Part shown: one piece after another, positions 1 through 64,000 of the stretch | Layout: every line of letters starts with the position of its first letter | Numbering within the stretch: position 1 is the first letter of the stretch | Assembly: GCF_002843425.1 (NCBI RefSeq) | Contig: NZ_NKXO01000015.1 | Location: 1-64,000 of the forward strand | Direction of reading: 5' to 3' | Length of the DNA stretch: 64,000 nt | Source: Raineya orbicola | GTDB lineage: Bacteria; Bacteroidota; Bacteroidia; Cytophagales; Thermonemataceae | Notes under the pieces: model-generated | Database searches by the model: none | The model's input: only the letters and a program-made list of their open reading frames with translations | Told to the model about the DNA's origin: nothing | Made by a program: the position numbers and the translations under genes

Positions 1-120
1 GTCAATTTGTGGTCTGGAATTATTGCCTACAAATTCCTAGATAAAAAGCCCACTATTAGAGATTTTCAAGAAAAAAATCTACTTACAAATTTTGAACTTT
101 TTCAAGATATTGCCGCTTAA
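1..120 (+). CDS. C-terminal end of an unidentified protein (cut by window edge)
   Basis: The first 39 codons of frame 1 are open and end at TAA 118-120. The peptide (VNLWSGIIAYKFLD... ending FELFQDIAA) is not recognisable as a known family. It has no similarity to the start of aminopeptidases, so it is read as the tail of a separate upstream gene rather than as part of the next one. The following aminopeptidase coding sequence begins directly after this stop and in the same frame, which makes the junction odd. Function cannot be inferred from so short a tail. Confidence 0.5.
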   Translation, partial: VNLWSGIIAYKFLDKKPTIRDFQEKNLLTNFELFQDIAA

Positions 121-1107
121 CTCACGTTATTTTTTGTAATTTATTATTGGAATTTACTGCTTTACGGGATAAGACAAGGCTATGGACAACTGCAAATTAT
201 TTGGAACACCCGCCCCATTAAAGAAATTTTACAAGATAGTACCACAAGCGATAGCCTCAAAAGCAAACTTCGTTACATTCAGGAAGTAAAGGATTTTGCA
301 GAAAAAGAATTAGGCTTAAAGCAAACACAAAATTACACCACTTTTTACGACCAAAAAGGCAAACCTTTGCTTTGGGTAGTTACGGCTTGCAAGCCCTTTG
401 AACTAACGCCTTACGAATGGAAATTTGGCTTTTTGGGCAAGTTTTCGTACAAAGGTCATTTTAACCGAAAGTATGCCGAAGCCGATTCGGCAGAGCTTGC
501 CGAGCAGGGTTTTGATGTAGATATCAGCCAAGTGCGAGGTTGGAGTACTTTGGGTTATTTCAAAGACCCTGTTTTATCCTCAATGCTCGCTCTTTCCGAA
601 GGCGAACTTGCCGAACTCATCATTCACGAGCTTACGCACAGCACCATTTACCTGAAAGATAGTGTCAATTTCAACGAAAATATTGCTTCTTTTGTAGGCA
701 AAAAAGGGGCTATGCAGTTTTTAGAGAAAAAATTTGGCAAAAAAAGCCCTCAAATGAACTTTTACCTTGATGAGTTACACGACGACTCGCTCTACAACGC
801 CTTTATGCTACAAAGCACCCAAGCCTTGGATAGCTTTTACAAAAGTCAATCTTTCCTTAAAAAAGATAGCATTGCAAAAAAAGAACTCAAAAGCACTTTC
901 ATAAAGCAAAAACTACTTCAACTTGTAAATATTTCTTTTCGTAATAAAACTTACAACACGGAAAAAATTAAAAAATTACAGATAAATAATACTTTTTTTA
1001 TGTGGTATGTACGCTACAATATCCAAGAGCGGGAAATTGAAAAATTTTGGGTAGAACAATGTCAAAAAAATTGGCAAATTTTCTTTCAAAAACTCACTTC
1101 TATTTGA
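121..1107 (+). CDS. Putative zinc aminopeptidase (COG4324/PF10023-like), start codon not visible
   Basis: Family resemblance is clear along 121-1107. A hydrophobic N-terminal stretch is followed by GYGQLQIIWNTRPI (181-222), the family's characteristic opening, then by a GWSTLGYFKDPVLSSML block and the zinc motif HELTH with NENIASFVG downstream (the NExxA glutamate is the usual third ligand). Such proteins are predicted membrane-anchored or lipoprotein metallo-aminopeptidases. The first usable start codon in frame is TTG 367, but that would remove the conserved N-terminus. The in-frame stop at 118-120 blocks any earlier start and no ATG, GTG or TTG lies between 121 and 367. A TTG at 92 in frame 2 followed by one extra T in the T-run near 130-135 would give a plausible start. 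So this is either a sequencing error, a decayed gene, or a non-canonical start such as ATT. The family call is firm; the 5' end is not. Confidence 0.7.
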   Translation, partial: LTLFFVIYYWNLLLYGIRQGYGQLQIIWNTRPIKEILQDSTTSDSLKSKLRYIQEVKDFAEKELGLKQTQNYTTFYDQKGKPLLWVVTACKPFELTPYEWKFGFLGKFSYKGHFNRKYAEADSAELAEQGFDVDISQVRGWSTLGYFKDPVLSSMLALSEGELAELIIHELTHSTIYLKDSVNFNENIASFVGKKGAMQFLEKKFGKKSPQMNFYLDELHDDSLYNAFMLQSTQALDSFYKSQSFLKKDSIAKKELKSTFIKQKLLQLVNISFRNKTYNTEKIKKLQINNTFFMWYVRYNIQEREIEKFWVEQCQKNWQIFFQKLTSI

Positions 1108-1138
1108 TGTTCCTACATTATTTTTTTGCAAATTGAGC

Positions 1139-1164
1139 TTTAACAATATTATTTTTTTGTTAAA
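1139..1164 (+). terminator. Possible weak hairpin terminator after the aminopeptidase
   Basis: An 8-base perfect inverted repeat (TTTAACAA / TTGTTAAA) surrounds a T-rich loop, about 30 bases after the aminopeptidase stop. The stem is AT-rich and not followed by a clean T-tract, so termination is only a suggestion. Confidence 0.25.
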
Positions 1165-1212
1165 ACCGATTTCTGCTGGTTACTATCTTTTATCTCATTG
1201 AATAAAGCTATG

Positions 1213-1220
1213 TAATTTTG
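1213..1220 (+). promoter_or_regulatory. -7 box (TAATTTTG) for the T9SS surface protein
   Basis: TAATTTTG fits the Bacteroidota TAnnTTTG -7 element and lies 25 bases before the ATG at 1246. No good TTTG is found 19-21 bases upstream, so the promoter is incomplete by consensus. Confidence 0.35.
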
Positions 1221-1245
1221 CATTCACAAACAAAACTTTTTAGGT

Positions 1246-4200
1246 ATGAAGAAAATTATTGCTTTGTTCTGTATCGGGGCTTTATTCTTGCTATTTTCCG
1301 AAGTAAATGGACAATTCATATATGAATACACAAACAACACATCAGGCAATCCTAATTCTGTTGCTGCGAATGCCACAGGAGGAAATCTCACAAGAGAAAA
1401 TGGTGCTACCGCACCAGGATCACCTTGTAGTACAGGGTTTAGTTCAACTAGTCACTCGACTTCAGCTACATATTCTACCTCTCACACTGCTGTTCAAGTG
1501 ATTCTAAGTGCTAACTCTGGATATAGCTTAAGTGTAACAGGATTTTCAGTAGGATTGAGGCGAAGTGGTTCAGGTCCTCAATCTGCAAGATTAGCTTACA
1601 GTGTTGATGGTGGCGTAACCTGGATTGACAAAGGATCTGATGACTCCCCTAATAATGCTGGATGTGGTACTACAACTACTGCTACTTGGACAACCTCCGT
1701 ACCAACCACTAGTATTCGTTTTAGAGTATACCTATTTAACTCTGGTACAGGCAATTCTCAGATATTAAACCTATACATCAATGGCACTGTAGTACCGACA
1801 GCTCCTTCATTTTCCTTTGCTGCTTCTGCTACTTCTATTGCCGAAAACGGTGCTAACGTTAGTGTAGTGGTTAATCAAAGCACGGCGGCAGTCTGTAACG
1901 TAAACGTTGTTAGAATAGGAGGAACAGCCGTACCCAGTGTAGAATTCACATTTTCCTCACCTACAACACTTAATTTTGACGGCACAAGTACTACCCAAAC
2001 TATCAATATTCCCATAATTGATGACTTTGTTGCCGATGGGAATAAGACTATTATTCTTGAGCTTCAATCGCCCACTGGAGGTTGTAGTATTGGTTCTCTT
2101 CATCAAATCACTATAACAATCATAGATGATGAAATATCCCCTTCAACTATTTTAGAACCAGGTGATGTAATGATAGTTGGAGTAGATGCGAAAGCTGGAG
2201 GTTGCGAAGCAAATCACAACGTAGATGTAATTGAGTGGATATGCTTTAAGAACATAACAACAGGCACAACAATTGATATTACCGATAACGGATATAGTGC
2301 CTCTACGGGTTTTTGGAGAAATTCTGAAGGAACAGTAAGAGCTACTTACAATGGACCTGGCATAACAGCTGGAACTAAAATTGTATTTAAAACTTATACT
2401 TCCGGAGATTTACCAACTGCACCTGATTGGTCTTTTTCAAATATCAATTTTCCTGGTACGAGTTTAGCCTTAAATATGGGTGGAGACCAACTTTACTTTA
2501 TGCAAGGAGGTACTTGGAATATGGGAACGAGTGTTGGGAGTGCTGATGCGAGTTATGTAGGGGGTAAATTTCTATTTGCATTTTCAACTAATTCTGCTTG
2601 GAATGATTTTGAAATTCCTCCTTACAGTTCAAATAAATCGTATCATTCAAGTCTATATCCGAATATGCGTTGTTTCAGTGCCGCTCCAACTTCCGCCACT
2701 GACTGGTCAAGATATAATGGTGTAATAACAGCCGCTACTCAAAGAGAATGGATAGATAGGGTTAAAAATCCCTCTAATTGGACTTCCTATAGTAGCTGTA
2801 CTAATTGGGCGGCTTCTCCATTTCCCGCTTCAGTTACTATAAATCCAGGAACTATGGTATCTGGCAAGTGGCTGGGCGGCTTTAATAGCAATTGGTTTGA
2901 TTGCAATAATTGGGACGATTTTAGAGTACCTGATAATACAACTGATGTTTCCATAGAACTAACCACTGGTAATAATCCCACCATTGATGCAACAGCTTCC
3001 TATTCCGATGAATTTTCAGATATAGCCCAAGCGAGAAAACTCACAATAGCAAGTAGCACTAATAGAACCCTTACCTTTCCTGCCTCTGGCACGCATACAT
3101 TAGAGGTCTATGGTAACTGGGATAACCAAAAGGGGCAAAGTTTCTTTACAGAAGGCAACGGCTCGGTGCATTTCCGAGGTGGACTTAATCAGACTATTAC
3201 CACGCAAGGTGGTGTAGAGCGTTTTTATAACATCGTTTTCAATAAAACAGGCGGTAATGTAACACTCAATAGCACCAATGCTGAAATTTCAGGTTCTGCA
3301 ACTTTTACAGCAGGCAGAGTCAATGCTCCTAATGCTACCACCGCAAGAATGGAGTTCTTGGATAATGCTACTACCACGGGAGCCAATAACAATAGCTACG
3401 TAAATGGTTGGGTTCGTAAAGTGGGGAACGATGCTTTTGTGTTCCCTGTGGGTGATGATGGTTTTTATGCTCCTATTGCTATTTCCGCTCCTGCAAACAC
3501 CACCGACCATTTTACAGCTACCTACGACCGAGTGTATCCTACCCCTTATAGTATTCTTTCCAAAGACCCCACCCTTGACCACGTAGGTAACTGCGAACAC
3601 TGGATTTTGAATAGAACCAATGGCACTTCCAATGTTTTTGTAGAGTTGAGCTACGACAATACTCGCAGTTGTGGCATTACCACGGGGCAAGAAAGTGCCT
3701 TACGAGTAGCCCGCTGGGACGGAGCCGTTTGGCGAGACCACGGCAACACTACTGCAACGCTTATTCCTACTAATGCTATTCGTAGCGGTGCCGCAATTAG
3801 TTCTTTTAGCCCTTTTACACTTGCAAGTGCTAATAGTTTCAATCCTCTGCCTTTGGAATTGCTTACCTTCAAAGGAAAAATCAATCACAAAGGCGAAGCT
3901 GAATTAACTTGGCAAACTGCCTCCGAGCTAAATATTGCAGGTTTTGAAGTGGAAAAATCTACTGACAATCGCGAGTTTCGTAAAATTGGCTTTGTAAATG
4001 CTAAAAATGCAAACCTCAATGCATACAGCTTCATAGATAAAGATTTTGCAGGTTTAAGCTATTACCGCCTCCGAGTGGTAGAAACCAATAAAACCTTCCG
4101 ATATTCGCAAACCATCAGTTTGGATAAAACCAAAGCAGTACAACTACTCATTTACCCTAACCCTGCCTCCGAAAAAGATTTCGTAAGAGTGGCTCTTGGT

Positions 4201-4398
4201 GCAAGAAATGAAATAAACAGCATCAGCATACAAATTTTAAGTCAGACAGGTAAAATTCTTGCCGAAGTAGTCGGTAATTTGGAAACCACAGAAACACAAC
4301 TTACCGAAAAATTGCAAAACTTGCCCAAAGGCTTGTATATCATACGTTTGCAAACAGAAAATGGCGAAATGCTAACTGCTAAATTTGTAAAGCAGTAA
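1246..4398 (+). CDS. Secreted surface protein with Calx-beta-like and lamin-tail-like regions and T9SS type A sorting domain
   Basis: This 1050-residue protein has an N-terminal signal peptide (lysines 2-3, hydrophobic to about residue 20, likely cleaved near VNG-Q). A Calx-beta-like segment lies at about residues 187-295 and ends in TITIIDDE. A lamin-tail-like region opening ILEPGDVMIVGVD follows. The last 85 residues form a type A sorting domain with the YPNPAS motif and a final LxxGLYIIRL...KFVKQ, which targets cargo to the type IX secretion system for cell-surface attachment or release. Middle repeats rich in Asn, Thr and Gly suggest beta-sandwich adhesin modules. No catalytic motif was seen. 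It is flanked by its own weak -7 box and a strong terminator, so it is probably monocistronic. The precise ligand or role is unknown. Confidence 0.85.
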   Translation: MKKIIALFCIGALFLLFSEVNGQFIYEYTNNTSGNPNSVAANATGGNLTRENGATAPGSPCSTGFSSTSHSTSATYSTSHTAVQVILSANSGYSLSVTGFSVGLRRSGSGPQSARLAYSVDGGVTWIDKGSDDSPNNAGCGTTTTATWTTSVPTTSIRFRVYLFNSGTGNSQILNLYINGTVVPTAPSFSFAASATSIAENGANVSVVVNQSTAAVCNVNVVRIGGTAVPSVEFTFSSPTTLNFDGTSTTQTINIPIIDDFVADGNKTIILELQSPTGGCSIGSLHQITITIIDDEISPSTILEPGDVMIVGVDAKAGGCEANHNVDVIEWICFKNITTGTTIDITDNGYSASTGFWRNSEGTVRATYNGPGITAGTKIVFKTYTSGDLPTAPDWSFSNINFPGTSLALNMGGDQLYFMQGGTWNMGTSVGSADASYVGGKFLFAFSTNSAWNDFEIPPYSSNKSYHSSLYPNMRCFSAAPTSATDWSRYNGVITAATQREWIDRVKNPSNWTSYSSCTNWAASPFPASVTINPGTMVSGKWLGGFNSNWFDCNNWDDFRVPDNTTDVSIELTTGNNPTIDATASYSDEFSDIAQARKLTIASSTNRTLTFPASGTHTLEVYGNWDNQKGQSFFTEGNGSVHFRGGLNQTITTQGGVERFYNIVFNKTGGNVTLNSTNAEISGSATFTAGRVNAPNATTARMEFLDNATTTGANNNSYVNGWVRKVGNDAFVFPVGDDGFYAPIAISAPANTTDHFTATYDRVYPTPYSILSKDPTLDHVGNCEHWILNRTNGTSNVFVELSYDNTRSCGITTGQESALRVARWDGAVWRDHGNTTATLIPTNAIRSGAAISSFSPFTLASANSFNPLPLELLTFKGKINHKGEAELTWQTASELNIAGFEVEKSTDNREFRKIGFVNAKNANLNAYSFIDKDFAGLSYYRLRVVETNKTFRYSQTISLDKTKAVQLLIYPNPASEKDFVRVALGARNEINSISIQILSQTGKILAEVVGNLETTETQLTEKLQNLPKGLYIIRLQTENGEMLTAKFVKQ

Positions 4399-4427
4399 CG
4401 TGAAATAAGAAACCAGCAAAAAAACAT

Positions 4428-4454
4428 AGCCTCAAAAATTTTTGAGGCTTTTTT
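4428..4454 (+). terminator. Rho-independent terminator after the T9SS protein
   Basis: A 10-base stem (AGCCTCAAAA / TTTTGAGGCT) with a very short loop is followed by a run of T. It lies 30 bases after the stop at 4398. Confidence 0.8.
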
Positions 4455-4510
4455 GTTGGGTTAAAATTTTATACCCATTTTTGTGAGGTTTCAGCAAAAC
4501 CGCTTTCAGT

Positions 4511-4936
4511 ATGGCAATACATTTTTTCGTGGAAAATATTTCATTCAAACTCACCAATGCTCTAAAAGTGAGGCGTTGGATAAAAGAAATTATTTTGCAA
4601 GAAAACTATCAGCTTGGCGAGTTAAATTTTATCTTTTGCAATGATGAATACCTGCATAAAATCAATGTTGAATATCTTGCCCACGACGATTACACAGATA
4701 TTATTACGTTTGACAATTCAGATGAGAAAAATCTCATAGAAGGCGATATTTTCATTAGCGTAGAGCGAGTAAAAGAAAATGCTCAAAACCTACAAGTAAG
4801 TTTTGAGCAAGAATTACAACGTGTGATTATTCACGGAGTTTTACATCTTTTAGGCTACCAAGACAAAGCCCCACAAGAACAAGCTCAAATGCGAGCCAAA
4901 GAAGATGAGGCTTTGAAGTTATTTCAAACGATTTAG
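4511..4936 (+). CDS. ybeY: Endoribonuclease YbeY (16S rRNA 3' maturation and quality control)
   Basis: The 141-residue protein carries the UPF0054 zinc motif IIHGVLHLLGYQD near residues 108-120. Two His ligands (HGVLH) are present. The third position, His in E. coli (GYDH), is Asp here (GYQD), as is common in Bacteroidota members of the family from memory. YbeY is a metal-dependent single-strand endoribonuclease acting on 16S rRNA 3' ends and late 70S quality control in the cytoplasm. The start at ATG 4511 gives the normal length. The last 18 bases overlap the convergent aminotransferase gene, so the two mRNAs are antisense at their ends. Confidence 0.92.
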   Translation: MAIHFFVENISFKLTNALKVRRWIKEIILQENYQLGELNFIFCNDEYLHKINVEYLAHDDYTDIITFDNSDEKNLIEGDIFISVERVKENAQNLQVSFEQELQRVIIHGVLHLLGYQDKAPQEQAQMRAKEDEALKLFQTI

Positions 4937-6133
4937 AGCTTCTTTCATACGTTTTACCCCCTCCACGAGTTTTTCATCTGCGGCGGCAAAAGAAATGCGT
5001 ATGCAATTTTTAGCTCCAAACCCTTCACCATCTACGAGTGCCACGTAAGCCTCATTGAGCAAATACATACACAAGTCGTAAGCATTGCGAATAGTGGTTT
5101 TTCCATCAGATTTTCCGAAATAATAGCTCACATCAGGGAAAAGATAAAATGCCCCTTGTGGAACGTAAGTTTTGATAGTTGGCGTATCTTTCAGCAAGTC
5201 CAACACTAAATCTCTGCGGCGTAGATAGGCTTTTTTCATTTCTTGTGTAAAGGAAATATCGCCTGTAATGGCAGCCAGAGCCGCTTTTTGAGCTATTGAG
5301 CAAGTTGCCGAAGTAAATTGCCCTTGAATTTTGGTGCAGGCATCAGCAATAACCTTCGGTGCGGCAATGTAACCCACTCGCCAGCCTGTCATAGCAAAAC
5401 TTTTAGAAAAGCCATTCACGGTAATAGTTCGGTTTTTGACATTTTCAAAAGCCCCAATGCTCCAATAATTCCTCTCAAAAGTGATGTACTCATAGATTTC
5501 ATCAGCAATAATGTAAATATTTTCATAAGGGGCAAGAATATCCGCAAAAGCCTTCAGTTCCTCTTTGGAATACACCGTACCTGTGGGATTAGAAGGTGAA
5601 GAGTAAATCACAGCTTTGGTTTTAGGGGTAATAGCGTTTTGTAAGTCTTGGGGATTAACCTTAAAGCCATTTTCAATTTTGCCTTCTACAATCACTGCTT
5701 TGCCTTGTGCAAGTTGTATCATAGGAATATAGCTCACCCAATAAGGTGCAAAAACAATCACTTCATCACCCGGATTGATAAGTGCCAAAATCGTATTGAT
5801 AAGCGACTGCTTCGCCCCTGTGGAAACTACAATATTTTCAGCTTTTACGTCTAACTGATTATCTCTACGAAGTTTAGCGGCAATGGCTTCGCGAAGTTCT
5901 AAAATCGCAGGTACAGGAGTGTAAAAAGAAAAATTTTCATCAATGGCTTTTTTAGCGGCTTCTTTGATGTATTCGGGGGTGTTGAAGTCGGGTTCGCCTA
6001 AGGTAAGATTGATTACATCAAAACCTTGAGCTTTCAACTGACGGGCTTTGGCAGCCATTTCCAAAGTTTGCGATTCGTGCAATTCTACAACTCTTTGCGA
6101 AAGAATGTGGGCTTGCGGGGTTTGGGTTGTCAT
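4919..6133 (-). CDS. Pyridoxal-phosphate aminotransferase, class I (aspartate aminotransferase family)
   Basis: The 404-residue protein is a fold-type I PLP enzyme. It shows the LTLGEPDFNTP substrate-loop opening, SSPSNPTGTVYS, an ADEIYE Asp, and the PLP-lysine motif NGFSKSFAMTGWRVGY. This is the profile of aspartate/prephenate aminotransferases that transfer amino groups between aspartate or aromatic amino acids and 2-oxo acids. Its exact substrate cannot be fixed from sequence. It is transcribed from a well-formed promoter at 6154-6185 in the short divergent gap shared with the glycan locus. It overlaps ybeY by 18 bases tail to tail. Confidence 0.9.
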   Translation of the reverse strand: MTTQTPQAHILSQRVVELHESQTLEMAAKARQLKAQGFDVINLTLGEPDFNTPEYIKEAAKKAIDENFSFYTPVPAILELREAIAAKLRRDNQLDVKAENIVVSTGAKQSLINTILALINPGDEVIVFAPYWVSYIPMIQLAQGKAVIVEGKIENGFKVNPQDLQNAITPKTKAVIYSSPSNPTGTVYSKEELKAFADILAPYENIYIIADEIYEYITFERNYWSIGAFENVKNRTITVNGFSKSFAMTGWRVGYIAAPKVIADACTKIQGQFTSATCSIAQKAALAAITGDISFTQEMKKAYLRRRDLVLDLLKDTPTIKTYVPQGAFYLFPDVSYYFGKSDGKTTIRNAYDLCMYLLNEAYVALVDGEGFGAKNCIRISFAAADEKLVEGVKRMKEALNRLK

Positions 6134-6153
6134 TATGAATTAAATTTTTTGTG

Positions 6154-6185
6154 CAAAATTACGAAAATCTTTATCTTGCCACAAA
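6154..6185 (-). promoter_or_regulatory. Bacteroidota-type promoter for the class I aminotransferase
   Basis: Read on the - strand, TTTG (6185-6182) is followed after 20 bases by TAATTTTG (6161-6154), matching TTTG-N19/20-TAnnTTTG. The start codon is at 6133, so the leader would be very short. Confidence 0.65.
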
Positions 6186-6210
6186 GTTTGCACTTGATTT
6201 TTCCAAAATT

Positions 6211-7206
6211 ATGAATGTTGGTATTATTGGCTATGGTTATTGGGGCAAAAACCTCGTAAGAAATTTTTACGCTCAAAAGAAAGCTACGCTCAAAGTAGTT
6301 TTAGATTTTGATAAATCAAAATTAGAAAATTTACAAAAATCTTATCCTACGGTAGAGGTAACTACTTCGTTAGAGGAGTTTCTCGGTAAAGTTGATGCAG
6401 TAGCGATTGCTACACCTGTTTTCACGCATTACGAGCTTGCCAAAAAATGCTTGGAAGCAGGTAAGCACGTAGTGGTAGAAAAGCCTATGACTTCGACTTA
6501 TGCCCAAGCTCAAGAGCTTATCAATTTGGCAGAAAAGAAAGGGCTTATACTGATGTGCGACCACACCTTTCTCTACACAGGTGCAGTGCAAAAGATGAAA
6601 GAATTGGTAGAAAGTGGCACAATCGGTAATATCAATTACATTGACTCTACACGCATCAATTTAGGGCTTTTTCAACCTGATGTAAATGTATTGTGGGATT
6701 TGGCAGCACACGATATTTCTATTTGCTACTATCTGATGAACGAAAAACCAATAGCCGTGCAAGCCGTAGGTATTTCGCACACGAACAATGGCATTGAAAA
6801 TATTGCTTATCTCACTTTGCACTTTGCTTCTAATAAAATTGCCCATTTTAATTGTTCTTGGAGTTCGCCCGTGAAGGTTCGGCAAATGCTTGTAGGCGGC
6901 GATAAAAAAATGATTGTTTGGAACGATTTGGAAGCCACCGAAAAAATTAAAGTCTATGATACAGGTTATGAGCTAAAAAACGAAGAAGATAAAACTAAAA
7001 TTTTAGTAGATTATCGCGTAGGCGATATTTATGTGCCTAAATTAGAAGGTACAGAAGCTCTCTTTGCAATGGCACAAGACTTTACAGAAGCCATTTTACA
7101 AAGCAAAAAGCCACGAGCTACCGCTGAGATAGGAGCTTTGGTAGTGCAAATTTTAGAGGCTTCGCAGAAGTCGATTAAAAATAAAGGAGAAGAAGTAATT
7201 ATTTAA
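6211..7206 (+). CDS. Gfo/Idh/MocA-family NAD(P)-dependent sugar oxidoreductase
   Basis: The Rossmann motif MNVGIIGYGYWGKNLVRNF opens the protein and HVVVEKPMT (the EKP catalytic Lys motif) follows, so ATG 6211 is the natural start, 331 residues. An upstream TTG at 6151 would only add an unconserved tail. The family oxidises or reduces nucleotide-sugars. Beside the acetyltransferase at 8744 and the DegT enzyme at 9262, it could supply the 3-keto nucleotide sugar that is then aminated and N-acetylated, as WbpB/WbpE/WbpD do for UDP-2,3-diacetamido sugars. That pathway assignment is inference from gene content. It is the first gene of the + strand glycan locus; the next gene starts 7 bases after its stop. 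Confidence 0.88.
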   Translation: MNVGIIGYGYWGKNLVRNFYAQKKATLKVVLDFDKSKLENLQKSYPTVEVTTSLEEFLGKVDAVAIATPVFTHYELAKKCLEAGKHVVVEKPMTSTYAQAQELINLAEKKGLILMCDHTFLYTGAVQKMKELVESGTIGNINYIDSTRINLGLFQPDVNVLWDLAAHDISICYYLMNEKPIAVQAVGISHTNNGIENIAYLTLHFASNKIAHFNCSWSSPVKVRQMLVGGDKKMIVWNDLEATEKIKVYDTGYELKNEEDKTKILVDYRVGDIYVPKLEGTEALFAMAQDFTEAILQSKKPRATAEIGALVVQILEASQKSIKNKGEEVII

Positions 7207-7212
7207 TAACTT

Positions 7213-7629
7213 ATGCCTAAGAAAGTAATTATACCATTGTTGCTCTCTTTTCTATTGGTAGCAATTTTCGATGTCGCAGAATTTCAATTAAGAAAAGCCT
7301 ATCCATCACCCGCTTATTCTTTATTCAGGGGTACCTCTTTCAATTCTATTGACAATGAGTACTACTTATCTTATACAAATAATTATCTGAAGGGACATGG
7401 TTGGCGCTTTTCGATGTATAGCATGCAAAACAGCGATGAGCCTGTAGGTAAAGGCAGCTATTTTAGACGTGTACCTGGGTATCCTTTGCTTTATTTCGTA
7501 TTTGTTAGTTTATTTGGATACCATTGGGGCTTAGTAGTTCTGATTATTGTCCAACATTTACTTTTTTTTGCTTCCGTATATTGTTTTTATCAAAAATTCT
7601 TTGCTTCTTGCGTTTCTCAAAAATTGTAA
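7213..7629 (+). CDS. GT39-like membrane glycosyltransferase, N-terminal part of a frameshifted gene
   Basis: These 138 residues contain an N-terminal transmembrane segment, an extracytoplasmic loop with SFNSIDNEYYLSYT, and YFRRVPGYPLLYFVF, the motif seen after the first loop of ArnT/GT39-type lipid-linked sugar transferases. The next TM helices follow. The frame stops at 7627-7629, while homologous-looking sequence continues immediately in frame 3. Adding one A to the A5 run at 7619-7623 joins the parts smoothly (SQK then IVKIL). It should therefore be read with the next entry as one broken or mis-sequenced gene of roughly 525 residues. It probably transferred a sugar from polyprenyl phosphate on the outer face of the inner membrane. 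Confidence 0.65.
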   Translation: MPKKVIIPLLLSFLLVAIFDVAEFQLRKAYPSPAYSLFRGTSFNSIDNEYYLSYTNNYLKGHGWRFSMYSMQNSDEPVGKGSYFRRVPGYPLLYFVFVSLFGYHWGLVVLIIVQHLLFFASVYCFYQKFFASCVSQKL

Positions 7630-7637
7630 AAATTTTG

Positions 7638-8792
7638 ATGATGTCTTCTTATATCATCTTACCTTATTTCTATAGTTATGCTTTCTATACCTTAACAGAA
7701 AGTATTTCGCCTTTGCTTTTCATATTTTTTCTTTACTTTTTACTCAAAGCTAACAATCGTGAAAAGGATAAAGTACTTAACTATGCCATAGCCTCGTTTT
7801 TTTTAGGATACGCCATTCTCACACGCCCTTACATGGGGCTTGCAGGACTGATTTTATTGTATTTTTTGAATAAAGATTATCCCATTACCCAAAAATTACA
7901 ACACCTAAAAACAAACTTTTTGATTTTCGCGGTAGCAGGTGTTATGCTAATGACTTGGGCGGTACGAAATTGGTTGATTACAGGCAAACTTGTATTTTTA
8001 GAAAAAGCAACACACCCCGAAAACTTAGACCGTGTAAAACCTGAATTTAACGCTCTCTGGAACTTTGTAAAATGCTGGGAACCTGACGGCGATAAAATGA
8101 ATGAAATTCATTTGGGTATGTTTTATGCCGCCATAAAAAAAGGGGATACAAGCCAAGTGTATCGCGAGAAGTTTGTAGCAAAAATACCTAACTACATTAC
8201 CCAAATAATTGATAAAACAGAAATCAATCAATCGCTTATAGCTTACCAAACTTTATTGCTTTCCCAAAAGCCCTATTTTGATAAAAATATTCCCATGCCT
8301 TCGGAATATACAGCCGAGCAGTGGAAAGTAGCCGCTCTCTTTGATGGGTTTGTAAGTAGGTTTAAGCAAAGATACCCTTTCAGATATTATGTACTTAATC
8401 CACTTAAACAATTGGGGCTGATTGTTTTGCACTCCAACACAGCACACATTTACTGTTTTCAAGAGCCATTCAGGCACATTCAGATATTGAATATTGTTAG
8501 GTATTGTTTAGTTGTGTTTCACATATCGCTTTACGTAATTATGTTTCTGAATCTTTGGTGGATAAGGACTAATTTCAAAGAAACACTAATTGTTAGCATT
8601 ACGCCTTTGTTGTTAGTTTTATTTTTTATGTTTATATTTCAGGCTGTTGAACAAAGATATATGCTTCCTTTCTTGCCAGCTCTCTTTGTAGGGTTGGGTT
8701 TCTTTTTACAAAAGACAAATTTAGTAGATAAAACCATTAAATTATGCAAATCCTTAACATTGAAAACGAACGACAGTCTATCAGCAACGTAA
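7638..8792 (+). CDS. GT39-like membrane glycosyltransferase, C-terminal part of a frameshifted gene
   Basis: Frame 3 continues the protein begun at 7213. [19 protein letters not shown] and several later TM helices follow, then [12 protein letters not shown] (the WxxRNxxxxG motif typical of GT39-like membrane proteins) and a large periplasmic loop at about residues 130-250. Two or three more TM helices complete it. The 384-residue piece starts at ATG 7638; the frame is open further upstream to 7524, but that sequence is the shifted shadow of the first half. Whether the two pieces make a protein depends on whether the missing base near 7620 is real. The end overlaps the acetyltransferase gene by 49 bases, which suggests translational coupling. 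Confidence 0.65.
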
Positions 8793-9238
8793 AAGTCGGC
8801 GAAAATGTAAAAATTTTTAAGTTTGTCAATTTGTACGGATGCGAAATTGGCGACGGTTCAAAAATCGGTTCTTTTGTAGAAATACAAAAAGGAGCTATCA
8901 TTGGTAAGAACTGCAAAATCTCGTCTCATACGTTTATTTGCGAAGGCGTAAAAATCGGAGATGGCGTTTTTGTAGGGCATAATGTAAGTTTTATCAACGA
9001 TATGCTTCCGCGTGCTGTAAATGCTGACGGTTCTCTACAAACCGAAGCCGACTGGAAACTAGTTGAAACCATTGTTGAAGACCGAGCCAGTATTGGCACA
9101 GGAGCCACTATTTTAGGCGGAATAAAAATCGGTAAAAATGCCGTAGTAGGTGCAGGAGCCGTCGTAACCAAAGACGTGCCTGACAATGCCATAGTAGTAG
9201 GAAATCCTGCCAAGGTAATTAAATTTATTGAAGCATAG
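8744..9238 (+). CDS. Nucleotide-sugar N-acetyltransferase, left-handed beta-helix (WbpD/FdtC type)
   Basis: The 164-residue protein is almost entirely hexapeptide repeats ([IV]Gxxxx, for example [20 protein letters not shown]). An internal loop [14 protein letters not shown] carries the conserved NDxxPR of WbpD/WlbB/FdtC enzymes. A C-terminal VGNPAKVIK signature completes it. These enzymes transfer acetyl from acetyl-CoA to the 3-amino group of nucleotide sugars and act as cytosolic trimers. The gene directly precedes a DegT aminotransferase that would make the amino-sugar substrate. No closer ATG competes with 8744. The exact sugar (UDP-GlcNAc3NA type or dTDP-Fuc3N type) is undetermined. Confidence 0.85.
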
Positions 9239-9261
9239 ACAAACGAAGAAATTAAAAATAT

Positions 9262-10371
9262 ATGACTGAAACCACCTACAAAATCCCGTTTCTTGACCTC
9301 AAACGTCAGTATCAAAGCATCAAAACCGAAGTTTTTGCCCGCTTTGAGGAAGTTTGTGAAAACACCGCTTTCTCAGGCGGCAAGTATGTAGAAGAATTTG
9401 AAAAACATTTTGCTAACTACTGCCAAACACAATTTGCTTTGGGAGTAGATAATGGCACTTCGGCTTTGCACTTGGCTATGCTGGCTTTGGGTATTGAACA
9501 AGGTGATGAGGTAATTGTACCCGCTAATACATTTATCGCTACAGCTTGGGGCGTAAGCTACTGCAATGCTACCCCTGTTTTTGTAGATTGTACCGCCGAC
9601 ACGTGGGAAATTGATGCCTCTAAAATTGAAGAAAAAATAACGCCTAAAACCAAAGCCATCGCAGGCGTTCACCTCTACGGACAACCTTTTGATATTGATG
9701 CTGTAAAAACAATTTGTGAAAAGCACAATTTATTTCTCATTGAAGATGCCGCACAAGCCCACGGAGCCTATTACAAAGGCAAACGAGTAGGCGGTTTTGG
9801 TGAAATGGCTTGTTTTAGTTTCTACCCAGGTAAAAATTTGGGGGCTTATGGCGAAGCAGGCGGAATTACAACGAACAACGAAAAATATTACAAATACATT
9901 CAAAGTCTGCGAAATCACGGCTCGGTAGTGCGGTATTACCACGACGAAATTGGCTATAATATGCGTATGGGCGGGCTGGAAGCCGTAAGTTTAAGTGTAA
10001 AACTCAAATATTTAGACGCTTGGAACAACCGCCGAAAAGAAATAGCCAAACGATACCAAACTGAAATCAAAAATTCGGCTATCCGAATGCAACACCAGCC
10101 CGAATTTGCCGATTCAGTGTATCATTTATTCGTGGTAACTACCGAAAAACGAGATGATTTGATGAAATATCTCCACGAAAAAGGAATTTTCCCAGGTTTG
10201 CATTACCCTGTGCCTTGTCATCTGCAAAAAGCGTACGCTCATTTGGGCTACCAAAAAGGCGACTGCCCCAATGCAGAGTATCTGGCAGAACATTGCCTCA
10301 CATTACCTATGTTTGCCGAACTTACCGATGAGGAAGTAAGTTATATCATTGAAGTTTTGAATACTTACTAA
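9262..10371 (+). CDS. DegT/DnrJ/EryC1/StrS sugar aminotransferase
   Basis: The 369-residue PLP enzyme opens with IPFLDLKRQYQ and AFSGGKYVEEFE. VDNGTSALHLAM and IEDAAQAHGA follow, then the PLP lysine block FSFYPGKNLGAYGEAGG. It belongs to the family that aminates keto nucleotide sugars using glutamate, in the cytosol. Together with the upstream acetyltransferase (23 bases away) it resembles the WbpE/WbpD or FdtB/FdtC pairs that make 3-acetamido sugars. It is probably in one operon from 6211. A second paralogue, clearly different in sequence, is at 16228. Confidence 0.92.
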   Translation: MTETTYKIPFLDLKRQYQSIKTEVFARFEEVCENTAFSGGKYVEEFEKHFANYCQTQFALGVDNGTSALHLAMLALGIEQGDEVIVPANTFIATAWGVSYCNATPVFVDCTADTWEIDASKIEEKITPKTKAIAGVHLYGQPFDIDAVKTICEKHNLFLIEDAAQAHGAYYKGKRVGGFGEMACFSFYPGKNLGAYGEAGGITTNNEKYYKYIQSLRNHGSVVRYYHDEIGYNMRMGGLEAVSLSVKLKYLDAWNNRRKEIAKRYQTEIKNSAIRMQHQPEFADSVYHLFVVTTEKRDDLMKYLHEKGIFPGLHYPVPCHLQKAYAHLGYQKGDCPNAEYLAEHCLTLPMFAELTDEEVSYIIEVLNTY

Positions 10372-10390
10372 AATTTTGTAAATTCGGGCT

Positions 10391-10948
10391 ATGGAAACTC
10401 TGCTCAAAACATACACCTATCAAGATTTTCACAACGAATTTCCCGCAGAAACTCGTTGTGAAATTATTGATAATGAACTTTTTATGCCTCCTGCCCCTAA
10501 TACCGAACATCAAGATATTTCACGCGATTTGAGCGTAGAAATTCTTTTATTTGTCAGAAATAAACAACTAGGTAAAATTTACATAGCTCCCTTTGATGTT
10601 ATTTTAGACGAAAACAATGTCGTTCAACCTGATATTATTTTTATTTCAAACGAAAACTTAAAGCATCTTACTAAACGTGGTTTTGAGGGAGTGCCTGATT
10701 TAGTTGTGGAAATTATTTCGCCCTCTACATTCTATCGCGACAGCGTAGAAAAAAAAGACCTTTACGAGCAATTTGGCGTAAAAGAATACTGGATTGTAGA
10801 ACCCGCTAATAAGGTGATTGAAATTTTTACTTTACAAAATGGCAAGTACATTTTGCACCAATTTATAGCTGAACAAGGCAAAGTACAATCTAAACTACTA
10901 CAAGGCTTTGAAGTGGATTTGAAGGATATTTTCCCTCAAAATATGTAA
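10391..10948 (+). CDS. Uma2-family PD-(D/E)XK nuclease-like protein, copy A1
   Basis: This 185-residue DUF820/Uma2 protein shows the family order: TRCEIIDNELFMPPAPNTEH near the N-terminus, VVQPDIIFI (acidic ligand), GVPDLVVEIISPST (the E of ExK-type site) and YEQFGVKEYWIVEP. The fold is that of restriction-like nucleases, but the physiological role of Uma2 proteins is unsettled. It is followed after 3 bases by a close paralogue. The two are nearly identical except at about residues 47-72 and a few scattered positions. It interrupts the glycan locus. Confidence 0.85.
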   Translation: METLLKTYTYQDFHNEFPAETRCEIIDNELFMPPAPNTEHQDISRDLSVEILLFVRNKQLGKIYIAPFDVILDENNVVQPDIIFISNENLKHLTKRGFEGVPDLVVEIISPSTFYRDSVEKKDLYEQFGVKEYWIVEPANKVIEIFTLQNGKYILHQFIAEQGKVQSKLLQGFEVDLKDIFPQNM

Positions 10949-10951
10949 GCT

Positions 10952-11509
10952 ATGGAAACTTTGCTCAAAACATACACTTATCAAGATTTGCTGAACGAAT
11001 TTCCCACAGAAACTCGTTGTGAAATCATTGCTAACGAACTTTTTATGCCTCCTGCCCCTAATACCGAACATCAATTTATTTCAAGAGATTTGAGTGTTGA
11101 ATTACACTTATTTGTAAAGAGAAACCAAAAAGGACAAGTAGCCGTAGCTCCGTTTGATGTTATTTTAGACGAAAACAATGTCGTTCAACCTGATATTGTT
11201 TTTATTTCAAACGAAAACTTAAAATATCTTACCAAGCGAGGCTTTGAGGGCGTGCCTGATTTGCTTGTAGAAATTATTTCGCCTTCTACGTTCTACCGCG
11301 ATAGCGTTGAAAAAAAAGACCTCTACGAGCAATTTGGCGTAAAAGAATACTGGATTGTAGAACCCGCTAATAAGGTGATTGAAATTTTTACTTTACAAAA
11401 TGGCAAGTACATTTTGCACCAATTTATAGCTGAACAAGGCAAAGTACAATCTAAACTACTACAAGGTTTTGAAGTTGATTTGAAGGATATTTTTACCACC
11501 CAAGTTTGA
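10952..11509 (+). CDS. Uma2-family PD-(D/E)XK nuclease-like protein, copy A2
   Basis: This 185-residue tandem duplicate of copy A1 has the same motifs (VVQPDIVFI, GVPDLLVEIISPST, EYWIVEP). The last 70 residues are identical to A1 until the final four. Divergence concentrates at residues 47-72 (A1 LLFVRNKQLGKIYIAPFD, A2 HLFVKRNQKGQVAVAPFD). The DNA of the 3' half is also nearly identical, so the duplication is recent or kept alike by gene conversion. It is spaced 3 bases from A1 and 6 from the next Uma2 gene, consistent with one transcript. Confidence 0.85.
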   Translation: METLLKTYTYQDLLNEFPTETRCEIIANELFMPPAPNTEHQFISRDLSVELHLFVKRNQKGQVAVAPFDVILDENNVVQPDIVFISNENLKYLTKRGFEGVPDLLVEIISPSTFYRDSVEKKDLYEQFGVKEYWIVEPANKVIEIFTLQNGKYILHQFIAEQGKVQSKLLQGFEVDLKDIFTTQV

Positions 11510-11515
11510 GATATT

Positions 11516-12172
11516 ATGCTAAGCGAAGTAAAAACTTATACTTTTGAAGACTTCTTGAAATTTTATGAACGGCTGGGCGAGTCGGGCGGTTTTGAATTTT
11601 CCGATGGTTTGATTTGGGACAAATTCGCAGGAAAACCCGTTGAAGAAAGCATTATTGATTTTATCCTTTCTGATAATTTTAACGTCGAAAACCTACTTTT
11701 TTTCCAAACTATGCCCACGCAAAAACACGATGATTTACTGGCAAACCTTATGTTTTTTTTAGCTTCTATGCTGAAAGAGAAAGGCTTTGCAATTTATCCA
11801 CAAAAAACGGCTATTGCAAAAAATAGTGAGGACGGATTTAGAGAACCTGATTTAGTAATTGTAAATTGGAAAGAACAAAAACGAAACAAATATCATCAAG
11901 TCTTAAATCCTGTGATGCTTGTGGAAGTGCTTTCTAAAAGCACTAAACATATAGATTTAGGCGAAAAAGTGTTGGAATACCAAGCTATACCCAGTTTACA
12001 AACCTACTTGATTATTTGGCAAGATGAACCCAAAGCGGTTATTTATACTCGTAAAGCTGAAAAAGTATGGGAAGAACGCATCTATGAAAGTTTGCAAGAA
12101 ACGATAGAGCTTACTTATTTTGATGTAAAATTACCTTTGAAACAAGTGTATGAAAACATAAATTTTGAGTAA
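11516..12172 (+). CDS. Uma2-family PD-(D/E)XK nuclease-like protein, divergent copy A3
   Basis: The 218-residue protein is a divergent member of the family and not a recent duplicate of its two neighbours. It keeps MPTQKHDDLLANLMFFLASML, FREPDLVIVNW, NPVMLVEVLSKST and YQAIPSLQTYLIIWQ. An N-terminal extension (about 60 residues, FKFSDGLIWDKF-like region) is not in A1/A2. Its 3' end overlaps the TTG-initiated upstream extension of the acetyltransferase gene. Function beyond a nuclease-like fold is unknown. Confidence 0.8.
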   Translation: MLSEVKTYTFEDFLKFYERLGESGGFEFSDGLIWDKFAGKPVEESIIDFILSDNFNVENLLFFQTMPTQKHDDLLANLMFFLASMLKEKGFAIYPQKTAIAKNSEDGFREPDLVIVNWKEQKRNKYHQVLNPVMLVEVLSKSTKHIDLGEKVLEYQAIPSLQTYLIIWQDEPKAVIYTRKAEKVWEERIYESLQETIELTYFDVKLPLKQVYENINFE

Positions 12173-12179
12173 AATAATA

Positions 12180-12803
12180 ATGACACCTTTGTTGATATTT
12201 CCTTGTGGCGGCAATAGCATAGAAGCCTTAGATTGCATTGATGAAAGCAAATACCGAGTAATTGGCTTTGTTGATGATAATCCTGAAAAAATTGGAAAAA
12301 AATATTTTGATATAGAAGTTTTTGATAGAACTGCTTTTGAATGTTTCCCCGATGCCAAAGTGCTTGCTTGTATAGGAAGCCCTTATAATTTTAAGAAAAG
12401 AGGCGAAATCATTGCAAGTTTAGGCGTAGCCAAAGAAAGATTTGTAAATATTATTCATCCTTCGGCGAAAGTTTCTAAATTTGCCACAATTGGCACAAAC
12501 TGCCTGATTATGGCAGGCGTAGTTATCTCGGCAAATGCTAAAATTGGTGATAATGTGATTATTCTGCCTAATAGCGTTATCCACCACGATACGGAGATAG
12601 GAGATAACACCTGCATTGGCTCAAATATAGTAGTGGCGGGCTTTACGAAAATTGGTAAAAACTGCTACATAGGTAGCGGTTCAAATATTATCAATAATAT
12701 TTCCGTTGGTTCAAATACCCTTATCGGAATGGGTACAAATGTGGTTAAGTCCGTGGGAGAAAACAAAAAAATAGTAGGTAATCCTGCAAGAGAAATACAA
12801 TAA
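12180..12803 (+). CDS. Sugar O/N-acetyltransferase of the PglD/NeuD family
   Basis: The protein has an N-terminal nucleotide-sugar binding region (LLIFPCGGNSIEALD, GFVDDNPEKIG). A left-handed beta-helix of hexapeptide repeats follows (residues about 100-200) with NPSAxx-like IIHPSAKVS. The catalytic base His lies in NSVIHHDTEIG, and the end is VGNPAREI. ATG 12180 places the conserved strand at the extreme N-terminus as in PglD, giving 207 residues. A TTG at 12165 would add five residues inside the preceding gene. Known relatives acetylate UDP-4-amino sugars or sialic acid. Its partner aminotransferase may be the one at 16228. It overlaps the next gene by one base (TAATG). Confidence 0.85.
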   Translation: MTPLLIFPCGGNSIEALDCIDESKYRVIGFVDDNPEKIGKKYFDIEVFDRTAFECFPDAKVLACIGSPYNFKKRGEIIASLGVAKERFVNIIHPSAKVSKFATIGTNCLIMAGVVISANAKIGDNVIILPNSVIHHDTEIGDNTCIGSNIVVAGFTKIGKNCYIGSGSNIINNISVGSNTLIGMGTNVVKSVGENKKIVGNPAREIQ

Positions 12804-13717
12804 TGGTACAAATAACTATCCTTATTCCCTTCCTCAACGAGTCAGCTAATATTCCTTTTTTAGTGCAATCTTTGGGAGAATTTTGCAAAAAAAATAAGGA
12901 ATTAAATTTTGAAGTGATTTTTATTGATGATGGCTCTACGGATAATTCTTTAGAACTATTGCAACAACAAAAACATGAATTTTATACCTGTAAAATTATC
13001 AAACTTTCTAAAAATTTTGGCTCTCACGCCGCTTTGCGGGCAGGTATTTTGCACGCACAAGGTAAATACATTACTTTTATGTATGCCGATTTGCAAGACC
13101 CGCTGGAGCTTGTTGTAAAACTGCATCAAGAAATTACTGAAAAACAAAAAGAAATTATTTGGGCTTACCGAAATGAAAAACAAGGTTGGTTTTCAGGGTT
13201 TTATGCCAAACTAATGAAAAAATTTGCCGTAAAAAATTTCCCTGAAAATGGTTTTGATATTGTGATGTTTAGCCAAAAAGTACAAAAATTACTCAACGAA
13301 AACATAGAGGCTAATTCTTCTATTTTTTTGCAAATACTTACATTGGGCTTCCCGCAAAGTTCTATCACTTACCCAAAACAACCTCGCAAAGCAGGAAAAT
13401 CTAAATGGACTTTGGCAAAAAAAATCAAATTGATGATTGATAGCTTTGTTGCTTTTTCTTTTTTTCCTATTCGTTTGGTGAGTGTGATAGGAATTTTACT
13501 CTTTATATTCGGTACTTTATTTGCCTTTTATCTGATTGCCCGAAAAATTATCTTTGATGACATCAAAGAAGGTTGGACGGCTTTGGCTTCAATACTAATG
13601 ATTGGATTTGGTATTACAAATATCTCTTTGGGTATTATTGCAGAATATTTGTGGCGTACATTAGACGCTTCTCGCAATAGACCCGTGTTTATTATTGATA
13701 AGATTATTGAAAATTAA
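12803..13717 (+). CDS. GT2 polyprenyl-phosphate glycosyltransferase (DPM1/ArnC/GtrB-like)
   Basis: The 304-residue protein has a cytoplasmic GT-A domain with IFIDDGSTDNS and YADLQDPLE (metal and donor Asp residues) and RKAGKSKWT near the membrane. Two C-terminal transmembrane helices follow (about residues 220-245 and 260-285). Such enzymes load a sugar from a nucleotide onto undecaprenyl phosphate, which then feeds GT-C transferases outside. That fits the membrane proteins at 7213-8792 and 14756. It begins in the stop codon of the previous gene, so translation is coupled. Confidence 0.9.
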   Translation: MVQITILIPFLNESANIPFLVQSLGEFCKKNKELNFEVIFIDDGSTDNSLELLQQQKHEFYTCKIIKLSKNFGSHAALRAGILHAQGKYITFMYADLQDPLELVVKLHQEITEKQKEIIWAYRNEKQGWFSGFYAKLMKKFAVKNFPENGFDIVMFSQKVQKLLNENIEANSSIFLQILTLGFPQSSITYPKQPRKAGKSKWTLAKKIKLMIDSFVAFSFFPIRLVSVIGILLFIFGTLFAFYLIARKIIFDDIKEGWTALASILMIGFGITNISLGIIAEYLWRTLDASRNRPVFIIDKIIEN

Positions 13718-13729
13718 AAACAAAAAAAT

Positions 13730-14731
13730 ATGAAAATCCTCATCACTGGCGGAGCAGGTTTTATTGGTTCGCATCTTACCGATACATTATTAGCCGAAGG
13801 ACATTCCGTAAAAGTAATTGATAATTTAAGAAACGGTAGGTTAGAAAATCTTGCTGAAGCCCAGAAAAATCCCAACTTTGAATTTCTGAAAGGTGATATT
13901 TTAGAAAAAAATGACTGCCTGAAAGCCTGTGAAGGAGTTGAAGTTGTTTTTCATTTGGCTTGTTTGGGGGTTCGGCATTCTATTCATAGCCCATTTGAAA
14001 ACCATCGTGTAAATGCCGAAGGAACACTCAACGTGCTTCAAGCCGCTTTACAACATAAAATCAAGCATTTTTTCTATATCTCTACTTCCGAAATTTACGG
14101 CAAAACCCAAGAATTTCCTATTTCTGAAACTGCCCCTACTGTGCCTCTCACCGTGTATGGAGCAAGCAAATTGGCAGGTGAGCATTATACGCTTTCTTAC
14201 AAAGAATGTTACGGACTTTCCGTAACGATTTTACGTATTTTCAACAATTACGGACCCCGAGCCCATTACGAAGGCGATGCCGGTGAGGTTATTCCCAGAA
14301 GTATCGTGAGAGCTTTGTACAACGAAAAACCTGTAATTTTTGGCGATGGCAGTATTACTCGTGATTTCTTTTTTGTGAAAGATACTGCCAAAGCTCTTTC
14401 CCAACTTTTGAAAATGCGTTTTTCTGAAAATGGCGAGCGGCTTAACGGCGAAACTATCAACGTTGGGACAGGCGTAGAATACTCACTCAAATTCCTTTTA
14501 GAAAATTTACTCAAAGTGATGGGTAAAGAAAACTTGGGTATAGATTATTTGCCTGCACGTCCTGCCGATGTGCCTCGTTTGTGGGTAAATGCCCAAAAAT
14601 TCTATAAACTTACTAATTTCAAATCCGATTACACCTTTGAGCAAGGTTTGCAAGAAACCATTGCTTATTATGAGAAATTAGCCGAAACAAAAAATCTTTT
14701 AGCTGAAATTAAAATTGAAAATTGGAAGTAA
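13730..14731 (+). CDS. NAD-dependent nucleotide-sugar epimerase/dehydratase (extended SDR)
   Basis: MKILITGGAGFIGSHL shows the TGxxGxxG NAD site, YISTSEIYG carries the catalytic Ser/Thr region and VYGASKLAGEH the YxxxK pair. The C-terminal half (VPRLWVNAQKFYKLT) is the typical nucleotide-sugar domain. At 333 residues it resembles UDP-glucose 4-epimerases, UDP-glucuronate decarboxylases and related enzymes, and the exact reaction is not decidable here. It lies in the + strand glycan operon between GT2 and a membrane protein. Confidence 0.9.
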   Translation: MKILITGGAGFIGSHLTDTLLAEGHSVKVIDNLRNGRLENLAEAQKNPNFEFLKGDILEKNDCLKACEGVEVVFHLACLGVRHSIHSPFENHRVNAEGTLNVLQAALQHKIKHFFYISTSEIYGKTQEFPISETAPTVPLTVYGASKLAGEHYTLSYKECYGLSVTILRIFNNYGPRAHYEGDAGEVIPRSIVRALYNEKPVIFGDGSITRDFFFVKDTAKALSQLLKMRFSENGERLNGETINVGTGVEYSLKFLLENLLKVMGKENLGIDYLPARPADVPRLWVNAQKFYKLTNFKSDYTFEQGLQETIAYYEKLAETKNLLAEIKIENWK

Positions 14732-14755
14732 AATGCCCCAAATCCGTAGCCAATT

Positions 14756-16231
14756 ATGAAAAAAATACGCATAAACTATATTTATTTCCTAATAGGAGCA
14801 ATACCTATCCTTTTTTATATTTTTGGTGTCTTTTACGATAATATCAGATTTAATAATGGACTTGGCTTTGATGGAGCTACTTACGGATATTACGTAAAGG
14901 AGTGTATTGTGCAAAATATTAACAACTATTATGCTCATAGAATTCTCCCAAGTCTGATTACTAAACTTTTCCTTAATATTTTTAATATAGTTCCTACCGA
15001 CGAAACTATTTTTACAACTTTTCACATACTCAATATTGTTTTTTTTACATTTTCAATAGTTTTATTTTTCAAAATATCGCAAAAGACAAATATGAGTTTG
15101 AAGCGGTCTTATTTTGTTATCACACTAGTATTTTTCAACTTTTTTTTCCTAAAAAATGCTCCTTTCTATCCAGTTTTAACTGATTACTCAGCTTTTTTTT
15201 TAAGTACATTACTACTATACTCATACATATTCAATAAACCTATTCTAACTTTTTTTTGTTTCTTATCGGGTGTACTTACTTTCCCTACAATAGCTCCGAT
15301 GGTTTTTGTGTTATTTTTTGTCAAGAAAAATAATAGTATTCAAGCTCATAATAACCTACTAACTCGCTTGATAATCTGGATGCAAAAAAAAAGAGTTATT
15401 ACGATCGTCATATATTTGATACCTCTTATTTATGCATATTTAGCATTGAGACTGTTATTTGTTTGGATACCTGATATTTCCAATTATTACTTTTGGAGTA
15501 CAGAAAAATTAAATATTATTATCTCCATTATTTCAATGATAACAAATGTTTTAGTTTTAATTACGCTTCTATATACTTACTCTAACTATCTCCAAAAAAA
15601 ACTTATTACTATATCAAAAGAGTGGGATACAAATTTATCATACCTTTTCATATTGATTTCTTGTTTGATATTGATAGAAACTATTTTGAAATATTTCGTA
15701 ATTAACCCAGAAATTCAATCACCTACAAATTCAATAAAATTGATAGAAACAATTTTATTGATGTCTGTTCAAAGACCCTTATTAGCTATTTTTAGTCACA
15801 TATTTCACTGGGGAGGATTAGTTATTATCAGTTTAATATTTTACAAAAAAATTATCGAAAATGCAGAAAAATATGGATACGGAATGTTACTGTTATTGAT
15901 GATGCACTCAGTTTTATTTATTTTTATATCTGAAACAAGACTTTTAATAGGTTTTTTACCTTTCTTAGCATTTCTAACAGCTATAAGCATTCCTGAAAAT
16001 GTATTAAGCACAAATTTTTTAGCAATTCATTCTATTATTTCCGTAATTATTTCTAGATTTTGGTTAAAATTTGATGACTTAGGAATCTCAAGTGATATTA
16101 ATCTTGATAGCTGGTATTTTTTAGGAGGTCCTTGGACAAAAGATAAAGGCTATTTTATATTAGCTATTGTTTCTATTATACTTTTTCTGGTATACGGCTT
16201 ACTAACAAAAAAAAATCTTAAAACCTTATGA
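14756..16231 (+). CDS. Polytopic membrane protein, possibly a GT-C glycosyltransferase or polymerase of the glycan locus
   Basis: The 491-residue protein has about ten predicted transmembrane helices. After the first one, a loop with FDGATYGYYVKE and YYAHRILPSLI contains the acidic and Arg residues expected of lipid-linked sugar transferases, though no family signature is certain. An O-antigen polymerase-like role is also possible. Base use is more AT-rich than its neighbours (many ATA, TTA and AAT codons), which suggests separate acquisition. The stop overlaps the ATG of the next gene (ATGA), so it belongs to the operon. Confidence 0.65.
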   Translation: MKKIRINYIYFLIGAIPILFYIFGVFYDNIRFNNGLGFDGATYGYYVKECIVQNINNYYAHRILPSLITKLFLNIFNIVPTDETIFTTFHILNIVFFTFSIVLFFKISQKTNMSLKRSYFVITLVFFNFFFLKNAPFYPVLTDYSAFFLSTLLLYSYIFNKPILTFFCFLSGVLTFPTIAPMVFVLFFVKKNNSIQAHNNLLTRLIIWMQKKRVITIVIYLIPLIYAYLALRLLFVWIPDISNYYFWSTEKLNIIISIISMITNVLVLITLLYTYSNYLQKKLITISKEWDTNLSYLFILISCLILIETILKYFVINPEIQSPTNSIKLIETILLMSVQRPLLAIFSHIFHWGGLVIISLIFYKKIIENAEKYGYGMLLLLMMHSVLFIFISETRLLIGFLPFLAFLTAISIPENVLSTNFLAIHSIISVIISRFWLKFDDLGISSDINLDSWYFLGGPWTKDKGYFILAIVSIILFLVYGLLTKKNLKTL

Positions 16232-17355
16232 AAATCCCCGTAGCCAAACCATACCTTGATAGCCAAGAGGCTCAATATGCTTACGATACCATTCTGACAG
16301 GTTGGGTAACGCAAGGTCCTAAGGTAGCCGAATTTGAAGAAAAATTTGCCGCCTACACAGGTACAAAGTATGCCGTTGCGGTTTCTAATTGCACTACCGC
16401 ACTGCATTTGGCAATGATTGTTGCAGGCGTTCAGGCGGGCGATGAGGTCATCTGTCCTTCGCTTTCATATATTGCTACGGCAAATTGTATTCGGTACGTA
16501 GGAGCAAAAGCTGTTTTCGCAGAAGTCAATACCGAATATAATTTGGATATTGAAGACGTAAAACGTAAAATTACACCCCAAACCAAAGCCATTCTGATAG
16601 TGCATCAAATTGGTATGCCTGCCGATATTGACGAGTTTCAAGCTCTTTGCAAAGAAAAAAATTTGGTTTTGATTGAAGATGCCGCTTGTGCCGCAGGTTC
16701 GGCGTACAAAGGTAAAAAAATTGGCTCGCATAGCGATTTGGTTTGCTTTTCTTTTCACCCACGCAAAGTAATTACCACAGGCGACGGCGGTATGATAACC
16801 ACTTCAAAAGAAGATTACGCCCAAAGGCTCAAACTACTTCGCCAACACGGAATGGCTATCAACGATAGAGTGAGGCACGAAAGCAACAAAGTCCTTATTA
16901 CCGACCACTTGGAAGTAGGCTACAACTACCGAATGACCGATATTCAAGCCGCAGTAGGTATCAAACAACTCGAAAAATTGGATTGGATTGTAGCCGAACG
17001 CCGAAAAATTGCTTTTCAGTACCACGAGGCTTTTGCCGATATTGACTGCCTCCGCCTGCCTTACGAAAGAGAGGGATATTTTTCAAATTATCAATCGTAT
17101 TCGGTGTATTTGAAAGAAAATTGCCCTATCAACCGCGATGAGCTAATGCAAAAACTTCTTGATGTAGGCATTGCTACGCGTTCGGGCGTAATGACCGCTC
17201 ACCGCGAAACGGCTTACAAAGGTTATTCCGATATAATACTACCTGTTTCAGAAGATTTATGTGACAGAAGCATCATTTTGCCCTTGTATGTACCTATGCC
17301 CCAAGAGGAAATCAGCTATGTAATTGAACATTTTAGGAAGTTTTTAGGGAAATGA
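16228..17355 (+). CDS. DegT/DnrJ/EryC1/StrS sugar aminotransferase, second paralogue
   Basis: The 375-residue PLP enzyme has the motifs TGWVTQGPKVAEFEEKFA, VSNCTTALHLAM, IEDAACAAGS and FSFHPRKVITTGDGGM, where the last contains the PLP lysine. This variant (HPRK, TGDGG) resembles perosamine synthetase/PglE-like 4-aminotransferases, unlike the PGKNLG type at 9262. With the PglD-like acetyltransferase at 12180 it could give a 4-acetamido sugar. It overlaps the membrane protein by 4 bases and is the last gene of the glycan locus. It is convergent with bioA, 10 bases away. Confidence 0.92.
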   Translation: MKIPVAKPYLDSQEAQYAYDTILTGWVTQGPKVAEFEEKFAAYTGTKYAVAVSNCTTALHLAMIVAGVQAGDEVICPSLSYIATANCIRYVGAKAVFAEVNTEYNLDIEDVKRKITPQTKAILIVHQIGMPADIDEFQALCKEKNLVLIEDAACAAGSAYKGKKIGSHSDLVCFSFHPRKVITTGDGGMITTSKEDYAQRLKLLRQHGMAINDRVRHESNKVLITDHLEVGYNYRMTDIQAAVGIKQLEKLDWIVAERRKIAFQYHEAFADIDCLRLPYEREGYFSNYQSYSVYLKENCPINRDELMQKLLDVGIATRSGVMTAHRETAYKGYSDIILPVSEDLCDRSIILPLYVPMPQEEISYVIEHFRKFLGK

Positions 17356-17365
17356 TGATAAGAGG

Positions 17366-18703
17366 CTATAACTGCAAAAAATCATTTATTTCTCTGTAAA
17401 TCCACTCCAACTCCTCTTTTTCAATGCAATAAGGAGGCATCACGTATAAAACATTTCCCAAAGGACGTAGTAAAATATTTTTAGCCAAAAAATATTTGTA
17501 TATGTCTTTTGCCATATTATTGAAATAGTTTGTTTCCTCTAGGCTTTTAAGCTCAATAGCAAGAATAGTACCCAAAATTTGTACTTTGGCAAAACGCTTT
17601 TGTGAGCGAATTTGAGCCTCAAAAGATGTGTGCATTTCTGTAATTTGATGAATTTTCTGTAAAGTTTCCTTTTGCAAAAGCAAATCTAAACTGGCATTAG
17701 CCGCCGCACAAGCCAATGGATTGGCGGTGTAGGAATGTCCGTGGTAAAAAGTTTTTGTTTTTTCTGCAGAACGAAACGCCGATATTACCTTTTCTGTGCA
17801 AGTAGTAACCCCCAAAGGCATTACCCCACCTGTGATACCTTTGGAAAGACACATAATATCAGGCTGATGTGAGCAGTATTCAGAAGCGAAAAGTTTGCCT
17901 GTTCTACCAAAGCCTGTCATTACTTCATCGGCAATACAAAGAATTTCATATTTCTGAGCTATACGCAAAAGTTCATTTAAAATTTCAGGGCTATACATAC
18001 GCATACCTGCGGCTCCTTGCACCAAAGGTTCATACATAAAAGCCGCTATTTTGCCTGTTTCAGCAAGTTCTTGCATTTTTTGAATGGTAGCCCTTGCTGA
18101 AAAACACTGAATATTATTTCGTTTCCCTGCACAACAAGCTACTTCATAACAAGCAGGAAAAGGCAAAAAATGAACATCAAAAAGTTTTTCTAAAAATGGT
18201 TTATTAAATAAATTTCGTTCAGCGACAGACATTCCGCCGAAAGTATCCCCGTGATAAGCCCCTTGCAAAGCAATGATTTCCGTTCGCTGTGCCTCACCTA
18301 AATTGTACCAATATTGCAAAGCCATTTTAATGGCTACTTCACAGGCTGTGCTTCCGTTATCAGAAAAAAATACTTTACTTTGGTTGGAAGGTAAAATAGC
18401 CAGCAAACGTTCTGCAAGTTTTACCGCAGGTTCGTGTGTGAAACCTGCAAAAATCACGTGTTCTAATTTTTGAGCCTGCTCAAAAATTGCTTTTGCAATG
18501 TGAGGGTGGCTGTGCCCGTGTAGATTCACCCACCAAGAAGCAATAGCATCTAAAATTTTTTGTCCATCTTCGGTGTAAAGATACGCCCCTTCCGCTTTTA
18601 CAATGGGTAAAGGAGGTTCGCTCCCCACAAGAGGCGTAAAAGGATGCCAAATATAGGCTTGGTCTTTGCGTAGTATTTCAGAATATAAGTTTGTTTCAAT
18701 CAT
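17366..18703 (-). CDS. bioA: Adenosylmethionine-8-amino-7-oxononanoate aminotransferase (biotin synthesis)
   Basis: The 445-residue class III aminotransferase matches BioA. The signatures are YIWHPFTPL, DAIASWWVNLHGHSHP, YHGDTFGGMSVAE, ADEVMTGFGRTG and LSKGITGGVMPLG with the PLP lysine. The Trp-Trp pair and Tyr-His-Gly are diagnostic of BioA against GABA or ornithine aminotransferases. It makes 7,8-diaminononanoate from KAPA with SAM as amino donor in the cytosol. It is co-transcribed with folK, whose stop overlaps its start (ATGA). No other bio gene is nearby. Confidence 0.93.
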   Translation of the reverse strand: MIETNLYSEILRKDQAYIWHPFTPLVGSEPPLPIVKAEGAYLYTEDGQKILDAIASWWVNLHGHSHPHIAKAIFEQAQKLEHVIFAGFTHEPAVKLAERLLAILPSNQSKVFFSDNGSTACEVAIKMALQYWYNLGEAQRTEIIALQGAYHGDTFGGMSVAERNLFNKPFLEKLFDVHFLPFPACYEVACCAGKRNNIQCFSARATIQKMQELAETGKIAAFMYEPLVQGAAGMRMYSPEILNELLRIAQKYEILCIADEVMTGFGRTGKLFASEYCSHQPDIMCLSKGITGGVMPLGVTTCTEKVISAFRSAEKTKTFYHGHSYTANPLACAAANASLDLLLQKETLQKIHQITEMHTSFEAQIRSQKRFAKVQILGTILAIELKSLEETNYFNNMAKDIYKYFLAKNILLRPLGNVLYVMPPYCIEKEELEWIYREINDFLQL

Positions 18704-19194
18704 AGCTTAGGTTTTTCAAATTCATAGAGCCAAACTTCAAGCATATCAGAACATTCCTGAAGAAGTTCTTGATTGTTTTTTTGAAAAACAGGATGCAGAA
18801 AATCAGAAGCTATTTCTACGAGTGGTACTAAGGTAAAACGCCTTTGATGTAAAAAGGGATGCGGTATTTGCAAATTTTCACTTTGAATAATTAAATTTCC
18901 AAAATACAAAATATCAATATCAATGGTACGAGCCTGCCATTTTGTTTTTCGCTCCCTGCCCAAAGATTTTTCAATACTTAAAATTTCTGTAAGCAAATTT
19001 TCGGCAGAAAGCGTAGTTTGCATTTCAAGAACACAATTCAAGAAATTAGCTTGCTCTAAATTACCCCAAGGTTTGGTTTCGTAAATGGAAGAAATTTTAA
19101 GGATTTTTCCCAAGTTTTCCAATTTTCGTATCGCCTCTTTCAGAAAAAATACTCTATTTCCTTCATTGCTTCCCAAAAGAATAAAAACTCGCAT
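18700..19194 (-). CDS. folK: 2-amino-4-hydroxy-6-hydroxymethyldihydropteridine pyrophosphokinase
   Basis: MRVFILLGSNEGNR is the HPPK opening. SSIYETKPWG and SLGRERKTKWQARTIDIDIL (HPPK substrate and magnesium site, with DIDIL) follow, then IPHPFLHQRRFTLVPL. The ATG at 19194 starts at the first conserved strand and gives 164 residues; an upstream extension to 19257 has no family support. The enzyme transfers pyrophosphate from ATP to the pterin in folate synthesis. It forms a two-gene unit with bioA (4-base overlap). Confidence 0.92.
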   Translation of the reverse strand: MRVFILLGSNEGNRVFFLKEAIRKLENLGKILKISSIYETKPWGNLEQANFLNCVLEMQTTLSAENLLTEILSIEKSLGRERKTKWQARTIDIDILYFGNLIIQSENLQIPHPFLHQRRFTLVPLVEIASDFLHPVFQKNNQELLQECSDMLEVWLYEFEKPKL

Positions 19195-19287
19195 TACTTT
19201 GTTTTTTTCGCCAAAAATACAAATATTTGCAGAATGAAACGATAAAAATAAGTTCAAGGTTCAAAAGGCTCTCAAACCATTTTACTA

Positions 19288-20202
19288 ATGAATGACGCAT
19301 TTGAAAAGGTAAATGTTTTCTTTGATATGTTTGAGGAAATCTTGCAAAAACAAAATTTGCAAGTACAGGAAAAAATTTCCCAAGAAATTCGTAGTATCAA
19401 AGAGAGTTTACCGAAGGAGGAAGAGAAAATTTTACACAAACTTGAACCTATTTTAGAGGAAAAAATTGAAAAAGTAAAAAATGAAGTTGGTAAGCTCAAT
19501 AATATCAGCACGGCAATTAAGCGAGAAATTCGCGAATCGCAACCCGAAATGATTGATGCCCTCTACCCTATCATTGGCAAACTGGTACAGAAATTCATCA
19601 AAACAGAATTAGAAAAACTTAATGAAAATATCAACAAACAAATTGATAATAGCTTCTCGTGGCAAGCGTTTCGCAGAGAGTTTTTGAGCCTTTTTGGTAT
19701 AAAGCAAGAGGAGATACTTTTAGCACAAGCCTCGCAAGCTACTATTCAAGAGTTTTTTGTAATTTGGCAAAATTCAGGTATTTTGCAAGCACATTATAGC
19801 CAAACAGACGTAGTTGATGACGATATGGTAGCAGGTATGCTTACGGCTATCAAATCTTTTGTCAATGATGCTTTTGGCAATAAAGCCGATTTAGAAATGC
19901 TGGAATATGGCAATCTCAAAATGTTTGTGTATAGTGCGGTACGCTTTTATTTAGTTGCTGTTGTTTCAGGAGTGGTAGATAAGAGTTTTGAGGAGCGTCT
20001 GCAAAGTTATATGCAACTTTTTTATGAAAAACATTTGAGCCAGCGTTCTGATGAGGAAATCCAACAAACCGATTTGAATAGCTTGCTTAAAAAACATATT
20101 GAAGACTTTCCACACTATAACCTAATTGCTCAAAAAATCAATGAATACAGGAAAAACGTACAGCAAAAAAGTCATTTTAATTGGAAATTTTGGCGTTGGT
20201 AA
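19288..20202 (+). CDS. Coiled-coil protein with a Roadblock/LC7-like domain, putative regulator of the adjacent GTPase
   Basis: The 304-residue protein has two visible parts. Residues about 5-115 are a charged coiled coil (KISQEIRSIKESLPKEEEKI and onward). Residues about 153-232 (IQEFFVIWQNSGILQAHY, then DDDMVAGMLTAIKSFVNDAF and a strand LKMFVYSAVRFYLVAVVSG) have the layout of a Roadblock/longin-type sensory domain. A similar segment occurs next to OmpA domains in some Bacteroidota, from memory. The gene overlaps the Ras-like GTPase start by 62 bases. Roadblock proteins such as MglB act as GAPs or scaffolds for MglA-type GTPases, so a partner role is a reasonable inference, not a proof. The C-terminus ends in a Trp-rich tail. 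Confidence 0.6.
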   Translation: MNDAFEKVNVFFDMFEEILQKQNLQVQEKISQEIRSIKESLPKEEEKILHKLEPILEEKIEKVKNEVGKLNNISTAIKREIRESQPEMIDALYPIIGKLVQKFIKTELEKLNENINKQIDNSFSWQAFRREFLSLFGIKQEEILLAQASQATIQEFFVIWQNSGILQAHYSQTDVVDDDMVAGMLTAIKSFVNDAFGNKADLEMLEYGNLKMFVYSAVRFYLVAVVSGVVDKSFEERLQSYMQLFYEKHLSQRSDEEIQQTDLNSLLKKHIEDFPHYNLIAQKINEYRKNVQQKSHFNWKFWRW

Positions 20203-20638
20203 AACCTCTCTTACCAAACGCTTTGTATATCAAAAATTTTCAGAAGAGTATCTAACCACTTTGGGTGTAAAAATTGATAAAAAGGTGGTAGAAATCGGCG
20301 AAGATATTGTAAATTTGATGATTTGGGATATTGCAGGCGAGGTTACGCAAACGCGTGTAAATACATCGTACTATCTAGGCTCAAATGGTATTCTGTACGT
20401 ATTTGATGTAACTCGTCCTTCTACTTATGAGCAAATGCAAGCCGATATTGAGTATGTACAAAAAATTTTGCCCAATGTGCCTATTCTCAAAATTGCTAAT
20501 AAAGCGGACTTAATCAGTCCTGAACAGCTCAAACAACTGCCTGTAAGTTATGATTTTCTTTGCAGTGCCAAAACAGGTGAAAACGTTGAAAATGCCTTTT
20601 TAGCCCTTGCCGAAGCTATGATTGGAAAAAAAATTTGA
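20141..20638 (+). CDS. Ras/Rab-like small GTPase
   Basis: The 165-residue protein has all five GTPase motifs: G1 GNFGVGKTS (residues 15-23), a Rab-like switch I TTLGVKI (39-45), G3 WDIAGE (62-67), G4 NKAD (120-123) and G5 SAK (142-144). In G3 the residue equal to catalytic Gln61 of Ras is Glu67, so intrinsic hydrolysis may be slow or GAP-dependent. ATG 20141 puts the P-loop in its normal place; the frame opens 15 bases earlier at 20126 without conservation. It overlaps the Roadblock-like gene and is followed by a PAS-like protein, giving a compact signalling operon. Likely cytoplasmic or membrane-peripheral; the output is unknown. Confidence 0.88.
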   Translation: MNTGKTYSKKVILIGNFGVGKTSLTKRFVYQKFSEEYLTTLGVKIDKKVVEIGEDIVNLMIWDIAGEVTQTRVNTSYYLGSNGILYVFDVTRPSTYEQMQADIEYVQKILPNVPILKIANKADLISPEQLKQLPVSYDFLCSAKTGENVENAFLALAEAMIGKKI

Positions 20639-20666
20639 ATTTGCACAAGTTTAAGAGCTTGAAAGA

Positions 20667-21074
20667 ATGAAAATCAACTATCAAGATATTTTTGAACAAG
20701 CCCACTGCCTTTTTGCAAGAGATACACATCTGGCAATGCTTTTGGACGTGAATGCCCGAATTTTGCATAGCAATAATTCTTTTGTAAATTTGGAAGATAG
20801 CTACGGGCAATCAGTTTATACGCTTTTCCCATTTTTAGAACATTTACTCTCTGTGGATATTCAGGAAGTGAGTATCAATTTCATTGAAACAGAATTATAC
20901 GATAAATTGATGCAATTTCGCTGTATTATTCGTTTTTTTGAGCAATATGGAGAGCAATTTTATTTTGTAATAATACAAGATGTTTCGTGGTATCATAACG
21001 AGCTTAAAAAAATACAACAGGAACGAAACGAGTTTTATTTAGAACGTGAAAAAATGTTGAAAAAAGAAAAATAA
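20667..21074 (+). CDS. PAS-like sensory protein with C-terminal helix, third gene of the GTPase module
   Basis: The 135-residue protein fits a compact PAS fold. MLLDVNARILHSNNSFVNLE gives the first strands and helices, FIETELYDKLMQFRCIIRFF the middle, and QFYFVIIQDVSWYHNELKKI the last strand and hinge into a charged helix (residues about 108-135). No DNA-binding or kinase domain is attached. It starts 28 bases after the GTPase stop. A role as sensor or effector of the GTPase is inferred only from the operon. Confidence 0.55.
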   Translation: MKINYQDIFEQAHCLFARDTHLAMLLDVNARILHSNNSFVNLEDSYGQSVYTLFPFLEHLLSVDIQEVSINFIETELYDKLMQFRCIIRFFEQYGEQFYFVIIQDVSWYHNELKKIQQERNEFYLEREKMLKKEK

Positions 21075-21114
21075 GGCTTTTACTAAAAACAAGAGTATTT
21101 ATTTTTTGAAAAAT

Positions 21115-21885
21115 ATGTTTTCCTCTACCGAAATTACCTCAAACACAATTATTTCTGATAATCCTATACATCAAAGGCTTTTTTTTGCTTATTGGGTGGC
21201 TTCGCAAATGGTAAATGGTAATGTTTTAGAAATTGGTTGTGGCTTGGGCAGAGGTTTGGAAGTTATCTTTCCTAAATGCGATAGTTACACTGCTTTGGAT
21301 AAAAACGAGCAACTCATTGAACACTTGCAAGCCAAATATCCCCAACACAGATTCATTACGCATTACATACCTCCTTTGGATAGTTTAGAAGATGATAGCT
21401 TTGATTATGTGCTTTGCTTTCAGGTAATAGAGCATATCTCTAATGATAAACTGCTTGTTCAAGAAATTTATAGGGTCTTAAAACCACAGGGCAAACTTAT
21501 TCTTTCCACGCCCAATATCAAACAATCACTTACGCGTAATCCTTGGCATATACGCGAATATACAGCAGAGGATTTAGAAAAATTGTTACATATTTCTTTT
21601 GAAAAAATAAAAAAGCAGGGAGTTTGGGGAAATGAAAAAGTAGAACGCTACCACGAGGAGAACCGCAAAGCCGTAGCTAAGTGGAAAAAGTGGGATATTT
21701 TGAACTTAGAACATCGCTTACCCCGTTGGATTTTACAAACGCCTTACAACCTGCTCAATCGTATCAATCGAAACCGCCTGCTGAAAAATCCCAATGCTTT
21801 GGCAAAAGAAATTGACTATACCGATTATTTTCTTACAGAAAACACCGAAAAGGCTTTGGATTTATTTTTTGTAGCTGAAAAGTAG
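21115..21885 (+). CDS. Class I SAM-dependent methyltransferase
   Basis: VLEIGCGLGRGLEVI is motif I (SAM binding), YTALDKNEQLIEHL motif II, FDYVLCFQVIEHI motif IV and LKPQGKLILSTPN the post-motif, giving a Methyltransf_11/UbiE-like fold of 256 residues. ATG 21115 is preferred over TTG 21106, which adds only three residues. The C-terminal 90 residues are basic and not diagnostic. The substrate is not known. A terminator-like hairpin lies just after it. Confidence 0.85.
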   Translation: MFSSTEITSNTIISDNPIHQRLFFAYWVASQMVNGNVLEIGCGLGRGLEVIFPKCDSYTALDKNEQLIEHLQAKYPQHRFITHYIPPLDSLEDDSFDYVLCFQVIEHISNDKLLVQEIYRVLKPQGKLILSTPNIKQSLTRNPWHIREYTAEDLEKLLHISFEKIKKQGVWGNEKVERYHEENRKAVAKWKKWDILNLEHRLPRWILQTPYNLLNRINRNRLLKNPNALAKEIDYTDYFLTENTEKALDLFFVAEK

Positions 21886-21890
21886 TGCGA

Positions 21891-21923
21891 AAAGCAAGGG
21901 CTTCACACTTTTGGTGAAGCCCT
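21891..21923 (-). terminator. Terminator hairpin, probably shared between convergent genes
   Basis: The stem AGGGCTTCAC / GTGAAGCCCT has an 7-base loop. Read on the - strand it is followed by TGCTTTT, so it best serves the large T9SS operon ending at 21930; it may also stop the + strand methyltransferase mRNA. Confidence 0.7.
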
Positions 21924-21929
21924 CAATGC

Positions 21930-24113
21930 TTATCTCAATAGCACAAATGAACCTACATTGAATATCTTTTGGTCGCGTGTATCGTAAAACTGATAGTAGT
22001 ATGCCCCTTCGGTGGCAAGTTTGCCATCTTTGCGTCTGCCGTCCCAGCCTCTTTCAGGCAAACGAGAAAACGAATCGGTTTCAAAAATCAGCTCTCCTCG
22101 TTCATTGATGATTTTCACCCCTACAAAAGGAAAACTCTCTATGTTTTTCACAAACCAAATATCATTTTGCCCATCGCCATTGGGGGTAAAAGTCACAGAA
22201 GGTTCTATACTAACAGGTTTGGTAACAATAATTTTTGTTGAAACCGAATCGGCAGTGTTATAGAATACATCACGAGCCACAAAGTGTAAAGTATAAGTTC
22301 CTGCTGAACAATTACCCAAATTAAACACTATTTCGCTTTCATCACTTGTTACGCCTAAATCTATGTTTTTCATAGCACTTGCCGTATGAGGTAGCGTAGG
22401 CTGTAGTTGCTCTTCTTGGTCAGGCAGTTCGGGTTCATATTGCATACGCCAATAGGTACGCACATAATCGGTTTTATCGCTAATGCCTGTAACCCTGCCC
22501 TTCACGCTAAAAGGCGTATTTTGCGGATTTTCACCTTCATTAAAAATAAAACCTTCGGGAGTCTTTATTACGCGTTTTTCAGGAGTTGGCTCAATAGTTA
22601 AGGCAAAGGTACTTTCTCCCGGTTTTACGATAATTTTTACTTTTGCCGAATCGCCGACATTGTAGAAAATATCTTTTGCTACAAACCAAAACTCATACGT
22701 TCCTTCGGTAATGCGTTGGTTCATCGTTACCGATTGGCTAAAAGTGGTTGTATTCAATGGAATGGCATTAGGCGAAGCCATTGTATGAGGTAAAGCAATA
22801 CTGGCGGGATTGCCGTTTTCAGCACGCCAATAGGTAATGATTACATCACTATTAGGGTTAATGCCCGTTACCTCACCACTGAATGTGAAATTATTGTAAG
22901 GGTCTATGGTGGTTTCGCTTGCAGGGTTTACGGTTACATCAAGGTTGCTTTGAGGAGGTTTTACCTCAAAAGTAATATCTTGCGTAATGGTACTACCTGC
23001 ATAGTATTCATCTTCTACGGTTAGCCTTAACGTATAAATACCATAAGCCAGAGCATTCAAATTAAGTGGCGGGACATTGAAAGTAGAGCTACTTACAGGA
23101 ACATCGTTGATGTTTGCCGTGTAAGCGGCAGGTGGTAGAGCAATAGCAGTTGGTCCTGCTATCTGCGACCACTGATACCGAACCCTATCATTATACACAT
23201 TGATACCCGTTATTTGAGAATTGAGAGGTACATTATTGACAGGGGTATAAAGCACATTGGGGTCGGGGGCTACGCCCGGTGGTGTAATCGTAATACCCAA
23301 ACTACTCGGGGCAGGTTTGACTATAAAAGTTTCCGTTGCAGTACCAACTCCCGGGGGAATGTAGTTGTCCTGAGCAGTTACAGAATAAGAATATGTGCCG
23401 GGTTTGGTAATTTGTGAAACATCTAATTGAGAGATAGTAGAAGGAGTACCCGGAGGGATATTGAAATTAGGAGGCAATGTAATCGCCATAGGATTTGCCC
23501 CAGCCTGCGACCATTGTACTGATAGAGCATCAGCAGGATCACTTATGGTAGCATCTAAACGCTCTGTATTGCTTATCGGGAGTGTCAGTTCCAATATATC
23601 CTCTAATGTAACCGAAGGAAGTGTATTCACCGGGGGATTTACAGTGAAAGTAATGGTATTACAAATACCAGGGGCTGACATTGCAGGACATCTTACACAC
23701 AAGCGAAATTGATAGATACCCGGTCCGTAGTAGTAAAAGTTAGCAGTTCTACATATTGTAAAACCTGTACAAGGCGGGGTATCAGTTGCCGCAAATCCAA
23801 TTGGATGCTCTATTTGCGGTGTTGGCAAGCCACTCATAAAAGGAGTAAAACTGACTGGCTCCCAATCCATAATAAGCTGGCTACTTGGACAGGGAAAACT
23901 ACTAACAGCTAATCTGAATGGACAATTATCATTTGCCACTGTACCTCCAAGAGCACAACTCGTAGTTGTACTCACTTGAAAGTAGTAAGAGCCTGGACCT
24001 TTAGGAACAGTTGCAGTATAAGTATTACTAGGCAAGAAATTTACGGTTTGAGCCCTTGTGGCAATGAGATTAAGAAACCCCATTGCCACAACTAAACATA
24101 GAATCTTTTTCAT
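21930..24113 (-). CDS. Secreted protein with PKD-like repeats and T9SS type B (gliding/CHU_C) sorting domain
   Basis: The 727-residue protein has a signal peptide (MKKILCLVVAMGFLNLIATRAQ). Several beta-sandwich units of about 110 residues follow, each ending in a KP-rich linker (FIVKPAP, FEVKPPQ, IIVKPGE) and containing WSQ or YWR and SIALPHT-type strands, similar to PKD/K319 domains. The C-terminal 85 residues (VTFTPNGDGQNDIWFV, NERGELIF, GWDGR, GAYYYQF) are the type B sorting domain first noted in gliding adhesins. It is 5 bases downstream of a 1913-residue type A protein, so the two are co-expressed. Role: surface adhesin or matrix component; the ligand is unknown. Confidence 0.88.
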   Translation of the reverse strand: MKKILCLVVAMGFLNLIATRAQTVNFLPSNTYTATVPKGPGSYYFQVSTTTSCALGGTVANDNCPFRLAVSSFPCPSSQLIMDWEPVSFTPFMSGLPTPQIEHPIGFAATDTPPCTGFTICRTANFYYYGPGIYQFRLCVRCPAMSAPGICNTITFTVNPPVNTLPSVTLEDILELTLPISNTERLDATISDPADALSVQWSQAGANPMAITLPPNFNIPPGTPSTISQLDVSQITKPGTYSYSVTAQDNYIPPGVGTATETFIVKPAPSSLGITITPPGVAPDPNVLYTPVNNVPLNSQITGINVYNDRVRYQWSQIAGPTAIALPPAAYTANINDVPVSSSTFNVPPLNLNALAYGIYTLRLTVEDEYYAGSTITQDITFEVKPPQSNLDVTVNPASETTIDPYNNFTFSGEVTGINPNSDVIITYWRAENGNPASIALPHTMASPNAIPLNTTTFSQSVTMNQRITEGTYEFWFVAKDIFYNVGDSAKVKIIVKPGESTFALTIEPTPEKRVIKTPEGFIFNEGENPQNTPFSVKGRVTGISDKTDYVRTYWRMQYEPELPDQEEQLQPTLPHTASAMKNIDLGVTSDESEIVFNLGNCSAGTYTLHFVARDVFYNTADSVSTKIIVTKPVSIEPSVTFTPNGDGQNDIWFVKNIESFPFVGVKIINERGELIFETDSFSRLPERGWDGRRKDGKLATEGAYYYQFYDTRDQKIFNVGSFVLLR

Positions 24114-24118
24114 AAATT

Positions 24119-27100
24119 TTAATGTTTGATAACCAATTTATGAACAATTTTTTCTGTACCAATCTGAATTTCAAGTAGATACAATCCATTAGATATGTCC
24201 GCAGTAGGAATTGCTAATGTACGAGTACCTGCTTGAAGTTCATAAGTTCTATTCTTTACTTCGCTACCCATAGTAGTGATTACTTTGATTTGCACTTTAT
24301 TTTCCGCCGCAAAGTCATCAGAAAACACTATATTCACATTATCATTGGCAGGGTTGGGGTATATGGTAATCATATTACCCTCACTCCAGTCGGCAGTGGC
24401 AATGTTGGTGTAATAGAAAGAACTGTTGGTTTCTACAATTTTTACACGATAGTAGTTTTTACCAACAAAAGGAGCCCTATCTAAATGTTTATATTCAGGT
24501 CTGCCCAGAGCAGAGTAGTCTGCTATTTCTATAAAGTTTTGTCCATCATAAGAGCGTTCCAAAATATATTTAACTCCTGCTCTTTCTTGATAGGCATTCC
24601 ATTTTAGTTCTATGCCATCTGCGGTATTTCTTGCTTTGAGCCTACCACCTATAGCTGGCAAAATATTACAATTTATCTCAAAACCATTCGCAATAAATCT
24701 ACATTTGCCAGATACATCTGTAAGATTAGCCTCGTTCCCTGCGAACATAGCTCTAATGTAAGTACCATTAGGGTAAAATACATTGAATTGCGTAATAGCA
24801 CGTGGTAAGGCTACGGGCGTTGCAGGCATAAAGCTACTTTGATAAAACGCTGGGAAATTAGTTACGCCTACTGATGAGTAATTTACTCCATTGTAAGGGT
24901 TAAAAGTAATATCTACCCACTCATTTTCATCAGGAATCGCATCATTATCTAGATCATCACTGGCGTGCATAAGCTCTATAAGCTCAGTACCACCTGCATC
25001 ATTGAAAACCTCACCGGGTGCTGGTACTGTCGCAACCTGTACGATTAAAGTTGTTGGAGAGGTAGATATAACTTGACCAGAAACCCCATTGATACTTATC
25101 AGCCCTGCTACTCCACTGAAAGTAACCTGTGTTCCGATGGGAATAGCATCGCCCCCACCTGTTAATGTTATGGTTATGGTAGGATTTGTATATGTAATAT
25201 TAGTAATTAAGGCATCAGGGAGAGCTACCAATCTCAATACCCCCACGTTTGTCGGATAAGCTGGGGAAGCAGATGTATTTAAGTCTGTTGTAATGGTATT
25301 AGATGTTTTAGACAATACAGTAGCCTGTGTTCCATTAAGTATCCCCATACCTTCCAAATCGTACAAAGCAACAACAGCCCCTATTGGTATTCTTTGGGTA
25401 CCATCACCATCTTCAGGAGCTGGTCCATCAGGTAGCGTTATCACGGCATTGGCGGCATTGCTTACACCCGTAACCAGATGATTTATAGGAGTAGGATATG
25501 GTGTCCATTTCTGAAATCTTACCCTTGCATTTGCAAAACTTAGTCCTGCTTTATTGATTTGCAACCATACATTACCCGCATCAGGGTCGCCAGAGCCATC
25601 ATCACAAACGGTAGACTGGTCGAATAATGTAGAAGTAGAACCGCAAGGGCGGAAGCTAATGTTATCTATTGCAAGGTCGTTCCCCATACCACCAGGTGCA
25701 AGGTTTTTTACAGAAAGATTGAGTGCTTGGGCAAAATTAGCTTTGGTTACAAAAGTAAGCCCTACTCTATGCCACTGCCCATCATTAGGGATAGAAACAG
25801 GCACAGTATAAATAGGAACGTCATTTAAGGCGAATTCAACTTCGGGATTTAATGAGTACTTTCTGTTTGTTCCCCCTAAACCACTTGTAGTACCCAAAGG
25901 TCCTGTTCCATTGAGAGTAACTGAACCCAACCCTATAAATGTCCCACTACTACCCGGACGGCTCATTTGCTGGCAACCCGGTTCATATTGAGGGTCGCAT
26001 ATATCCGTTGCAACCATTTCAGCACCTGCTACCCCTTCATAGCTCCAAGTTAGAGATGGGTCAATGGCATATGGTGCCGAGTTAGTAATCACTCTGGTTC
26101 TACGCAAAACATTTATGATATCAATAGAGAACTCATATTGCGTATCAGCACAAAGACCTGATATAGTTTGGTCAAAAAACTTACTTCTTGCATAAGAGGC
26201 ATTGATACTCATTAAGTAGCCATTTCTATGAGGGCTGTTGTCGTAGAAAGGAATCCACGCGGGTCCGAAGCTATGACGGCTTTGGGTACCAAGCAGATAA
26301 TTGTTATCGTTTGGACCGCTACCCGTATTAAGTTGATAGTTATAAGCCCCACTGCTAAGTGAATTAATTTTTGGACCACCCGAATAAAGATTAGTACCCC
26401 CACCTGCTCTAATCACAGCATTATTACCGGTTGTTCCATAAGAAGGATGCCCACTAGCAGCCAGATCCCACAAGCCATCTAAGGTGCTTTCTGGTACAGC
26501 ACTACCCCAAATATCTGTGCTGGCAGGGTCATATCTTTCTTGTGTAAGGTTGGTGGCTGTGCTTGTAGTAGTGCCAAGGCACCCGGGCAAGCCTGTATTT
26601 ACAACTCCATTCTGATCCATACAAGTTGCCGAACCAAAGCTTCCTCCCTCATATGCCTGTAAGCCAAGCGTACCACCATTGGCACTACATAAACCACGTA
26701 TCAAACTCACCACAGGCGAATTCAAGGCGGCTTGATTAAAACTTCCGCCTATTCTAAATTCATCCATTGCACTGGCATTAGGCTGAGCACCGGGGAAATA
26801 ACCTACGGAATGGAAAGAAATATCTACTGTTGAGGGAATCGTAACATCTACGCTTCTAAATTGAACAAAATCATCTCCGCCAAAACCATCAGAATCTAAA
26901 ATATTATCAGCCAAATAATCTAATATGGCACCTTGGTCTGTAGAGTAACCAGCCGGATTAGGTACAGGTGGATAAGCATCAGCATTCGGTGAGACATTAT
27001 CACGAGCAATATCTCTGATTACCCACAACTGAACTCTGTGATTAGAGGCATAGGTATTATCAAACCCCCCTTTAAGTGTACCGATGTTGGCAGCGGTTGC

Positions 27101-29860
27101 AGCGGTTCCTTGTGCAAAATCTATTCTTGCCACTAATAAATCAAAAACACGCTCTTCGGGAGTGCCTGCGGCAGGTTGTCCAGTTATACTTCCGTTAATC
27201 ATTTGGGCGGTAGTGATACGAGAATTAACATCTGTTCCTTTGGTTAGCACGCCATTCACTCTTACGCCCCAATGTCTAAATCCATCTGAATCTGTACCAT
27301 CGGCATTGGTACCACCAAAATAGCCAATCTGTATTTCGTTTGTACCTGAACCTACATCATAAACATTTGTGTTTCTATGTAAAGAAATGAAAACAGGATC
27401 TGCATTGTTATGGTTTTTGCGAAGCATCACCCCTACCCATACTGTTGAGCCTTCTGCACCAAAACGTACATTGTTGGTATGAGACCAATAAACGTGGTCT
27501 CCTGCAACCTGATTATCCGTAGTACGAATATGTGTAATACATCTTACGTCATTATTATGCCTAAGTGGGCTAATAGCGGGGCAATCAGCATTGATAGAGG
27601 TACAAGGCTGATAGCTTGTGGTACTGGTAGCTGTGTATTGAAAGGCGTACCCCCCTGTACTTGTCTGAAGCCTTCTACCTATAGTTCTATTGTTACCACC
27701 TTCTACATACATACCCGAATTTACAATGCTTCTTTGCTGTGAGGCACTCGTAATGGGAATAGTAGGTTTAGCAGGACTACCTACGGCATCTTTACCTCTT
27801 GTTACAACAATATCAGAATGAGGGGAAGAAGAGAGCCAATCACCCGCCCAACCTAAACTGGCGTAGCCATTGGTTCTTCTATATCTGGCTGATAAGCCAT
27901 CAGAAGTCATAATTTGATGCAAATTGATTGGTACGGAGCCAAAATCTGCAAAGACGGTATTTACTCCTTTGAAAGGACTATCACTAACTCCGTCGTTGTC
28001 TATGTCAGTAACATTATTGACAGTGTTGTAATAATCAAAGCCATCATAAGCCCATACAATGTCACGGTTAGGGTTTATAGAAGTAAGTGCATTGGAGGAA
28101 GGTATAATAGTAATATCATCAATTGCCATCTCGTCTCCTTGCCCTGTACCACTGGCGTGGTCTATGTAAAAACGCAAAAAGAAAGGTGCCCCCGGAGCAA
28201 CCGTCAGAGCTGGTATATGAGTACGTGCTGTAAAAGTATAAAGAGTGCCCTGCCAGCCCGTAGCAGCACTAGCGGCTACCGAAGTATGCGTAACACTGGT
28301 TAGAGTGTAAGTAGTGTTATCATTTGAAATGTACACCCTAACTCTATTTGAAGCATTGGTATTATTGTTTTCCCATATAGTAAAAGATATTCTGAAATCT
28401 AATAGATTAGACCCAGTAGCATTAAACATTCGCAAGGTAACCATACCAGCAGTGGCAAAAGGGTCATCAGATTGCCAACCGAGTGTTCGGGTAGTAGCAG
28501 AAGGATTTAGGGAAGTAGGATCAGGTACATCAAACCCATACCAACCCGCAGTAGATACCCCCCCTGTTGATACTCCTTGCCCTCCTGTGGCTGTAATTCC
28601 AAAACCTGATGCTCCTCCGGGTGCGGCAGAGGCACCATCATTCACAAAATCCCAAGAACTTGCATCTAACTCTCCTGCAGCAGGCGTAACAACAGATATA
28701 TTAGCAGGTGCTGTAAATGTACCGTTATTTACATTTGCAAGCGTATTATCAAAATCTATAATAGTAGATACCCCTGAATTGGTTAGTTGAAGCCCCACTG
28801 GATTTGCCGTAATGATGATGTTATCCAAAGCCATTTCATCTGCTCCTGTACCCCCTAAATACCAACGTAAAAAGTAAAAAGAGCCGTTGGGTATTGATAC
28901 GTTTAAGCTTACTCTTCTGGTATGTACAATTACAGGGGCAACGGTAAATTGCCCTCCTGCACCGTCAGAAACTACTGCCGCCCCTACTGCAGGGTCTATC
29001 TGGATAGTAGTAGTAGTAAGTGTTGTTCCTGTTACATACCCTGAAACTCTTCGTAACTGAGCATTCATAACACTATTATTTAAGAAAACTATGTCATTGT
29101 TATTAATAGCAGAATTAGCTCCTGATGCGTGTGTGATAGTAACCACCCCACCAGCGGCAACTGATGTACCCGTAACGTTGATAGTAGCGGCAGGCTCTGC
29201 ATTAACAGAGGTTACTTGCATCGCGGCTATTTCATTTGCCGCTCCCCAAGAAGTAGCACTATTGGAATGAAAAAAGCGAACAGTATTAGAGTTGTTAGAA
29301 TTATTTATTTCATAAACATTATAAAAAACATCAAGAGTTGTAATGGTTGCCCCAGTATTATTTTGCAATCGTAATGTAACAGCCCCATCTGTTGCAAAAG
29401 CTCCATCAGGCTGCCACCCCAAAGCTGGATTAGTTCCTCCTATATTAAACCCATACCAACCTGCCCCTGTGGCATTATTGGCAGAAGCTCCGGGTGCAGT
29501 AGCAAAAGGCGCATTTCTACCTCCTGTTTGAGAAGTGCCAAAAGAAGAGTTTGAGGTAATTAACGCTCCGTCATTGATAAAATGCCATGCGTCTGCATCT
29601 AACTTTCCTGCTGAAGGTGTAGCTTCAGATACTGTACCTCCCGGTGCAGCAAAAGGATTAAACGCCCCGTTATTTACACCTGTTACTGACGTAGAGAAAT
29701 TAATAGTAAAAGGCGTATTAGTGGCATTTACATTCAATTGCCCCCAAGCCTTTCCTTGAAATAATAGTAACACACATAGCATTACCACACCAAAAGGCTT
29801 TCCGAAGGGCGTGGAAAAGAGTTTGGAATTGTAAGAATGAAGGGTTCTCATATCTGTCAT
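24119..29860 (-). CDS. Giant secreted protein (1913 aa) with duplicated N-terminal modules and T9SS type A sorting domain
   Basis: A signal peptide ends near AWGQ at residue 41; the start could also be ATG 29851 (MRTLHS). Two homologous modules of about 165 residues follow (residues about 47-215 and 362-530), sharing DADAWHFINDGA / DASSWDFVNDGA, GWYGF, LGWQ and VTLR. A long middle region has jelly-roll-like segments (QLNTGSGPNDNNYLLGTQSR, carbohydrate-binding-like SVKNLAPGGMGNDLAIDNI). The C-terminal sorting domain has ITIYPNPANDNVNI and ends KLVIKH. No catalytic motif is evident. It is the first gene of a two-gene operon with the type B cargo. A giant adhesin or matrix protein is the most likely role. 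Confidence 0.88.
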   Translation of the reverse strand: MTDMRTLHSYNSKLFSTPFGKPFGVVMLCVLLLFQGKAWGQLNVNATNTPFTINFSTSVTGVNNGAFNPFAAPGGTVSEATPSAGKLDADAWHFINDGALITSNSSFGTSQTGGRNAPFATAPGASANNATGAGWYGFNIGGTNPALGWQPDGAFATDGAVTLRLQNNTGATITTLDVFYNVYEINNSNNSNTVRFFHSNSATSWGAANEIAAMQVTSVNAEPAATINVTGTSVAAGGVVTITHASGANSAINNNDIVFLNNSVMNAQLRRVSGYVTGTTLTTTTIQIDPAVGAAVVSDGAGGQFTVAPVIVHTRRVSLNVSIPNGSFYFLRWYLGGTGADEMALDNIIITANPVGLQLTNSGVSTIIDFDNTLANVNNGTFTAPANISVVTPAAGELDASSWDFVNDGASAAPGGASGFGITATGGQGVSTGGVSTAGWYGFDVPDPTSLNPSATTRTLGWQSDDPFATAGMVTLRMFNATGSNLLDFRISFTIWENNNTNASNRVRVYISNDNTTYTLTSVTHTSVAASAATGWQGTLYTFTARTHIPALTVAPGAPFFLRFYIDHASGTGQGDEMAIDDITIIPSSNALTSINPNRDIVWAYDGFDYYNTVNNVTDIDNDGVSDSPFKGVNTVFADFGSVPINLHQIMTSDGLSARYRRTNGYASLGWAGDWLSSSPHSDIVVTRGKDAVGSPAKPTIPITSASQQRSIVNSGMYVEGGNNRTIGRRLQTSTGGYAFQYTATSTTSYQPCTSINADCPAISPLRHNNDVRCITHIRTTDNQVAGDHVYWSHTNNVRFGAEGSTVWVGVMLRKNHNNADPVFISLHRNTNVYDVGSGTNEIQIGYFGGTNADGTDSDGFRHWGVRVNGVLTKGTDVNSRITTAQMINGSITGQPAAGTPEERVFDLLVARIDFAQGTAATAANIGTLKGGFDNTYASNHRVQLWVIRDIARDNVSPNADAYPPVPNPAGYSTDQGAILDYLADNILDSDGFGGDDFVQFRSVDVTIPSTVDISFHSVGYFPGAQPNASAMDEFRIGGSFNQAALNSPVVSLIRGLCSANGGTLGLQAYEGGSFGSATCMDQNGVVNTGLPGCLGTTTSTATNLTQERYDPASTDIWGSAVPESTLDGLWDLAASGHPSYGTTGNNAVIRAGGGTNLYSGGPKINSLSSGAYNYQLNTGSGPNDNNYLLGTQSRHSFGPAWIPFYDNSPHRNGYLMSINASYARSKFFDQTISGLCADTQYEFSIDIINVLRRTRVITNSAPYAIDPSLTWSYEGVAGAEMVATDICDPQYEPGCQQMSRPGSSGTFIGLGSVTLNGTGPLGTTSGLGGTNRKYSLNPEVEFALNDVPIYTVPVSIPNDGQWHRVGLTFVTKANFAQALNLSVKNLAPGGMGNDLAIDNISFRPCGSTSTLFDQSTVCDDGSGDPDAGNVWLQINKAGLSFANARVRFQKWTPYPTPINHLVTGVSNAANAVITLPDGPAPEDGDGTQRIPIGAVVALYDLEGMGILNGTQATVLSKTSNTITTDLNTSASPAYPTNVGVLRLVALPDALITNITYTNPTITITLTGGGDAIPIGTQVTFSGVAGLISINGVSGQVISTSPTTLIVQVATVPAPGEVFNDAGGTELIELMHASDDLDNDAIPDENEWVDITFNPYNGVNYSSVGVTNFPAFYQSSFMPATPVALPRAITQFNVFYPNGTYIRAMFAGNEANLTDVSGKCRFIANGFEINCNILPAIGGRLKARNTADGIELKWNAYQERAGVKYILERSYDGQNFIEIADYSALGRPEYKHLDRAPFVGKNYYRVKIVETNSSFYYTNIATADWSEGNMITIYPNPANDNVNIVFSDDFAAENKVQIKVITTMGSEVKNRTYELQAGTRTLAIPTADISNGLYLLEIQIGTEKIVHKLVIKH

Positions 29861-29897
29861 TGTTTTTAGCTTGTATCTATTTATACATTTAAGTTTT

Positions 29898-29905
29898 CAA
29901 AGGTA
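29898..29905 (-). promoter_or_regulatory. -7 box (TACCTTTG) of the giant T9SS operon
   Basis: On the - strand TACCTTTG fits TAnnTTTG 38 bases before the start at 29860. A TTTG at the right distance upstream was not found because the region is nearly pure A and T. Confidence 0.45.
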
Positions 29906-30064
29906 ACCAAAAAAAAGTGAAAAAAATTGTAAAAAAAATTAAAGTTTAGAAGTATAAAATTTGAAGTTATGAGTTTTCTTTGTTCCGATTTTTCTAAAAT
30001 ATCAAAAATATGCTTAATGAGCAAAAATAATAAAAAGTACGTACATTTACAAAATTTTTTTAGA

Positions 30065-30733
30065 ATGATTTTAAGTATAGAAACCGCTACACCTACCTGC
30101 TCGGTAGCTCTGCACCAAGAAGGCAAACTCATTGCCTCTTACGAATTACATACAGAAAAATCACATAACGAAGAACTGACCTTGCTCATTCAAGAAATTT
30201 GTAAGCAAAGCAAATGCCCACTCACAGAACTTTCTGCTGTAGCTGTTTCCAAAGGTCCTGGCTCTTATACGGGTTTGCGTATAGGCGTGGCTACCGCCAA
30301 AGGGTTATGTTATGCTTTGCAAAAACCGCTCATTGCCATAGGCTCATTAGAGGCTATGGTAGAGCAAGTCGTGGATTTTTTCCCTACCTCTACCCTCTTT
30401 TGCCCTATGATAGATGCCCGCCGTATGGAAGTATATTGCCTTCTGATGAGTAGTAAGAAGGAAATCTTACTACCAACTTCGGCAATTGTAGTAGAAAAAA
30501 ACACCTTTGAACAGCATTTAAGCAGTCATCAAATAGTATTTTTCGGCAATGGAGCAGAAAAATGCAAAAAAGTAATCTCACACCCTAACGCTATTTTTTT
30601 AGAAAATTTTTATCCTTTGGCAAAAAGTATGGGGAAACTAGCTTGGGAAAAATTCCAAAGAAAAGAATTTGAAAACTTGTTTTATTTTGAGCCTTATTAC
30701 TTAAAGGAGTTTGTAACAAAGACTTCAAAATAA
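30065..30733 (+). CDS. tsaB: tRNA t6A threonylcarbamoyladenosine synthesis protein TsaB
   Basis: MILSIETATPTCSVAL is the ASKHA-fold opening. KSHNEELTLLIQEI and SKGPGSYTGLRIGVATAKGL (the TsaB signature region) follow, then PLIAIGSLEAM. The ATG at 30065 gives 222 residues, the usual size for TsaB, and the longer frame from 29969 is not supported. TsaB binds TsaD and TsaE in the complex that makes t6A37 in tRNAs reading ANN codons. It is convergent with RNase G across a hairpin. Confidence 0.92.
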   Translation: MILSIETATPTCSVALHQEGKLIASYELHTEKSHNEELTLLIQEICKQSKCPLTELSAVAVSKGPGSYTGLRIGVATAKGLCYALQKPLIAIGSLEAMVEQVVDFFPTSTLFCPMIDARRMEVYCLLMSSKKEILLPTSAIVVEKNTFEQHLSSHQIVFFGNGAEKCKKVISHPNAIFLENFYPLAKSMGKLAWEKFQRKEFENLFYFEPYYLKEFVTKTSK

Positions 30734-30734
30734 A

Positions 30735-30762
30735 TGAGGGCTTTACCGCTGTAAAGCCCTCA
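30735..30762. terminator. Bidirectional hairpin between tsaB and the RNase G gene
   Basis: The perfect stem TGAGGGCTTTA / TAAAGCCCTCA has a six-base loop (CCGCTG). On the - strand TTTATTTT follows, a fair T-tract for the RNase G transcript; on the + strand the tail is weak. Confidence 0.75.
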
Positions 30763-30765
30763 AAC

Positions 30766-32319
30766 TTAAATTTCAATGTTTTCGTCTTGTTTGTTTTTGA
30801 AATAAAACTCATTGATGCCCAGTGAGCTATCAGTTGTAATTTTCACCCATCTGCCATAACGGAAAAACCATTTCCAACGTTTGGAGAGTAAGCCCCCTTT
30901 GGTAAAAAAAGCCGCAAGATAAGGGTGTAATACAAGCCGAATACCTTTTTCATTGTTCTTTTCAATGAGGTAAATTAAATTTTGCTCAATGACATCAGAA
31001 ATTACGATGCTGGCACCAATTTTTCCTGTACCTCGGCAGGCAGGACAATCTTCTAATGTAGCGACATTCACTTCGGGGCGTACCCGCTGACGCGTAATCT
31101 GCATAATTCCAAAACGCGATAGTGGCAAAATCGTATGCTTGGCTCGGTCGTCTGCCATTGCTTCTTTCATTTTTTGATACACCAGCCTTTTGTTTTCGGC
31201 TTTTTTCATATCAATGAAATCCACAATCACAATGCCGCCCATATCACGCATACGCAACTGCCGAGCAATTTCCAAAGCCGCCTCCAAATTAACATTCAGG
31301 GCAGTGGCTTCCTGATTTTCTTCGGAAGTAGATTTACTACCACTATTTACATCTATCACGTGCAAGGCTTCGGTATGCTCAATCACCAAATAGCCTCCAC
31401 TGGGTAAAGGCACATTTTTACCGAAAAGCCCTTTGAGTTGGCGTTCTATGCCTAAAACCTCAAAGATTTTTCCTTTACCATTATGCAGACGTACAATTTT
31501 TTCTTGCTTGGGAGCAATTTGCTTGATATACCCTTTGATTTCATCAAAAAGGAGCTTATCATCAACAACAATGTTATCAAAATTATCATTGAGCATATCT
31601 CTGAGAATCGCTGAAACGCGTCCTACTTCGCCAATTATTTTTTGGCGAGGTAAAGCATTTCGTAAGTTCTCAAAACCTTCTTTCCACTTTGCGAGTAGAT
31701 TTTGTAAATCTGCTTCAATTTCCGCTAAATCTACATTTTCAGCAACGGTGCGAATAATAACACCAAAGTTTTCGGGTTTTACTGAACTTACCAAACGAGC
31801 TAATCGCTGACGCTCCTCACGACTTACAATTTTTTTGGATATACTCACCGAATCGCCAAAAGGCACCAGTACCAAATACCTCCCTGCTAATGAAAGCTCA
31901 CAAGAAAGCCTTGGACCTTTGCTGGATATAGGTTCTTTGGCTATCTGTACCAAAATAGGCGTATTTTTCTGCAAAACTTCCTCAATTTTGCCCATTTTGT
32001 CGGTTTCAGGTTCAAGGCTGAAACCTTTCAGAAATGCCGATTGCTGTCTTTTAGCAATTACTTCTTTGGTGTATTTGATAAGCGAGCGAATATTAGGACC
32101 TAAGTCTAAATAGTGCAGAAAGCCGTCTTTTTCGTAACCTACATCTACGAAAGCGGCATTCATACCCGGTACTAATTTCTTGATTACCCCCAAGTAAATG
32201 TCGCCTACTGCAAACTGATTGCCCTTCTGCTCTACGTGATACTCTACTATCTGCTTTTCACGCAAGAGAGCAATGCGAACTTCTTCCGTGTTCGCATTGA
32301 TAATCAGTTCGTTGCTCAA
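30766..32319 (-). CDS. rng: Ribonuclease E/G family endoribonuclease (RNase G)
   Basis: The protein has an S1-like domain (VGDIYLGVIKKLVPGMNAAFVDVG) and the RNase H-like core. HVIDVNSGSKST (magnesium Asp), GGIVIVDFIDM and the zinc-link DCPACRGTGKIG (CxxC) are all clear. TTG 32319 (SNELIIN) begins the conserved N-terminus and gives 517 residues; the frame is open 33 codons further to 32418 but that part has no family match and approaches the small gene upstream. It processes rRNA and degrades mRNA in the cytosol. Gene order HU, TPR, bS22-like, rng is, from memory, frequent in Bacteroidota. Confidence 0.9.
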   Translation of the reverse strand: MSNELIINANTEEVRIALLREKQIVEYHVEQKGNQFAVGDIYLGVIKKLVPGMNAAFVDVGYEKDGFLHYLDLGPNIRSLIKYTKEVIAKRQQSAFLKGFSLEPETDKMGKIEEVLQKNTPILVQIAKEPISSKGPRLSCELSLAGRYLVLVPFGDSVSISKKIVSREERQRLARLVSSVKPENFGVIIRTVAENVDLAEIEADLQNLLAKWKEGFENLRNALPRQKIIGEVGRVSAILRDMLNDNFDNIVVDDKLLFDEIKGYIKQIAPKQEKIVRLHNGKGKIFEVLGIERQLKGLFGKNVPLPSGGYLVIEHTEALHVIDVNSGSKSTSEENQEATALNVNLEAALEIARQLRMRDMGGIVIVDFIDMKKAENKRLVYQKMKEAMADDRAKHTILPLSRFGIMQITRQRVRPEVNVATLEDCPACRGTGKIGASIVISDVIEQNLIYLIEKNNEKGIRLVLHPYLAAFFTKGGLLSKRWKWFFRYGRWVKITTDSSLGINEFYFKNKQDENIEI

Positions 32320-32430
32320 AGTAGTACAATTTTTTAGTGTAACAATAAACAAAACATCACTTTCACGTCTTGAAAGTAAAAGATTTGAAGTTGATAACAA
32401 CAAAGGCTTCAACTCCAAATCATAAACCTC

Positions 32431-32520
32431 CTACTTCTTTTTGTGTCTGTTTTTTCTGAGACGTTTTTTGCGTTTGTGTGTAGCGATTTTGTGTCTTTTT
32501 CTTTTTCTTCCGCAAGGCAT
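32431..32520 (-). CDS. AURKAIP1/COX24-domain small ribosomal protein (bS22/mS38-like), 29 residues
   Basis: A 29-codon frame reads MPCGRKRKRHKIATHKRKKR and ends in a Lys/Arg-rich tail. This is the short protein commonly annotated as AURKAIP1/COX24 domain-containing in Bacteroidota. Relatives are the small-subunit protein bS22 of actinobacteria and mitochondrial mS38, which sit near the decoding region. It is extremely basic, as expected for an rRNA binder. It lies between the TPR gene and rng on the same strand. Confidence 0.85.
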   Translation of the reverse strand: MPCGRKRKRHKIATHKRKKRLRKNRHKKK

Positions 32521-32580
32521 AATTGTAAAATTTTTATGAGTTGAACAAATGAATTCAAAGCGTTTGTAAGCTATTTATTT

Positions 32581-33405
32581 TCACAAACTTTGTATTTTCT
32601 TTTGAATTTCTTGCTTAATTTCCGCAGGAACATCTAAATTCAAAACTTTTTGCAAGGCTTCTTTGGCTTTTGTAGGTTTTTGCGTATCCTCATAACATTG
32701 AGCCAAATAAATCCAAGCATCAGGATTTTTAGGATTTAAGGCAACAACTTTTTCAAAACGTTCTATTGCCTCTTGCAATGCTCCTCTTTCGGCGTAAAAA
32801 GTGCCTAAATAAAACAAGGCAAGCTCGTTGTTGGGGTCTTTTTTTACTACTGCCGAAACCATTTGTATGCCCTTCATAGGAGCTTGCGGGTTGAGTGTTT
32901 TATACAAAACACCCATTTTAGTTTGAGCAAGTAGATTTTCGGGTTCAAAGCCCAGTACTTTTTCGTAAGATTTTAGGCTTTTCTCGGCTAACTTACGGGT
33001 TTTAGCAGTGTCCAAAGCAAAGGAAAATGCTTCAAAATAGCTTTCGGCTGATTTCAACCAAGCAGTTTTCTCATTGAATTGCTCAGCCACTTTTTCGCTA
33101 TAAAAAGCAACGCTGTCCCATTGATTAGATTTCTTGTAAATTTTAGCAAGAGAATCCGACCATTGAAATTTTGCTTGCAAGTTGTCTGCTTTAAGCCACT
33201 GATTTTTGAAATATGCAAGGTTTTTCCTGTCGCTTTCTGAAAGAGTAGTAGCGTGTTCTTTTTCAGGCATTGCTTTGTCTTTTTCAAGCAATGAACGCTC
33301 TGTTAGCTCTCCCGAAGGATTTTTTACCACTACTTTGGGCAAGAAAAAAAAAGTAGCTACTAACACTCCCGCCCCTGCTATCAGAAACCCTTGCCATTTC
33401 AGCAT
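32581..33405 (-). CDS. Membrane-anchored tetratricopeptide repeat protein
   Basis: The 274-residue protein has one N-terminal transmembrane helix (residues 5-24, GFLIAGAGVLVATFFFLP). A linker follows, then about four TPR units, clearest at NELALFYLGTFYAERGALQE and PDAWIYLAQCYEDTQKPTKA. TPR arrays are protein-protein interaction scaffolds; here the domain would face the periplasm or cytosol depending on topology. It lies between the HU gene (6 bases away) and the bS22-like gene, in a cluster recalled as frequent in Bacteroidota. No catalytic domain is present. Confidence 0.82.
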   Translation of the reverse strand: MLKWQGFLIAGAGVLVATFFFLPKVVVKNPSGELTERSLLEKDKAMPEKEHATTLSESDRKNLAYFKNQWLKADNLQAKFQWSDSLAKIYKKSNQWDSVAFYSEKVAEQFNEKTAWLKSAESYFEAFSFALDTAKTRKLAEKSLKSYEKVLGFEPENLLAQTKMGVLYKTLNPQAPMKGIQMVSAVVKKDPNNELALFYLGTFYAERGALQEAIERFEKVVALNPKNPDAWIYLAQCYEDTQKPTKAKEALQKVLNLDVPAEIKQEIQKKIQSL

Positions 33406-33411
33406 AAGCTA

Positions 33412-33735
33412 CTATTTCTTTTTACGCTTTTTGGTTTGCTTCACATTTTTATCTGTAACATTCTTTTTTACTTCTGCCGCAAAAGTTTTGGCAGGTTTGA
33501 AAGCTGGTACATAGTGAGCATCAATAATAATAGCCGTGTTTTTAGAAATGTTACGAGCAGTTTTTTTCGCTCTCTTTTTATTGATAAAAGAACCAAAGCC
33601 TCTGATATAAATATTTTCACCTTTGGTCATATTGGTTTTTACCACATTGCAAAACTGCTCCACCACAGCTTGTACCACAATGCGTTCTACGCCTGTTTTT
33701 TCAACGATTTCTGCAACTACTTCTGCTTTTGTCAT
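33412..33735 (-). CDS. HU/IHF-family DNA-binding protein
   Basis: The 107-residue protein starts MTKAEVVAEIVEKTGVER and contains IYIRGFGSFINKKRAKKTAR, the HU arm region. The conserved Pro of the DNA-intercalating tip falls in a variant sequence (NISKNTAIIIDAHYVPAFKP). A basic Lys-rich tail of about 15 residues extends beyond the usual 90. It is a nucleoid or chromosomal architecture protein. It is the first gene of the - strand unit ending with RNase G. Confidence 0.9.
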   Translation of the reverse strand: MTKAEVVAEIVEKTGVERIVVQAVVEQFCNVVKTNMTKGENIYIRGFGSFINKKRAKKTARNISKNTAIIIDAHYVPAFKPAKTFAAEVKKNVTDKNVKQTKKRKKK

Positions 33736-33795
33736 TTTGGTATGTGTTTAATATAACTAATTATGTTTCACAGGTTTAAGAAAAAATTTGAGGCA

Positions 33796-33803
33796 CAAAG
33801 ATA
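33796..33803 (-). promoter_or_regulatory. -7 box (TATCTTTG) for the HU-TPR-rng unit
   Basis: On the - strand TATCTTTG fits TAnnTTTG, 61 bases upstream of the HU start. No clear TTTG at the standard distance. Confidence 0.45.
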
Positions 33804-33906
33804 AAACATTCTGAAAGAATAAAAAAATTTTTTTCAAAAATCTTTGTTACAACAAGAATTTTATCCGTTTTTCAGTATCCCTAAACGCAAATTTCACAAA
33901 AAATGT

Positions 33907-33914
33907 TATATTTG
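33907..33914 (+). promoter_or_regulatory. -7 box (TATATTTG) for the second Uma2 array
   Basis: TATATTTG fits the TAnnTTTG element 16 bases before ATG 33930. It also explains why the longer frame from 33903 is not used, because the ATG-proximal part would be promoter. Confidence 0.4.
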
Positions 33915-33929
33915 GAAAAAAAATCACTT

Positions 33930-34529
33930 ATGACCAAAATCACCGATTTCAATACTCTGGACTTGAACCAAACCTACTCATACGCCGATTACCTACTCTG
34001 GCAATTTGAGGAACGTTTGGAACTTATCAAAGGTAAAATTTTCAGAATGTCCCCTGCTCCAAGTATGAAACATCAAAAAGTAGCAAGTCGTTTGCATACT
34101 TATTTCGGTAGTTTCTTATTAGGGAAATCTTGTGAGCTATTTTCTGCCCCTTTTGATGTGCGTTTGTTTGATAGGAAAAAATCAAAAAAAGCAAATAAAG
34201 ACATCTACACCGTCGTTCAGCCTGATTTGTGTGTGGTGTGCGATAAAGAAAAATTAGACGAAAGAGGTTGCCTCGGTGCCCCTGACCTTATCATTGAAAT
34301 CCTTTCCAAAGGAAATTCCAAAAAAGAAATGAAAATCAAATATGAACTCTATGAGGAAGCAGGTGTAAAAGAATATTGGATTGTTGTGCCTTACGAGGAG
34401 TTTATTCATCTGTACGTACTCAATGATAAAGGCAAATACGAACTCAAAGGTATTTTCGTTGATGGCTCTATCCCCTGCCAACTCTTCCCCGATTTGCAAG
34501 TTGAGCTAGAAAAAATTTTTGAAGAATAA
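33930..34529 (+). CDS. Uma2-family PD-(D/E)XK nuclease-like protein, copy B1
   Basis: This Uma2/DUF820 protein of 199 residues begins MTKITDFNTLDLNQTYSYAD, matching the start of the next two copies, so ATG 33930 is chosen over TTG-like 33903. It carries LELIKGKIFRMSPAPSMKHQ, TVVQPDLCVVCD, GAPDLIIEILSKGN and EAGVKEYWIVVP (nuclease core). Compared with B2 and B3 it is nearly identical outside residues about 50-75. It is the first of three tandem genes separated by 12 and 11 bases. Function is unknown beyond the fold. Confidence 0.85.
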   Translation: MTKITDFNTLDLNQTYSYADYLLWQFEERLELIKGKIFRMSPAPSMKHQKVASRLHTYFGSFLLGKSCELFSAPFDVRLFDRKKSKKANKDIYTVVQPDLCVVCDKEKLDERGCLGAPDLIIEILSKGNSKKEMKIKYELYEEAGVKEYWIVVPYEEFIHLYVLNDKGKYELKGIFVDGSIPCQLFPDLQVELEKIFEE

Positions 34530-34541
34530 ACACAAAAAATT

Positions 34542-35141
34542 ATGGCAAGAGTTACCGATTTTAATACTCTGGATTTGAACCAAACCTATTCTTATGCCGA
34601 TTATCTCCTCTGGCAATTTGAGGAACGTTTGGAACTTATCAAAGGCAAAATTTTCAGAATGTCCCCTGCTCCGAATTTTAAGCATCAAAAAGTAGCAGGA
34701 AATCTACACCTCATTTTTGGCAACTATTTACGAAAGAAAACTTGTCAAGTTTTTTTTGCCCCCTTTGATGTGCGTTTGTTTGATAGGAAAAAATCAAAAA
34801 AAGCAAATAAAGACATCTACACCGTCGTTCAGCCTGATTTGTGTGTGGTGTGCGATAAAGAAAAATTAGACGAAAGAGGTTGCCTCGGTGCCCCCGACCT
34901 TATCATTGAAATCCTTTCCAAAGGAAATTCCAAAAAAGAAATGAAAATCAAATATGAACTCTATGAGGAAGCAGGTGTAAAAGAATATTGGATTGTTGTG
35001 CCTTACGAGGAGTTTATTCATCAGTACGTACTCAATGATAAAGGCAAATACGAACTCAAAGGTATTTTCGTTGATGGCTCTATCCCCTGCCAACTCTTCC
35101 CCGATTTACAAGTTGATTTAGAAAAAATTTTTGAAGAATAA
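34542..35141 (+). CDS. Uma2-family PD-(D/E)XK nuclease-like protein, copy B2
   Basis: The 199-residue protein is the middle copy of the array. The N-terminal 47 residues and everything after APFDVRLFD are almost identical to B1 at both protein and DNA level. The window HQKVAGNLHLIFGNYLRKKT... to VFFAPFD differs strongly. Motifs for the nuclease fold are intact (VVQPDLCVV, APDLIIEIL, KEYWIVVP). The upstream spacer ACACAAAAAATT is repeated before B3, showing the duplication unit includes the spacer. Confidence 0.85.
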   Translation: MARVTDFNTLDLNQTYSYADYLLWQFEERLELIKGKIFRMSPAPNFKHQKVAGNLHLIFGNYLRKKTCQVFFAPFDVRLFDRKKSKKANKDIYTVVQPDLCVVCDKEKLDERGCLGAPDLIIEILSKGNSKKEMKIKYELYEEAGVKEYWIVVPYEEFIHQYVLNDKGKYELKGIFVDGSIPCQLFPDLQVDLEKIFEE

Positions 35142-35152
35142 ACACAAAAATT

Positions 35153-35758
35153 ATGGCAAGAGTTACCGATTTTAATACTCTGGATTTGAACCAAACCTAC
35201 TCATACGCCGATTATCTCCTCTGGCAATTTGAGGAACGTTTGGAACTTATCAAAGGTAAAATTTTCAAAATGTCCCCTGCTCCAAGTATGAAGCATCAAA
35301 AAGTGGCAGGAAATCTGTATTTTTATATGCGAGAATACCTACAAAAAAATGATTTATGTTGTAATTTGCTTATTGCCCCCTTTGATGTACGATTATTTGA
35401 CAAGAAAAAATCCAAAAAAGCCAATAAAGAAATTTACACCGTTGTTCAGCCTGATTTGTGTGTGGTATGTGATAAAGAAAAATTAGACGAAAGAGGTTGC
35501 CTCGGTGCCCCTGACCTTATCATTGAAATCCTTTCCAAAGGAAACTCCAAAAAAGAAATGAAAATCAAATATGAACTCTATGAGGAAGCAGGTGTAAAAG
35601 AATATTGGATTGTTGTGCCTTACGAGGAGTTTATTCATCAGTACGTACTCAATGATAAAGGCAAATACGAACTCAAAGGTATTTTCGTTGATGGCTCTAT
35701 CCCCTGCCAACTCTTCCCCGATTTACAAATTGAGCTAGAAAAAATCTTTGAGGAATAG
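35153..35758 (+). CDS. Uma2-family PD-(D/E)XK nuclease-like protein, copy B3
   Basis: The 201-residue third copy has the same conserved N- and C-terminal blocks. Its central window (GNLYFYMREYLQKNDLCCNL then LIAPFD) is two residues longer and unlike B1 or B2. DNA in this copy differs a little more (DKKKSKKANKE). Nuclease motifs are intact. The end of the gene is followed by 367 bases without a gene, including the inverted-repeat element and the rplM promoter. Confidence 0.85.
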   Translation: MARVTDFNTLDLNQTYSYADYLLWQFEERLELIKGKIFKMSPAPSMKHQKVAGNLYFYMREYLQKNDLCCNLLIAPFDVRLFDKKKSKKANKEIYTVVQPDLCVVCDKEKLDERGCLGAPDLIIEILSKGNSKKEMKIKYELYEEAGVKEYWIVVPYEEFIHQYVLNDKGKYELKGIFVDGSIPCQLFPDLQIELEKIFEE

Positions 35759-35823
35759 TTTTTGTAATTGAGGTTGTTTAAGATTAAAAAAGATTTCCGA
35801 AATATTTTTGAATTGTACTTGAT

Positions 35824-35937
35824 AAACCACCCCTTAATCCCCTCCTTGGGAAGGAGGGACGTTGGGATATTCCAAAAATTTGATTTTTAGGACTTAAAAC
35901 TCCCCTCCTCAATGAGGAGGGGTTGGGGGTGGTGTTT
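35824..35937. repeat. Inverted-repeat element with two G/C-rich palindromes (MITE- or REP-like)
   Basis: The left end AAACCACCCC, with palindrome CCCCTCCTTGGGAAGGAGGG, is mirrored by the right end, whose complement reads AAACACCACCCCCAACCCCT followed by a second palindrome CCCCTCCTCAATGAGGAGGGG. The ends are imperfect inverted copies about 110 bases apart, with an AT-rich centre and no coding potential. G/C content is far above the flanking DNA. It fills most of the gap 35759-36060; the rest of that gap shows nothing recognisable. Confidence 0.7.
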
Positions 35938-36036
35938 TTAATCCTATCTATCAATCACGTTTTTTTACGAAGAATAAATAAAAAATTACAATCCTAAAAA
36001 CATCTATTTCTTATTCTCAAAAAATTACGAAAAATA

Positions 36037-36068
36037 TTTGCTAAAAAAGAAAAAATCTCATACCTTTG
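36037..36068 (+). promoter_or_regulatory. Strong Bacteroidota-type promoter of rplM-rpsI-rpsB
   Basis: TTTG (36037-36040), 20 bases, then TACCTTTG (36061-36068) match the consensus in both boxes. The predicted transcript starts near 36073, exactly at a perfect hairpin (36073-36088). Confidence 0.75.
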
Positions 36069-36072
36069 CGTT

Positions 36073-36088
36073 CCGTTTTTGAAAACGG
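36073..36088 (+). promoter_or_regulatory. Hairpin at the predicted 5' end of the rplM leader
   Basis: CCGTTTT and AAAACGG form a 7-base stem with almost no loop, about 38 bases before the rplM ATG at 36126. A 5' stem could protect the mRNA or take part in ribosomal-protein feedback; this is only a structural observation. Confidence 0.4.
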
Positions 36089-36125
36089 GTAAGTTTTTGT
36101 TTTTTACATAAAAACCAAAGTCAAA

Positions 36126-36578
36126 ATGGATTCTTTAAGTTACAAGACTATTTCGGCTAACAAAGGTACGGTGCAAAAAGAATGGGTCATCGTGGATGCT
36201 GACTCTGCCGTCCTTGGTCGTCTGGCGAGCCAAATAGCAAGCATCCTCCGAGGTAAACACAAAACCAGTTACACGCCTCACGTAGATTGTGGAGATAACG
36301 TAATTGTTATCAACTGCGACAAAATTCGCCTTACAGGCAAGAAATGGACGGATAAGGAATATATCCGCCATACGGGTTATCCTGGTGGGCAAAGAGTACG
36401 CACTCCTCGTGAAGTGAAAGAAAAGTTTTCGGGGGCTCGCTTGGTAGAAATGGCAGTAAAAGGTATGCTACCCCGCAATCGCTTGGGTAGAAAATTGTTC
36501 AACAACTTGTATGCTTACGCTGGCAGTGAGCATCCTCATCAAGCCCAACAACCTAAACCTATCACTTTACAATTCTAA
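36126..36578 (+). CDS. rplM: Ribosomal protein uL13 (50S L13)
   Basis: The 150-residue protein has WVIVDADSAVLGRLASQIAS, GKHKTSYTPHVDCGDNVIVI and the L13 signature region MLPRNRLGRKLFNNLYAYAG. It binds 23S rRNA early in large-subunit assembly. The first gene of a ribosomal operon, it has a strong promoter and is 6 bases before rpsI. The N-terminal extension MDSLSYKTISANKGTVQK is usual in Bacteroidota. Confidence 0.96.
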   Translation: MDSLSYKTISANKGTVQKEWVIVDADSAVLGRLASQIASILRGKHKTSYTPHVDCGDNVIVINCDKIRLTGKKWTDKEYIRHTGYPGGQRVRTPREVKEKFSGARLVEMAVKGMLPRNRLGRKLFNNLYAYAGSEHPHQAQQPKPITLQF

Positions 36579-36584
36579 TCTGGT

Positions 36585-36971
36585 ATGGAAGTTATCAACA
36601 CAATCGGAAGAAGAAAAACAGCCGTAGCTCGTATTTATATGAAAAGCGGAAACGGCAATATCAGTGTAAATGGCAAAGATTACAAAGATTATTTTCTGAC
36701 AGAAGTTTTACAGACTATCATTCATCAGCCGCTTGCACTCGTAGGCGAACTCGGAAAGTTTGATATCAAAGCCAATTTAGATGGTGGTGGCGTTTCAGGA
36801 CAAGCAGAGGCTTTGCGTTTGGCAATTGCTCGGGCACTCGTAGAATACAACCCCGAATACCGTGCTGTTTTGAAAAAAGAAGGCTATCTCACTCGCGACC
36901 CTCGTATGGTAGAGCGTAAAAAATACGGTAGAAGAAAAGCTCGTCGTCGCTTCCAGTTCAGCAAGCGTTAA
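36585..36971 (+). CDS. rpsI: Ribosomal protein uS9 (30S S9)
   Basis: The 128-residue protein shows INTIGRRKTAVARIYMKSGNG, GGGVSGQAEALRLAIARAL and the C-terminal ARRRFQFSKR tail, which contacts P-site tRNA. It is co-transcribed with rplM (6 bases) and rpsB (35 bases). Confidence 0.96.
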   Translation: MEVINTIGRRKTAVARIYMKSGNGNISVNGKDYKDYFLTEVLQTIIHQPLALVGELGKFDIKANLDGGGVSGQAEALRLAIARALVEYNPEYRAVLKKEGYLTRDPRMVERKKYGRRKARRRFQFSKR

Positions 36972-37006
36972 TCTTTGTATGGTTCTTTACTTAAAATTTT
37001 TGAAAA

Positions 37007-37777
37007 ATGGCTCAACAAGTTGAATATAAAGACCTTTTGAACGCAGGGGTGCATTTCGGACACCTTACGCGTAAATGGGACCCCCGTATGGCTCCATATA
37101 TCTTTATGGAGAAAAATGGTATCCATATCATTGACCTCAACAAAACCATTGCTTGCTTGCAAGATGCAGGCGAAGCCCTGAAAAAAATTGTGCGTGCAGG
37201 TAAAAGAGTCTTGTTTGTAGCTACTAAAAAACAAGCTCAAGAGATTGTATCTAGCGAAGCCAAACGCCTTAAAATGCCTTACGTTACGGAACGTTGGTTA
37301 GGTGGTATGCTTACCAATAACACTACTATCAAAAAATCTCTCAAAAAGCTTTCCTCTATTGAAAAACTTATCAAGAGCGAAGATTTTGAAAACCTTGCTA
37401 AACGCGAGCGTTTGCTTTTGATGAGAAAAAGAGATAAACTTGAAAAAGTTTTGGGAGGTATTTCAGATTTGAGAGGCTTACCCGCCGCTATGTTTGTTGT
37501 GGATATTAAAAGAGAACATATCGCCGTAAAAGAAGCCAATCGTTTGGGTATTCCTGTTTTTGCTATCGTTGATACCAACTCCAATCCTAATGAAGTGGAT
37601 TTCCCTATTCCCGGCAATGATGATGCTTACAAATCTATTGAAATCATCACCAAATACATAGGTGCCGCCATTGAGGAAGGATTATTAGAGCGTAAAACTG
37701 ATAAAGAAGAGCAAAGACTTAAAGAGGAAGAAGAGAAAAAACGCGAAATGGACGAAAACGAAAATAATGACGAATAA
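37007..37777 (+). CDS. rpsB: Ribosomal protein uS2 (30S S2)
   Basis: The 256-residue protein has the S2 signatures LLNAGVHFGHLTRKWDPRM, VLFVATKKQAQEIV, RWLGGMLTNNTTI and PGNDDAYKSIEIITKYIGAA. The acidic C-terminal tail (KREMDENENNDE) is typical of the phylum. A terminator follows directly and tsf, the common downstream partner in many genomes, is absent here. Confidence 0.96.
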   Translation: MAQQVEYKDLLNAGVHFGHLTRKWDPRMAPYIFMEKNGIHIIDLNKTIACLQDAGEALKKIVRAGKRVLFVATKKQAQEIVSSEAKRLKMPYVTERWLGGMLTNNTTIKKSLKKLSSIEKLIKSEDFENLAKRERLLLMRKRDKLEKVLGGISDLRGLPAAMFVVDIKREHIAVKEANRLGIPVFAIVDTNSNPNEVDFPIPGNDDAYKSIEIITKYIGAAIEEGLLERKTDKEEQRLKEEEEKKREMDENENNDE

Positions 37778-37783
37778 AACAAG

Positions 37784-37810
37784 AAGCGGTGAGCATTTTC
37801 ACCGCTTTTT
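37784..37810 (+). terminator. Rho-independent terminator of the ribosomal operon
   Basis: AAGCGGTGA and TCACCGCTT form a 9-base stem with a 6-base loop, then TTT. It sits 6 bases after rpsB. Confidence 0.85.
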
Positions 37811-37912
37811 ATTTTCTGAACTATCCAATAGTTTGAAATTTTCTATTATTTGCATAAATTTGAAAATAAGAAACAATTTTTGATACCCAGCATCAAACTT
37901 TGAAATGTTACT

Positions 37913-38557
37913 ATGAAACTGAGTATTGCAAAAATTCGCCGAGAATACAAAATGGCATCTTTGGACGTAAAAGATGTGAAACCGAACCCGATTGAGCAAT
38001 TTGAAACTTGGTTTGCAGAAGCTCTAAAATCCGAAATTTTAGAACCCAACGCAATGTTTTTGGCAACAGTAGCCGCCACAGGCGAACCTTCGGGCAGGAT
38101 AGTATTACTCAAAGGCGTTGAGGAAGGCGGTTTTGTTTTTTACACCAATTACAAAAGCAGAAAAGGTTTGGAAATTTCTCAAAATCAGGCAGTAGCTCTT
38201 ACTTTTTTTTGGGCAGAGTTAGAAAGACAGGTGCGTATTGAAGGCAAAGCCTCATTTTTAAGTCCCGAAAAAAGCAACGAGTATTTTCTTTCTCGCCCTC
38301 GTGAAAGCCAAATCGGAGCTTGGGCTTCACCACAAAGTGAAGTAATAGAAAACAGAAGCGTATTAGAAAGTCTTTTTGCTAAATATCAAAAAGAGTTTGA
38401 AAATCAGGCGGTTCAACGCCCTACACATTGGGGGGGGTATCTGGTAAAACCTCATTACATAGAGTTCTGGCAAGGCAGAGAAAACCGCTTGCACGATAGG
38501 ATTTGCTATACTTTACAACAAAATGAAAATTGGGTAATACAAAGATTAGCCCCCTAA
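37913..38557 (+). CDS. pdxH: Pyridoxamine/pyridoxine 5'-phosphate oxidase
   Basis: The 214-residue flavoprotein has AMFLATVAATGEPSGRIVLL, FVFYTNYKSRKGLEIS (FMN phosphate site), RQVRIEGKA, ESQIGAWASPQS and the C-terminal WQGRENRLHDRI, a PNPOx signature. It oxidises PNP or PMP to pyridoxal phosphate with FMN and oxygen. The product serves the several PLP enzymes nearby, but this is not evidence of linkage. It stands alone between the ribosomal operon and a convergent K+ channel. Confidence 0.95.
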   Translation: MKLSIAKIRREYKMASLDVKDVKPNPIEQFETWFAEALKSEILEPNAMFLATVAATGEPSGRIVLLKGVEEGGFVFYTNYKSRKGLEISQNQAVALTFFWAELERQVRIEGKASFLSPEKSNEYFLSRPRESQIGAWASPQSEVIENRSVLESLFAKYQKEFENQAVQRPTHWGGYLVKPHYIEFWQGRENRLHDRICYTLQQNENWVIQRLAP

Positions 38558-38683
38558 ATTTGCCAAAGTTGCTGTTCATTCCAAATGGGTCATTTTAGCT
38601 ACGCTCTATGCCCCATTGATTATCTACTTTCCGTAAATTGGGTGATAAGTTCTTGTGTCTTATCTATACGTTCCTATTTTCTA

Positions 38684-39697
38684 TCACTGCAAATATTTTT
38701 GTTTGAAACGCCCAATAGCTTCATTAGTGCCTAAAATTATCAAAACTTTATCTTCTGAAAGTTGGGTGTCGCTGCGTGGGTTTAGAATAAAGCCCTTTTC
38801 TTTATCCTTGAAAGCAATGATATTTACTTCACAATCTATATCATTTTGCAGGTCTTTGATAGAAAGATGCTTGATTTCTGGCTTTATTTCAGTCAGACGT
38901 ACTTCATCTAATTTGAGCTTCATTTCATCAAGCCCGCTAATTAAATCAACAAACTCCACGATGTAAGGTTTTACGACCAATTGAGCCATATGAATACCCC
39001 CTAATGCTTCGGGCATAATAACTTTATTTGCCCCAGCTCGGTATATTTTTTTTTCGGAACTAGGCTCCGATGAACGGCAAACAATAAATATATTCGGATT
39101 TAGCTCGCGAGCCGTAAGCGTAATAAAAACGTTATTGGCATCATTGGGCAAAGCAATAATCAAGGCTTTTGCCTCTTTGATATTGGCTTCCAGCAAAGTT
39201 TCCTCGTGAATAGCATCACCTAAAATAGCTTGCTTATACTTATCCACCCGAAAGTTTTGCAAATGCGATTCTACCTTTTCAATAAGCACATAAGGAATTT
39301 TGAGGCGGTCAAGTTCTTGGCACACATTGAAACCATTTCGCCCATAACCACAAACGATAATATGATTTTTCATCTTTTTGATAATTTTTCGGATTTGATA
39401 ACGCTTGAAAATTCTTTGTAGCTCTCCCTCAAACAAATAAGAGGTAAGCGTAGAAATTACAAAAGCAAATATGGCAAGATTGGTGAGAATGTAAAAAATA
39501 TTAAATGCCCTGCCCACATCGGAAAGCGGTCTTACTTCCTGATAGCCTATGGTTGAAGTAGTTATCACACACATATACAAAGCATCAAAAAACTGATAAT
39601 CTTCTATCAGCATAAATCCTGCTACTCCTGTTGCAAAACTCAAAAAGAGAACTGTAATGGCAATCAGCAGGCGTTTCAGTTTGCCCTGTATTTTCAT
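38684..39697 (-). CDS. Two-TM potassium channel protein with RCK/TrkA-N domain, altered selectivity filter
   Basis: The protein has TM1 (about residues 9-30), a pore helix FFDALYMCVIT, filter TIGYQ (49-53), then TM2 (about 64-90). A cytoplasmic RCK domain follows (IIVCGYGRNGFNVCQEL, the GxGxxG nucleotide site) and a TrkA-C-like end with KGFILNPRSDTQL. This is the MthK/Kch layout of 337 residues, probably a tetramer in the inner membrane. The usual TVGYG is TIGYQ here: the last Gly of the filter is Gln. This could change selectivity or gating. Its start is adjacent to the divergent kinase-like gene (39797). Confidence 0.85.
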   Translation of the reverse strand: MKIQGKLKRLLIAITVLFLSFATGVAGFMLIEDYQFFDALYMCVITTSTIGYQEVRPLSDVGRAFNIFYILTNLAIFAFVISTLTSYLFEGELQRIFKRYQIRKIIKKMKNHIIVCGYGRNGFNVCQELDRLKIPYVLIEKVESHLQNFRVDKYKQAILGDAIHEETLLEANIKEAKALIIALPNDANNVFITLTARELNPNIFIVCRSSEPSSEKKIYRAGANKVIMPEALGGIHMAQLVVKPYIVEFVDLISGLDEMKLKLDEVRLTEIKPEIKHLSIKDLQNDIDCEVNIIAFKDKEKGFILNPRSDTQLSEDKVLIILGTNEAIGRFKQKYLQ

Positions 39698-39796
39698 AAA
39701 TCAAAATTTATTCAAAAACAAGTTTCACGAAATTATGTAATTTTTTTGGCTATTTGCAAGAAAAATTTAATTTTACGGCGAAGCACCCAAGAATGT

Positions 39797-41665
39797 ATGC
39801 TTTTTGATTTAATCAACAATACCAAGCTCAGACGAAAGCTGTTTATTGCTTTTTTCACTTTTACCCTTATCATTGTTTTTGTAGTGGGTATGAGTTTTTG
39901 GTTCTATGCAAAAAGAGATACCATTCACGAAATTACCAACGAAATAGAAGAGATTACCACAGATATTCTCAAACTTGTCAAAAATGAAAATAACTTTATT
40001 GAACAAGAAAGCGTACAAGATAAGTTTTATCGTACAGGCGTAAGTGAAAACCAAAAAAGAAATCGTACTCTTCTGCAAGATCTCCAAAAACGTATCAGCA
40101 AATTACTCAAAAACAAAGAAATTCAAGAATTTGGAGTAGATAGCCGCCTGCAAGAACTACAAAAAGACCTGAAAGAATACGAAAATGCCTTTAAAAACTT
40201 TGTAACCAAAACTTTTCAGAAAGGAAATAAAAACTACGGACTTGAAAATGACCTCCAAAAAATCACAACACAATTGGAAGAGAAAAATCAAATTTCACCA
40301 ATTGTTCTCTATACGCTGAAAGGCTTTGAAAAAGACTACTTAATGCGAAAAGATTCCGCCAGTTTTATTGATTTTCACAATGCTATTCGCGAGGCTATTC
40401 TTACCACTGCCCACTCAGAAACCAAAGACCTATTAGAAAAGTATCAGCAAAAATTTATGCAAATTGTTGCCTTGGATAAAGAATTGAGTTTATTCAAAGA
40501 CTCTAAAATGGGTACTTATCAGCAAATGCGAGAAAGCAGTGATAGAGCCATTGCTCGTATTGAAAACATTAGCCGTATTGTAGAAGAGAAAGTTAAAAAT
40601 ATGCGAGGGCAATTTCAAAATATATTCGTAATTACCTTGCTTATTGTGGTAGTAGTTAGTCTTACTTTCAGTTATTTTCTATCATTTTTTATCACAATTC
40701 CCATCACAGAGCTTTCCAAAGCTATGCACAAGGCTATAGAAATGAACTTTTCCGAAGATCTCAAGCCTGCTCGTAAATATACCAACGATGAAATTGGACA
40801 ACTCACCGAGGATTTTAACCTGATGATTAAGCGTATCCAAATGCAGTTTCAAGAAATTAAAGAAAATGCTCGTCTTTTATTTGAAAGCAATCAATTCTTG
40901 AAGGATATCAACAAACAATTGGAAGACTCCGAAAAACGCCTTGAAAAACTCGCTTCCATCAAAGAAACGCTTTTTGATACTATCACCCAAGACCTCAAAA
41001 GCCCTCTCAATTCGCTAAAAGGATTTTTGAGCCTTATGCAACACCACCCTGAAACATTTAGCCCACAAGAGCTATCTGCCATTGCCCAAGATATGTATGC
41101 TTCTTTTGATAAAATTTCTGTGATGATAACCTCTTTGGTGCAATGGTCGCAACTGCAAACTGATGAATTAGAACTTAATCCTAATCATTTCAATATAAGC
41201 ACAATGATAGAGCAAGTAATTGCCCAACTTTCGCCTATGGCAGAAAGTAAGCAAATCAGAGTTATCAATCACGCCAAATCGGAGTTTATAGTAGATGCTG
41301 ATAAAGATATGATGAATTTCACGCTTCGTAATCTACTTTCTAATGCTATCAAATTCACCCACGAAGGCGGCAAAGTAGAAATTTTTATCCAAAACAGAGG
41401 CAAAGATAAATATATGGTAAGCATTAGCGATACAGGCGTGGGTATTAGTCAGGAACTTTTAGAAAAAATTTTTATGCCCGAAATTCACGTTTCTATGCTC
41501 GGCACTAAAAAAGAAAAAGGCTCGGGCTTCGGCTTAATGATGTGTAAAGATTTCATTCAAAAAAATGGCGGAAAGTTGTACATTGATAGCGAACTCGGTA
41601 AGGGAACTACCGTGTATTTTACGATTAAAAAAGCCAACAAAAATAAAGAAACTTCTAATTCATAA
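39797..41665 (+). CDS. Histidine-kinase-like membrane protein with HAMP, Gln in place of the phospho-acceptor His
   Basis: The 622-residue protein has TM1 (residues about 12-35), a long helical periplasmic sensor region and TM2 (about 268-295). HAMP (PITELSKAMHKAIEMNF) and a linker coil lead to a HisKA-like region LFDTITQDLKSPLNSLKGFL. The catalytic ATPase has N box NLLSNAIKFTHEGG, DTGVGI and GSGFGLMMC. The H-box His is replaced by Gln398 (codon CAA 40988-40990, one base from His codons). So it likely cannot autophosphorylate in the normal way but may bind ATP or modulate another kinase. ATG 39797 is preferred over TTG 39746. It is 5 bases from the SecA-like gene. Confidence 0.85.
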   Translation: MLFDLINNTKLRRKLFIAFFTFTLIIVFVVGMSFWFYAKRDTIHEITNEIEEITTDILKLVKNENNFIEQESVQDKFYRTGVSENQKRNRTLLQDLQKRISKLLKNKEIQEFGVDSRLQELQKDLKEYENAFKNFVTKTFQKGNKNYGLENDLQKITTQLEEKNQISPIVLYTLKGFEKDYLMRKDSASFIDFHNAIREAILTTAHSETKDLLEKYQQKFMQIVALDKELSLFKDSKMGTYQQMRESSDRAIARIENISRIVEEKVKNMRGQFQNIFVITLLIVVVVSLTFSYFLSFFITIPITELSKAMHKAIEMNFSEDLKPARKYTNDEIGQLTEDFNLMIKRIQMQFQEIKENARLLFESNQFLKDINKQLEDSEKRLEKLASIKETLFDTITQDLKSPLNSLKGFLSLMQHHPETFSPQELSAIAQDMYASFDKISVMITSLVQWSQLQTDELELNPNHFNISTMIEQVIAQLSPMAESKQIRVINHAKSEFIVDADKDMMNFTLRNLLSNAIKFTHEGGKVEIFIQNRGKDKYMVSISDTGVGISQELLEKIFMPEIHVSMLGTKKEKGSGFGLMMCKDFIQKNGGKLYIDSELGKGTTVYFTIKKANKNKETSNS

Positions 41666-41670
41666 AATTT

Positions 41671-42297
41671 ATGTTTTCATTTTTTGGAAAAAAAGATTTA
41701 CAGCTTGTCCGTTTAGATGACGTAGTCTGGATAAGCCAAGAAGCCAAGTGGGCGGCTTTACTTCGAGATTTACAAAAATCAGCAGAAAGCAAACCTACTT
41801 GGCTCATTTACTTCTTTGAACGCACTTTTAGCACCTTGCAAACTCTACTACCCAATCTCCAAAAACCTTATGAGTGGGTACAAAGTGCAGATAACTTAAA
41901 AGATACTTCTAAAATCCTGATTTTTTCGGCAAACGAATTTCGGCATTTGAGTAGTTATCTAAAAAAAGATTTTACAAATAAAGAGCTATCCGTATTCTTT
42001 GCAGAGCATTACCCTTTGGCTGTTGAAGAAACCGAAATTTTAAAGAAAATTGGAGATATTAGTTTCAGAGCAAAGGCGTATGTTTATACAAGTTTTGATG
42101 AACCTATTTTGAAAAAATTTTCAGGAGATAAAATTCTGGAAATGCTCAAAAAATTGGGTATAAAGGAAACTGAAAGCCTTTCTCATCAACTCATTACAAA
42201 GGCTATCAAAGAAGCACAGAAAAAGATTAGCGAAAGTATCAAACACGAGCAAAAGGCTGTTTCAATGGAAGATTGGTTTGCTAAAAACTTTAAATAA
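41671..42297 (+). CDS. Stand-alone protein resembling the second nucleotide-binding and scaffold part of SecA
   Basis: The 208-residue protein aligns by eye with SecA from NBD2 onward. DDVVWISQEAKWAALLRDL matches the DLVYMTEAEK region. AKAYVYTSFDEPILKKFSG then KILEMLKKLGIKETES matches RFYLSMEDALMRIF and the LGMKPGEAI segment. HQLITKAIKEAQKKI matches the HPWVTKAIANAQRKVE start of the helical scaffold. The GRSGRQGD arginine finger block and most motif VI residues are gone, and there is no NBD1, preprotein-binding or wing domain. It is therefore not a translocase motor; it may regulate or bind partners. It is co-directional and 5 bases after the degenerate kinase. Confidence 0.6.
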   Translation: MFSFFGKKDLQLVRLDDVVWISQEAKWAALLRDLQKSAESKPTWLIYFFERTFSTLQTLLPNLQKPYEWVQSADNLKDTSKILIFSANEFRHLSSYLKKDFTNKELSVFFAEHYPLAVEETEILKKIGDISFRAKAYVYTSFDEPILKKFSGDKILEMLKKLGIKETESLSHQLITKAIKEAQKKISESIKHEQKAVSMEDWFAKNFK

Positions 42298-42313
42298 TTT
42301 TTTTGCAAAACAC

Positions 42314-42342
42314 TTGCCAAAGTGATAAAATTTTTAACTTTG
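42314..42342 (+). promoter_or_regulatory. Promoter of the thiolase gene
   Basis: TTG (42314-42316), 18 bases, TAACTTTG (42335-42342), then ATG 42366. It fits the Bacteroidota consensus. Confidence 0.6.
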
Positions 42343-42365
42343 AAAACCATTAAACCCTTAACCCA

Positions 42366-43544
42366 ATGAAAGAAGTATATGTAATTTCGGCTGTTAGAAC
42401 GCCTATTGGAAGTTTTGGAGGCGTACTTTCTCCTTTTTCTGCAACGCAATTAGGAGGTTTTGCTATCAAAGGTGCTATAGAAAAAGCAGGTATAGACCCC
42501 AAAGAAGTGCAAGAGGTCTATATGGGCAATGTGGTTTCTGCTAATTTAGGACAAGCCCCCGCCACGCAAGCGGCAGTATTGGGTGGATTGGGCTATGATA
42601 TTCCCTCAACTACTATCAATAAAGTATGTGCTTCGGGAACAAAAGCGATTATGCTAGCGGCTCAAAGTATTATGTTAGGTTTGGCTGATGTGATTGTGGC
42701 AGGTGGTATGGAAAGTATGACAAACATTCCTTTTTACGTACCCAAAGCACGTTTTGGCTATCGTTATGGCAACGGCGAATTTTTAGATGGCTTGGTGCGT
42801 GATGGTTTGGAAGATGTCTATGATAAAAAAGCTATGGGCGTTTTTGCTGATGCAACTGCCAAAAAGTATGATATTTCTCGCCAACAGCAAGATGAGTTTG
42901 CTATTCGCTCTTACGAACTTGCCGCCGAACACACCAAAAATGGAGCATTCAAAAACGAAATTATTCCCGTAGCAGTTCCTCAAAAGAAAGGCGACCCTGT
43001 ACTGCTTGCCGAAGATGAAGAGTATAAAAACGTAATGTTTGATAAAATCCCTACGCTCAAACCCGCCTTTACCCCTGATGGTACCGTAACCGCCGCCAAT
43101 GCTTCCAAAATCAATGATGGTGCTGCCGCACTTGTACTAATGAGCAAAGAAAAAGCTGAAAAATTAGGATTAAAGCCCATTGCTAAAATTGTAGCTTTTG
43201 CCGATGCACAACAAGAACCTGCTTGGTTCACTACTGCTCCTACCAAAGCCGCTCCTATCGCCGCTAAAAATGCAGGTATTTCTTTGAACGAAATTGATTT
43301 GTTTGAAGTAAATGAAGCTTTTGCTGTGGTTACGCTGGCTTTTGATAAGGTTTTGGATATTCCTCTTGAAAAAACCAACGTAATGGGTGGTGCCGTAGCC
43401 CTCGGACACCCTCTCGGAGCATCAGGAGCCAGAATTGTAACTACTCTTATTAACGCCCTGCACCAAAAGGATAAAAAACGTGGAATGGTAGCTATCTGTA
43501 ATGGTGGCGGTGGTGCTTCTGCCCTGATTGTAGAAAAAGTGTAA
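42366..43544 (+). CDS. Acetyl-CoA C-acyltransferase (thiolase)
   Basis: The 392-residue enzyme has all thiolase marks: the nucleophile NKVCASGTKAIMLA, the NEAFAVVTLAF block, GHPLGASGAR and the second Cys in CNGGGGASALI. Both biosynthetic (acetyl-CoA condensation) and degradative roles fit. Length and motif spacing match AtoB/ThlA-type enzymes. It has its own promoter and terminator, so it is monocistronic. The stretch opposite its 3' half holds a long - strand open frame, judged a shadow. Confidence 0.93.
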   Translation: MKEVYVISAVRTPIGSFGGVLSPFSATQLGGFAIKGAIEKAGIDPKEVQEVYMGNVVSANLGQAPATQAAVLGGLGYDIPSTTINKVCASGTKAIMLAAQSIMLGLADVIVAGGMESMTNIPFYVPKARFGYRYGNGEFLDGLVRDGLEDVYDKKAMGVFADATAKKYDISRQQQDEFAIRSYELAAEHTKNGAFKNEIIPVAVPQKKGDPVLLAEDEEYKNVMFDKIPTLKPAFTPDGTVTAANASKINDGAAALVLMSKEKAEKLGLKPIAKIVAFADAQQEPAWFTTAPTKAAPIAAKNAGISLNEIDLFEVNEAFAVVTLAFDKVLDIPLEKTNVMGGAVALGHPLGASGARIVTTLINALHQKDKKRGMVAICNGGGGASALIVEKV

Positions 43545-43565
43545 CTTTTCTTTTTATTGCATAAT

Positions 43566-43599
43566 AAAGCCCTCGCTTCCAACGACGAGGGCTTTTCTC
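43566..43599. terminator. Bidirectional terminator between the thiolase and secreted protease
   Basis: The stem AAAGCCCTCG / CGAGGGCTTT has a 10-base loop. T-rich sequence follows on the + strand (TTCTCTTTTTT) and TATTA on the - strand. Confidence 0.8.
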
Positions 43600-43617
43600 T
43601 TTTTTGTCAATAACCTT

Positions 43618-46119
43618 TTATTGTACAAGCAATTTTTTTGTAATTATTCCTTGCTCTTTTGTTTCTATTTGCACCCAATACATACCCTTAGGTAAATGAA
43701 CTACACTAATAGGTTCGCCTGTATAACTTGTTTGTAGCACTTTTTGCCCCAACTGATTGAACAATATCACCTTCTGTACTTTATCGCTACTGTTCAATTC
43801 TATCTGAATATGATGAGAAGTGGGATTCGGGTAAATGGTAGTATTTTTGCCCAACTCCTCATTAAGATTTGTGATAAAGCTCACGGTAAGTATAGCAACG
43901 GCATTAGAAGGTGCAGGTTGTAACGTTCCCTTCGTTGCTCTTACACGATACACATAATTTTTAGAGTCTTCTATGGTGTTATCCGAATAAGTTGTCGTAT
44001 TGGCAGGTAGAGTAGCTATGGTTGCAAAAGTATTTCCTACCTGATTGATACGGCGTTGAACTTCAAAATTCGTTTCATCGGAATTATCTTGCCAACTTAA
44101 ATCCGTCTGATTGATAACATAATTATCTGTTCCATTGTTGAGCATATTCGTAATTTGGAGATTAGTTGGATTTGCTAAACCAATATTTACGTTAGAGGTG
44201 AACACATCATTGTTTGTGCCATTGGTTACGGTGAGCCTTACTAAGTAATTTTCAGATTTAGCAAATGTAACAGGCGGAGGATTTTTTCCACTAAAAGTCG
44301 CAGGAGTAGCCCCACCTACACCATTCACATCAAAGTTCCAAGTCCAAGAGGTGATAGCAGGCGAACCACAAGAATATACAGATGAAGCATCTGTGAAAAG
44401 AACGACTTCATTATTTTTACCTTCTGTTTTATTTTGGGTAAATTTTGCAAATACCAAAGGAGGAGGGGTTGCAGTAGCTACTGCAAAAGCAGTGCCTCCT
44501 GTAACTATCATAGAATAAGGCTGATTTCCACCTTGTAAAGTATTTTTATGGCAAACCTGAATGTAATAGGTAGCTCCCGCCACAGGATTATCAATGATAA
44601 TTTTTTCAACATTATCTCTGAAATTATCGCCACGCGTAGCAGGAGCAGAAGGAACAGCTGGGTCTAATACCCAAGGGAAATGATAGTCTGTATTGTTTCT
44701 CCAAACTCTCAAATCCAAATCATTTACGAGCATTAAATTAGGCGGATTGACAACCCCTGTTGGAGCAAGGGTGCCTTTGGGGTCTGTCCAAGCAATAGTA
44801 ATTTCCAAAGGCGTAGAACCACCTGTAGCAACGATTTGGAATGTTTGTGAGGTAGCATTGTTCAAGATTCTTTCCTCTATAAAAGCAGTAGTACCTTTAT
44901 TGGTAATAGCTTGTGCGGCTTTGTTGGCATTCACAAGTCCCCAACCGAAGCTATAATCAGGTCCGGGAGCCGAGCCTGCCTCATTAGCGGTATGTATTAC
45001 AAGTGCTTTAAGTGTAGCGGCACGCATAAAAGCACCTGAATTAAGATTTTTATAGTGTTGTTGAAGCAAAATCAATGTACCTGCCACGTTGGGCGTAGCC
45101 ATTGAAGTACCGTTGTAAGTAGCATAGGCATTATCGGCATCTGCCACCGAAGAGTAAATACCAACCCCTGCTCCCACTACATCGGGTTTTATACGTCCAT
45201 CATCGGTAGGTCCCCAATTGCTAAAACTTGACATCACCACCGAAGAAGGTCCTGTATAGTTAGTTTGTATATTCACTGCCCCCACAGTAAGCACGTTTTT
45301 AGCACAACCTCTTCCTGTAATAAGGTCGTAGCCGCCTGCACTGGGGTTAGGATTGTTATTTCGGTCGTTACCTGCGGCAATACAAGGTAAATAGTAGGGA
45401 GCATTTACACAGAGTTCGTCCCAATTGGCAGAATTAGAGTCGTAATATCCAAATTGCCATTGTTGCAAAGAAGTAGCAAGATAGCCGTAAGAGTGATTAG
45501 ACACTAAAAGCCCATTACCCGCCTGAGTAGTAGCTTCACTCAAATCGCTATTCCAATCATTTGCCCAAAGCGTAGCCTGATGTGCCATACCTTTGGCACT
45601 GCTTTGCACACCGCTCCCCATAAGCGTACCTGCTACGTGTGTAGCGTGGCTAGTGTTGCCATTTACAGCAAAAGCCGCTCCATCTTGCTGAATAACTCTG
45701 CTAGAAATCTCTTGATGTGTGCTTCTTACGGCACCACCGTCCCACTCGCCAATGATCATTCCTTGCCCATTGAGGTTCAAACCCAAAGAGCCACCAGTCC
45801 ACAAGTCAGAAGCTTTCGTAGTAGCGGCGGCATTGAGATTACTGGTAGTTACAAAGTAAATAGGGTAACCATTTTCAAAATATTGCAATTCTGCAATTCT
45901 GCCATCTGCAAGTGTTTGGAATATGGGCAAACCTTTCCTTTGAGCTAAAAGGTAGGCTTCTTTTTTGGCTTCCAATTCTTGCTTTCTAAATTTTTGCGAA
46001 AGTTCTTGCAGTTTAGTGGTGTTACTGCGTTCTTGTATCCACTTTACCTGCTTTTCGTTTTGTGCAAAGCAAGTAAGTGAAATGCCCAACAAACAGAGGG
46101 TAAAAGTTTTTTTGAACAT
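43618..46119 (-). CDS. Secreted S8 (subtilisin-like) protease with PKD, FnIII-like and T9SS type A domains
   Basis: The signal peptide is FTLCLLGISLTCFA and the start is ATG 46119 (833 residues); the open frame runs back to 46236 without support. The catalytic triad is seen as Asp in IIGEWDGGAV, His in NTSHATHVAGTLMG and Ser in YNGTSMATPNVAGTL. An oxyanion Asn lies in PCIAAGNDRN. A P-domain-like region (PLEITIAWTDPKG) follows, then PKD (SWTWNFDVNG), FnIII-like (TNFEVQRRI) and the sorting domain TIYPNPTSHHIQIEL. It is exported through Sec and the type IX system and cleaved or anchored at the surface. A maturing or scavenging peptidase role is likely. Confidence 0.92.
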   Translation of the reverse strand: MFKKTFTLCLLGISLTCFAQNEKQVKWIQERSNTTKLQELSQKFRKQELEAKKEAYLLAQRKGLPIFQTLADGRIAELQYFENGYPIYFVTTSNLNAAATTKASDLWTGGSLGLNLNGQGMIIGEWDGGAVRSTHQEISSRVIQQDGAAFAVNGNTSHATHVAGTLMGSGVQSSAKGMAHQATLWANDWNSDLSEATTQAGNGLLVSNHSYGYLATSLQQWQFGYYDSNSANWDELCVNAPYYLPCIAAGNDRNNNPNPSAGGYDLITGRGCAKNVLTVGAVNIQTNYTGPSSVVMSSFSNWGPTDDGRIKPDVVGAGVGIYSSVADADNAYATYNGTSMATPNVAGTLILLQQHYKNLNSGAFMRAATLKALVIHTANEAGSAPGPDYSFGWGLVNANKAAQAITNKGTTAFIEERILNNATSQTFQIVATGGSTPLEITIAWTDPKGTLAPTGVVNPPNLMLVNDLDLRVWRNNTDYHFPWVLDPAVPSAPATRGDNFRDNVEKIIIDNPVAGATYYIQVCHKNTLQGGNQPYSMIVTGGTAFAVATATPPPLVFAKFTQNKTEGKNNEVVLFTDASSVYSCGSPAITSWTWNFDVNGVGGATPATFSGKNPPPVTFAKSENYLVRLTVTNGTNNDVFTSNVNIGLANPTNLQITNMLNNGTDNYVINQTDLSWQDNSDETNFEVQRRINQVGNTFATIATLPANTTTYSDNTIEDSKNYVYRVRATKGTLQPAPSNAVAILTVSFITNLNEELGKNTTIYPNPTSHHIQIELNSSDKVQKVILFNQLGQKVLQTSYTGEPISVVHLPKGMYWVQIETKEQGIITKKLLVQ

Positions 46120-46167
46120 AAACCTTTTGCGTTTTGATAAATTTTCCGGGAAAAAATTTTGAGATAG

Positions 46168-46175
46168 CAAATTTA
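46168..46175 (-). promoter_or_regulatory. -7 box (TAAATTTG) of the S8 protease gene
   Basis: On the - strand TAAATTTG fits TAnnTTTG, about 49 bases upstream of ATG 46119. A clear -33 TTTG was not seen. Confidence 0.4.
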
Positions 46176-46254
46176 CACAAAATTTTTGATTTCTTAAAAA
46201 AGCTATAAAAAACTTACAAAGAACGCAAAAGAGCAAAAAATGTTTAAGAGGTTT

Positions 46255-46728
46255 TTACTGAAACATTTGGGTCATAGTCTGCCAGATGAGATTTTTGTAA
46301 ATTTTTTGAGTTTCTATTTCTTGAAGAGAATGAGTTAAAAGTACCCACACACCTTTCCATTTTTGCCAAGAATATTTTTCTACTTGCAGACCTATATTTT
46401 TAGCGGTATTTTCACCAAAAACTACTACATATTTTACTTTTGTACTTGAAAAATCCCAGTAAATATGTCTTTTTTCAGGGAAAGTGAGTATTTCTTTTTC
46501 TACGTTTTCTATGGAAGGTGAGTTTTTTTGTTTTTCGGCTAATGCTTTGAGCATACTATCCAAAACCTTCTGATTTTTTGCGTTTTGTGTATTTGTATCA
46601 ACTTCTGTCTCAAACAAAAAAAGTATTTCAGCTTCACAATTAGCCAGTAAAGCTGAAATAGAAGCATCATATTCAGGTACTACGAATATCGGTGTATCAA
46701 AAAAAAGTGCTATTTCTTGCAAATTCAT
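46255..46728 (-). CDS. Unidentified 157-residue protein, last gene of a restriction-modification operon
   Basis: No family is recognised with confidence. A Rossmann-like alternation VKYVVVFGENTAKNIG and a C-terminal KNLIWQTMTQMF (Trp in a helix) weakly recall the psi (HolD) subunit of DNA polymerase III, which is poorly conserved. Its ATG overlaps the REase stop by 4 bases (46725-46728), so it is co-translated with the R-M genes. Possibly an unrelated downstream housekeeping gene captured by the operon. Confidence 0.6.
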   Translation of the reverse strand: MNLQEIALFFDTPIFVVPEYDASISALLANCEAEILFLFETEVDTNTQNAKNQKVLDSMLKALAEKQKNSPSIENVEKEILTFPEKRHIYWDFSSTKVKYVVVFGENTAKNIGLQVEKYSWQKWKGVWVLLTHSLQEIETQKIYKNLIWQTMTQMFQ

Positions 46729-47480
46729 TGTGAAGTATTTTCCAAAAATAATTCTGCGGGATTTATTTTAAATTGTAACATATTAGCTGTTTTTCTGCCA
46801 GCATCTCCTCCTTTTCTCTGCATTGTAATTCTACCTATTCTAAAACTTCCACCTGGGGTAATTAAAATTTCCCCATTACCGAAGAAGTTCAAGCAAAAAT
46901 TCATAGGTCTAAGTATCCACCGAGCATTCAAGTTTATTTTCTGAGCTACTAACATCCATTCAGCGGCGAATTTACCTCTACCTTTGAGTATATCGGTGAT
47001 AATCATTGCTTGGTTGGCTTTTAACCATTCTAAAATGCTTTTTTGCTCATCTATGCTAAACTCATCTGCAAACATTCTTCTTTTATCTCTTAAATTAGAT
47101 TTACCCATTTGCAATTCTCCTGTAAAATATTTTAAGAGTATGACTATTTCATTAGGAATATGCCACAAATCCGCATAATAATCAACCCAGTGTTTATCTA
47201 TCTGGTTAAATCCTCTTACATTACTTACAAGTTTTACCTGAATATTTTGAACATCTAAAGCTTTTTGAAGCCGAATGCGTACTTGTACCTGTACATCTGT
47301 TTTATATCCATATATTTTAATAGCTTCCACCCATTCAATTTCATCTAACTTATAATTCATTATTTTTAACCATTCTCGGGCTTCTGCATCGTATTGCCAT
47401 TGATTGAATTTTTTGATAATATCATCTTCGTTTCTAAAACCATCCTTTGCTATCTTTGAACCTGTAATAAAATCAGCCAT
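46725..47480 (-). CDS. HinP1I-like type II restriction endonuclease (predicted G^CGC)
   Basis: The 251-residue protein matches my recollection of R.HinP1I over the whole length: IAKDGFRNEDDI, NIQVKLVSNVRGFNQIDKHW, KDKRRMFADEFS-like, RGRGKFAAEWMLVAQK and QRKGGDAGRKTANMLQFKI. The catalytic pattern TDX18QXK is at residues 61-83 (Asp62, Gln81, Lys83), the same positions as in HinP1I. The specificity G^CGC is inferred from that similarity. The gene overlaps its methyltransferase partner by 8 bases and the 46255 gene by 4. The methyltransferase precedes it, so protection is made first. Confidence 0.88.
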   Translation of the reverse strand: MADFITGSKIAKDGFRNEDDIIKKFNQWQYDAEAREWLKIMNYKLDEIEWVEAIKIYGYKTDVQVQVRIRLQKALDVQNIQVKLVSNVRGFNQIDKHWVDYYADLWHIPNEIVILLKYFTGELQMGKSNLRDKRRMFADEFSIDEQKSILEWLKANQAMIITDILKGRGKFAAEWMLVAQKINLNARWILRPMNFCLNFFGNGEILITPGGSFRIGRITMQRKGGDAGRKTANMLQFKINPAELFLENTSQ

Positions 47481-48267
47481 TATTACAAAGATTAAATAAA
47501 TTTAGAGTATTTTCCAATCTTTTTTCTGCAATCTGTACATATTCTGTCGAAATTTCAGACCCTATCCATCTTCTATTCATAGCCCTTGCCACCTTAGCAG
47601 TAGTACCACTACCCATAAAAGGGTCATAGACCAAATCACCTTCATTTGTCCAAGTATAGATTTGGTCATAAACAAGTTGTTCAGGAAAAATAGCGGGGTG
47701 TTGATAAGCAACTTTATCTTTGGTAGAAATACCCCCACCAATGGAATAAAAAAACACATTTCCCACTTTTTTTTCAGAGGTTCTTAAAATCTGTTTGTAT
47801 TCAAGTGAGCCATTTTTCCCCCTATTTTTCATATTAGCAATACCGTTGTATTTAGTAGGCTCAGTAATTGGATTGAAAGTTATAGGCGTATCTTTAGAAA
47901 AAGCAAACATATATTCAAAATGCTGGTGGTATCTTTTGCCCGTTTGAGGCATAGGATTATTCTTGTAGTAAATCATCGTATCGTGAATACGAAAGCCTAC
48001 TTGTTCCTTAAAAAATAACGCCTGCTTGAAAGATGTGCCTGTTTCACTTCCTTCTATTGTAGCATCAGCTACTACCCAAATCATTACTCCTCCTTTTTTC
48101 AGTACTCTAAATAGCTCTTGGGCTATTTTTTCAAATTCAAATTGATAGCCATTATAGTTCCTAATATCATCATAAGGCGGGGAGGTAATAATAAAATCTA
48201 CAAATTCATCGGACATTCTTTTCATTGTATCAAGGCAATTTTCACAATATATCCGATTTAGCTCCAT
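47473..48267 (-). CDS. DNA amino-methyltransferase (TSPPY type), partner of the HinP1I-like endonuclease
   Basis: The 264-residue beta-class methyltransferase has motif IV TSPPYDDIR (residues 28-36), then motif I DPFMGSGTTAKVA near residue 217 and SAM-site IGSEISTEY. The SPPY form favours N4-cytosine methylation, though N6-adenine is not excluded. It is not the C5-cytosine class. It is the first gene of the three-gene operon. It presumably modifies the cognate site and protects host DNA. Confidence 0.85.
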   Translation of the reverse strand: MELNRIYCENCLDTMKRMSDEFVDFIITSPPYDDIRNYNGYQFEFEKIAQELFRVLKKGGVMIWVVADATIEGSETGTSFKQALFFKEQVGFRIHDTMIYYKNNPMPQTGKRYHQHFEYMFAFSKDTPITFNPITEPTKYNGIANMKNRGKNGSLEYKQILRTSEKKVGNVFFYSIGGGISTKDKVAYQHPAIFPEQLVYDQIYTWTNEGDLVYDPFMGSGTTAKVARAMNRRWIGSEISTEYVQIAEKRLENTLNLFNLCNNG

Positions 48268-48297
48268 TTTGATACAATTTTTAGCAAAAGTGTGATG

Positions 48298-50493
48298 TTA
48301 ATTCCCCACTTCCGAAATAAATTTAATTCTCATCAGACGGATTTCTTCTTCGGTGAAATCATCATCAGCAAGGTCACGAATAGCGGCTTGAATATCGTCA
48401 ATTTCACTATTCATAAAATAATCATAAAGCTCTTGCTGACGTTCTTTTTCTATCACCTGATTGATGTAATAATCTAAATTTAGCTTTGTTCCTGAGTCGC
48501 AGATATGCTCAATCTCATTCAAAAGTTCCTCAAAAGTAAGGTCTTTGGCTTCTGCAATTTCCTCCAAATCTACTTTTCTATCAATTTGCTGAATGATAAA
48601 AATCTTGGTTTTAGACTTATTTACGGTAGATTTAACTACCACATCGGAGGCAGTCTCAATTTCATTTTCCTCCACATATTTTACAATGGCTTCCAAGAAA
48701 GGTTTGCCAAATTTTTGTACTTTTCCCATACCCACGCCATTTACTTTGGCAAGTTCTTCTTCGGTAGTGGGATAAGTCGTAGCCATTTCTTCTAAAGAGG
48801 GGTCTTGAAAAATAACGTAAGGCGGTAAATTTTTCTCTTTGGCAATGCGTTTGCGTAGATTTTTGAGCAAGTCAAAAAGAACCTCATCATAGGCTTTGCC
48901 CGAAGTTTGCGGCACGGTTTCTTGTTCAGTTTCTTCGCCTTCTTCGGGATTGCTGAAGTCGTAATCTTTGGTAAGCGTAATAGCGTGAGAATTTTTTAGG
49001 AATTTTTCACCTTTGGGGGTAATTTTCAAAACGCCAAAGTTATCAATATCTTTCTTGACGTAATCAAAAATCAGGATATGGCGAAGCAAAGAAAGCCAGT
49101 TAGTATCAGGAAAATCTTGTCCCTTACCGAATACTTCCAGTTTATCGTGCTGATAGCTTTTTACATATTCATTAGAAACCCCCATCAGTACATCGGCAAT
49201 GTGTTTTGCTCCAAAACGCTCTTCTGTCTGTTTGATAGCCTTCAAAGCTAAAAGCACTTGTTCTTCTGCCTCGTATTTTTTATGAGGATGCGAACAATTA
49301 TCACACTGACCACAATTATTAGGCTTAAATTCCTCTCCAAAGTAGTGCAATAGTTGTTTCACCCTACACACCGAGCATTCTGCATACTCGGCTATTTCTT
49401 GCAAGAGGTGGCGAGCATTATCTCTTTCAGTTACGCTTTTATCTTTGTTGAACTTTTCTAACTTGTAAATATCTTCTTTATCAAAAAGCATCAGGCAATG
49501 CCCTTGCAAGCCATCTCTGCCTGCTCTACCTGTTTCCTGATAGTAGCCTTCTAATGATTTGGGAGCATCATAATGCACAACAAAACGCACATCAGGCTTA
49601 TCTATGCCCATTCCGAAGGCAATGGTAGCCACAATTACATCAACATCTTCATTAAGGAATGCGTCTTGGTTTTTCATTCTCACCTCTGCCTCCAAACCTG
49701 CGTGATAAGGCAATGCCTTCACATCATTGACCGTCAGGAGTTCAGCGATTTCTTCTACGGTTTTTCGGCTCAAACAATAAATAATACCCGATTCGCCTTT
49801 GTGTTGTTTTACAAAGCGAATAAGTTGTTTTTTGGGATCTCTTTTGGGCTTTACTTCGTAAAAAAGATTAGGTCGGTGGAAAGAGGAAATAAAGACTTTG
49901 GCATCTTCCATTTGCAGGTTTTTCTGAATGTCCTGCTGAACTTTGGGGGTAGCCGTAGCTGTGAGAGCAATGATGGGTAGGTTTTTATTCAAATTATCTA
50001 CAATACCACGAATTTTTCGGTATTCGGGGCGGAAGTCGTGTCCCCATTCAGAAATGCAGTGAGCCTCGTCAATTGCTACAAAAGAAAGTTTGGCTTTTTT
50101 CAGAAATTCTAAATTATCTTCTTTCGTGAGTGATTCGGGAGCTACATAAAGCATTTTTACTTTGCCACTCAATACATCTTTTTTGACTTTGGTCATTTCT
50201 GATTTGCTCAATGTAGAATTCAGAAATCGGGCATCTATTCCAAAAGCTGTGAGTTGGTCGGTTTGGTTTTTCATCAAGGCTATGAGTGGCGAAATGATAA
50301 TAGCCGTGCCGTCCATAATCACCGCAGGCAACTGATAACAAAGCGATTTCCCCGCCCCCGTAGGCATAATCACAAAAGTATGATTACCCGCCATTAAGTT
50401 CTTGATAATAGGCTCTTGTGTGCCTCTAAATTGGCTATAGCCAAAAACCTCCTTTAATTTCTCCTTCAAATTCATCTCTTGTGCATTTTGCAT
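48298..50493 (-). CDS. recQ: ATP-dependent DNA helicase RecQ
   Basis: The 731-residue protein has motif I VIMPTGAGKSLCYQLP, DEAHCISEWGHDFRPEY, motif III-VI (IIALTATATP, QETGRAGRDG), the Cys4 zinc region CSVCRVKQLL...NCGQCDNC, a winged helix and an HRDC domain (RIAKEKNLPPYVIFQDPSLE). The extra C-terminal region of about 110 residues is usual in the phylum. It unwinds forks and recombination intermediates. It lies between two R-M systems; this could be chance. The start may be ATG 50475 rather than 50493. Confidence 0.95.
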   Translation of the reverse strand: MQNAQEMNLKEKLKEVFGYSQFRGTQEPIIKNLMAGNHTFVIMPTGAGKSLCYQLPAVIMDGTAIIISPLIALMKNQTDQLTAFGIDARFLNSTLSKSEMTKVKKDVLSGKVKMLYVAPESLTKEDNLEFLKKAKLSFVAIDEAHCISEWGHDFRPEYRKIRGIVDNLNKNLPIIALTATATPKVQQDIQKNLQMEDAKVFISSFHRPNLFYEVKPKRDPKKQLIRFVKQHKGESGIIYCLSRKTVEEIAELLTVNDVKALPYHAGLEAEVRMKNQDAFLNEDVDVIVATIAFGMGIDKPDVRFVVHYDAPKSLEGYYQETGRAGRDGLQGHCLMLFDKEDIYKLEKFNKDKSVTERDNARHLLQEIAEYAECSVCRVKQLLHYFGEEFKPNNCGQCDNCSHPHKKYEAEEQVLLALKAIKQTEERFGAKHIADVLMGVSNEYVKSYQHDKLEVFGKGQDFPDTNWLSLLRHILIFDYVKKDIDNFGVLKITPKGEKFLKNSHAITLTKDYDFSNPEEGEETEQETVPQTSGKAYDEVLFDLLKNLRKRIAKEKNLPPYVIFQDPSLEEMATTYPTTEEELAKVNGVGMGKVQKFGKPFLEAIVKYVEENEIETASDVVVKSTVNKSKTKIFIIQQIDRKVDLEEIAEAKDLTFEELLNEIEHICDSGTKLNLDYYINQVIEKERQQELYDYFMNSEIDDIQAAIRDLADDDFTEEEIRLMRIKFISEVGN

Positions 50494-50612
50494 TACCTTC
50501 TGATATTTTTATCAACCGAATTTAATAAAAAATATTGCTTTTTTCAAAATAGTTTTTGTAATTTTTTCAGAGTAAAAACTTCAAACTCCAAATTTTCAAA
50601 GTTTTAGGGTTG

Positions 50613-50642
50613 CGAAGGTATAAAATATTTTACTTTTGGCAA
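50613..50642 (-). promoter_or_regulatory. Promoter candidate of recQ
   Basis: On the - strand TTG (50642-50640), 19 bases, TACCTTCG (50620-50613). The -7 box has one mismatch to TAnnTTTG. It lies 120 bases upstream of the recQ start. Confidence 0.5.
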
Positions 50643-50677
50643 GCAAGGCGTAAGAAATTTAACAATTTTACAGAAAA

Positions 50678-52132
50678 TTAGTACCTAATTGGCTTGCCAT
50701 TAGATTTTACCAGTTTCCCATTCTGATAAGCAATTTCCCCATTGACAATTACACACTCAATCCCTTCTGAAAACTGATTGGGGTTTGCTACGGTGGCTTT
50801 ACCCCTGATATTTTGGGCATCAAAAATAGTAATATCTGCCCAGAAATCATCTTGCAATTTGGCTCTATCTTTCATAGCAGGCTGAATGAGTTTGGCAGGT
50901 CTATCAATGAGGCGTTCAAGAGCTTGTTCAAGGCTCATACCTATATTTAGGCAATGCCGAATAGCCGTAGCGGCAAAGCCTGCTCCTCGTGGGTGAGAAT
51001 TGGCTCGAGGCTCTTTCTCTATGCCTCCATCAGAGCCAAACATACAAAAATCTGTCTGTAAAGCTAAATTGATAGTTTTTTCAAAAGGCATTGTGCCTTC
51101 GGGAACTGCTACCAAAAGCCCTGGACGTTTGCGATAGATAGGAAAACTTTGTACTGTAATTTTTTCACCACTTCCAACAATTTGTAAATCTTCATAAGTA
51201 ATGCCGTAACGCTTTTGCCAATCTCCACTGAATCGTTCTGAAATCAAGTAAGTCGCCCAAAAACTATATGGATACACACAGCAAGTAATTTTAGCTCCTT
51301 TGGCATTGGCATCATTGATTAAATCTAATGCCTTTGCCATATTGAACGTACCTCCCGTAGAGTTGATATGGTCTATATGAATTTGACAACCCGTTTCTTG
51401 GGCTATGCGTATGGCTTCTTTTACTCCATCTAACTCTTTTTCTTTAGACGAGTACCGTAAATGTAAGAAGTAAGGTCTTTCATATTTTTTAGCAATTTCA
51501 GCGTATTTTTTTAACTCCTCATAACTTGTATCAGGTTGATATTCGGGACTATGAGCCATTGCTAAAGCTCCTTCTTTTAGCCCCTGCTCTGCCATTTCAT
51601 AACGTTTTGCAAGCGAAGCATATTTTAACCGCAAACGCATTACAAACACACTTACGCCATAATTTACTCTGTGAGGGAGTTTATCAAAATAATCGTGAAA
51701 TTTTTTAGGAAATTCTGCTCCGCCGTGCATCTGAAACACGGTTGTCAAGCCATCAGTAACTTTGTATTTTTCAAAGATAGCGTAGGTTTGTTCAGGATTA
51801 TTAGCGTTATCCGCTAAAATATCAATAAAACCTGGGCTGACAATTTTCCCTACGGCATCAATTTCCTGTTCGGCTTGTAAGGGTTCTTTTGAAATTTTAA
51901 GTTTTCCATTAAAATCAATCCCTATAAAATAGCCTTCCACTAACTTTTGATTGATATAGGCTTTACCATTCTTGATAACAATCTTAAAATCGGCTTTGGC
52001 TCTTCTTTTGCCCATTTGCACTTGCCTTTTGCTATCTTGCTGATTTTCAGCCAAACAGCTTGGAGCCAATAGCAAACCTGCCGAACCTATACACAAATCT
52101 TTGAGAGCCTTGCGGCGAGTGAGTTTTTTCAT
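50678..52132 (-). CDS. Exported amidohydrolase of the D-aminoacylase family lacking the HxH motif
   Basis: The 484-residue protein has TRRKALKDLCIGSAGLLLAP at the N-terminus, resembling a Tat signal, with Cys26 as possible lipobox Cys. The amidohydrolase body includes IVSPGFIDILADN, IHIDHINSTG (His ligand region), and CMFGSDGGIEKEPRANSHPRGAG (the Asp-His block of D-aminoacylases). The usual metal motif HxH after GFID is replaced by ILAD. The enzyme probably hydrolyses N-acyl-D-amino acids or a related amide, with one metal or changed metal site. Substrate unknown. Confidence 0.8.
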   Translation of the reverse strand: MKKLTRRKALKDLCIGSAGLLLAPSCLAENQQDSKRQVQMGKRRAKADFKIVIKNGKAYINQKLVEGYFIGIDFNGKLKISKEPLQAEQEIDAVGKIVSPGFIDILADNANNPEQTYAIFEKYKVTDGLTTVFQMHGGAEFPKKFHDYFDKLPHRVNYGVSVFVMRLRLKYASLAKRYEMAEQGLKEGALAMAHSPEYQPDTSYEELKKYAEIAKKYERPYFLHLRYSSKEKELDGVKEAIRIAQETGCQIHIDHINSTGGTFNMAKALDLINDANAKGAKITCCVYPYSFWATYLISERFSGDWQKRYGITYEDLQIVGSGEKITVQSFPIYRKRPGLLVAVPEGTMPFEKTINLALQTDFCMFGSDGGIEKEPRANSHPRGAGFAATAIRHCLNIGMSLEQALERLIDRPAKLIQPAMKDRAKLQDDFWADITIFDAQNIRGKATVANPNQFSEGIECVIVNGEIAYQNGKLVKSNGKPIRY

Positions 52133-52183
52133 TGCCTTGTAATTTCAAAACTTTGGCAAGATAAGTTTTTTTGAAAAAAAATG

Positions 52184-52191
52184 TATCTTTG
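52184..52191 (+). promoter_or_regulatory. -7 box (TATCTTTG) of the second restriction-modification operon
   Basis: TATCTTTG fits TAnnTTTG, 20 bases before ATG 52211. No ideal -33 at 19-21 bases; a TTTG at 52152 is 28 bases away. Confidence 0.45.
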
Positions 52192-52210
52192 AGGCAAACT
52201 AGAATATACA

Positions 52211-52882
52211 ATGAATCAAGAATTAGCAAAAGCCCTAAAATTATACGCAACTCGAAGTCATCAAGAATTTAGCCACTACTTACTGGGTAACTCCAAAGAC
52301 ACCTTAATTGCCTTGTTTGCTGATTTACTTACAATGTACATCAACGATAAAAATTCCTCAAGCATACGAGAATTTCTAACGGTTACTATCGCTGGCTTCG
52401 AACATAGTGAAGGAAAAATAGGGTTCAATGGCTTCAAGCAAAATTCTATTATTGGTGGCAAGCCCATATATTGCGAAGCTAAACCACAAAATATTCATTC
52501 CACCGATTTTCATAAACAAAAAAATAAAAAAAAACTTAATGGCGGAGGGAATTTTACAGATTATACCTGGGCAAGATTTGAAAAAGATAAAAAGGAAAAC
52601 CCCTATTTGCTTACGAGTGGTTTTGTAGATGGAAAGTTATTATACATCCTTTCTTTTCCATTTCAAACACCTACTTTTCTGCTTTTTTTAGAAGAACAAC
52701 TTCAAAAACACTTCCCAAATGGAGATGAAAAAAATAAATATCTACGAAGTTGTCGTTTTAACTACAAAAACTACCTGCAAGATAAATCTTGCCGAGTAAT
52801 TTATTTAGCAGAAAACGAAGTTTTAGAGCATTTCAAAGCATTTTTTGATAGAAAATTTTACACTCAACTTATAGAGAAATGA
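52211..52882 (+). CDS. Putative type II restriction endonuclease (PD-(D/E)XK)
   Basis: The 223-residue protein has a block SEGKIGFNGFKQN (residues 66-78) and GGKPIYCEAKP (82-92). The E-x-K at 89-91 in a beta-strand is the typical second half of a restriction-type catalytic site. No close named relative comes to mind. The strongest evidence for the function is context: its stop overlaps the start of an amino-methyltransferase (ATGA). The endonuclease is the first gene here, unlike the HinP1I-like operon. Specificity is unknown. Confidence 0.7.
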   Translation: MNQELAKALKLYATRSHQEFSHYLLGNSKDTLIALFADLLTMYINDKNSSSIREFLTVTIAGFEHSEGKIGFNGFKQNSIIGGKPIYCEAKPQNIHSTDFHKQKNKKKLNGGGNFTDYTWARFEKDKKENPYLLTSGFVDGKLLYILSFPFQTPTFLLFLEEQLQKHFPNGDEKNKYLRSCRFNYKNYLQDKSCRVIYLAENEVLEHFKAFFDRKFYTQLIEK

Positions 52883-53721
52883 AAAATCAGTTCATTTGTG
52901 GAGATGCCTTGCTTATATTGAAACAACTACCTGATAGTAGTGTAGATATGGGTGTAACCTCTCCTCCATACAACAAACAAGAAAATAAAAAAGGTTGGCT
53001 TGTAGAAAATGTAAAATATGACTCGGCTACTGATAAAAAAGATGAAACGCTTTATCAAAAAGAACAAATTGAAGTTTTGAATGAACTTTACAGAGTGATT
53101 AAACCTGGGGGAAGTTTCTTTTACAATCATAAAATTCGTTGGGAAAAAGGAGTTATGCTTCACCCCATTCAGTGGCTTTCGCAAACGCAATGGAATATCA
53201 GGCAAGAAATTGTGTGGGACCGAATGATTGCCGCCAACATACGAGGTTGGCGTTTTTGGCAAGTAGATGAACGTATTTACTGGCTTTATAAACCCAAAAA
53301 CAATAAAGATTTAATTGGCGAGGAATTACTTTCCAAGCACGCCTTACTCACTTCTATTTGGCGTTTCAGCCCTGAACAGAAAGTTGAACATCCCGCCCCT
53401 TTTCCTCTTGCTTTACCTGTGCGTTGTATTTATGCTATACTCAACGAAAAAGAAGGAACCGTAATTGACCCCTACTGCGGAAGTGGGACTACTTGCGTTG
53501 CAAGCAAATTATTAGGTAAAAACTTTATAGGAATTGATATTTCGCAAGAATATTTGAAAATAGCCCAAAAAAGGCTGGAAAATTACCTGCAAGAAGAAAA
53601 AGTAATGCTGGAAGAACTAACAAAACATATTGTCAGAAAGACTTTTCAAGAAAGAAAGAAAGAAGGTTATTGGGATAAAAGATTGCAGAAAAAAGAAGTT
53701 CAAACTAAACTATTTGAATAA
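52879..53721 (+). CDS. DNA amino-methyltransferase (TSPPY type), second restriction-modification system
   Basis: The 280-residue enzyme begins [20 protein letters not shown], then TSPPYNKQ (residues 27-34; motif IV), a target-recognition region with [16 protein letters not shown], and [20 protein letters not shown] (motif I) near residue 195. N4-cytosine methylation is suggested by SPPY. The last 60 residues are a charged helical tail. It is coupled to the endonuclease (4-base overlap) and its stop lies 2 bases before thyA, which suggests the module inserted directly upstream of a core gene. Confidence 0.85.
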
Positions 53722-53723
53722 TT

Positions 53724-54518
53724 ATGCAAACCTATCACGATTTACTCCGATATATTTTAGAGAAAGGTATTCAGAAATCAGACCGCACAGGTACAGGTAC
53801 TTTGAGTATTTTTGGGTATCAGATGAGATTTAATCTGCAAGAAGGTTTCCCACTTGTTACGACCAAAAAACTTCACGTCAAATCTATTATTCACGAGCTT
53901 TTATGGTTTCTGAAAGGCGATACGAATATCCGTTACCTGAAAGAAAACGGCGTAACCATCTGGGACGAATGGGCTGATGAAAATGGCGAACTCGGTCCTG
54001 TTTATGGCAAACAATGGCGTAGTTGGCAAACTCGCGATGGCAAAAGTATAGACCAAATTGCAGAAGCTATTCACCAAATCAAGCACAATCCTGATAGTCG
54101 TAGAATAATTGTTTCGGCGTGGAATGTGGAGGATTTACCCAAAATGAAACTTATGCCTTGCCACGCTTTGTTTCAATTTTACGTAGCCGAAGGCAAACTC
54201 TCTTGCCAACTTTATCAACGTTCTGCTGATGTTTTCTTGGGAGTACCTTTCAATATTGCCTCTTATGCCCTGCTTACAATGATGATAGCCCAAGTCTGCG
54301 ATTTAGAACCTTACGAATTTATTTGGACAGGCGGCGATACGCATTTGTACCTCAACCATATTGAGCAGGCTAAACTGCAACTTACTCGCATTCCAAGACC
54401 GCTTCCTACTATGCGGCTCAATCCTGCTGTGAAAGATATTTTTGCTTTCCGCTATGAAGATTTTACGTTAGAAAACTACGACCCCTACCCTGCTATTAAA
54501 GCAGAAGTAAGTGTATAG
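53724..54518 (+). CDS. thyA: Thymidylate synthase (ThyA type)
   Basis: The 264-residue protein has [75 protein letters not shown] (nucleophile Cys in LPCHxxxQF-like), and [20 protein letters not shown]. It methylates dUMP to dTMP using methylene-tetrahydrofolate. It starts 2 bases after the R-M methyltransferase and is 17 bases before aroC. All family residues are present. Confidence 0.97.
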
Positions 54519-54535
54519 GCTAAAATAACCTCGCA

Positions 54536-55624
54536 ATGGCTAATAGCTATGGTAATTTGTTTCGTATAACTACTTTCGGTGAGTCGCACGGGCTTGCAGT
54601 GGGCGTAGTGATAGATGGCTGTCCTGCGGGAATTGAAATTGACCTCAATTTCATTCAAAAGGAATTGGACAGACGCCGCCCTGGGCAATCAGCTATTGTT
54701 ACTCAACGCAAAGAAAGCGACCAAATTCAAATTCTTTCAGGCGTTTTTGAAGGCAAAAGTACAGGTTCGCCTATTGCTATGCTCGTTTGGAACGAAAATG
54801 CCAAAAGCAAAGACTATACGCATTTAGCAGAGGCTTTTCGTCCTTCTCACGCCGATTTTACTTATCAAATGAAATATGGCATTAGAGATTATCGTGGCGG
54901 GGGCAGAAGTTCGGCAAGAGAAACCCTTGCCCGAGTAGCCGCAGGGGCAGTTGCAAAACTCTTTCTTAAAAGATTAGGTATTGAAATTCAGGCTTATACC
55001 TCACAAATTGGAGAACTTATTTTACAAAAATCTTATCAAGAGTTGGATTTGAGCCAAGTAGAAAATAACGAAGTTCGCTGTCCTGATAACGAAATGGCTC
55101 AAAAAATGATAGCTTACATCAAAGAAATTCGCAAGCAAGGTGATACCATTGGCGGTGTAATTACTTGTGTATGCAAAAATGTGCCTGTGGGCTTGGGCGA
55201 ACCTGTTTTTGATAAGTTGCACGCCGAACTCGGCAAAGCAATGCTTTCTATCAATGCCGTAAAAGGTTTTGAATATGGCAGCGGCTTTGAAGGCGTAAAA
55301 ATGAAAGGTTCGGAGCATAATGATCTTTTTTACAAAGAAAATGATAAAATTCGCACCAAAACTAACTTCTCAGGAGGCATACAAGGCGGTATTTCTAATG
55401 GAGAAGATATTTATTTCCGAGTAGCTTTCAAGCCTGTGGCAACAATTATGCAAAACCAAGAAAGCATCAATTTACAAGGTGAAAACATAGAAATTACAGG
55501 CAAAGGCAGACACGACCCTTGTGTAGTACCACGTGCCGTGCCTATTGTAGAGGCTATGGCGGCTATTGTACTAATAGACTTTTATTTAATTCATAAAGCA
55601 CTTAATAACAAGTATTTACAATAA
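54536..55624 (+). CDS. aroC: Chorismate synthase
   Basis: The 362-residue protein has the three signatures: [37 protein letters not shown] and [17 protein letters not shown]. It makes chorismate from EPSP with reduced FMN. It is linked to thyA by 17 bases. The 3' end is followed by a -7 box for the next gene. Standard length. Confidence 0.97.
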
Positions 55625-55673
55625 AATTTGCAAACTTTTTACAAAAAAATAACCTACTTTTTGAGCCAAAATG

Positions 55674-55681
55674 TAACTTTG
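55674..55681 (+). promoter_or_regulatory. -7 box (TAACTTTG) of the STAS gene
   Basis: TAACTTTG fits the Bacteroidota -7 element 29 bases before ATG 55711. The -33 region has a TTTTG only 10 bases upstream, so the match is partial. Confidence 0.4.
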
Positions 55682-55710
55682 TGTAAGTTCTGCACGTAAT
55701 TTAATAAAAA

Positions 55711-56046
55711 ATGAACCTAACCGCTGAACATCAAGCCAATGTTTATTTACTGCACGTAGAGGGTGATTTAGATGCCTCTTCTTCTATTATTTTAGATAAT
55801 GCAATGCAAGAAGCTATTCAACGCAATGAAAAAGCCATTATAGTAAATTGTGAAAAATTGAATTATATTTCATCGGCAGGTTTGGGGGTATTTATGTCTC
55901 ATCTTTCAGATTTGGAAGAAAAAAACATATTTTTTGCTCTTTGCTCTATGAATGAAAAAGTGAAAAATGTTTTTGATATTTTAGGACTTGGCGAACTCAT
56001 AAAATATTATCCTAACCAAGATTTAGCCTTGCAAGCTGTGAAGTAA
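55711..56046 (+). CDS. STAS-domain anti-sigma-factor-antagonist-like protein
   Basis: The 111-residue protein is a single STAS domain: VYLLHVEGDLDASSSIILDN, then NCEKLNYISSAGLGVFMSHL with the conserved phospho-Ser position in ISSAGLG, and DILGLGELIKYYP at the end. In SpoIIAA/RsbV systems such proteins bind a kinase anti-sigma factor when unphosphorylated. Its likely partner is the RsbW-like ATPase at 56177 on the same strand, 130 bases downstream. No sigma-B-like gene is present in the window. Confidence 0.88.
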   Translation: MNLTAEHQANVYLLHVEGDLDASSSIILDNAMQEAIQRNEKAIIVNCEKLNYISSAGLGVFMSHLSDLEEKNIFFALCSMNEKVKNVFDILGLGELIKYYPNQDLALQAVK

Positions 56047-56091
56047 TTATTTTTTGAATATTAAAGCCTATATGGCAATAACTGAAAGCCT

Positions 56092-56151
56092 GTTGAAGTT
56101 CAACGATTGAGGTTAGAAGGTTGAAGTTGAGCCCTTGAACAACCCCAACCT
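56092..56151. repeat. Short palindromic region between the STAS and RsbW-like genes
   Basis: GTTGAAGTTCAAC (56092-56104) is a perfect 13-base palindrome, and AGGTTG...CAACCT brackets 56118-56151. The shared GTTGAAG word repeats. It may be a small intergenic repeat or a hairpin that regulates downstream expression. Confidence 0.35.
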
Positions 56152-56176
56152 AAGAGCTTTTAACCCCTAAACTTGT

Positions 56177-56626
56177 ATGAAATACAACATTAGTATAAAA
56201 GCAGAAAAGAAAAATCTCAAAAAAGTACGTACTTTTTTAGAAAATATTTTTGCCCAAATGCAAGTCCCCGAAGTAGAAAGAAACCAACTGATTTTAGTCG
56301 TTGATGAAATACTTGCCAATCTTATCATTCATTCTGCCAAAAGTGATATGCAAAAAGATATTGATATTTCCCTCTCTGAAAATGCAGGTGAAGTAACTTT
56401 TGAAATTTATGACTATAATTCTCCCTATTTTGACCTCACCCAACACGAAGATGCCAATCTGCAAGACCTCAAAAAGCAAAAACGCAAAGGTGGTATGGGG
56501 CTGACGCTGGTCAAAAATATTATGGACGAAGTGGAAGTGTCTTATGAAGACAATACCAATATTTGGCGGTTACAGAAAAAGTTACCATTCTTAATCTTAA
56601 AAAAATCAAAAAACACTTATGAGTAG
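56177..56626 (+). CDS. RsbW-like GHKL ATPase (anti-sigma kinase family)
   Basis: The 149-residue HATPase_c domain has LVVDEILANLIIHSA (N box with Asn), YDYNSPYFDLTQ and KGGMGLTLVKNIMDEV (G box). This is the RsbW/SpoIIAB size and layout, with a serine kinase activity on STAS proteins in known cases. It follows the STAS gene at 55711 and overlaps the DUF423 gene by 8 bases. In Bacteroidota its target is not sigma-B, so the output is unknown. Confidence 0.85.
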   Translation: MKYNISIKAEKKNLKKVRTFLENIFAQMQVPEVERNQLILVVDEILANLIIHSAKSDMQKDIDISLSENAGEVTFEIYDYNSPYFDLTQHEDANLQDLKKQKRKGGMGLTLVKNIMDEVEVSYEDNTNIWRLQKKLPFLILKKSKNTYE

Positions 56627-57029
56627 GAAACTGCAATTTCAAATTATTGGCATTTTGGGCGGTACAGCAGTAGCTTTGGGGGCTTTTGGCTCTCACGGCT
56701 TCAAGGAAATACTTGTTCAAAACGGCTATACCGAAGTGTTTCAAACTGCCAATCGTTATCATTTTTATCATATCTTTGCCCTTGCTCTGATTTCAGTTTT
56801 GCCTCAAAATAAAATTACGCGAGTCGCATTTTGGTGTTTTTTGGTAGGTATTCTAATTTTTTCGGGTTCTTTATATGTACTTGCCCTCACGCAAATCAAA
56901 GTATTAGGAGCTATCACCCCCGTAGGAGGAATAGCTTTCATCATAGGTTGGTTGTTGGTAGGACTTAGCATAAAAGATGCACCTAATTATGCTCTTGCTT
57001 CTCTTTCAAAAGATAAGCTTCAAAGTTAA
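56619..57029 (+). CDS. DUF423 small integral membrane protein
   Basis: The 136-residue protein has four predicted TM helices. The first carries GGTAVALGAFGSHGF, followed by ANRYHFYHIFAL and GSLYVLALTQIKVLGAITPVGG, which are the DUF423 pattern. Function of the family is not known. It overlaps the RsbW-like gene by 8 bases, so the two are translated together. Confidence 0.88.
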   Translation: MSRKLQFQIIGILGGTAVALGAFGSHGFKEILVQNGYTEVFQTANRYHFYHIFALALISVLPQNKITRVAFWCFLVGILIFSGSLYVLALTQIKVLGAITPVGGIAFIIGWLLVGLSIKDAPNYALASLSKDKLQS

Positions 57030-57122
57030 AACTTTTGACTACCAGCTTCTCTTTGAATACAAACACAACAAATTTTGTTTTTTTTCTTAATTTCTATATC
57101 TTGAAAGGCAAATATCTGTTTT

Positions 57123-59201
57123 ATGCAGAGTTTGCCTTCTTTTGTTAAATTTCTTTTGCCTTTTGCCACAGGCATTTTGATAGGCTATTTTTCGCAATGG
57201 TATCACATCGCTTTGGTGGGAATTATCTTTGTTCTTGCTTTGATTTATATTGCTTTGTGGAAATTTTTGCCTAAACATTTACGTTTTAGATTTTCACCTT
57301 GGCAAAGTTTTTTAGGATACTTGATTTTACTGCTTGCAGGAATTACGATTGTTTATATTCGTAACCAAGCAAATCTACCTCATCACATCTTAAACCAAAA
57401 GGAAAATTTTACGTATTTTAAGGCACGTGTTATTTCAGAAATACAAGAAAAATCTAAAAGTTATCATTTTGTGGCGGAAATTACTGAAATTTACACAGAT
57501 AGCCTTTGGCTGAAAGCTATTGACAAAATCAATGTTTTTTTAGAAAAAACTGAACATAAACCTGAATTTGGTGATATTTTTATCGCCAAAAATAAGCTAC
57601 AACTTATTCCTGAACCGCTGAATGAAGCTCAATTCAATTACAGAGTATTTCTTTCCCTGAAAAATATTTATCATCAGCAATACCTCAAAAAAAATGAAAT
57701 AGCTTGGGTGAGTAAAGAAATCGCTTGGTACGAATATTTTGAGAATTGGGCTATCCAAATTCGTACTTATTGCGATGCTGTATTTGCCCAAAATATTTCA
57801 AAAGAGCAAGAATACAGCATTGCAGCGGCTTTGGTCTTGGGTATCAAACATCATTTAGACGAAGATTTGAAACAAGCCTATACGAATGCAGGTGTTACGC
57901 ACGTGCTGGCGGTTTCGGGTATGCACGTAGGTATCCTTTTTGGCTTGATGAACGTATTTTTAGGCTTTTTGCGTAAGAAAAATCAAAGCAAGATTATTTA
58001 CATATTGCTGATGCTACTGATACTATGGCTTTATGCCCTCATAACAGGCTTTTCGGGGTCAGTACTTCGTGCTACGATGATGTTCTCACTGATTACCATC
58101 GCTCAAAATCTCCATCGCAATACCAACATCTACAACACAATGGCTGCATCAGCATTTTTGTTATTCCTTTATGACCCTTTTCTCTTGATAGATGTAGGTT
58201 TCCAACTTTCGTATTTAGCTGTTTTGAGCATTGTATATTTTTACCCTAAAATTTATTCTCTTTACGAACCTACTCATAGATTTACCCACTTTCTGTGGCA
58301 AACTACTTGTGTTTCTGTTGCGGCACAGATTTTCACATTACCTGTGAGTTTGTATCATTTTCACCAATATCCTACCTATGGAATAATCGCAAGTATATTA
58401 CTCGTTCCAATCGGGGAAGTAGTCCTAATTTTAGGGATAGCCTTACTTTCAACTTCTTTTTTGCCTTATTTACCTACAATAATTGGGTATATTTTAGAAA
58501 AAAGTATATGGCTTTGCAATAAAATTGTATTCGGTGTAGAAAATTTAGACTATGCGACGACCTGCTTGGTGTTAGATGCTCCACAGGCAATTGCTCTAAC
58601 ACTTGCCATTTTGCTAATAATAGCTTTTTTTGAAACAAAAAAATTTGCTTTTCTCGTTTTAGGGGTGATTTCGTATGCTTTTTTGAGCTTTTCTTTTGTT
58701 TGGGAGAATTTACAGCAATACAATCAACGGGTTTTTGTGGTGTATGCTATTCCAAAATCTTGGGCATTTAGCCTGACAGAAGGATTTAGGTCGCAAATCT
58801 GGTCAGATACCTCGCTTTCAATAGGCAGACTTAATTTCAATACCAAAAATCTTTTAGATAAACTCGGCACAAAAGAAAAATTGTATCAGAAAAGTCCCAA
58901 ATTACACAATTTTGGTAATTGGCAATTTTGGCACTATGCAGGAAAAAATTTTGTTTTCTTACAAAATAAAATCACTAAAAATGATTGGGTGAAAATCAAT
59001 GCTTTGCCCGAGGTAAATTTCTGTATTATTCAGAGGAATGCCATTAAAGATTTAAGCAAGTTTCGGAAAGCACCCCAAATGCTCATTATTGACGGCTCAA
59101 ATAGCAGGTACATAGCCCAAAAGATTACTCTACAAGCCCAAAAAAAACAAATTCAAGTGCATAATGTTTTTGAAAAAGGCAGTTTCAGGATAAACTTGTA
59201 A
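57123..59201 (+). CDS. comEC: ComEC/Rec2-family DNA uptake channel protein
   Basis: The 692-residue protein has an N-terminal hydrophobic region, a DUF4131-like OB segment (residues about 60-200) and the Competence domain. It carries AGVTHVLAVSGMHVGILFGL (signature HxxAxSGxHV) and the membrane run with GFSGSVLRATMM (GxxxSxxRA). The C-terminal part is short and lacks the metallo-beta-lactamase-like nuclease domain of Bacillus ComEC, as in many Bacteroidota. It carries single-stranded DNA through the inner membrane during transformation. Confidence 0.92.
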   Translation: MQSLPSFVKFLLPFATGILIGYFSQWYHIALVGIIFVLALIYIALWKFLPKHLRFRFSPWQSFLGYLILLLAGITIVYIRNQANLPHHILNQKENFTYFKARVISEIQEKSKSYHFVAEITEIYTDSLWLKAIDKINVFLEKTEHKPEFGDIFIAKNKLQLIPEPLNEAQFNYRVFLSLKNIYHQQYLKKNEIAWVSKEIAWYEYFENWAIQIRTYCDAVFAQNISKEQEYSIAAALVLGIKHHLDEDLKQAYTNAGVTHVLAVSGMHVGILFGLMNVFLGFLRKKNQSKIIYILLMLLILWLYALITGFSGSVLRATMMFSLITIAQNLHRNTNIYNTMAASAFLLFLYDPFLLIDVGFQLSYLAVLSIVYFYPKIYSLYEPTHRFTHFLWQTTCVSVAAQIFTLPVSLYHFHQYPTYGIIASILLVPIGEVVLILGIALLSTSFLPYLPTIIGYILEKSIWLCNKIVFGVENLDYATTCLVLDAPQAIALTLAILLIIAFFETKKFAFLVLGVISYAFLSFSFVWENLQQYNQRVFVVYAIPKSWAFSLTEGFRSQIWSDTSLSIGRLNFNTKNLLDKLGTKEKLYQKSPKLHNFGNWQFWHYAGKNFVFLQNKITKNDWVKINALPEVNFCIIQRNAIKDLSKFRKAPQMLIIDGSNSRYIAQKITLQAQKKQIQVHNVFEKGSFRINL

Positions 59202-59203
59202 AA

Positions 59204-60214
59204 TCAACTTACTTCTTTTCGTAATGCTTCTATTTCGTTTTTTCCCAAACCTGTAACCTGAATGATAATTTCATCATCAAATCCTAATTTTATCAGGTTT
59301 TTGGCAGTAGAAAGTTTTGCTTCTTTTATACCTTCTTTTATACCTTCCTTTATACCTTCTTCAATACCTTCTTTTTTTCCTACTTTTTTCCCTTCCTCAC
59401 GACCTTCTTGCAAACCTTCTTCTCTTGCTTTTTTGATAGACTCAACCACATAAGAAATTTGGTCTAACCAAAATTTTTGTTGCGAGTCATAATACATACG
59501 TTCTTGCTCATCAAGGTACATAGCTTTTAGGCGTAAATCCGCTTTTTGAATTTCACGAATTTCTGCTAATTCTTGAGGCAATTGCTGTGTTTTGAATTTA
59601 TAGGCGTTATTCAGAAAAGCTATCCAACGTTCCAAAGTGCTTCTCACACCTGTAAGTTCATCTTTGAACTTACGAAGTTCTATGAAATAAAGGTCTAAGT
59701 AGTCCAAATCCTCACTGGTTTCATTGGTATCACCATCTTTGAGTGTAAAATAACGCTTATATCTTTCGTCATTGAAAAAATTAAAGTCCATCAAACTTAT
59801 GACTATACATTTTTTCAAACCTGAGTAGCCCAACTTACCTTCTCGTTCAAGTTGAGATAAGCGTTCCATTTCTTCAAGTTGTTTATCGGCGGTAGGTATT
59901 TCGTTGATATAATCCAGTTGCGAGCCGTACATTTTTGCCCAATAGAAAAGCACCCTTTTTCCGTAAAATTTGCTTGAACGAATTTGCATTTCAATATCAA
60001 AGAGCCTGCCATCAACACTTTCTGCTTTAATGTCTAAAATAGAAAGTTTGCCTTCTATGTAATCGGCAAAGTTGTAAGGATTTTTCAGAGTTATATCTGC
60101 TACTTGTTGATGAGGAGGCAAGATAGCATTTATCAAAGACATCAAAATGTCTTTGTTCTCCTCTGAACCAAAAAGTTTTTTGAACACTAAATCAACTTTG
60201 GGATTGAGTATCAT
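59204..60214 (-). CDS. Rpn-family PD-(D/E)XK recombination-promoting nuclease / putative transposase
   Basis: The 336-residue protein opens LNPKVDLVFKKLFGSEENKD. ILDIKAESVDGRLFDIEMQI (the D and ExQ active-site pair), KRVLFYWAKMYGSQL and VISLMDFNFFND follow, the standard Rpn/PDDEXK_2 pattern. The C-terminal third has a Glu/Lys-rich helix built from EGIK repeats (12-base DNA unit at 59321-59368), a region often variable in length in this family. In E. coli Rpn proteins are DNA endonucleases that raise recombination. It is convergent with comEC, 2 bases apart. Confidence 0.9.
   Translation of the reverse strand: MILNPKVDLVFKKLFGSEENKDILMSLINAILPPHQQVADITLKNPYNFADYIEGKLSILDIKAESVDGRLFDIEMQIRSSKFYGKRVLFYWAKMYGSQLDYINEIPTADKQLEEMERLSQLEREGKLGYSGLKKCIVISLMDFNFFNDERYKRYFTLKDGDTNETSEDLDYLDLYFIELRKFKDELTGVRSTLERWIAFLNNAYKFKTQQLPQELAEIREIQKADLRLKAMYLDEQERMYYDSQQKFWLDQISYVVESIKKAREEGLQEGREEGKKVGKKEGIEEGIKEGIKEGIKEAKLSTAKNLIKLGFDDEIIIQVTGLGKNEIEALRKEVS
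59321..59368. repeat. Four tandem 12-base units inside the Rpn gene
   Basis: TTCTTTTATACC is present twice, then TTCCTTTATACC and TTCTTCAATACC follow. Read on the - strand they encode EGI(K/E) repeats, so copy changes would stay in frame. Confidence 0.8.
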
Positions 60215-60250
60215 AGTTAGAAGTTTTTACAAATATACATCTTTCCTGCC

Positions 60251-60280
60251 AAACAAAAAAAGGCAACCGAAGTCGCCTTT
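60251..60280 (-). terminator. Terminator after the lipoyl acyltransferase gene
   Basis: On the - strand AAAGGCGAC / GTTGCCTTT (one mismatch) with loop TTCG is followed by TTTTTGTTT. It sits 8 bases downstream of the stop. Confidence 0.75.
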
Positions 60281-60287
60281 ACATTTT

Positions 60288-61832
60288 TTACACTTGTAAT
60301 AACATTCTTTCAGGTTCTTCTAAGAGTTGTTTTACTCGTACAAGGAAGCTCACCGAATCTCTACCATCAATGATGCGGTGGTCATAAGAAAGAGCTAAAT
60401 ACATCATTGGTAAGATTTTCACTTCTCCATTTACCGCCATAGGACGCTCCACAATGTTGTGCATACCCAAAATAGCCGATTGTGGGGCATTGATAATGGG
60501 CGTACTCATCATAGAGCCAAAAACACCGCCATTAGTAATGGTAAAAGTACCGCCTGTCATTTCAGGAATGGTAAGTTTGCCCTCACGAGCTTTGGCAGCC
60601 AAACGAGCTATCTCACGCTCAATATCTGCAAGACTCATTTGTTCTACATTTCGTAGTACAGGTACTACCAAACCTTTATCCGTAGAAACTGCTACTGAAA
60701 TATCTACAAAATTGTGATATACAATATAATCGCCATTTACTTGGGCATTGATAACAGGAAACTCCAAAAGAGCCGTAGCACAAGCCTTCGCAAAAAACGA
60801 CATAAAGCCCAGCCCTATTCCGTGTTTTTCTTTGAATTTATCTTTGTATTTGGCACGTAAGTCCATAATGGGCTTCATATTAGCCTCATTGAAGGTCGTG
60901 AGCATTGCCGTTTCATTTTTCACGGCAACGAGCCTCTTGGCTATGGTTTTACGTAAAGAGGTCATTTTTTCCTCTTTTTGCTCACGCAAACCTTTTACTT
61001 CACTGATAGTAGAAACCTCTGTTTTTTCTTTTTCAACTTTCACTTCTGCCATAGGTTTAGTTTCTTTCTTTTCGGCTTTTAAGGCATCTTCTTTGGTAAT
61101 TCTGCCTCCTACGCCCGTACCTTTCACATCGGTAGGGTCAATGCCTTTTTCTGCTAAAATTTTAGAAGCAGAAATAGAAGGGTGTCCTTTTGCGTAACTA
61201 TCAACTTTTTCAGAACTTGAAGAGGTAGTTGTTTCTGATGCTTTTAAGGTAGTAGTATCAGACATACTTACTGCTTCAGTAACTTCAATTTTGCAAATTT
61301 CATCTCCTATTTTGAGCGTAGCTCCCGATTGAGCTGTAATGTGTAAAATACCTGTTGCTTCGGCAGTTAATTCAAAAGTAGCTTTGTCTGATTCAATTTC
61401 GGCAAGCACTTCGTCCATTTTTACAAAATCGCCCTCTTTTTTGAGCCAATTGCCCAATGTAACTTCGGTAATAGACTCGCCCAAAGGTTTTACTTTCATT
61501 ATTATTACATCTCCCTTATTCGTATTCGACGAAGCACTTGGAGTAGATTTATTTGTGTCGTTGTTGATGCTTGTATGAGTAGAAATTTGAGCGGCTTCGG
61601 TTTGTATTTTACAAAGCACCGCCCCAATGGGTAAAGTAGTACCTTCGGTAGCCACTATTTCAAGAATACCTGCTTTTTCAGCGGTTATATCAAAACTAGC
61701 TTTATCTGATTCCAACACACCAATCACCTCATCTAATTCTACGCGGTCGCCTGTTTTCTTAGACCACGAACCCACCGTAACTTCGGTAATAGATTCGCCC
61801 AAAGCGGGAACTTTTTGCTCAATGATTGCCAT
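60288..61832 (-). CDS. odhB: 2-oxoglutarate dehydrogenase E2 (dihydrolipoyl succinyltransferase) with two lipoyl domains
   Basis: The 514-residue protein (ATG 61832, [14 protein letters not shown]) has two lipoyl domains, each with ESDKA around the lipoyl Lys (residues about 3-76 and about 120-195). A subunit-binding domain follows ([20 protein letters not shown]). The catalytic domain ends in [16 protein letters not shown], where His and Asp are catalytic. The core ([33 protein letters not shown]) favours OdhB over acetyltransferase E2. Two lipoyl domains are unusual for OdhB, which normally has one. The E1 and E3 genes are not in the window. A symbol such as sucB is equivalent. Confidence 0.88.
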
Positions 61833-61912
61833 AACAAGTTGAGTTTTTATTTTGCCCTGCAATATAACAACATTTTGCGTGAAAAAAAGATTTTTTCAAG
61901 GGGTTTTTTGTG

Positions 61913-61944
61913 AAAAAATAAAAGCCTTCTTTCGGAAGGCTTTT
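61913..61944 (-). terminator. Rho-independent terminator of the sigma factor gene
   Basis: The stem AAAAGCCTTC / GAAGGCTTTT has a 5-base loop, with TTATTTTTT on the - strand side. It lies 21 bases after the rpoD stop. Confidence 0.85.
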
Positions 61945-61964
61945 CACAATTCTTTGAGTAATTC

Positions 61965-62828
61965 TTATCCCAAATAAGGTTTGAGAGCCTTACTGCGTGA
62001 AGTATGACGCAAACGGCGAATAGCCTTTTCTTTAATCTGACGCACACGCTCCCGTGTAAGATTAAATTTTTCGCCAATTTCTTCTAATGTAAGAGCATTT
62101 TCCCCGTTCAAACCAAAATAAAGCGTTACGACATCTGCCTCGCGAGGTGTGAGCGTAGATAAAGCTCTCTGAATTTCTTTGCGTAGTGAGTCATTTATCA
62201 GACCTGTATCAGGGCTTTCTTCACCATCATTTTCTAAAACATCTAAAAGGCTATTTTCTTCGCCTTGCACAAAGGGGGCATCCATAGAAACGTGCCTACC
62301 CGAAATTTTCAGCGTATCTACTACTTCCGAAGTAGCCACTTCTAAAACTTCGGCAAGCTCTTCGGGAGAGGGTTCTCTTTCAAATTTTTGCTCTAATTCA
62401 GAGAAAGTTTTAGAAATCTTGTTGAGCGAACCTACCCTATTCAAAGGTAAGCGAACAATACGCGATTGCTCGGCAAGAGCCTGCAAAATGGATTGTCTAA
62501 TCCACCAAACAGCATAGGAAATAAATTTGAAACCTCGCGTTTCATCAAAACGTTGGGCGGCTTTGATAAGCCCCAAATTTCCCTCGTTGATGAGGTCGCC
62601 CAAGGAAAGTCCTTGATTTTGATACTGCTTGGCAACCGATACCACAAAACGCAAATTCGCCTTAGTAAGTTTTTCCAAAGCCAAGCGGTCGCCTTCTCGG
62701 ATACGTTTGGCAAGCTCTACTTCCTCATCAGGCGTAAGCAAATCTACCTTTCCAATTTCTTGGAGGTATTTGTCCAAAGATTGACTTTCGCGATTAGTAA
62801 TTTGTTTGCTAATCTTGAGCTGTCTCAT
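61965..62828 (-). CDS. rpoD: Primary RNA polymerase sigma factor (RpoD/SigA), Bacteroidota short form
   Basis: The 287-residue protein has region 1.2 ([18 protein letters not shown]), region 2 ([40 protein letters not shown]), region 3 and region 4 ([23 protein letters not shown]). It has no region 1.1 and the whole protein is much shorter than E. coli RpoD, as in Bacteroidota SigA. It recognises the TTTG/TAnnTTTG promoters noted in the window. It carries a hairpin in its leader. Confidence 0.95.
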
Positions 62829-62867
62829 TTTTTAACGTAGTTTGGTTAAAACATAAAAAAACAGATA

Positions 62868-62895
62868 CACGGAAATTGCTTTCACAATTTCTGTG
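62868..62895 (-). promoter_or_regulatory. Imperfect hairpin in the rpoD leader
   Basis: CACAGAAATTG and CAATTTCCGTG pair in 10 of 11 positions with a six-base loop, 40-67 bases before the rpoD start. Not a clear terminator because no T-run follows on the - strand. Confidence 0.4.
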
Positions 62896-63010
62896 ATTTC
62901 TGCCTATAAGCATTGAAATAACAAAGTGCAAGGTAAATTAGTTTCAAAACTGCAAAATAATAACAAAAAAATCTAAAAAGCAAAAATTTTTGCGTTTTTA
63001 TTCCAAATTT

Positions 63011-63496
63011 TTAACCTTTCAAACTTTCAATCTGTTTGTGAATTTTCTCTTTCAAACTTTCTTTGAAAGTAATGAGCTTTTGATAAATTTTTTCATCGGA
63101 AGTAGCTAAAATTTCTGTTGCTAAAATACCTGCATTTTTCGCACCATTCAAAGCCACGGTTGCCACAGGCACACCTGCGGGCATTTGTAAAATAGAAAGC
63201 ACAGAGTCCCAACCGTCAATAGAATTTGAGGACTTAATAGGTACGCCAATTACAGGCAAAGCCGTAAGCGAAGCCACCATACCCGGCAAATGTGCCGCCC
63301 CACCTGCCCCCGCAATAATCACCCGCAAGCCTCGCTGATAGGCAGTTTTTGCATATTCAAACATTCTTTCAGGAGTGCGATGTGCCGAAACGATGGTAAG
63401 TTCGTAAGGTATCTGCATTTCCGAAAGAAAATCCGCCGCCTCTTGCATAATAGGCAAATCGGATTGGCTTCCCATAATAATTCCAACCTGCATCAT
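63011..63496 (-). CDS. purE: N5-carboxyaminoimidazole ribonucleotide mutase
   Basis: The 161-residue protein has [36 protein letters not shown] and [19 protein letters not shown], the class I PurE signatures with the catalytic His in SAHRTP. It converts N5-CAIR to CAIR in purine synthesis. No purK is adjacent. Start is 63496 or 63493 (two Met). Confidence 0.95.
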
Positions 63497-63529
63497 AACT
63501 GAAATGAGTTTTTAGTTTCAAAAATACTT

Positions 63530-63736
63530 TCACTTCACTTCCTCAAAATCTACGTATTCGCCTTCATCTTTGATTTTACGCCTATTTTTTTCTGAAACAA
63601 TATGTTCGTGAGTGATATGTATATGAACTTTTTTGGTTTCGCCTCCTAAATGATAACGAAGCCAAGCAAAAATAAGCCTCCAAAAGCGTAAAAACAAATA
63701 CACCAAAACTATTAGAAGCAAAATTCTTTTCCACAT
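63530..63736 (-). CDS. DUF4834 family protein
   Basis: The 68-residue protein has one N-terminal TM helix (RILLLIVLVYLFLRFWRLI) and ends with GEYVDFEEVK, the family's fixed tail. Function unknown; the family is restricted to Bacteroidota as far as I recall. It lies just upstream of purE on the - strand. Confidence 0.8.
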   Translation of the reverse strand: MWKRILLLIVLVYLFLRFWRLIFAWLRYHLGGETKKVHIHITHEHIVSEKNRRKIKDEGEYVDFEEVK

Positions 63737-63807
63737 ATATCCCTATGATTTGAGCAAAATTTGCCAAAGATACAAAATTTTTCTAAAATTGCATTTTCAA
63801 AACCACT

Positions 63808-64000
63808 ATGACTGCTACCGCTAGCAAAAAAATTCATTCTGCTCTGCAAAAAATTTTCCGAACAGAAAAAAGTCAGAAACAACTTTTTTTCGCAGGAATT
63901 GGCTTTTTATTGGGCTTTGTCCTGATGATTGTCTCGCTTTATGTATATTTACAAATACGCAAAACTTTCAGCAATGAAACCAACTTGCCTAACTACATTA
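63808..64000 (+). CDS. N-terminus of a membrane protein (cut by window edge)
   Basis: From ATG 63808 64 codons are visible. A charged N-terminus (KIHSALQKIFRTEKSQKQ) leads to one TM helix (LFFAGIGFLLGFVLMIVSLY) and an extracytoplasmic start. The layout recalls the first helix of FtsX/MacB-type ABC permeases of Bacteroidota, but the visible part is too short to be sure. It is divergent from DUF4834. Confidence 0.45.
   Translation, partial: MTATASKKIHSALQKIFRTEKSQKQLFFAGIGFLLGFVLMIVSLYVYLQIRKTFSNETNLPNYI

Follow-up and report, generated by a model that had tools for sequence, protein, structure and literature searches.

Tandem Uma2 genes share a homogenised chassis and keep a divergent helix–strand module in each copy

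Introduction

In HsdS of type I restriction enzymes, a conserved chassis carries interchangeable target recognition domains. Homophilic recognition is established for the clustered protocadherins of vertebrates. These adhesion proteins are encoded by tandem paralogs in which gene conversion homogenises the common part and spares the part used for recognition (PMC1852091).

Uma2 proteins (DUF820, COG4636; PF05685) form a large family of putative endonucleases that has been unsolved for two decades. In PMC551604 (Feder and Bujnicki 2005), the fold, a conserved His with PD-EXX-K residues and the presence of tandem copies are described, the proteins are proposed to be selfish nucleases, and the family is reported to make up more than 2% of Gloeobacter genes. 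Work on Thermus also noted Uma2 expansion (PMC1274311), and PMC2701414 (Makarova and colleagues) refers to 'cassettes of paralogous genes' and to the family as a likely solo toxin. The available parts of PMC551604 and PMC2701414 contain no specificity segment, protected module, homogenised chassis or shared module types, and a literature search found no report of a variable Uma2 module. Here we describe a tandem Uma2 array, B1–B3, whose members differ mainly in one short segment. With moderate confidence, we propose that they are paralogs of a PD-(D/E)XK-type protein that combine a shared chassis with a paralog-specific recognition module.

Results

The window, that is the whole 64,000-nt stretch of DNA analysed, contains three intact Uma2 genes arranged head to tail. 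The genes, the spacers between them and their variable modules are:

33930..34529, + strand: B1, Uma2 gene, 199 aa (PF05685, E 1.5e-31), starting at the ATG that aligns with B2 and B3
34080..34145, + strand: B1 variable module, aa 51–72, placed by segment identity, of a type shared with L021 from another Microscillaceae genome
34530..34541, + strand: B1/B2 spacer, 12 nt (start-to-start distance 612 nt, same frame)
34542..35141, + strand: B2, Uma2 gene, 199 aa (PF05685, E 1.3e-33), with an AF2 model
34692..34757, + strand: B2 variable module, aa 51–72, comprising most of predicted helix 46–63 and strand 69–72
35142..35152, + strand: B2/B3 spacer, 11 nt, a near copy of the B1/B2 spacer
35153..35758, + strand: B3, Uma2 gene, 201 aa (PF05685, E 1.7e-31), with an AF2 model of pLDDT 91
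35303..35374, + strand: B3 variable module, aa 51–74, two residues longer, on predicted helix 46–65 and strand 71–74, as in B2

An alternative upstream ATG for B1 at 33903 (ORF list) would give 208 aa. The profile scores of the array genes (109.5–116.3 bits) lie far above the curated PF05685 cut-off of 27; the NCBIfam profile search returned no match. The array is flanked by a divergently oriented HU gene and by rplM/rpsI/rpsB. No cognate antitoxin gene, as a type II toxin–antitoxin system would have, adjoins it; the upstream neighbours encode HU and a TPR protein and the downstream ones ribosomal proteins. The repeated spacer reported in the preliminary description is indeed present as 11–12 nt of near-identical DNA, and is a remnant of tandem duplication that needs no further explanation. 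B1 and B2 (33930–35141) share a frame, with only one TAA and four further codons between them. Spacing by a multiple of three is also seen in the second array of the window and in several arrays elsewhere.

B1, B2 and B3 are very similar on either side of a short central segment. From the start to HQK (50 aa), pairs are 90–94% identical in amino acids and 88–94% in nucleotides, and from APFDV to the C-terminus the values are 97–98% and 95–98%. The segment between HQK and APFDV, which begins just past the invariant His48, has an amino acid identity of 45% for B1/B2, 29% for B1/B3 and 38% for B2/B3, and a nucleotide identity of 52–59%. Flank dS in these pairs is 0.05–0.57, and segment dS is 1.1 or saturated. 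The preliminary description of tandem, near-identical copies with a divergent center is thus correct, but the segment is shorter than the 30 residues given there, with 22–24 residues (aa 51–72; 24 residues in B3). Its statement that the DNA is nearly identical outside the segment fits chiefly the C-terminal part, because the N-terminal DNA of B1 and B2 is only 88% identical, with a dS of 0.57.

Structure prediction, which had been suggested at the outset, places the segment on a helix beginning at the conserved His and on the strand that follows. For B2, the AF2 model (34 sequences; pLDDT 89.5, pTM 0.87) shows these as helix 46–63, starting at invariant His48, and strand 69–72. The same helix and strand are predicted for B3, although its segment is only 29–38% identical to the others and two residues longer. 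The B2 model has a PD-(D/E)XK-like fold as in 1wdj and 3ot2, and its PDB matches are 6okh (Z 25), 9y1l (Z 23.7), 3ot2 (Z 19.3) and 1wdj (Z 18.9). By profile, motif and fold, B1–B3 are therefore members of the Uma2/DUF820/COG4636 family, with which they also share proliferation and tandem cassettes. The putative catalytic residues of B2, His48, Pro98–Asp99, Glu123 and Lys137, are invariant in the 34-sequence alignment and occur in the order given in PMC551604. Asp99, Glu123 and Lys137 all lie within the conserved chassis, outside the module. One Uma2 class lacks His48, so this residue itself is not essential to the variable-module pattern.

Within the module, the most variable positions (53, 56, 57, 60 and 61) form one face of the helix, positions 51, 55, 59, 62 and 63 stay hydrophobic, and Cys68 and Ala73–Pro74 are almost invariant. 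Only 4–18% of residues on the variable face are charged, and many are small or aromatic. At 53/56 and at 57/60, small residues tend to be offset by large ones (volume compensation, r about −0.46), and a charge swap links helix residue 50 with strand residue 69. Only helix neighbors and the 50–69 pair stood out in covariation. We rejected covariation as proof of an intermolecular contact, as 53/56 and 57/60 are i,i+3 neighbors on one helix. As the side chains on this face differ widely between copies whose chassis are almost the same, shape-specific packing of the face against the chassis is implausible; contact with itself in an oligomer, or with some other molecule, is more likely.

The first of these possibilities is a special case of the recognition-module explanation. 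The helix face would be a homo-oligomer interface that serves as a self-recognition code, and selection would prevent copies that occur together from mixing with each other, an insulation of paralogs like that of clustered protocadherins. The low charge of the face, its wealth of small and aromatic residues, its volume compensation and its loose relation to the chassis are consistent with such an interface. The solved relatives 6okh, 9y1l and 3ot2 were also deposited with two chains, although two deposited chains do not establish a biological dimer. However, with equal chassis the gain from insulation is not evident, and between families the module types are better conserved than the chassis, a hint of outside constraint. 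We consider self-recognition possible, but on the doubtful side. Alternatively, the helix and strand may read a DNA or RNA site, like the target recognition domains of HsdS, so that each copy cuts elsewhere. Stable, conserved module types would suit conserved sites. However, a typical nucleic-acid reading helix is richer in Lys and Arg than the variable face of Uma2, which has few of either. The PD-(D/E)XK fold and the intactness of the H-PD-EXX-K residues (PMC551604) speak for target recognition, which we nevertheless judge unlikely.

The divergent segment is not confined to B1–B3. The genome (3.07 Mb, 104 contigs), which among named relatives matches a Microscillaceae MAG (Cytophagales) best, contains 20 Uma2 genes, among them five near-identical tandem sets: B1–B3, A1/A2, pairs on contigs C2 and C4, and a trio on C12. 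All five sets diverge at the same segment. A1 and A2 lie in the window:

10391..10948, + strand: A1, Uma2 gene of the second array, with its variable module at about 10517–10585
10952..11509, + strand: A2, tandem partner of A1, with its variable module at about 11078–11146

A1 and A2 are 88% identical in the N part, 58% in the segment and 96% in the C part. The second array spans 10391–12172 and includes a third, distant Uma2 gene that starts at 11516, after A2.

Arrays were then gathered from about 25 further genomes. Among 47 tandem pairs from 30 loci, taken with flanks at least 80% identical and without selection on segment identity, the segment was more than 20 points below the flanks in 40. 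Most arrays in other Cytophagales behave in this way, as do those of a Lachnospiraceae genome (L046) and of Pseudanabaena (L144 and L145), the cyanobacterial sample being one plasmid. In 28 of 34 tandem pairs, divergence is highest in a 23-residue stretch that begins at aa 38–51 (binomial p 1e-25; pairs chosen with segment identity <0.9, those within one array not independent). Identical modules occur in a few arrays (L082, L086 and two members of the C12 trio), as recent duplication would predict. The variable module is thus a rule of the Uma2 family and not a peculiarity of the B1–B3 locus. Collapsed or chimeric repeats could in principle produce such a pattern in a draft genome of 104 contigs, but an assembly artefact is exceedingly improbable, because the pattern is seen in many independent assemblies and on the complete plasmid NC_019690.1.

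Synonymous divergence is concentrated in the segment. Pooled over the 34 tandem pairs, dS is 0.39 on the N side, 2.41 in the segment and 0.36 on the C side, so the equal synonymous divergence that would have spoken against a special segment is absent. In pairs with segment identity <0.8, a choice that heightens the peak but does not account for the decay, pooled pS is about 0.73 in the segment, drops to 0.54 and 0.44 in the bins next to it and, farther out, reaches 0.28 (N side) and 0.14–0.27 (C side). Such a profile is expected where conversion homogenises the copies while events that overwrite the segment do not persist. The peak and its decay are the footprint of gene conversion that homogenises the chassis and spares the segment.

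The preliminary description had also raised diversifying selection. In the sense of dN/dS above 1, this is not borne out: synonymous sites in the segment are saturated, and pooled dN/dS is 0.14 on the N side, 0.19 in the segment and 0.12 on the C side of the tandem pairs. Between relatives sharing a segment type, it is about 0.10, with a segment identity of 0.73 against 0.80–0.88 for the chassis. With dS saturated and dN/dS far below 1, positive selection in the segment was rejected. The same saturation and lack of dN/dS above 1 indicate that the modules diverged long ago and that their differences have been maintained since.

Segment and flanks also have conflicting histories. B1 has 15 of 22 segment residues in common with L021, a single gene of Microscillaceae SKYG84, against 10 of 22 for B2 and 7 of 24 for B3. 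The three array genes agree with one another against L021 in the flanks, whereas the segment sites of B1 side with L021 (Fisher 8e-5 and 1e-7, in tests that pool neighboring sites). L021 (4001–4597) has one in-frame stop, at residue 120, and may therefore be degenerating; stops are also present in several Uma2 genes of genome G001. The same conflict is seen best between arrays L102 (genome G095) and L097 (genome G070), which belong to different genera. Across the two arrays, the first copy in one and the second copy in the other have 82–83% segment identity, while identity within the two arrays is 43% and 22% in the segment and 97–98% in the C flank (Fisher 1e-5 and 4e-9). Tests of module sharing for Dyadobacter and the C2 pair are each weak alone (p 0.01–0.3), with a matching direction in Dyadobacter.

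Among 140 proteins of the class with His48 and Pro74, unrelated segments are 26–29% identical (sd 9–10), and discrete segment types recur across families, conserved at 0.6–0.73. A QG-LFI type is found in L071, L072 and three Dyadobacter, and an SGIFYN type in L097, L056, L057 and L124; L097 and L056 share 73% of the segment at just 61% flank identity. Uma2 genes of one module type are also present on two IMG/VR viral contigs (L113 and L114; segment 0.68 at flank 0.41). Module types predate the species and stay conserved between relatives, and each copy therefore keeps its own module. The synonymous peak that decays on both sides, the conflicting histories and the recurrence of types in distant genomes bear out the earlier suggestion of gene conversion around a specificity segment.

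A neutral origin of the pattern was weighed against these data. As the least constrained part, the segment would drift first, and mismatches would then block conversion, with no functional difference between copies. Divergent DNA does hinder conversion, and the segment evolves somewhat faster than the flanks between orthologs (pN 0.165 against 0.07–0.125). However, the low dN/dS between relatives sharing a type, the retention of the buried positions and of Cys68, Ala73 and Pro74, and the conservation of discrete types between families, compared with 0.28 ± 0.09 for unrelated types, all speak against this, and we give neutral escape little credence. Active switching, in which modules are supplied from silent copies by phase variation or a diversity-generating retroelement, would account for the cassette-like look of the segment, and module types shared between genera could have been transferred. 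However, the genome holds no silent copy of B1's module: in a search with that module only, the above-chance matches were B1, B2, a short part of the Uma2 gene on contig C13 and, in B3, 21 bases on the N side. No template repeat was found among the array repeats or these matches, the array has no close inverted repeats, and the edges of divergence are graded rather than sharp. Switching is therefore very improbable.

Discussion

The chassis of tandem Uma2 copies is homogenised by gene conversion, and the module, an exposed helix face after His48 with the next strand, is spared. Since the near-identical copies otherwise differ only there, the module would have to carry a selected functional difference, and it probably determines the binding target of each copy. 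In the recognition-module explanation, conversion would keep the chassis common to all copies, conversion events that overwrite a module would be lost, and selection would keep modules distinct between copies and conserved within a type. The module would set what each copy docks on. Docking might be between proteins, as self-association in homo-oligomers or as binding of a partner, and might place or license the putative nuclease site (His48, Asp99, Glu123 and Lys137), which adjoins the module. Our literature search found no report of a ligand, oligomer or nuclease activity for any Uma2 member, and this counts against the recognition-module reading. More speculatively, Uma2 proteins across bacteria may draw on a common set of discrete address modules, each a helix and a strand, carried by one nuclease chassis. 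Genomes would hold different combinations of types, and concerted evolution would keep the chassis and protect the address, giving a solitary, partner-free recognition code.

The closest analogue in evolution is that of the clustered protocadherins (PMC1852091), which are likewise tandem paralogs with a homogenised common part and a spared recognition part. They are unrelated to Uma2, however, and homophilic recognition is a possibility for the latter. Uma2 resembles HsdS in that an interchangeable-looking specificity segment sits on a conserved chassis, but the HsdS segments are much larger, read DNA and are linked to methylation, and no methylase adjoins B1–B3. Profiles of PDC-S03, a candidate single-gene anti-phage system in PADLOC, match B2 (E 3e-56) and A1 (E 1e-51). 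PDC-S03 is a candidate system by profile, and the B1–B3 and A1 genes sit among housekeeping genes; a literature search found no paper under that name.

These results point to some 22 residues, including a named helix face, as the likely site of functional difference between Uma2 paralogs. Near-identical sets (B1/B2/B3, the L097 pair and the L094 trio) are ready-made material for module swaps, and Uma2 arrays add a bacterial example of conversion-homogenised copies with a protected specificity segment.

Other features of the window deserve mention. A HinP1I-type restriction endonuclease (PF11463, E 3e-85) adjoining an N6/N4 DNA methylase is encoded at 46725–48267. A PD-(D/E)XK family transposase/Rpn-like protein (PF12784) with an EGIKEGIKEG repeat is encoded at 59204–60214; proteins of this kind, COG5464, have been linked with COG4636 by gene neighborhood and domain fusion (PMC1913061). 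Downstream of B3 lies a G-rich element of about 130 bp (35815–35945). About eight copies of it at 84–90% identity, along with additional partial ones, are found elsewhere in the genome, and it resembles a small interspersed repeat.
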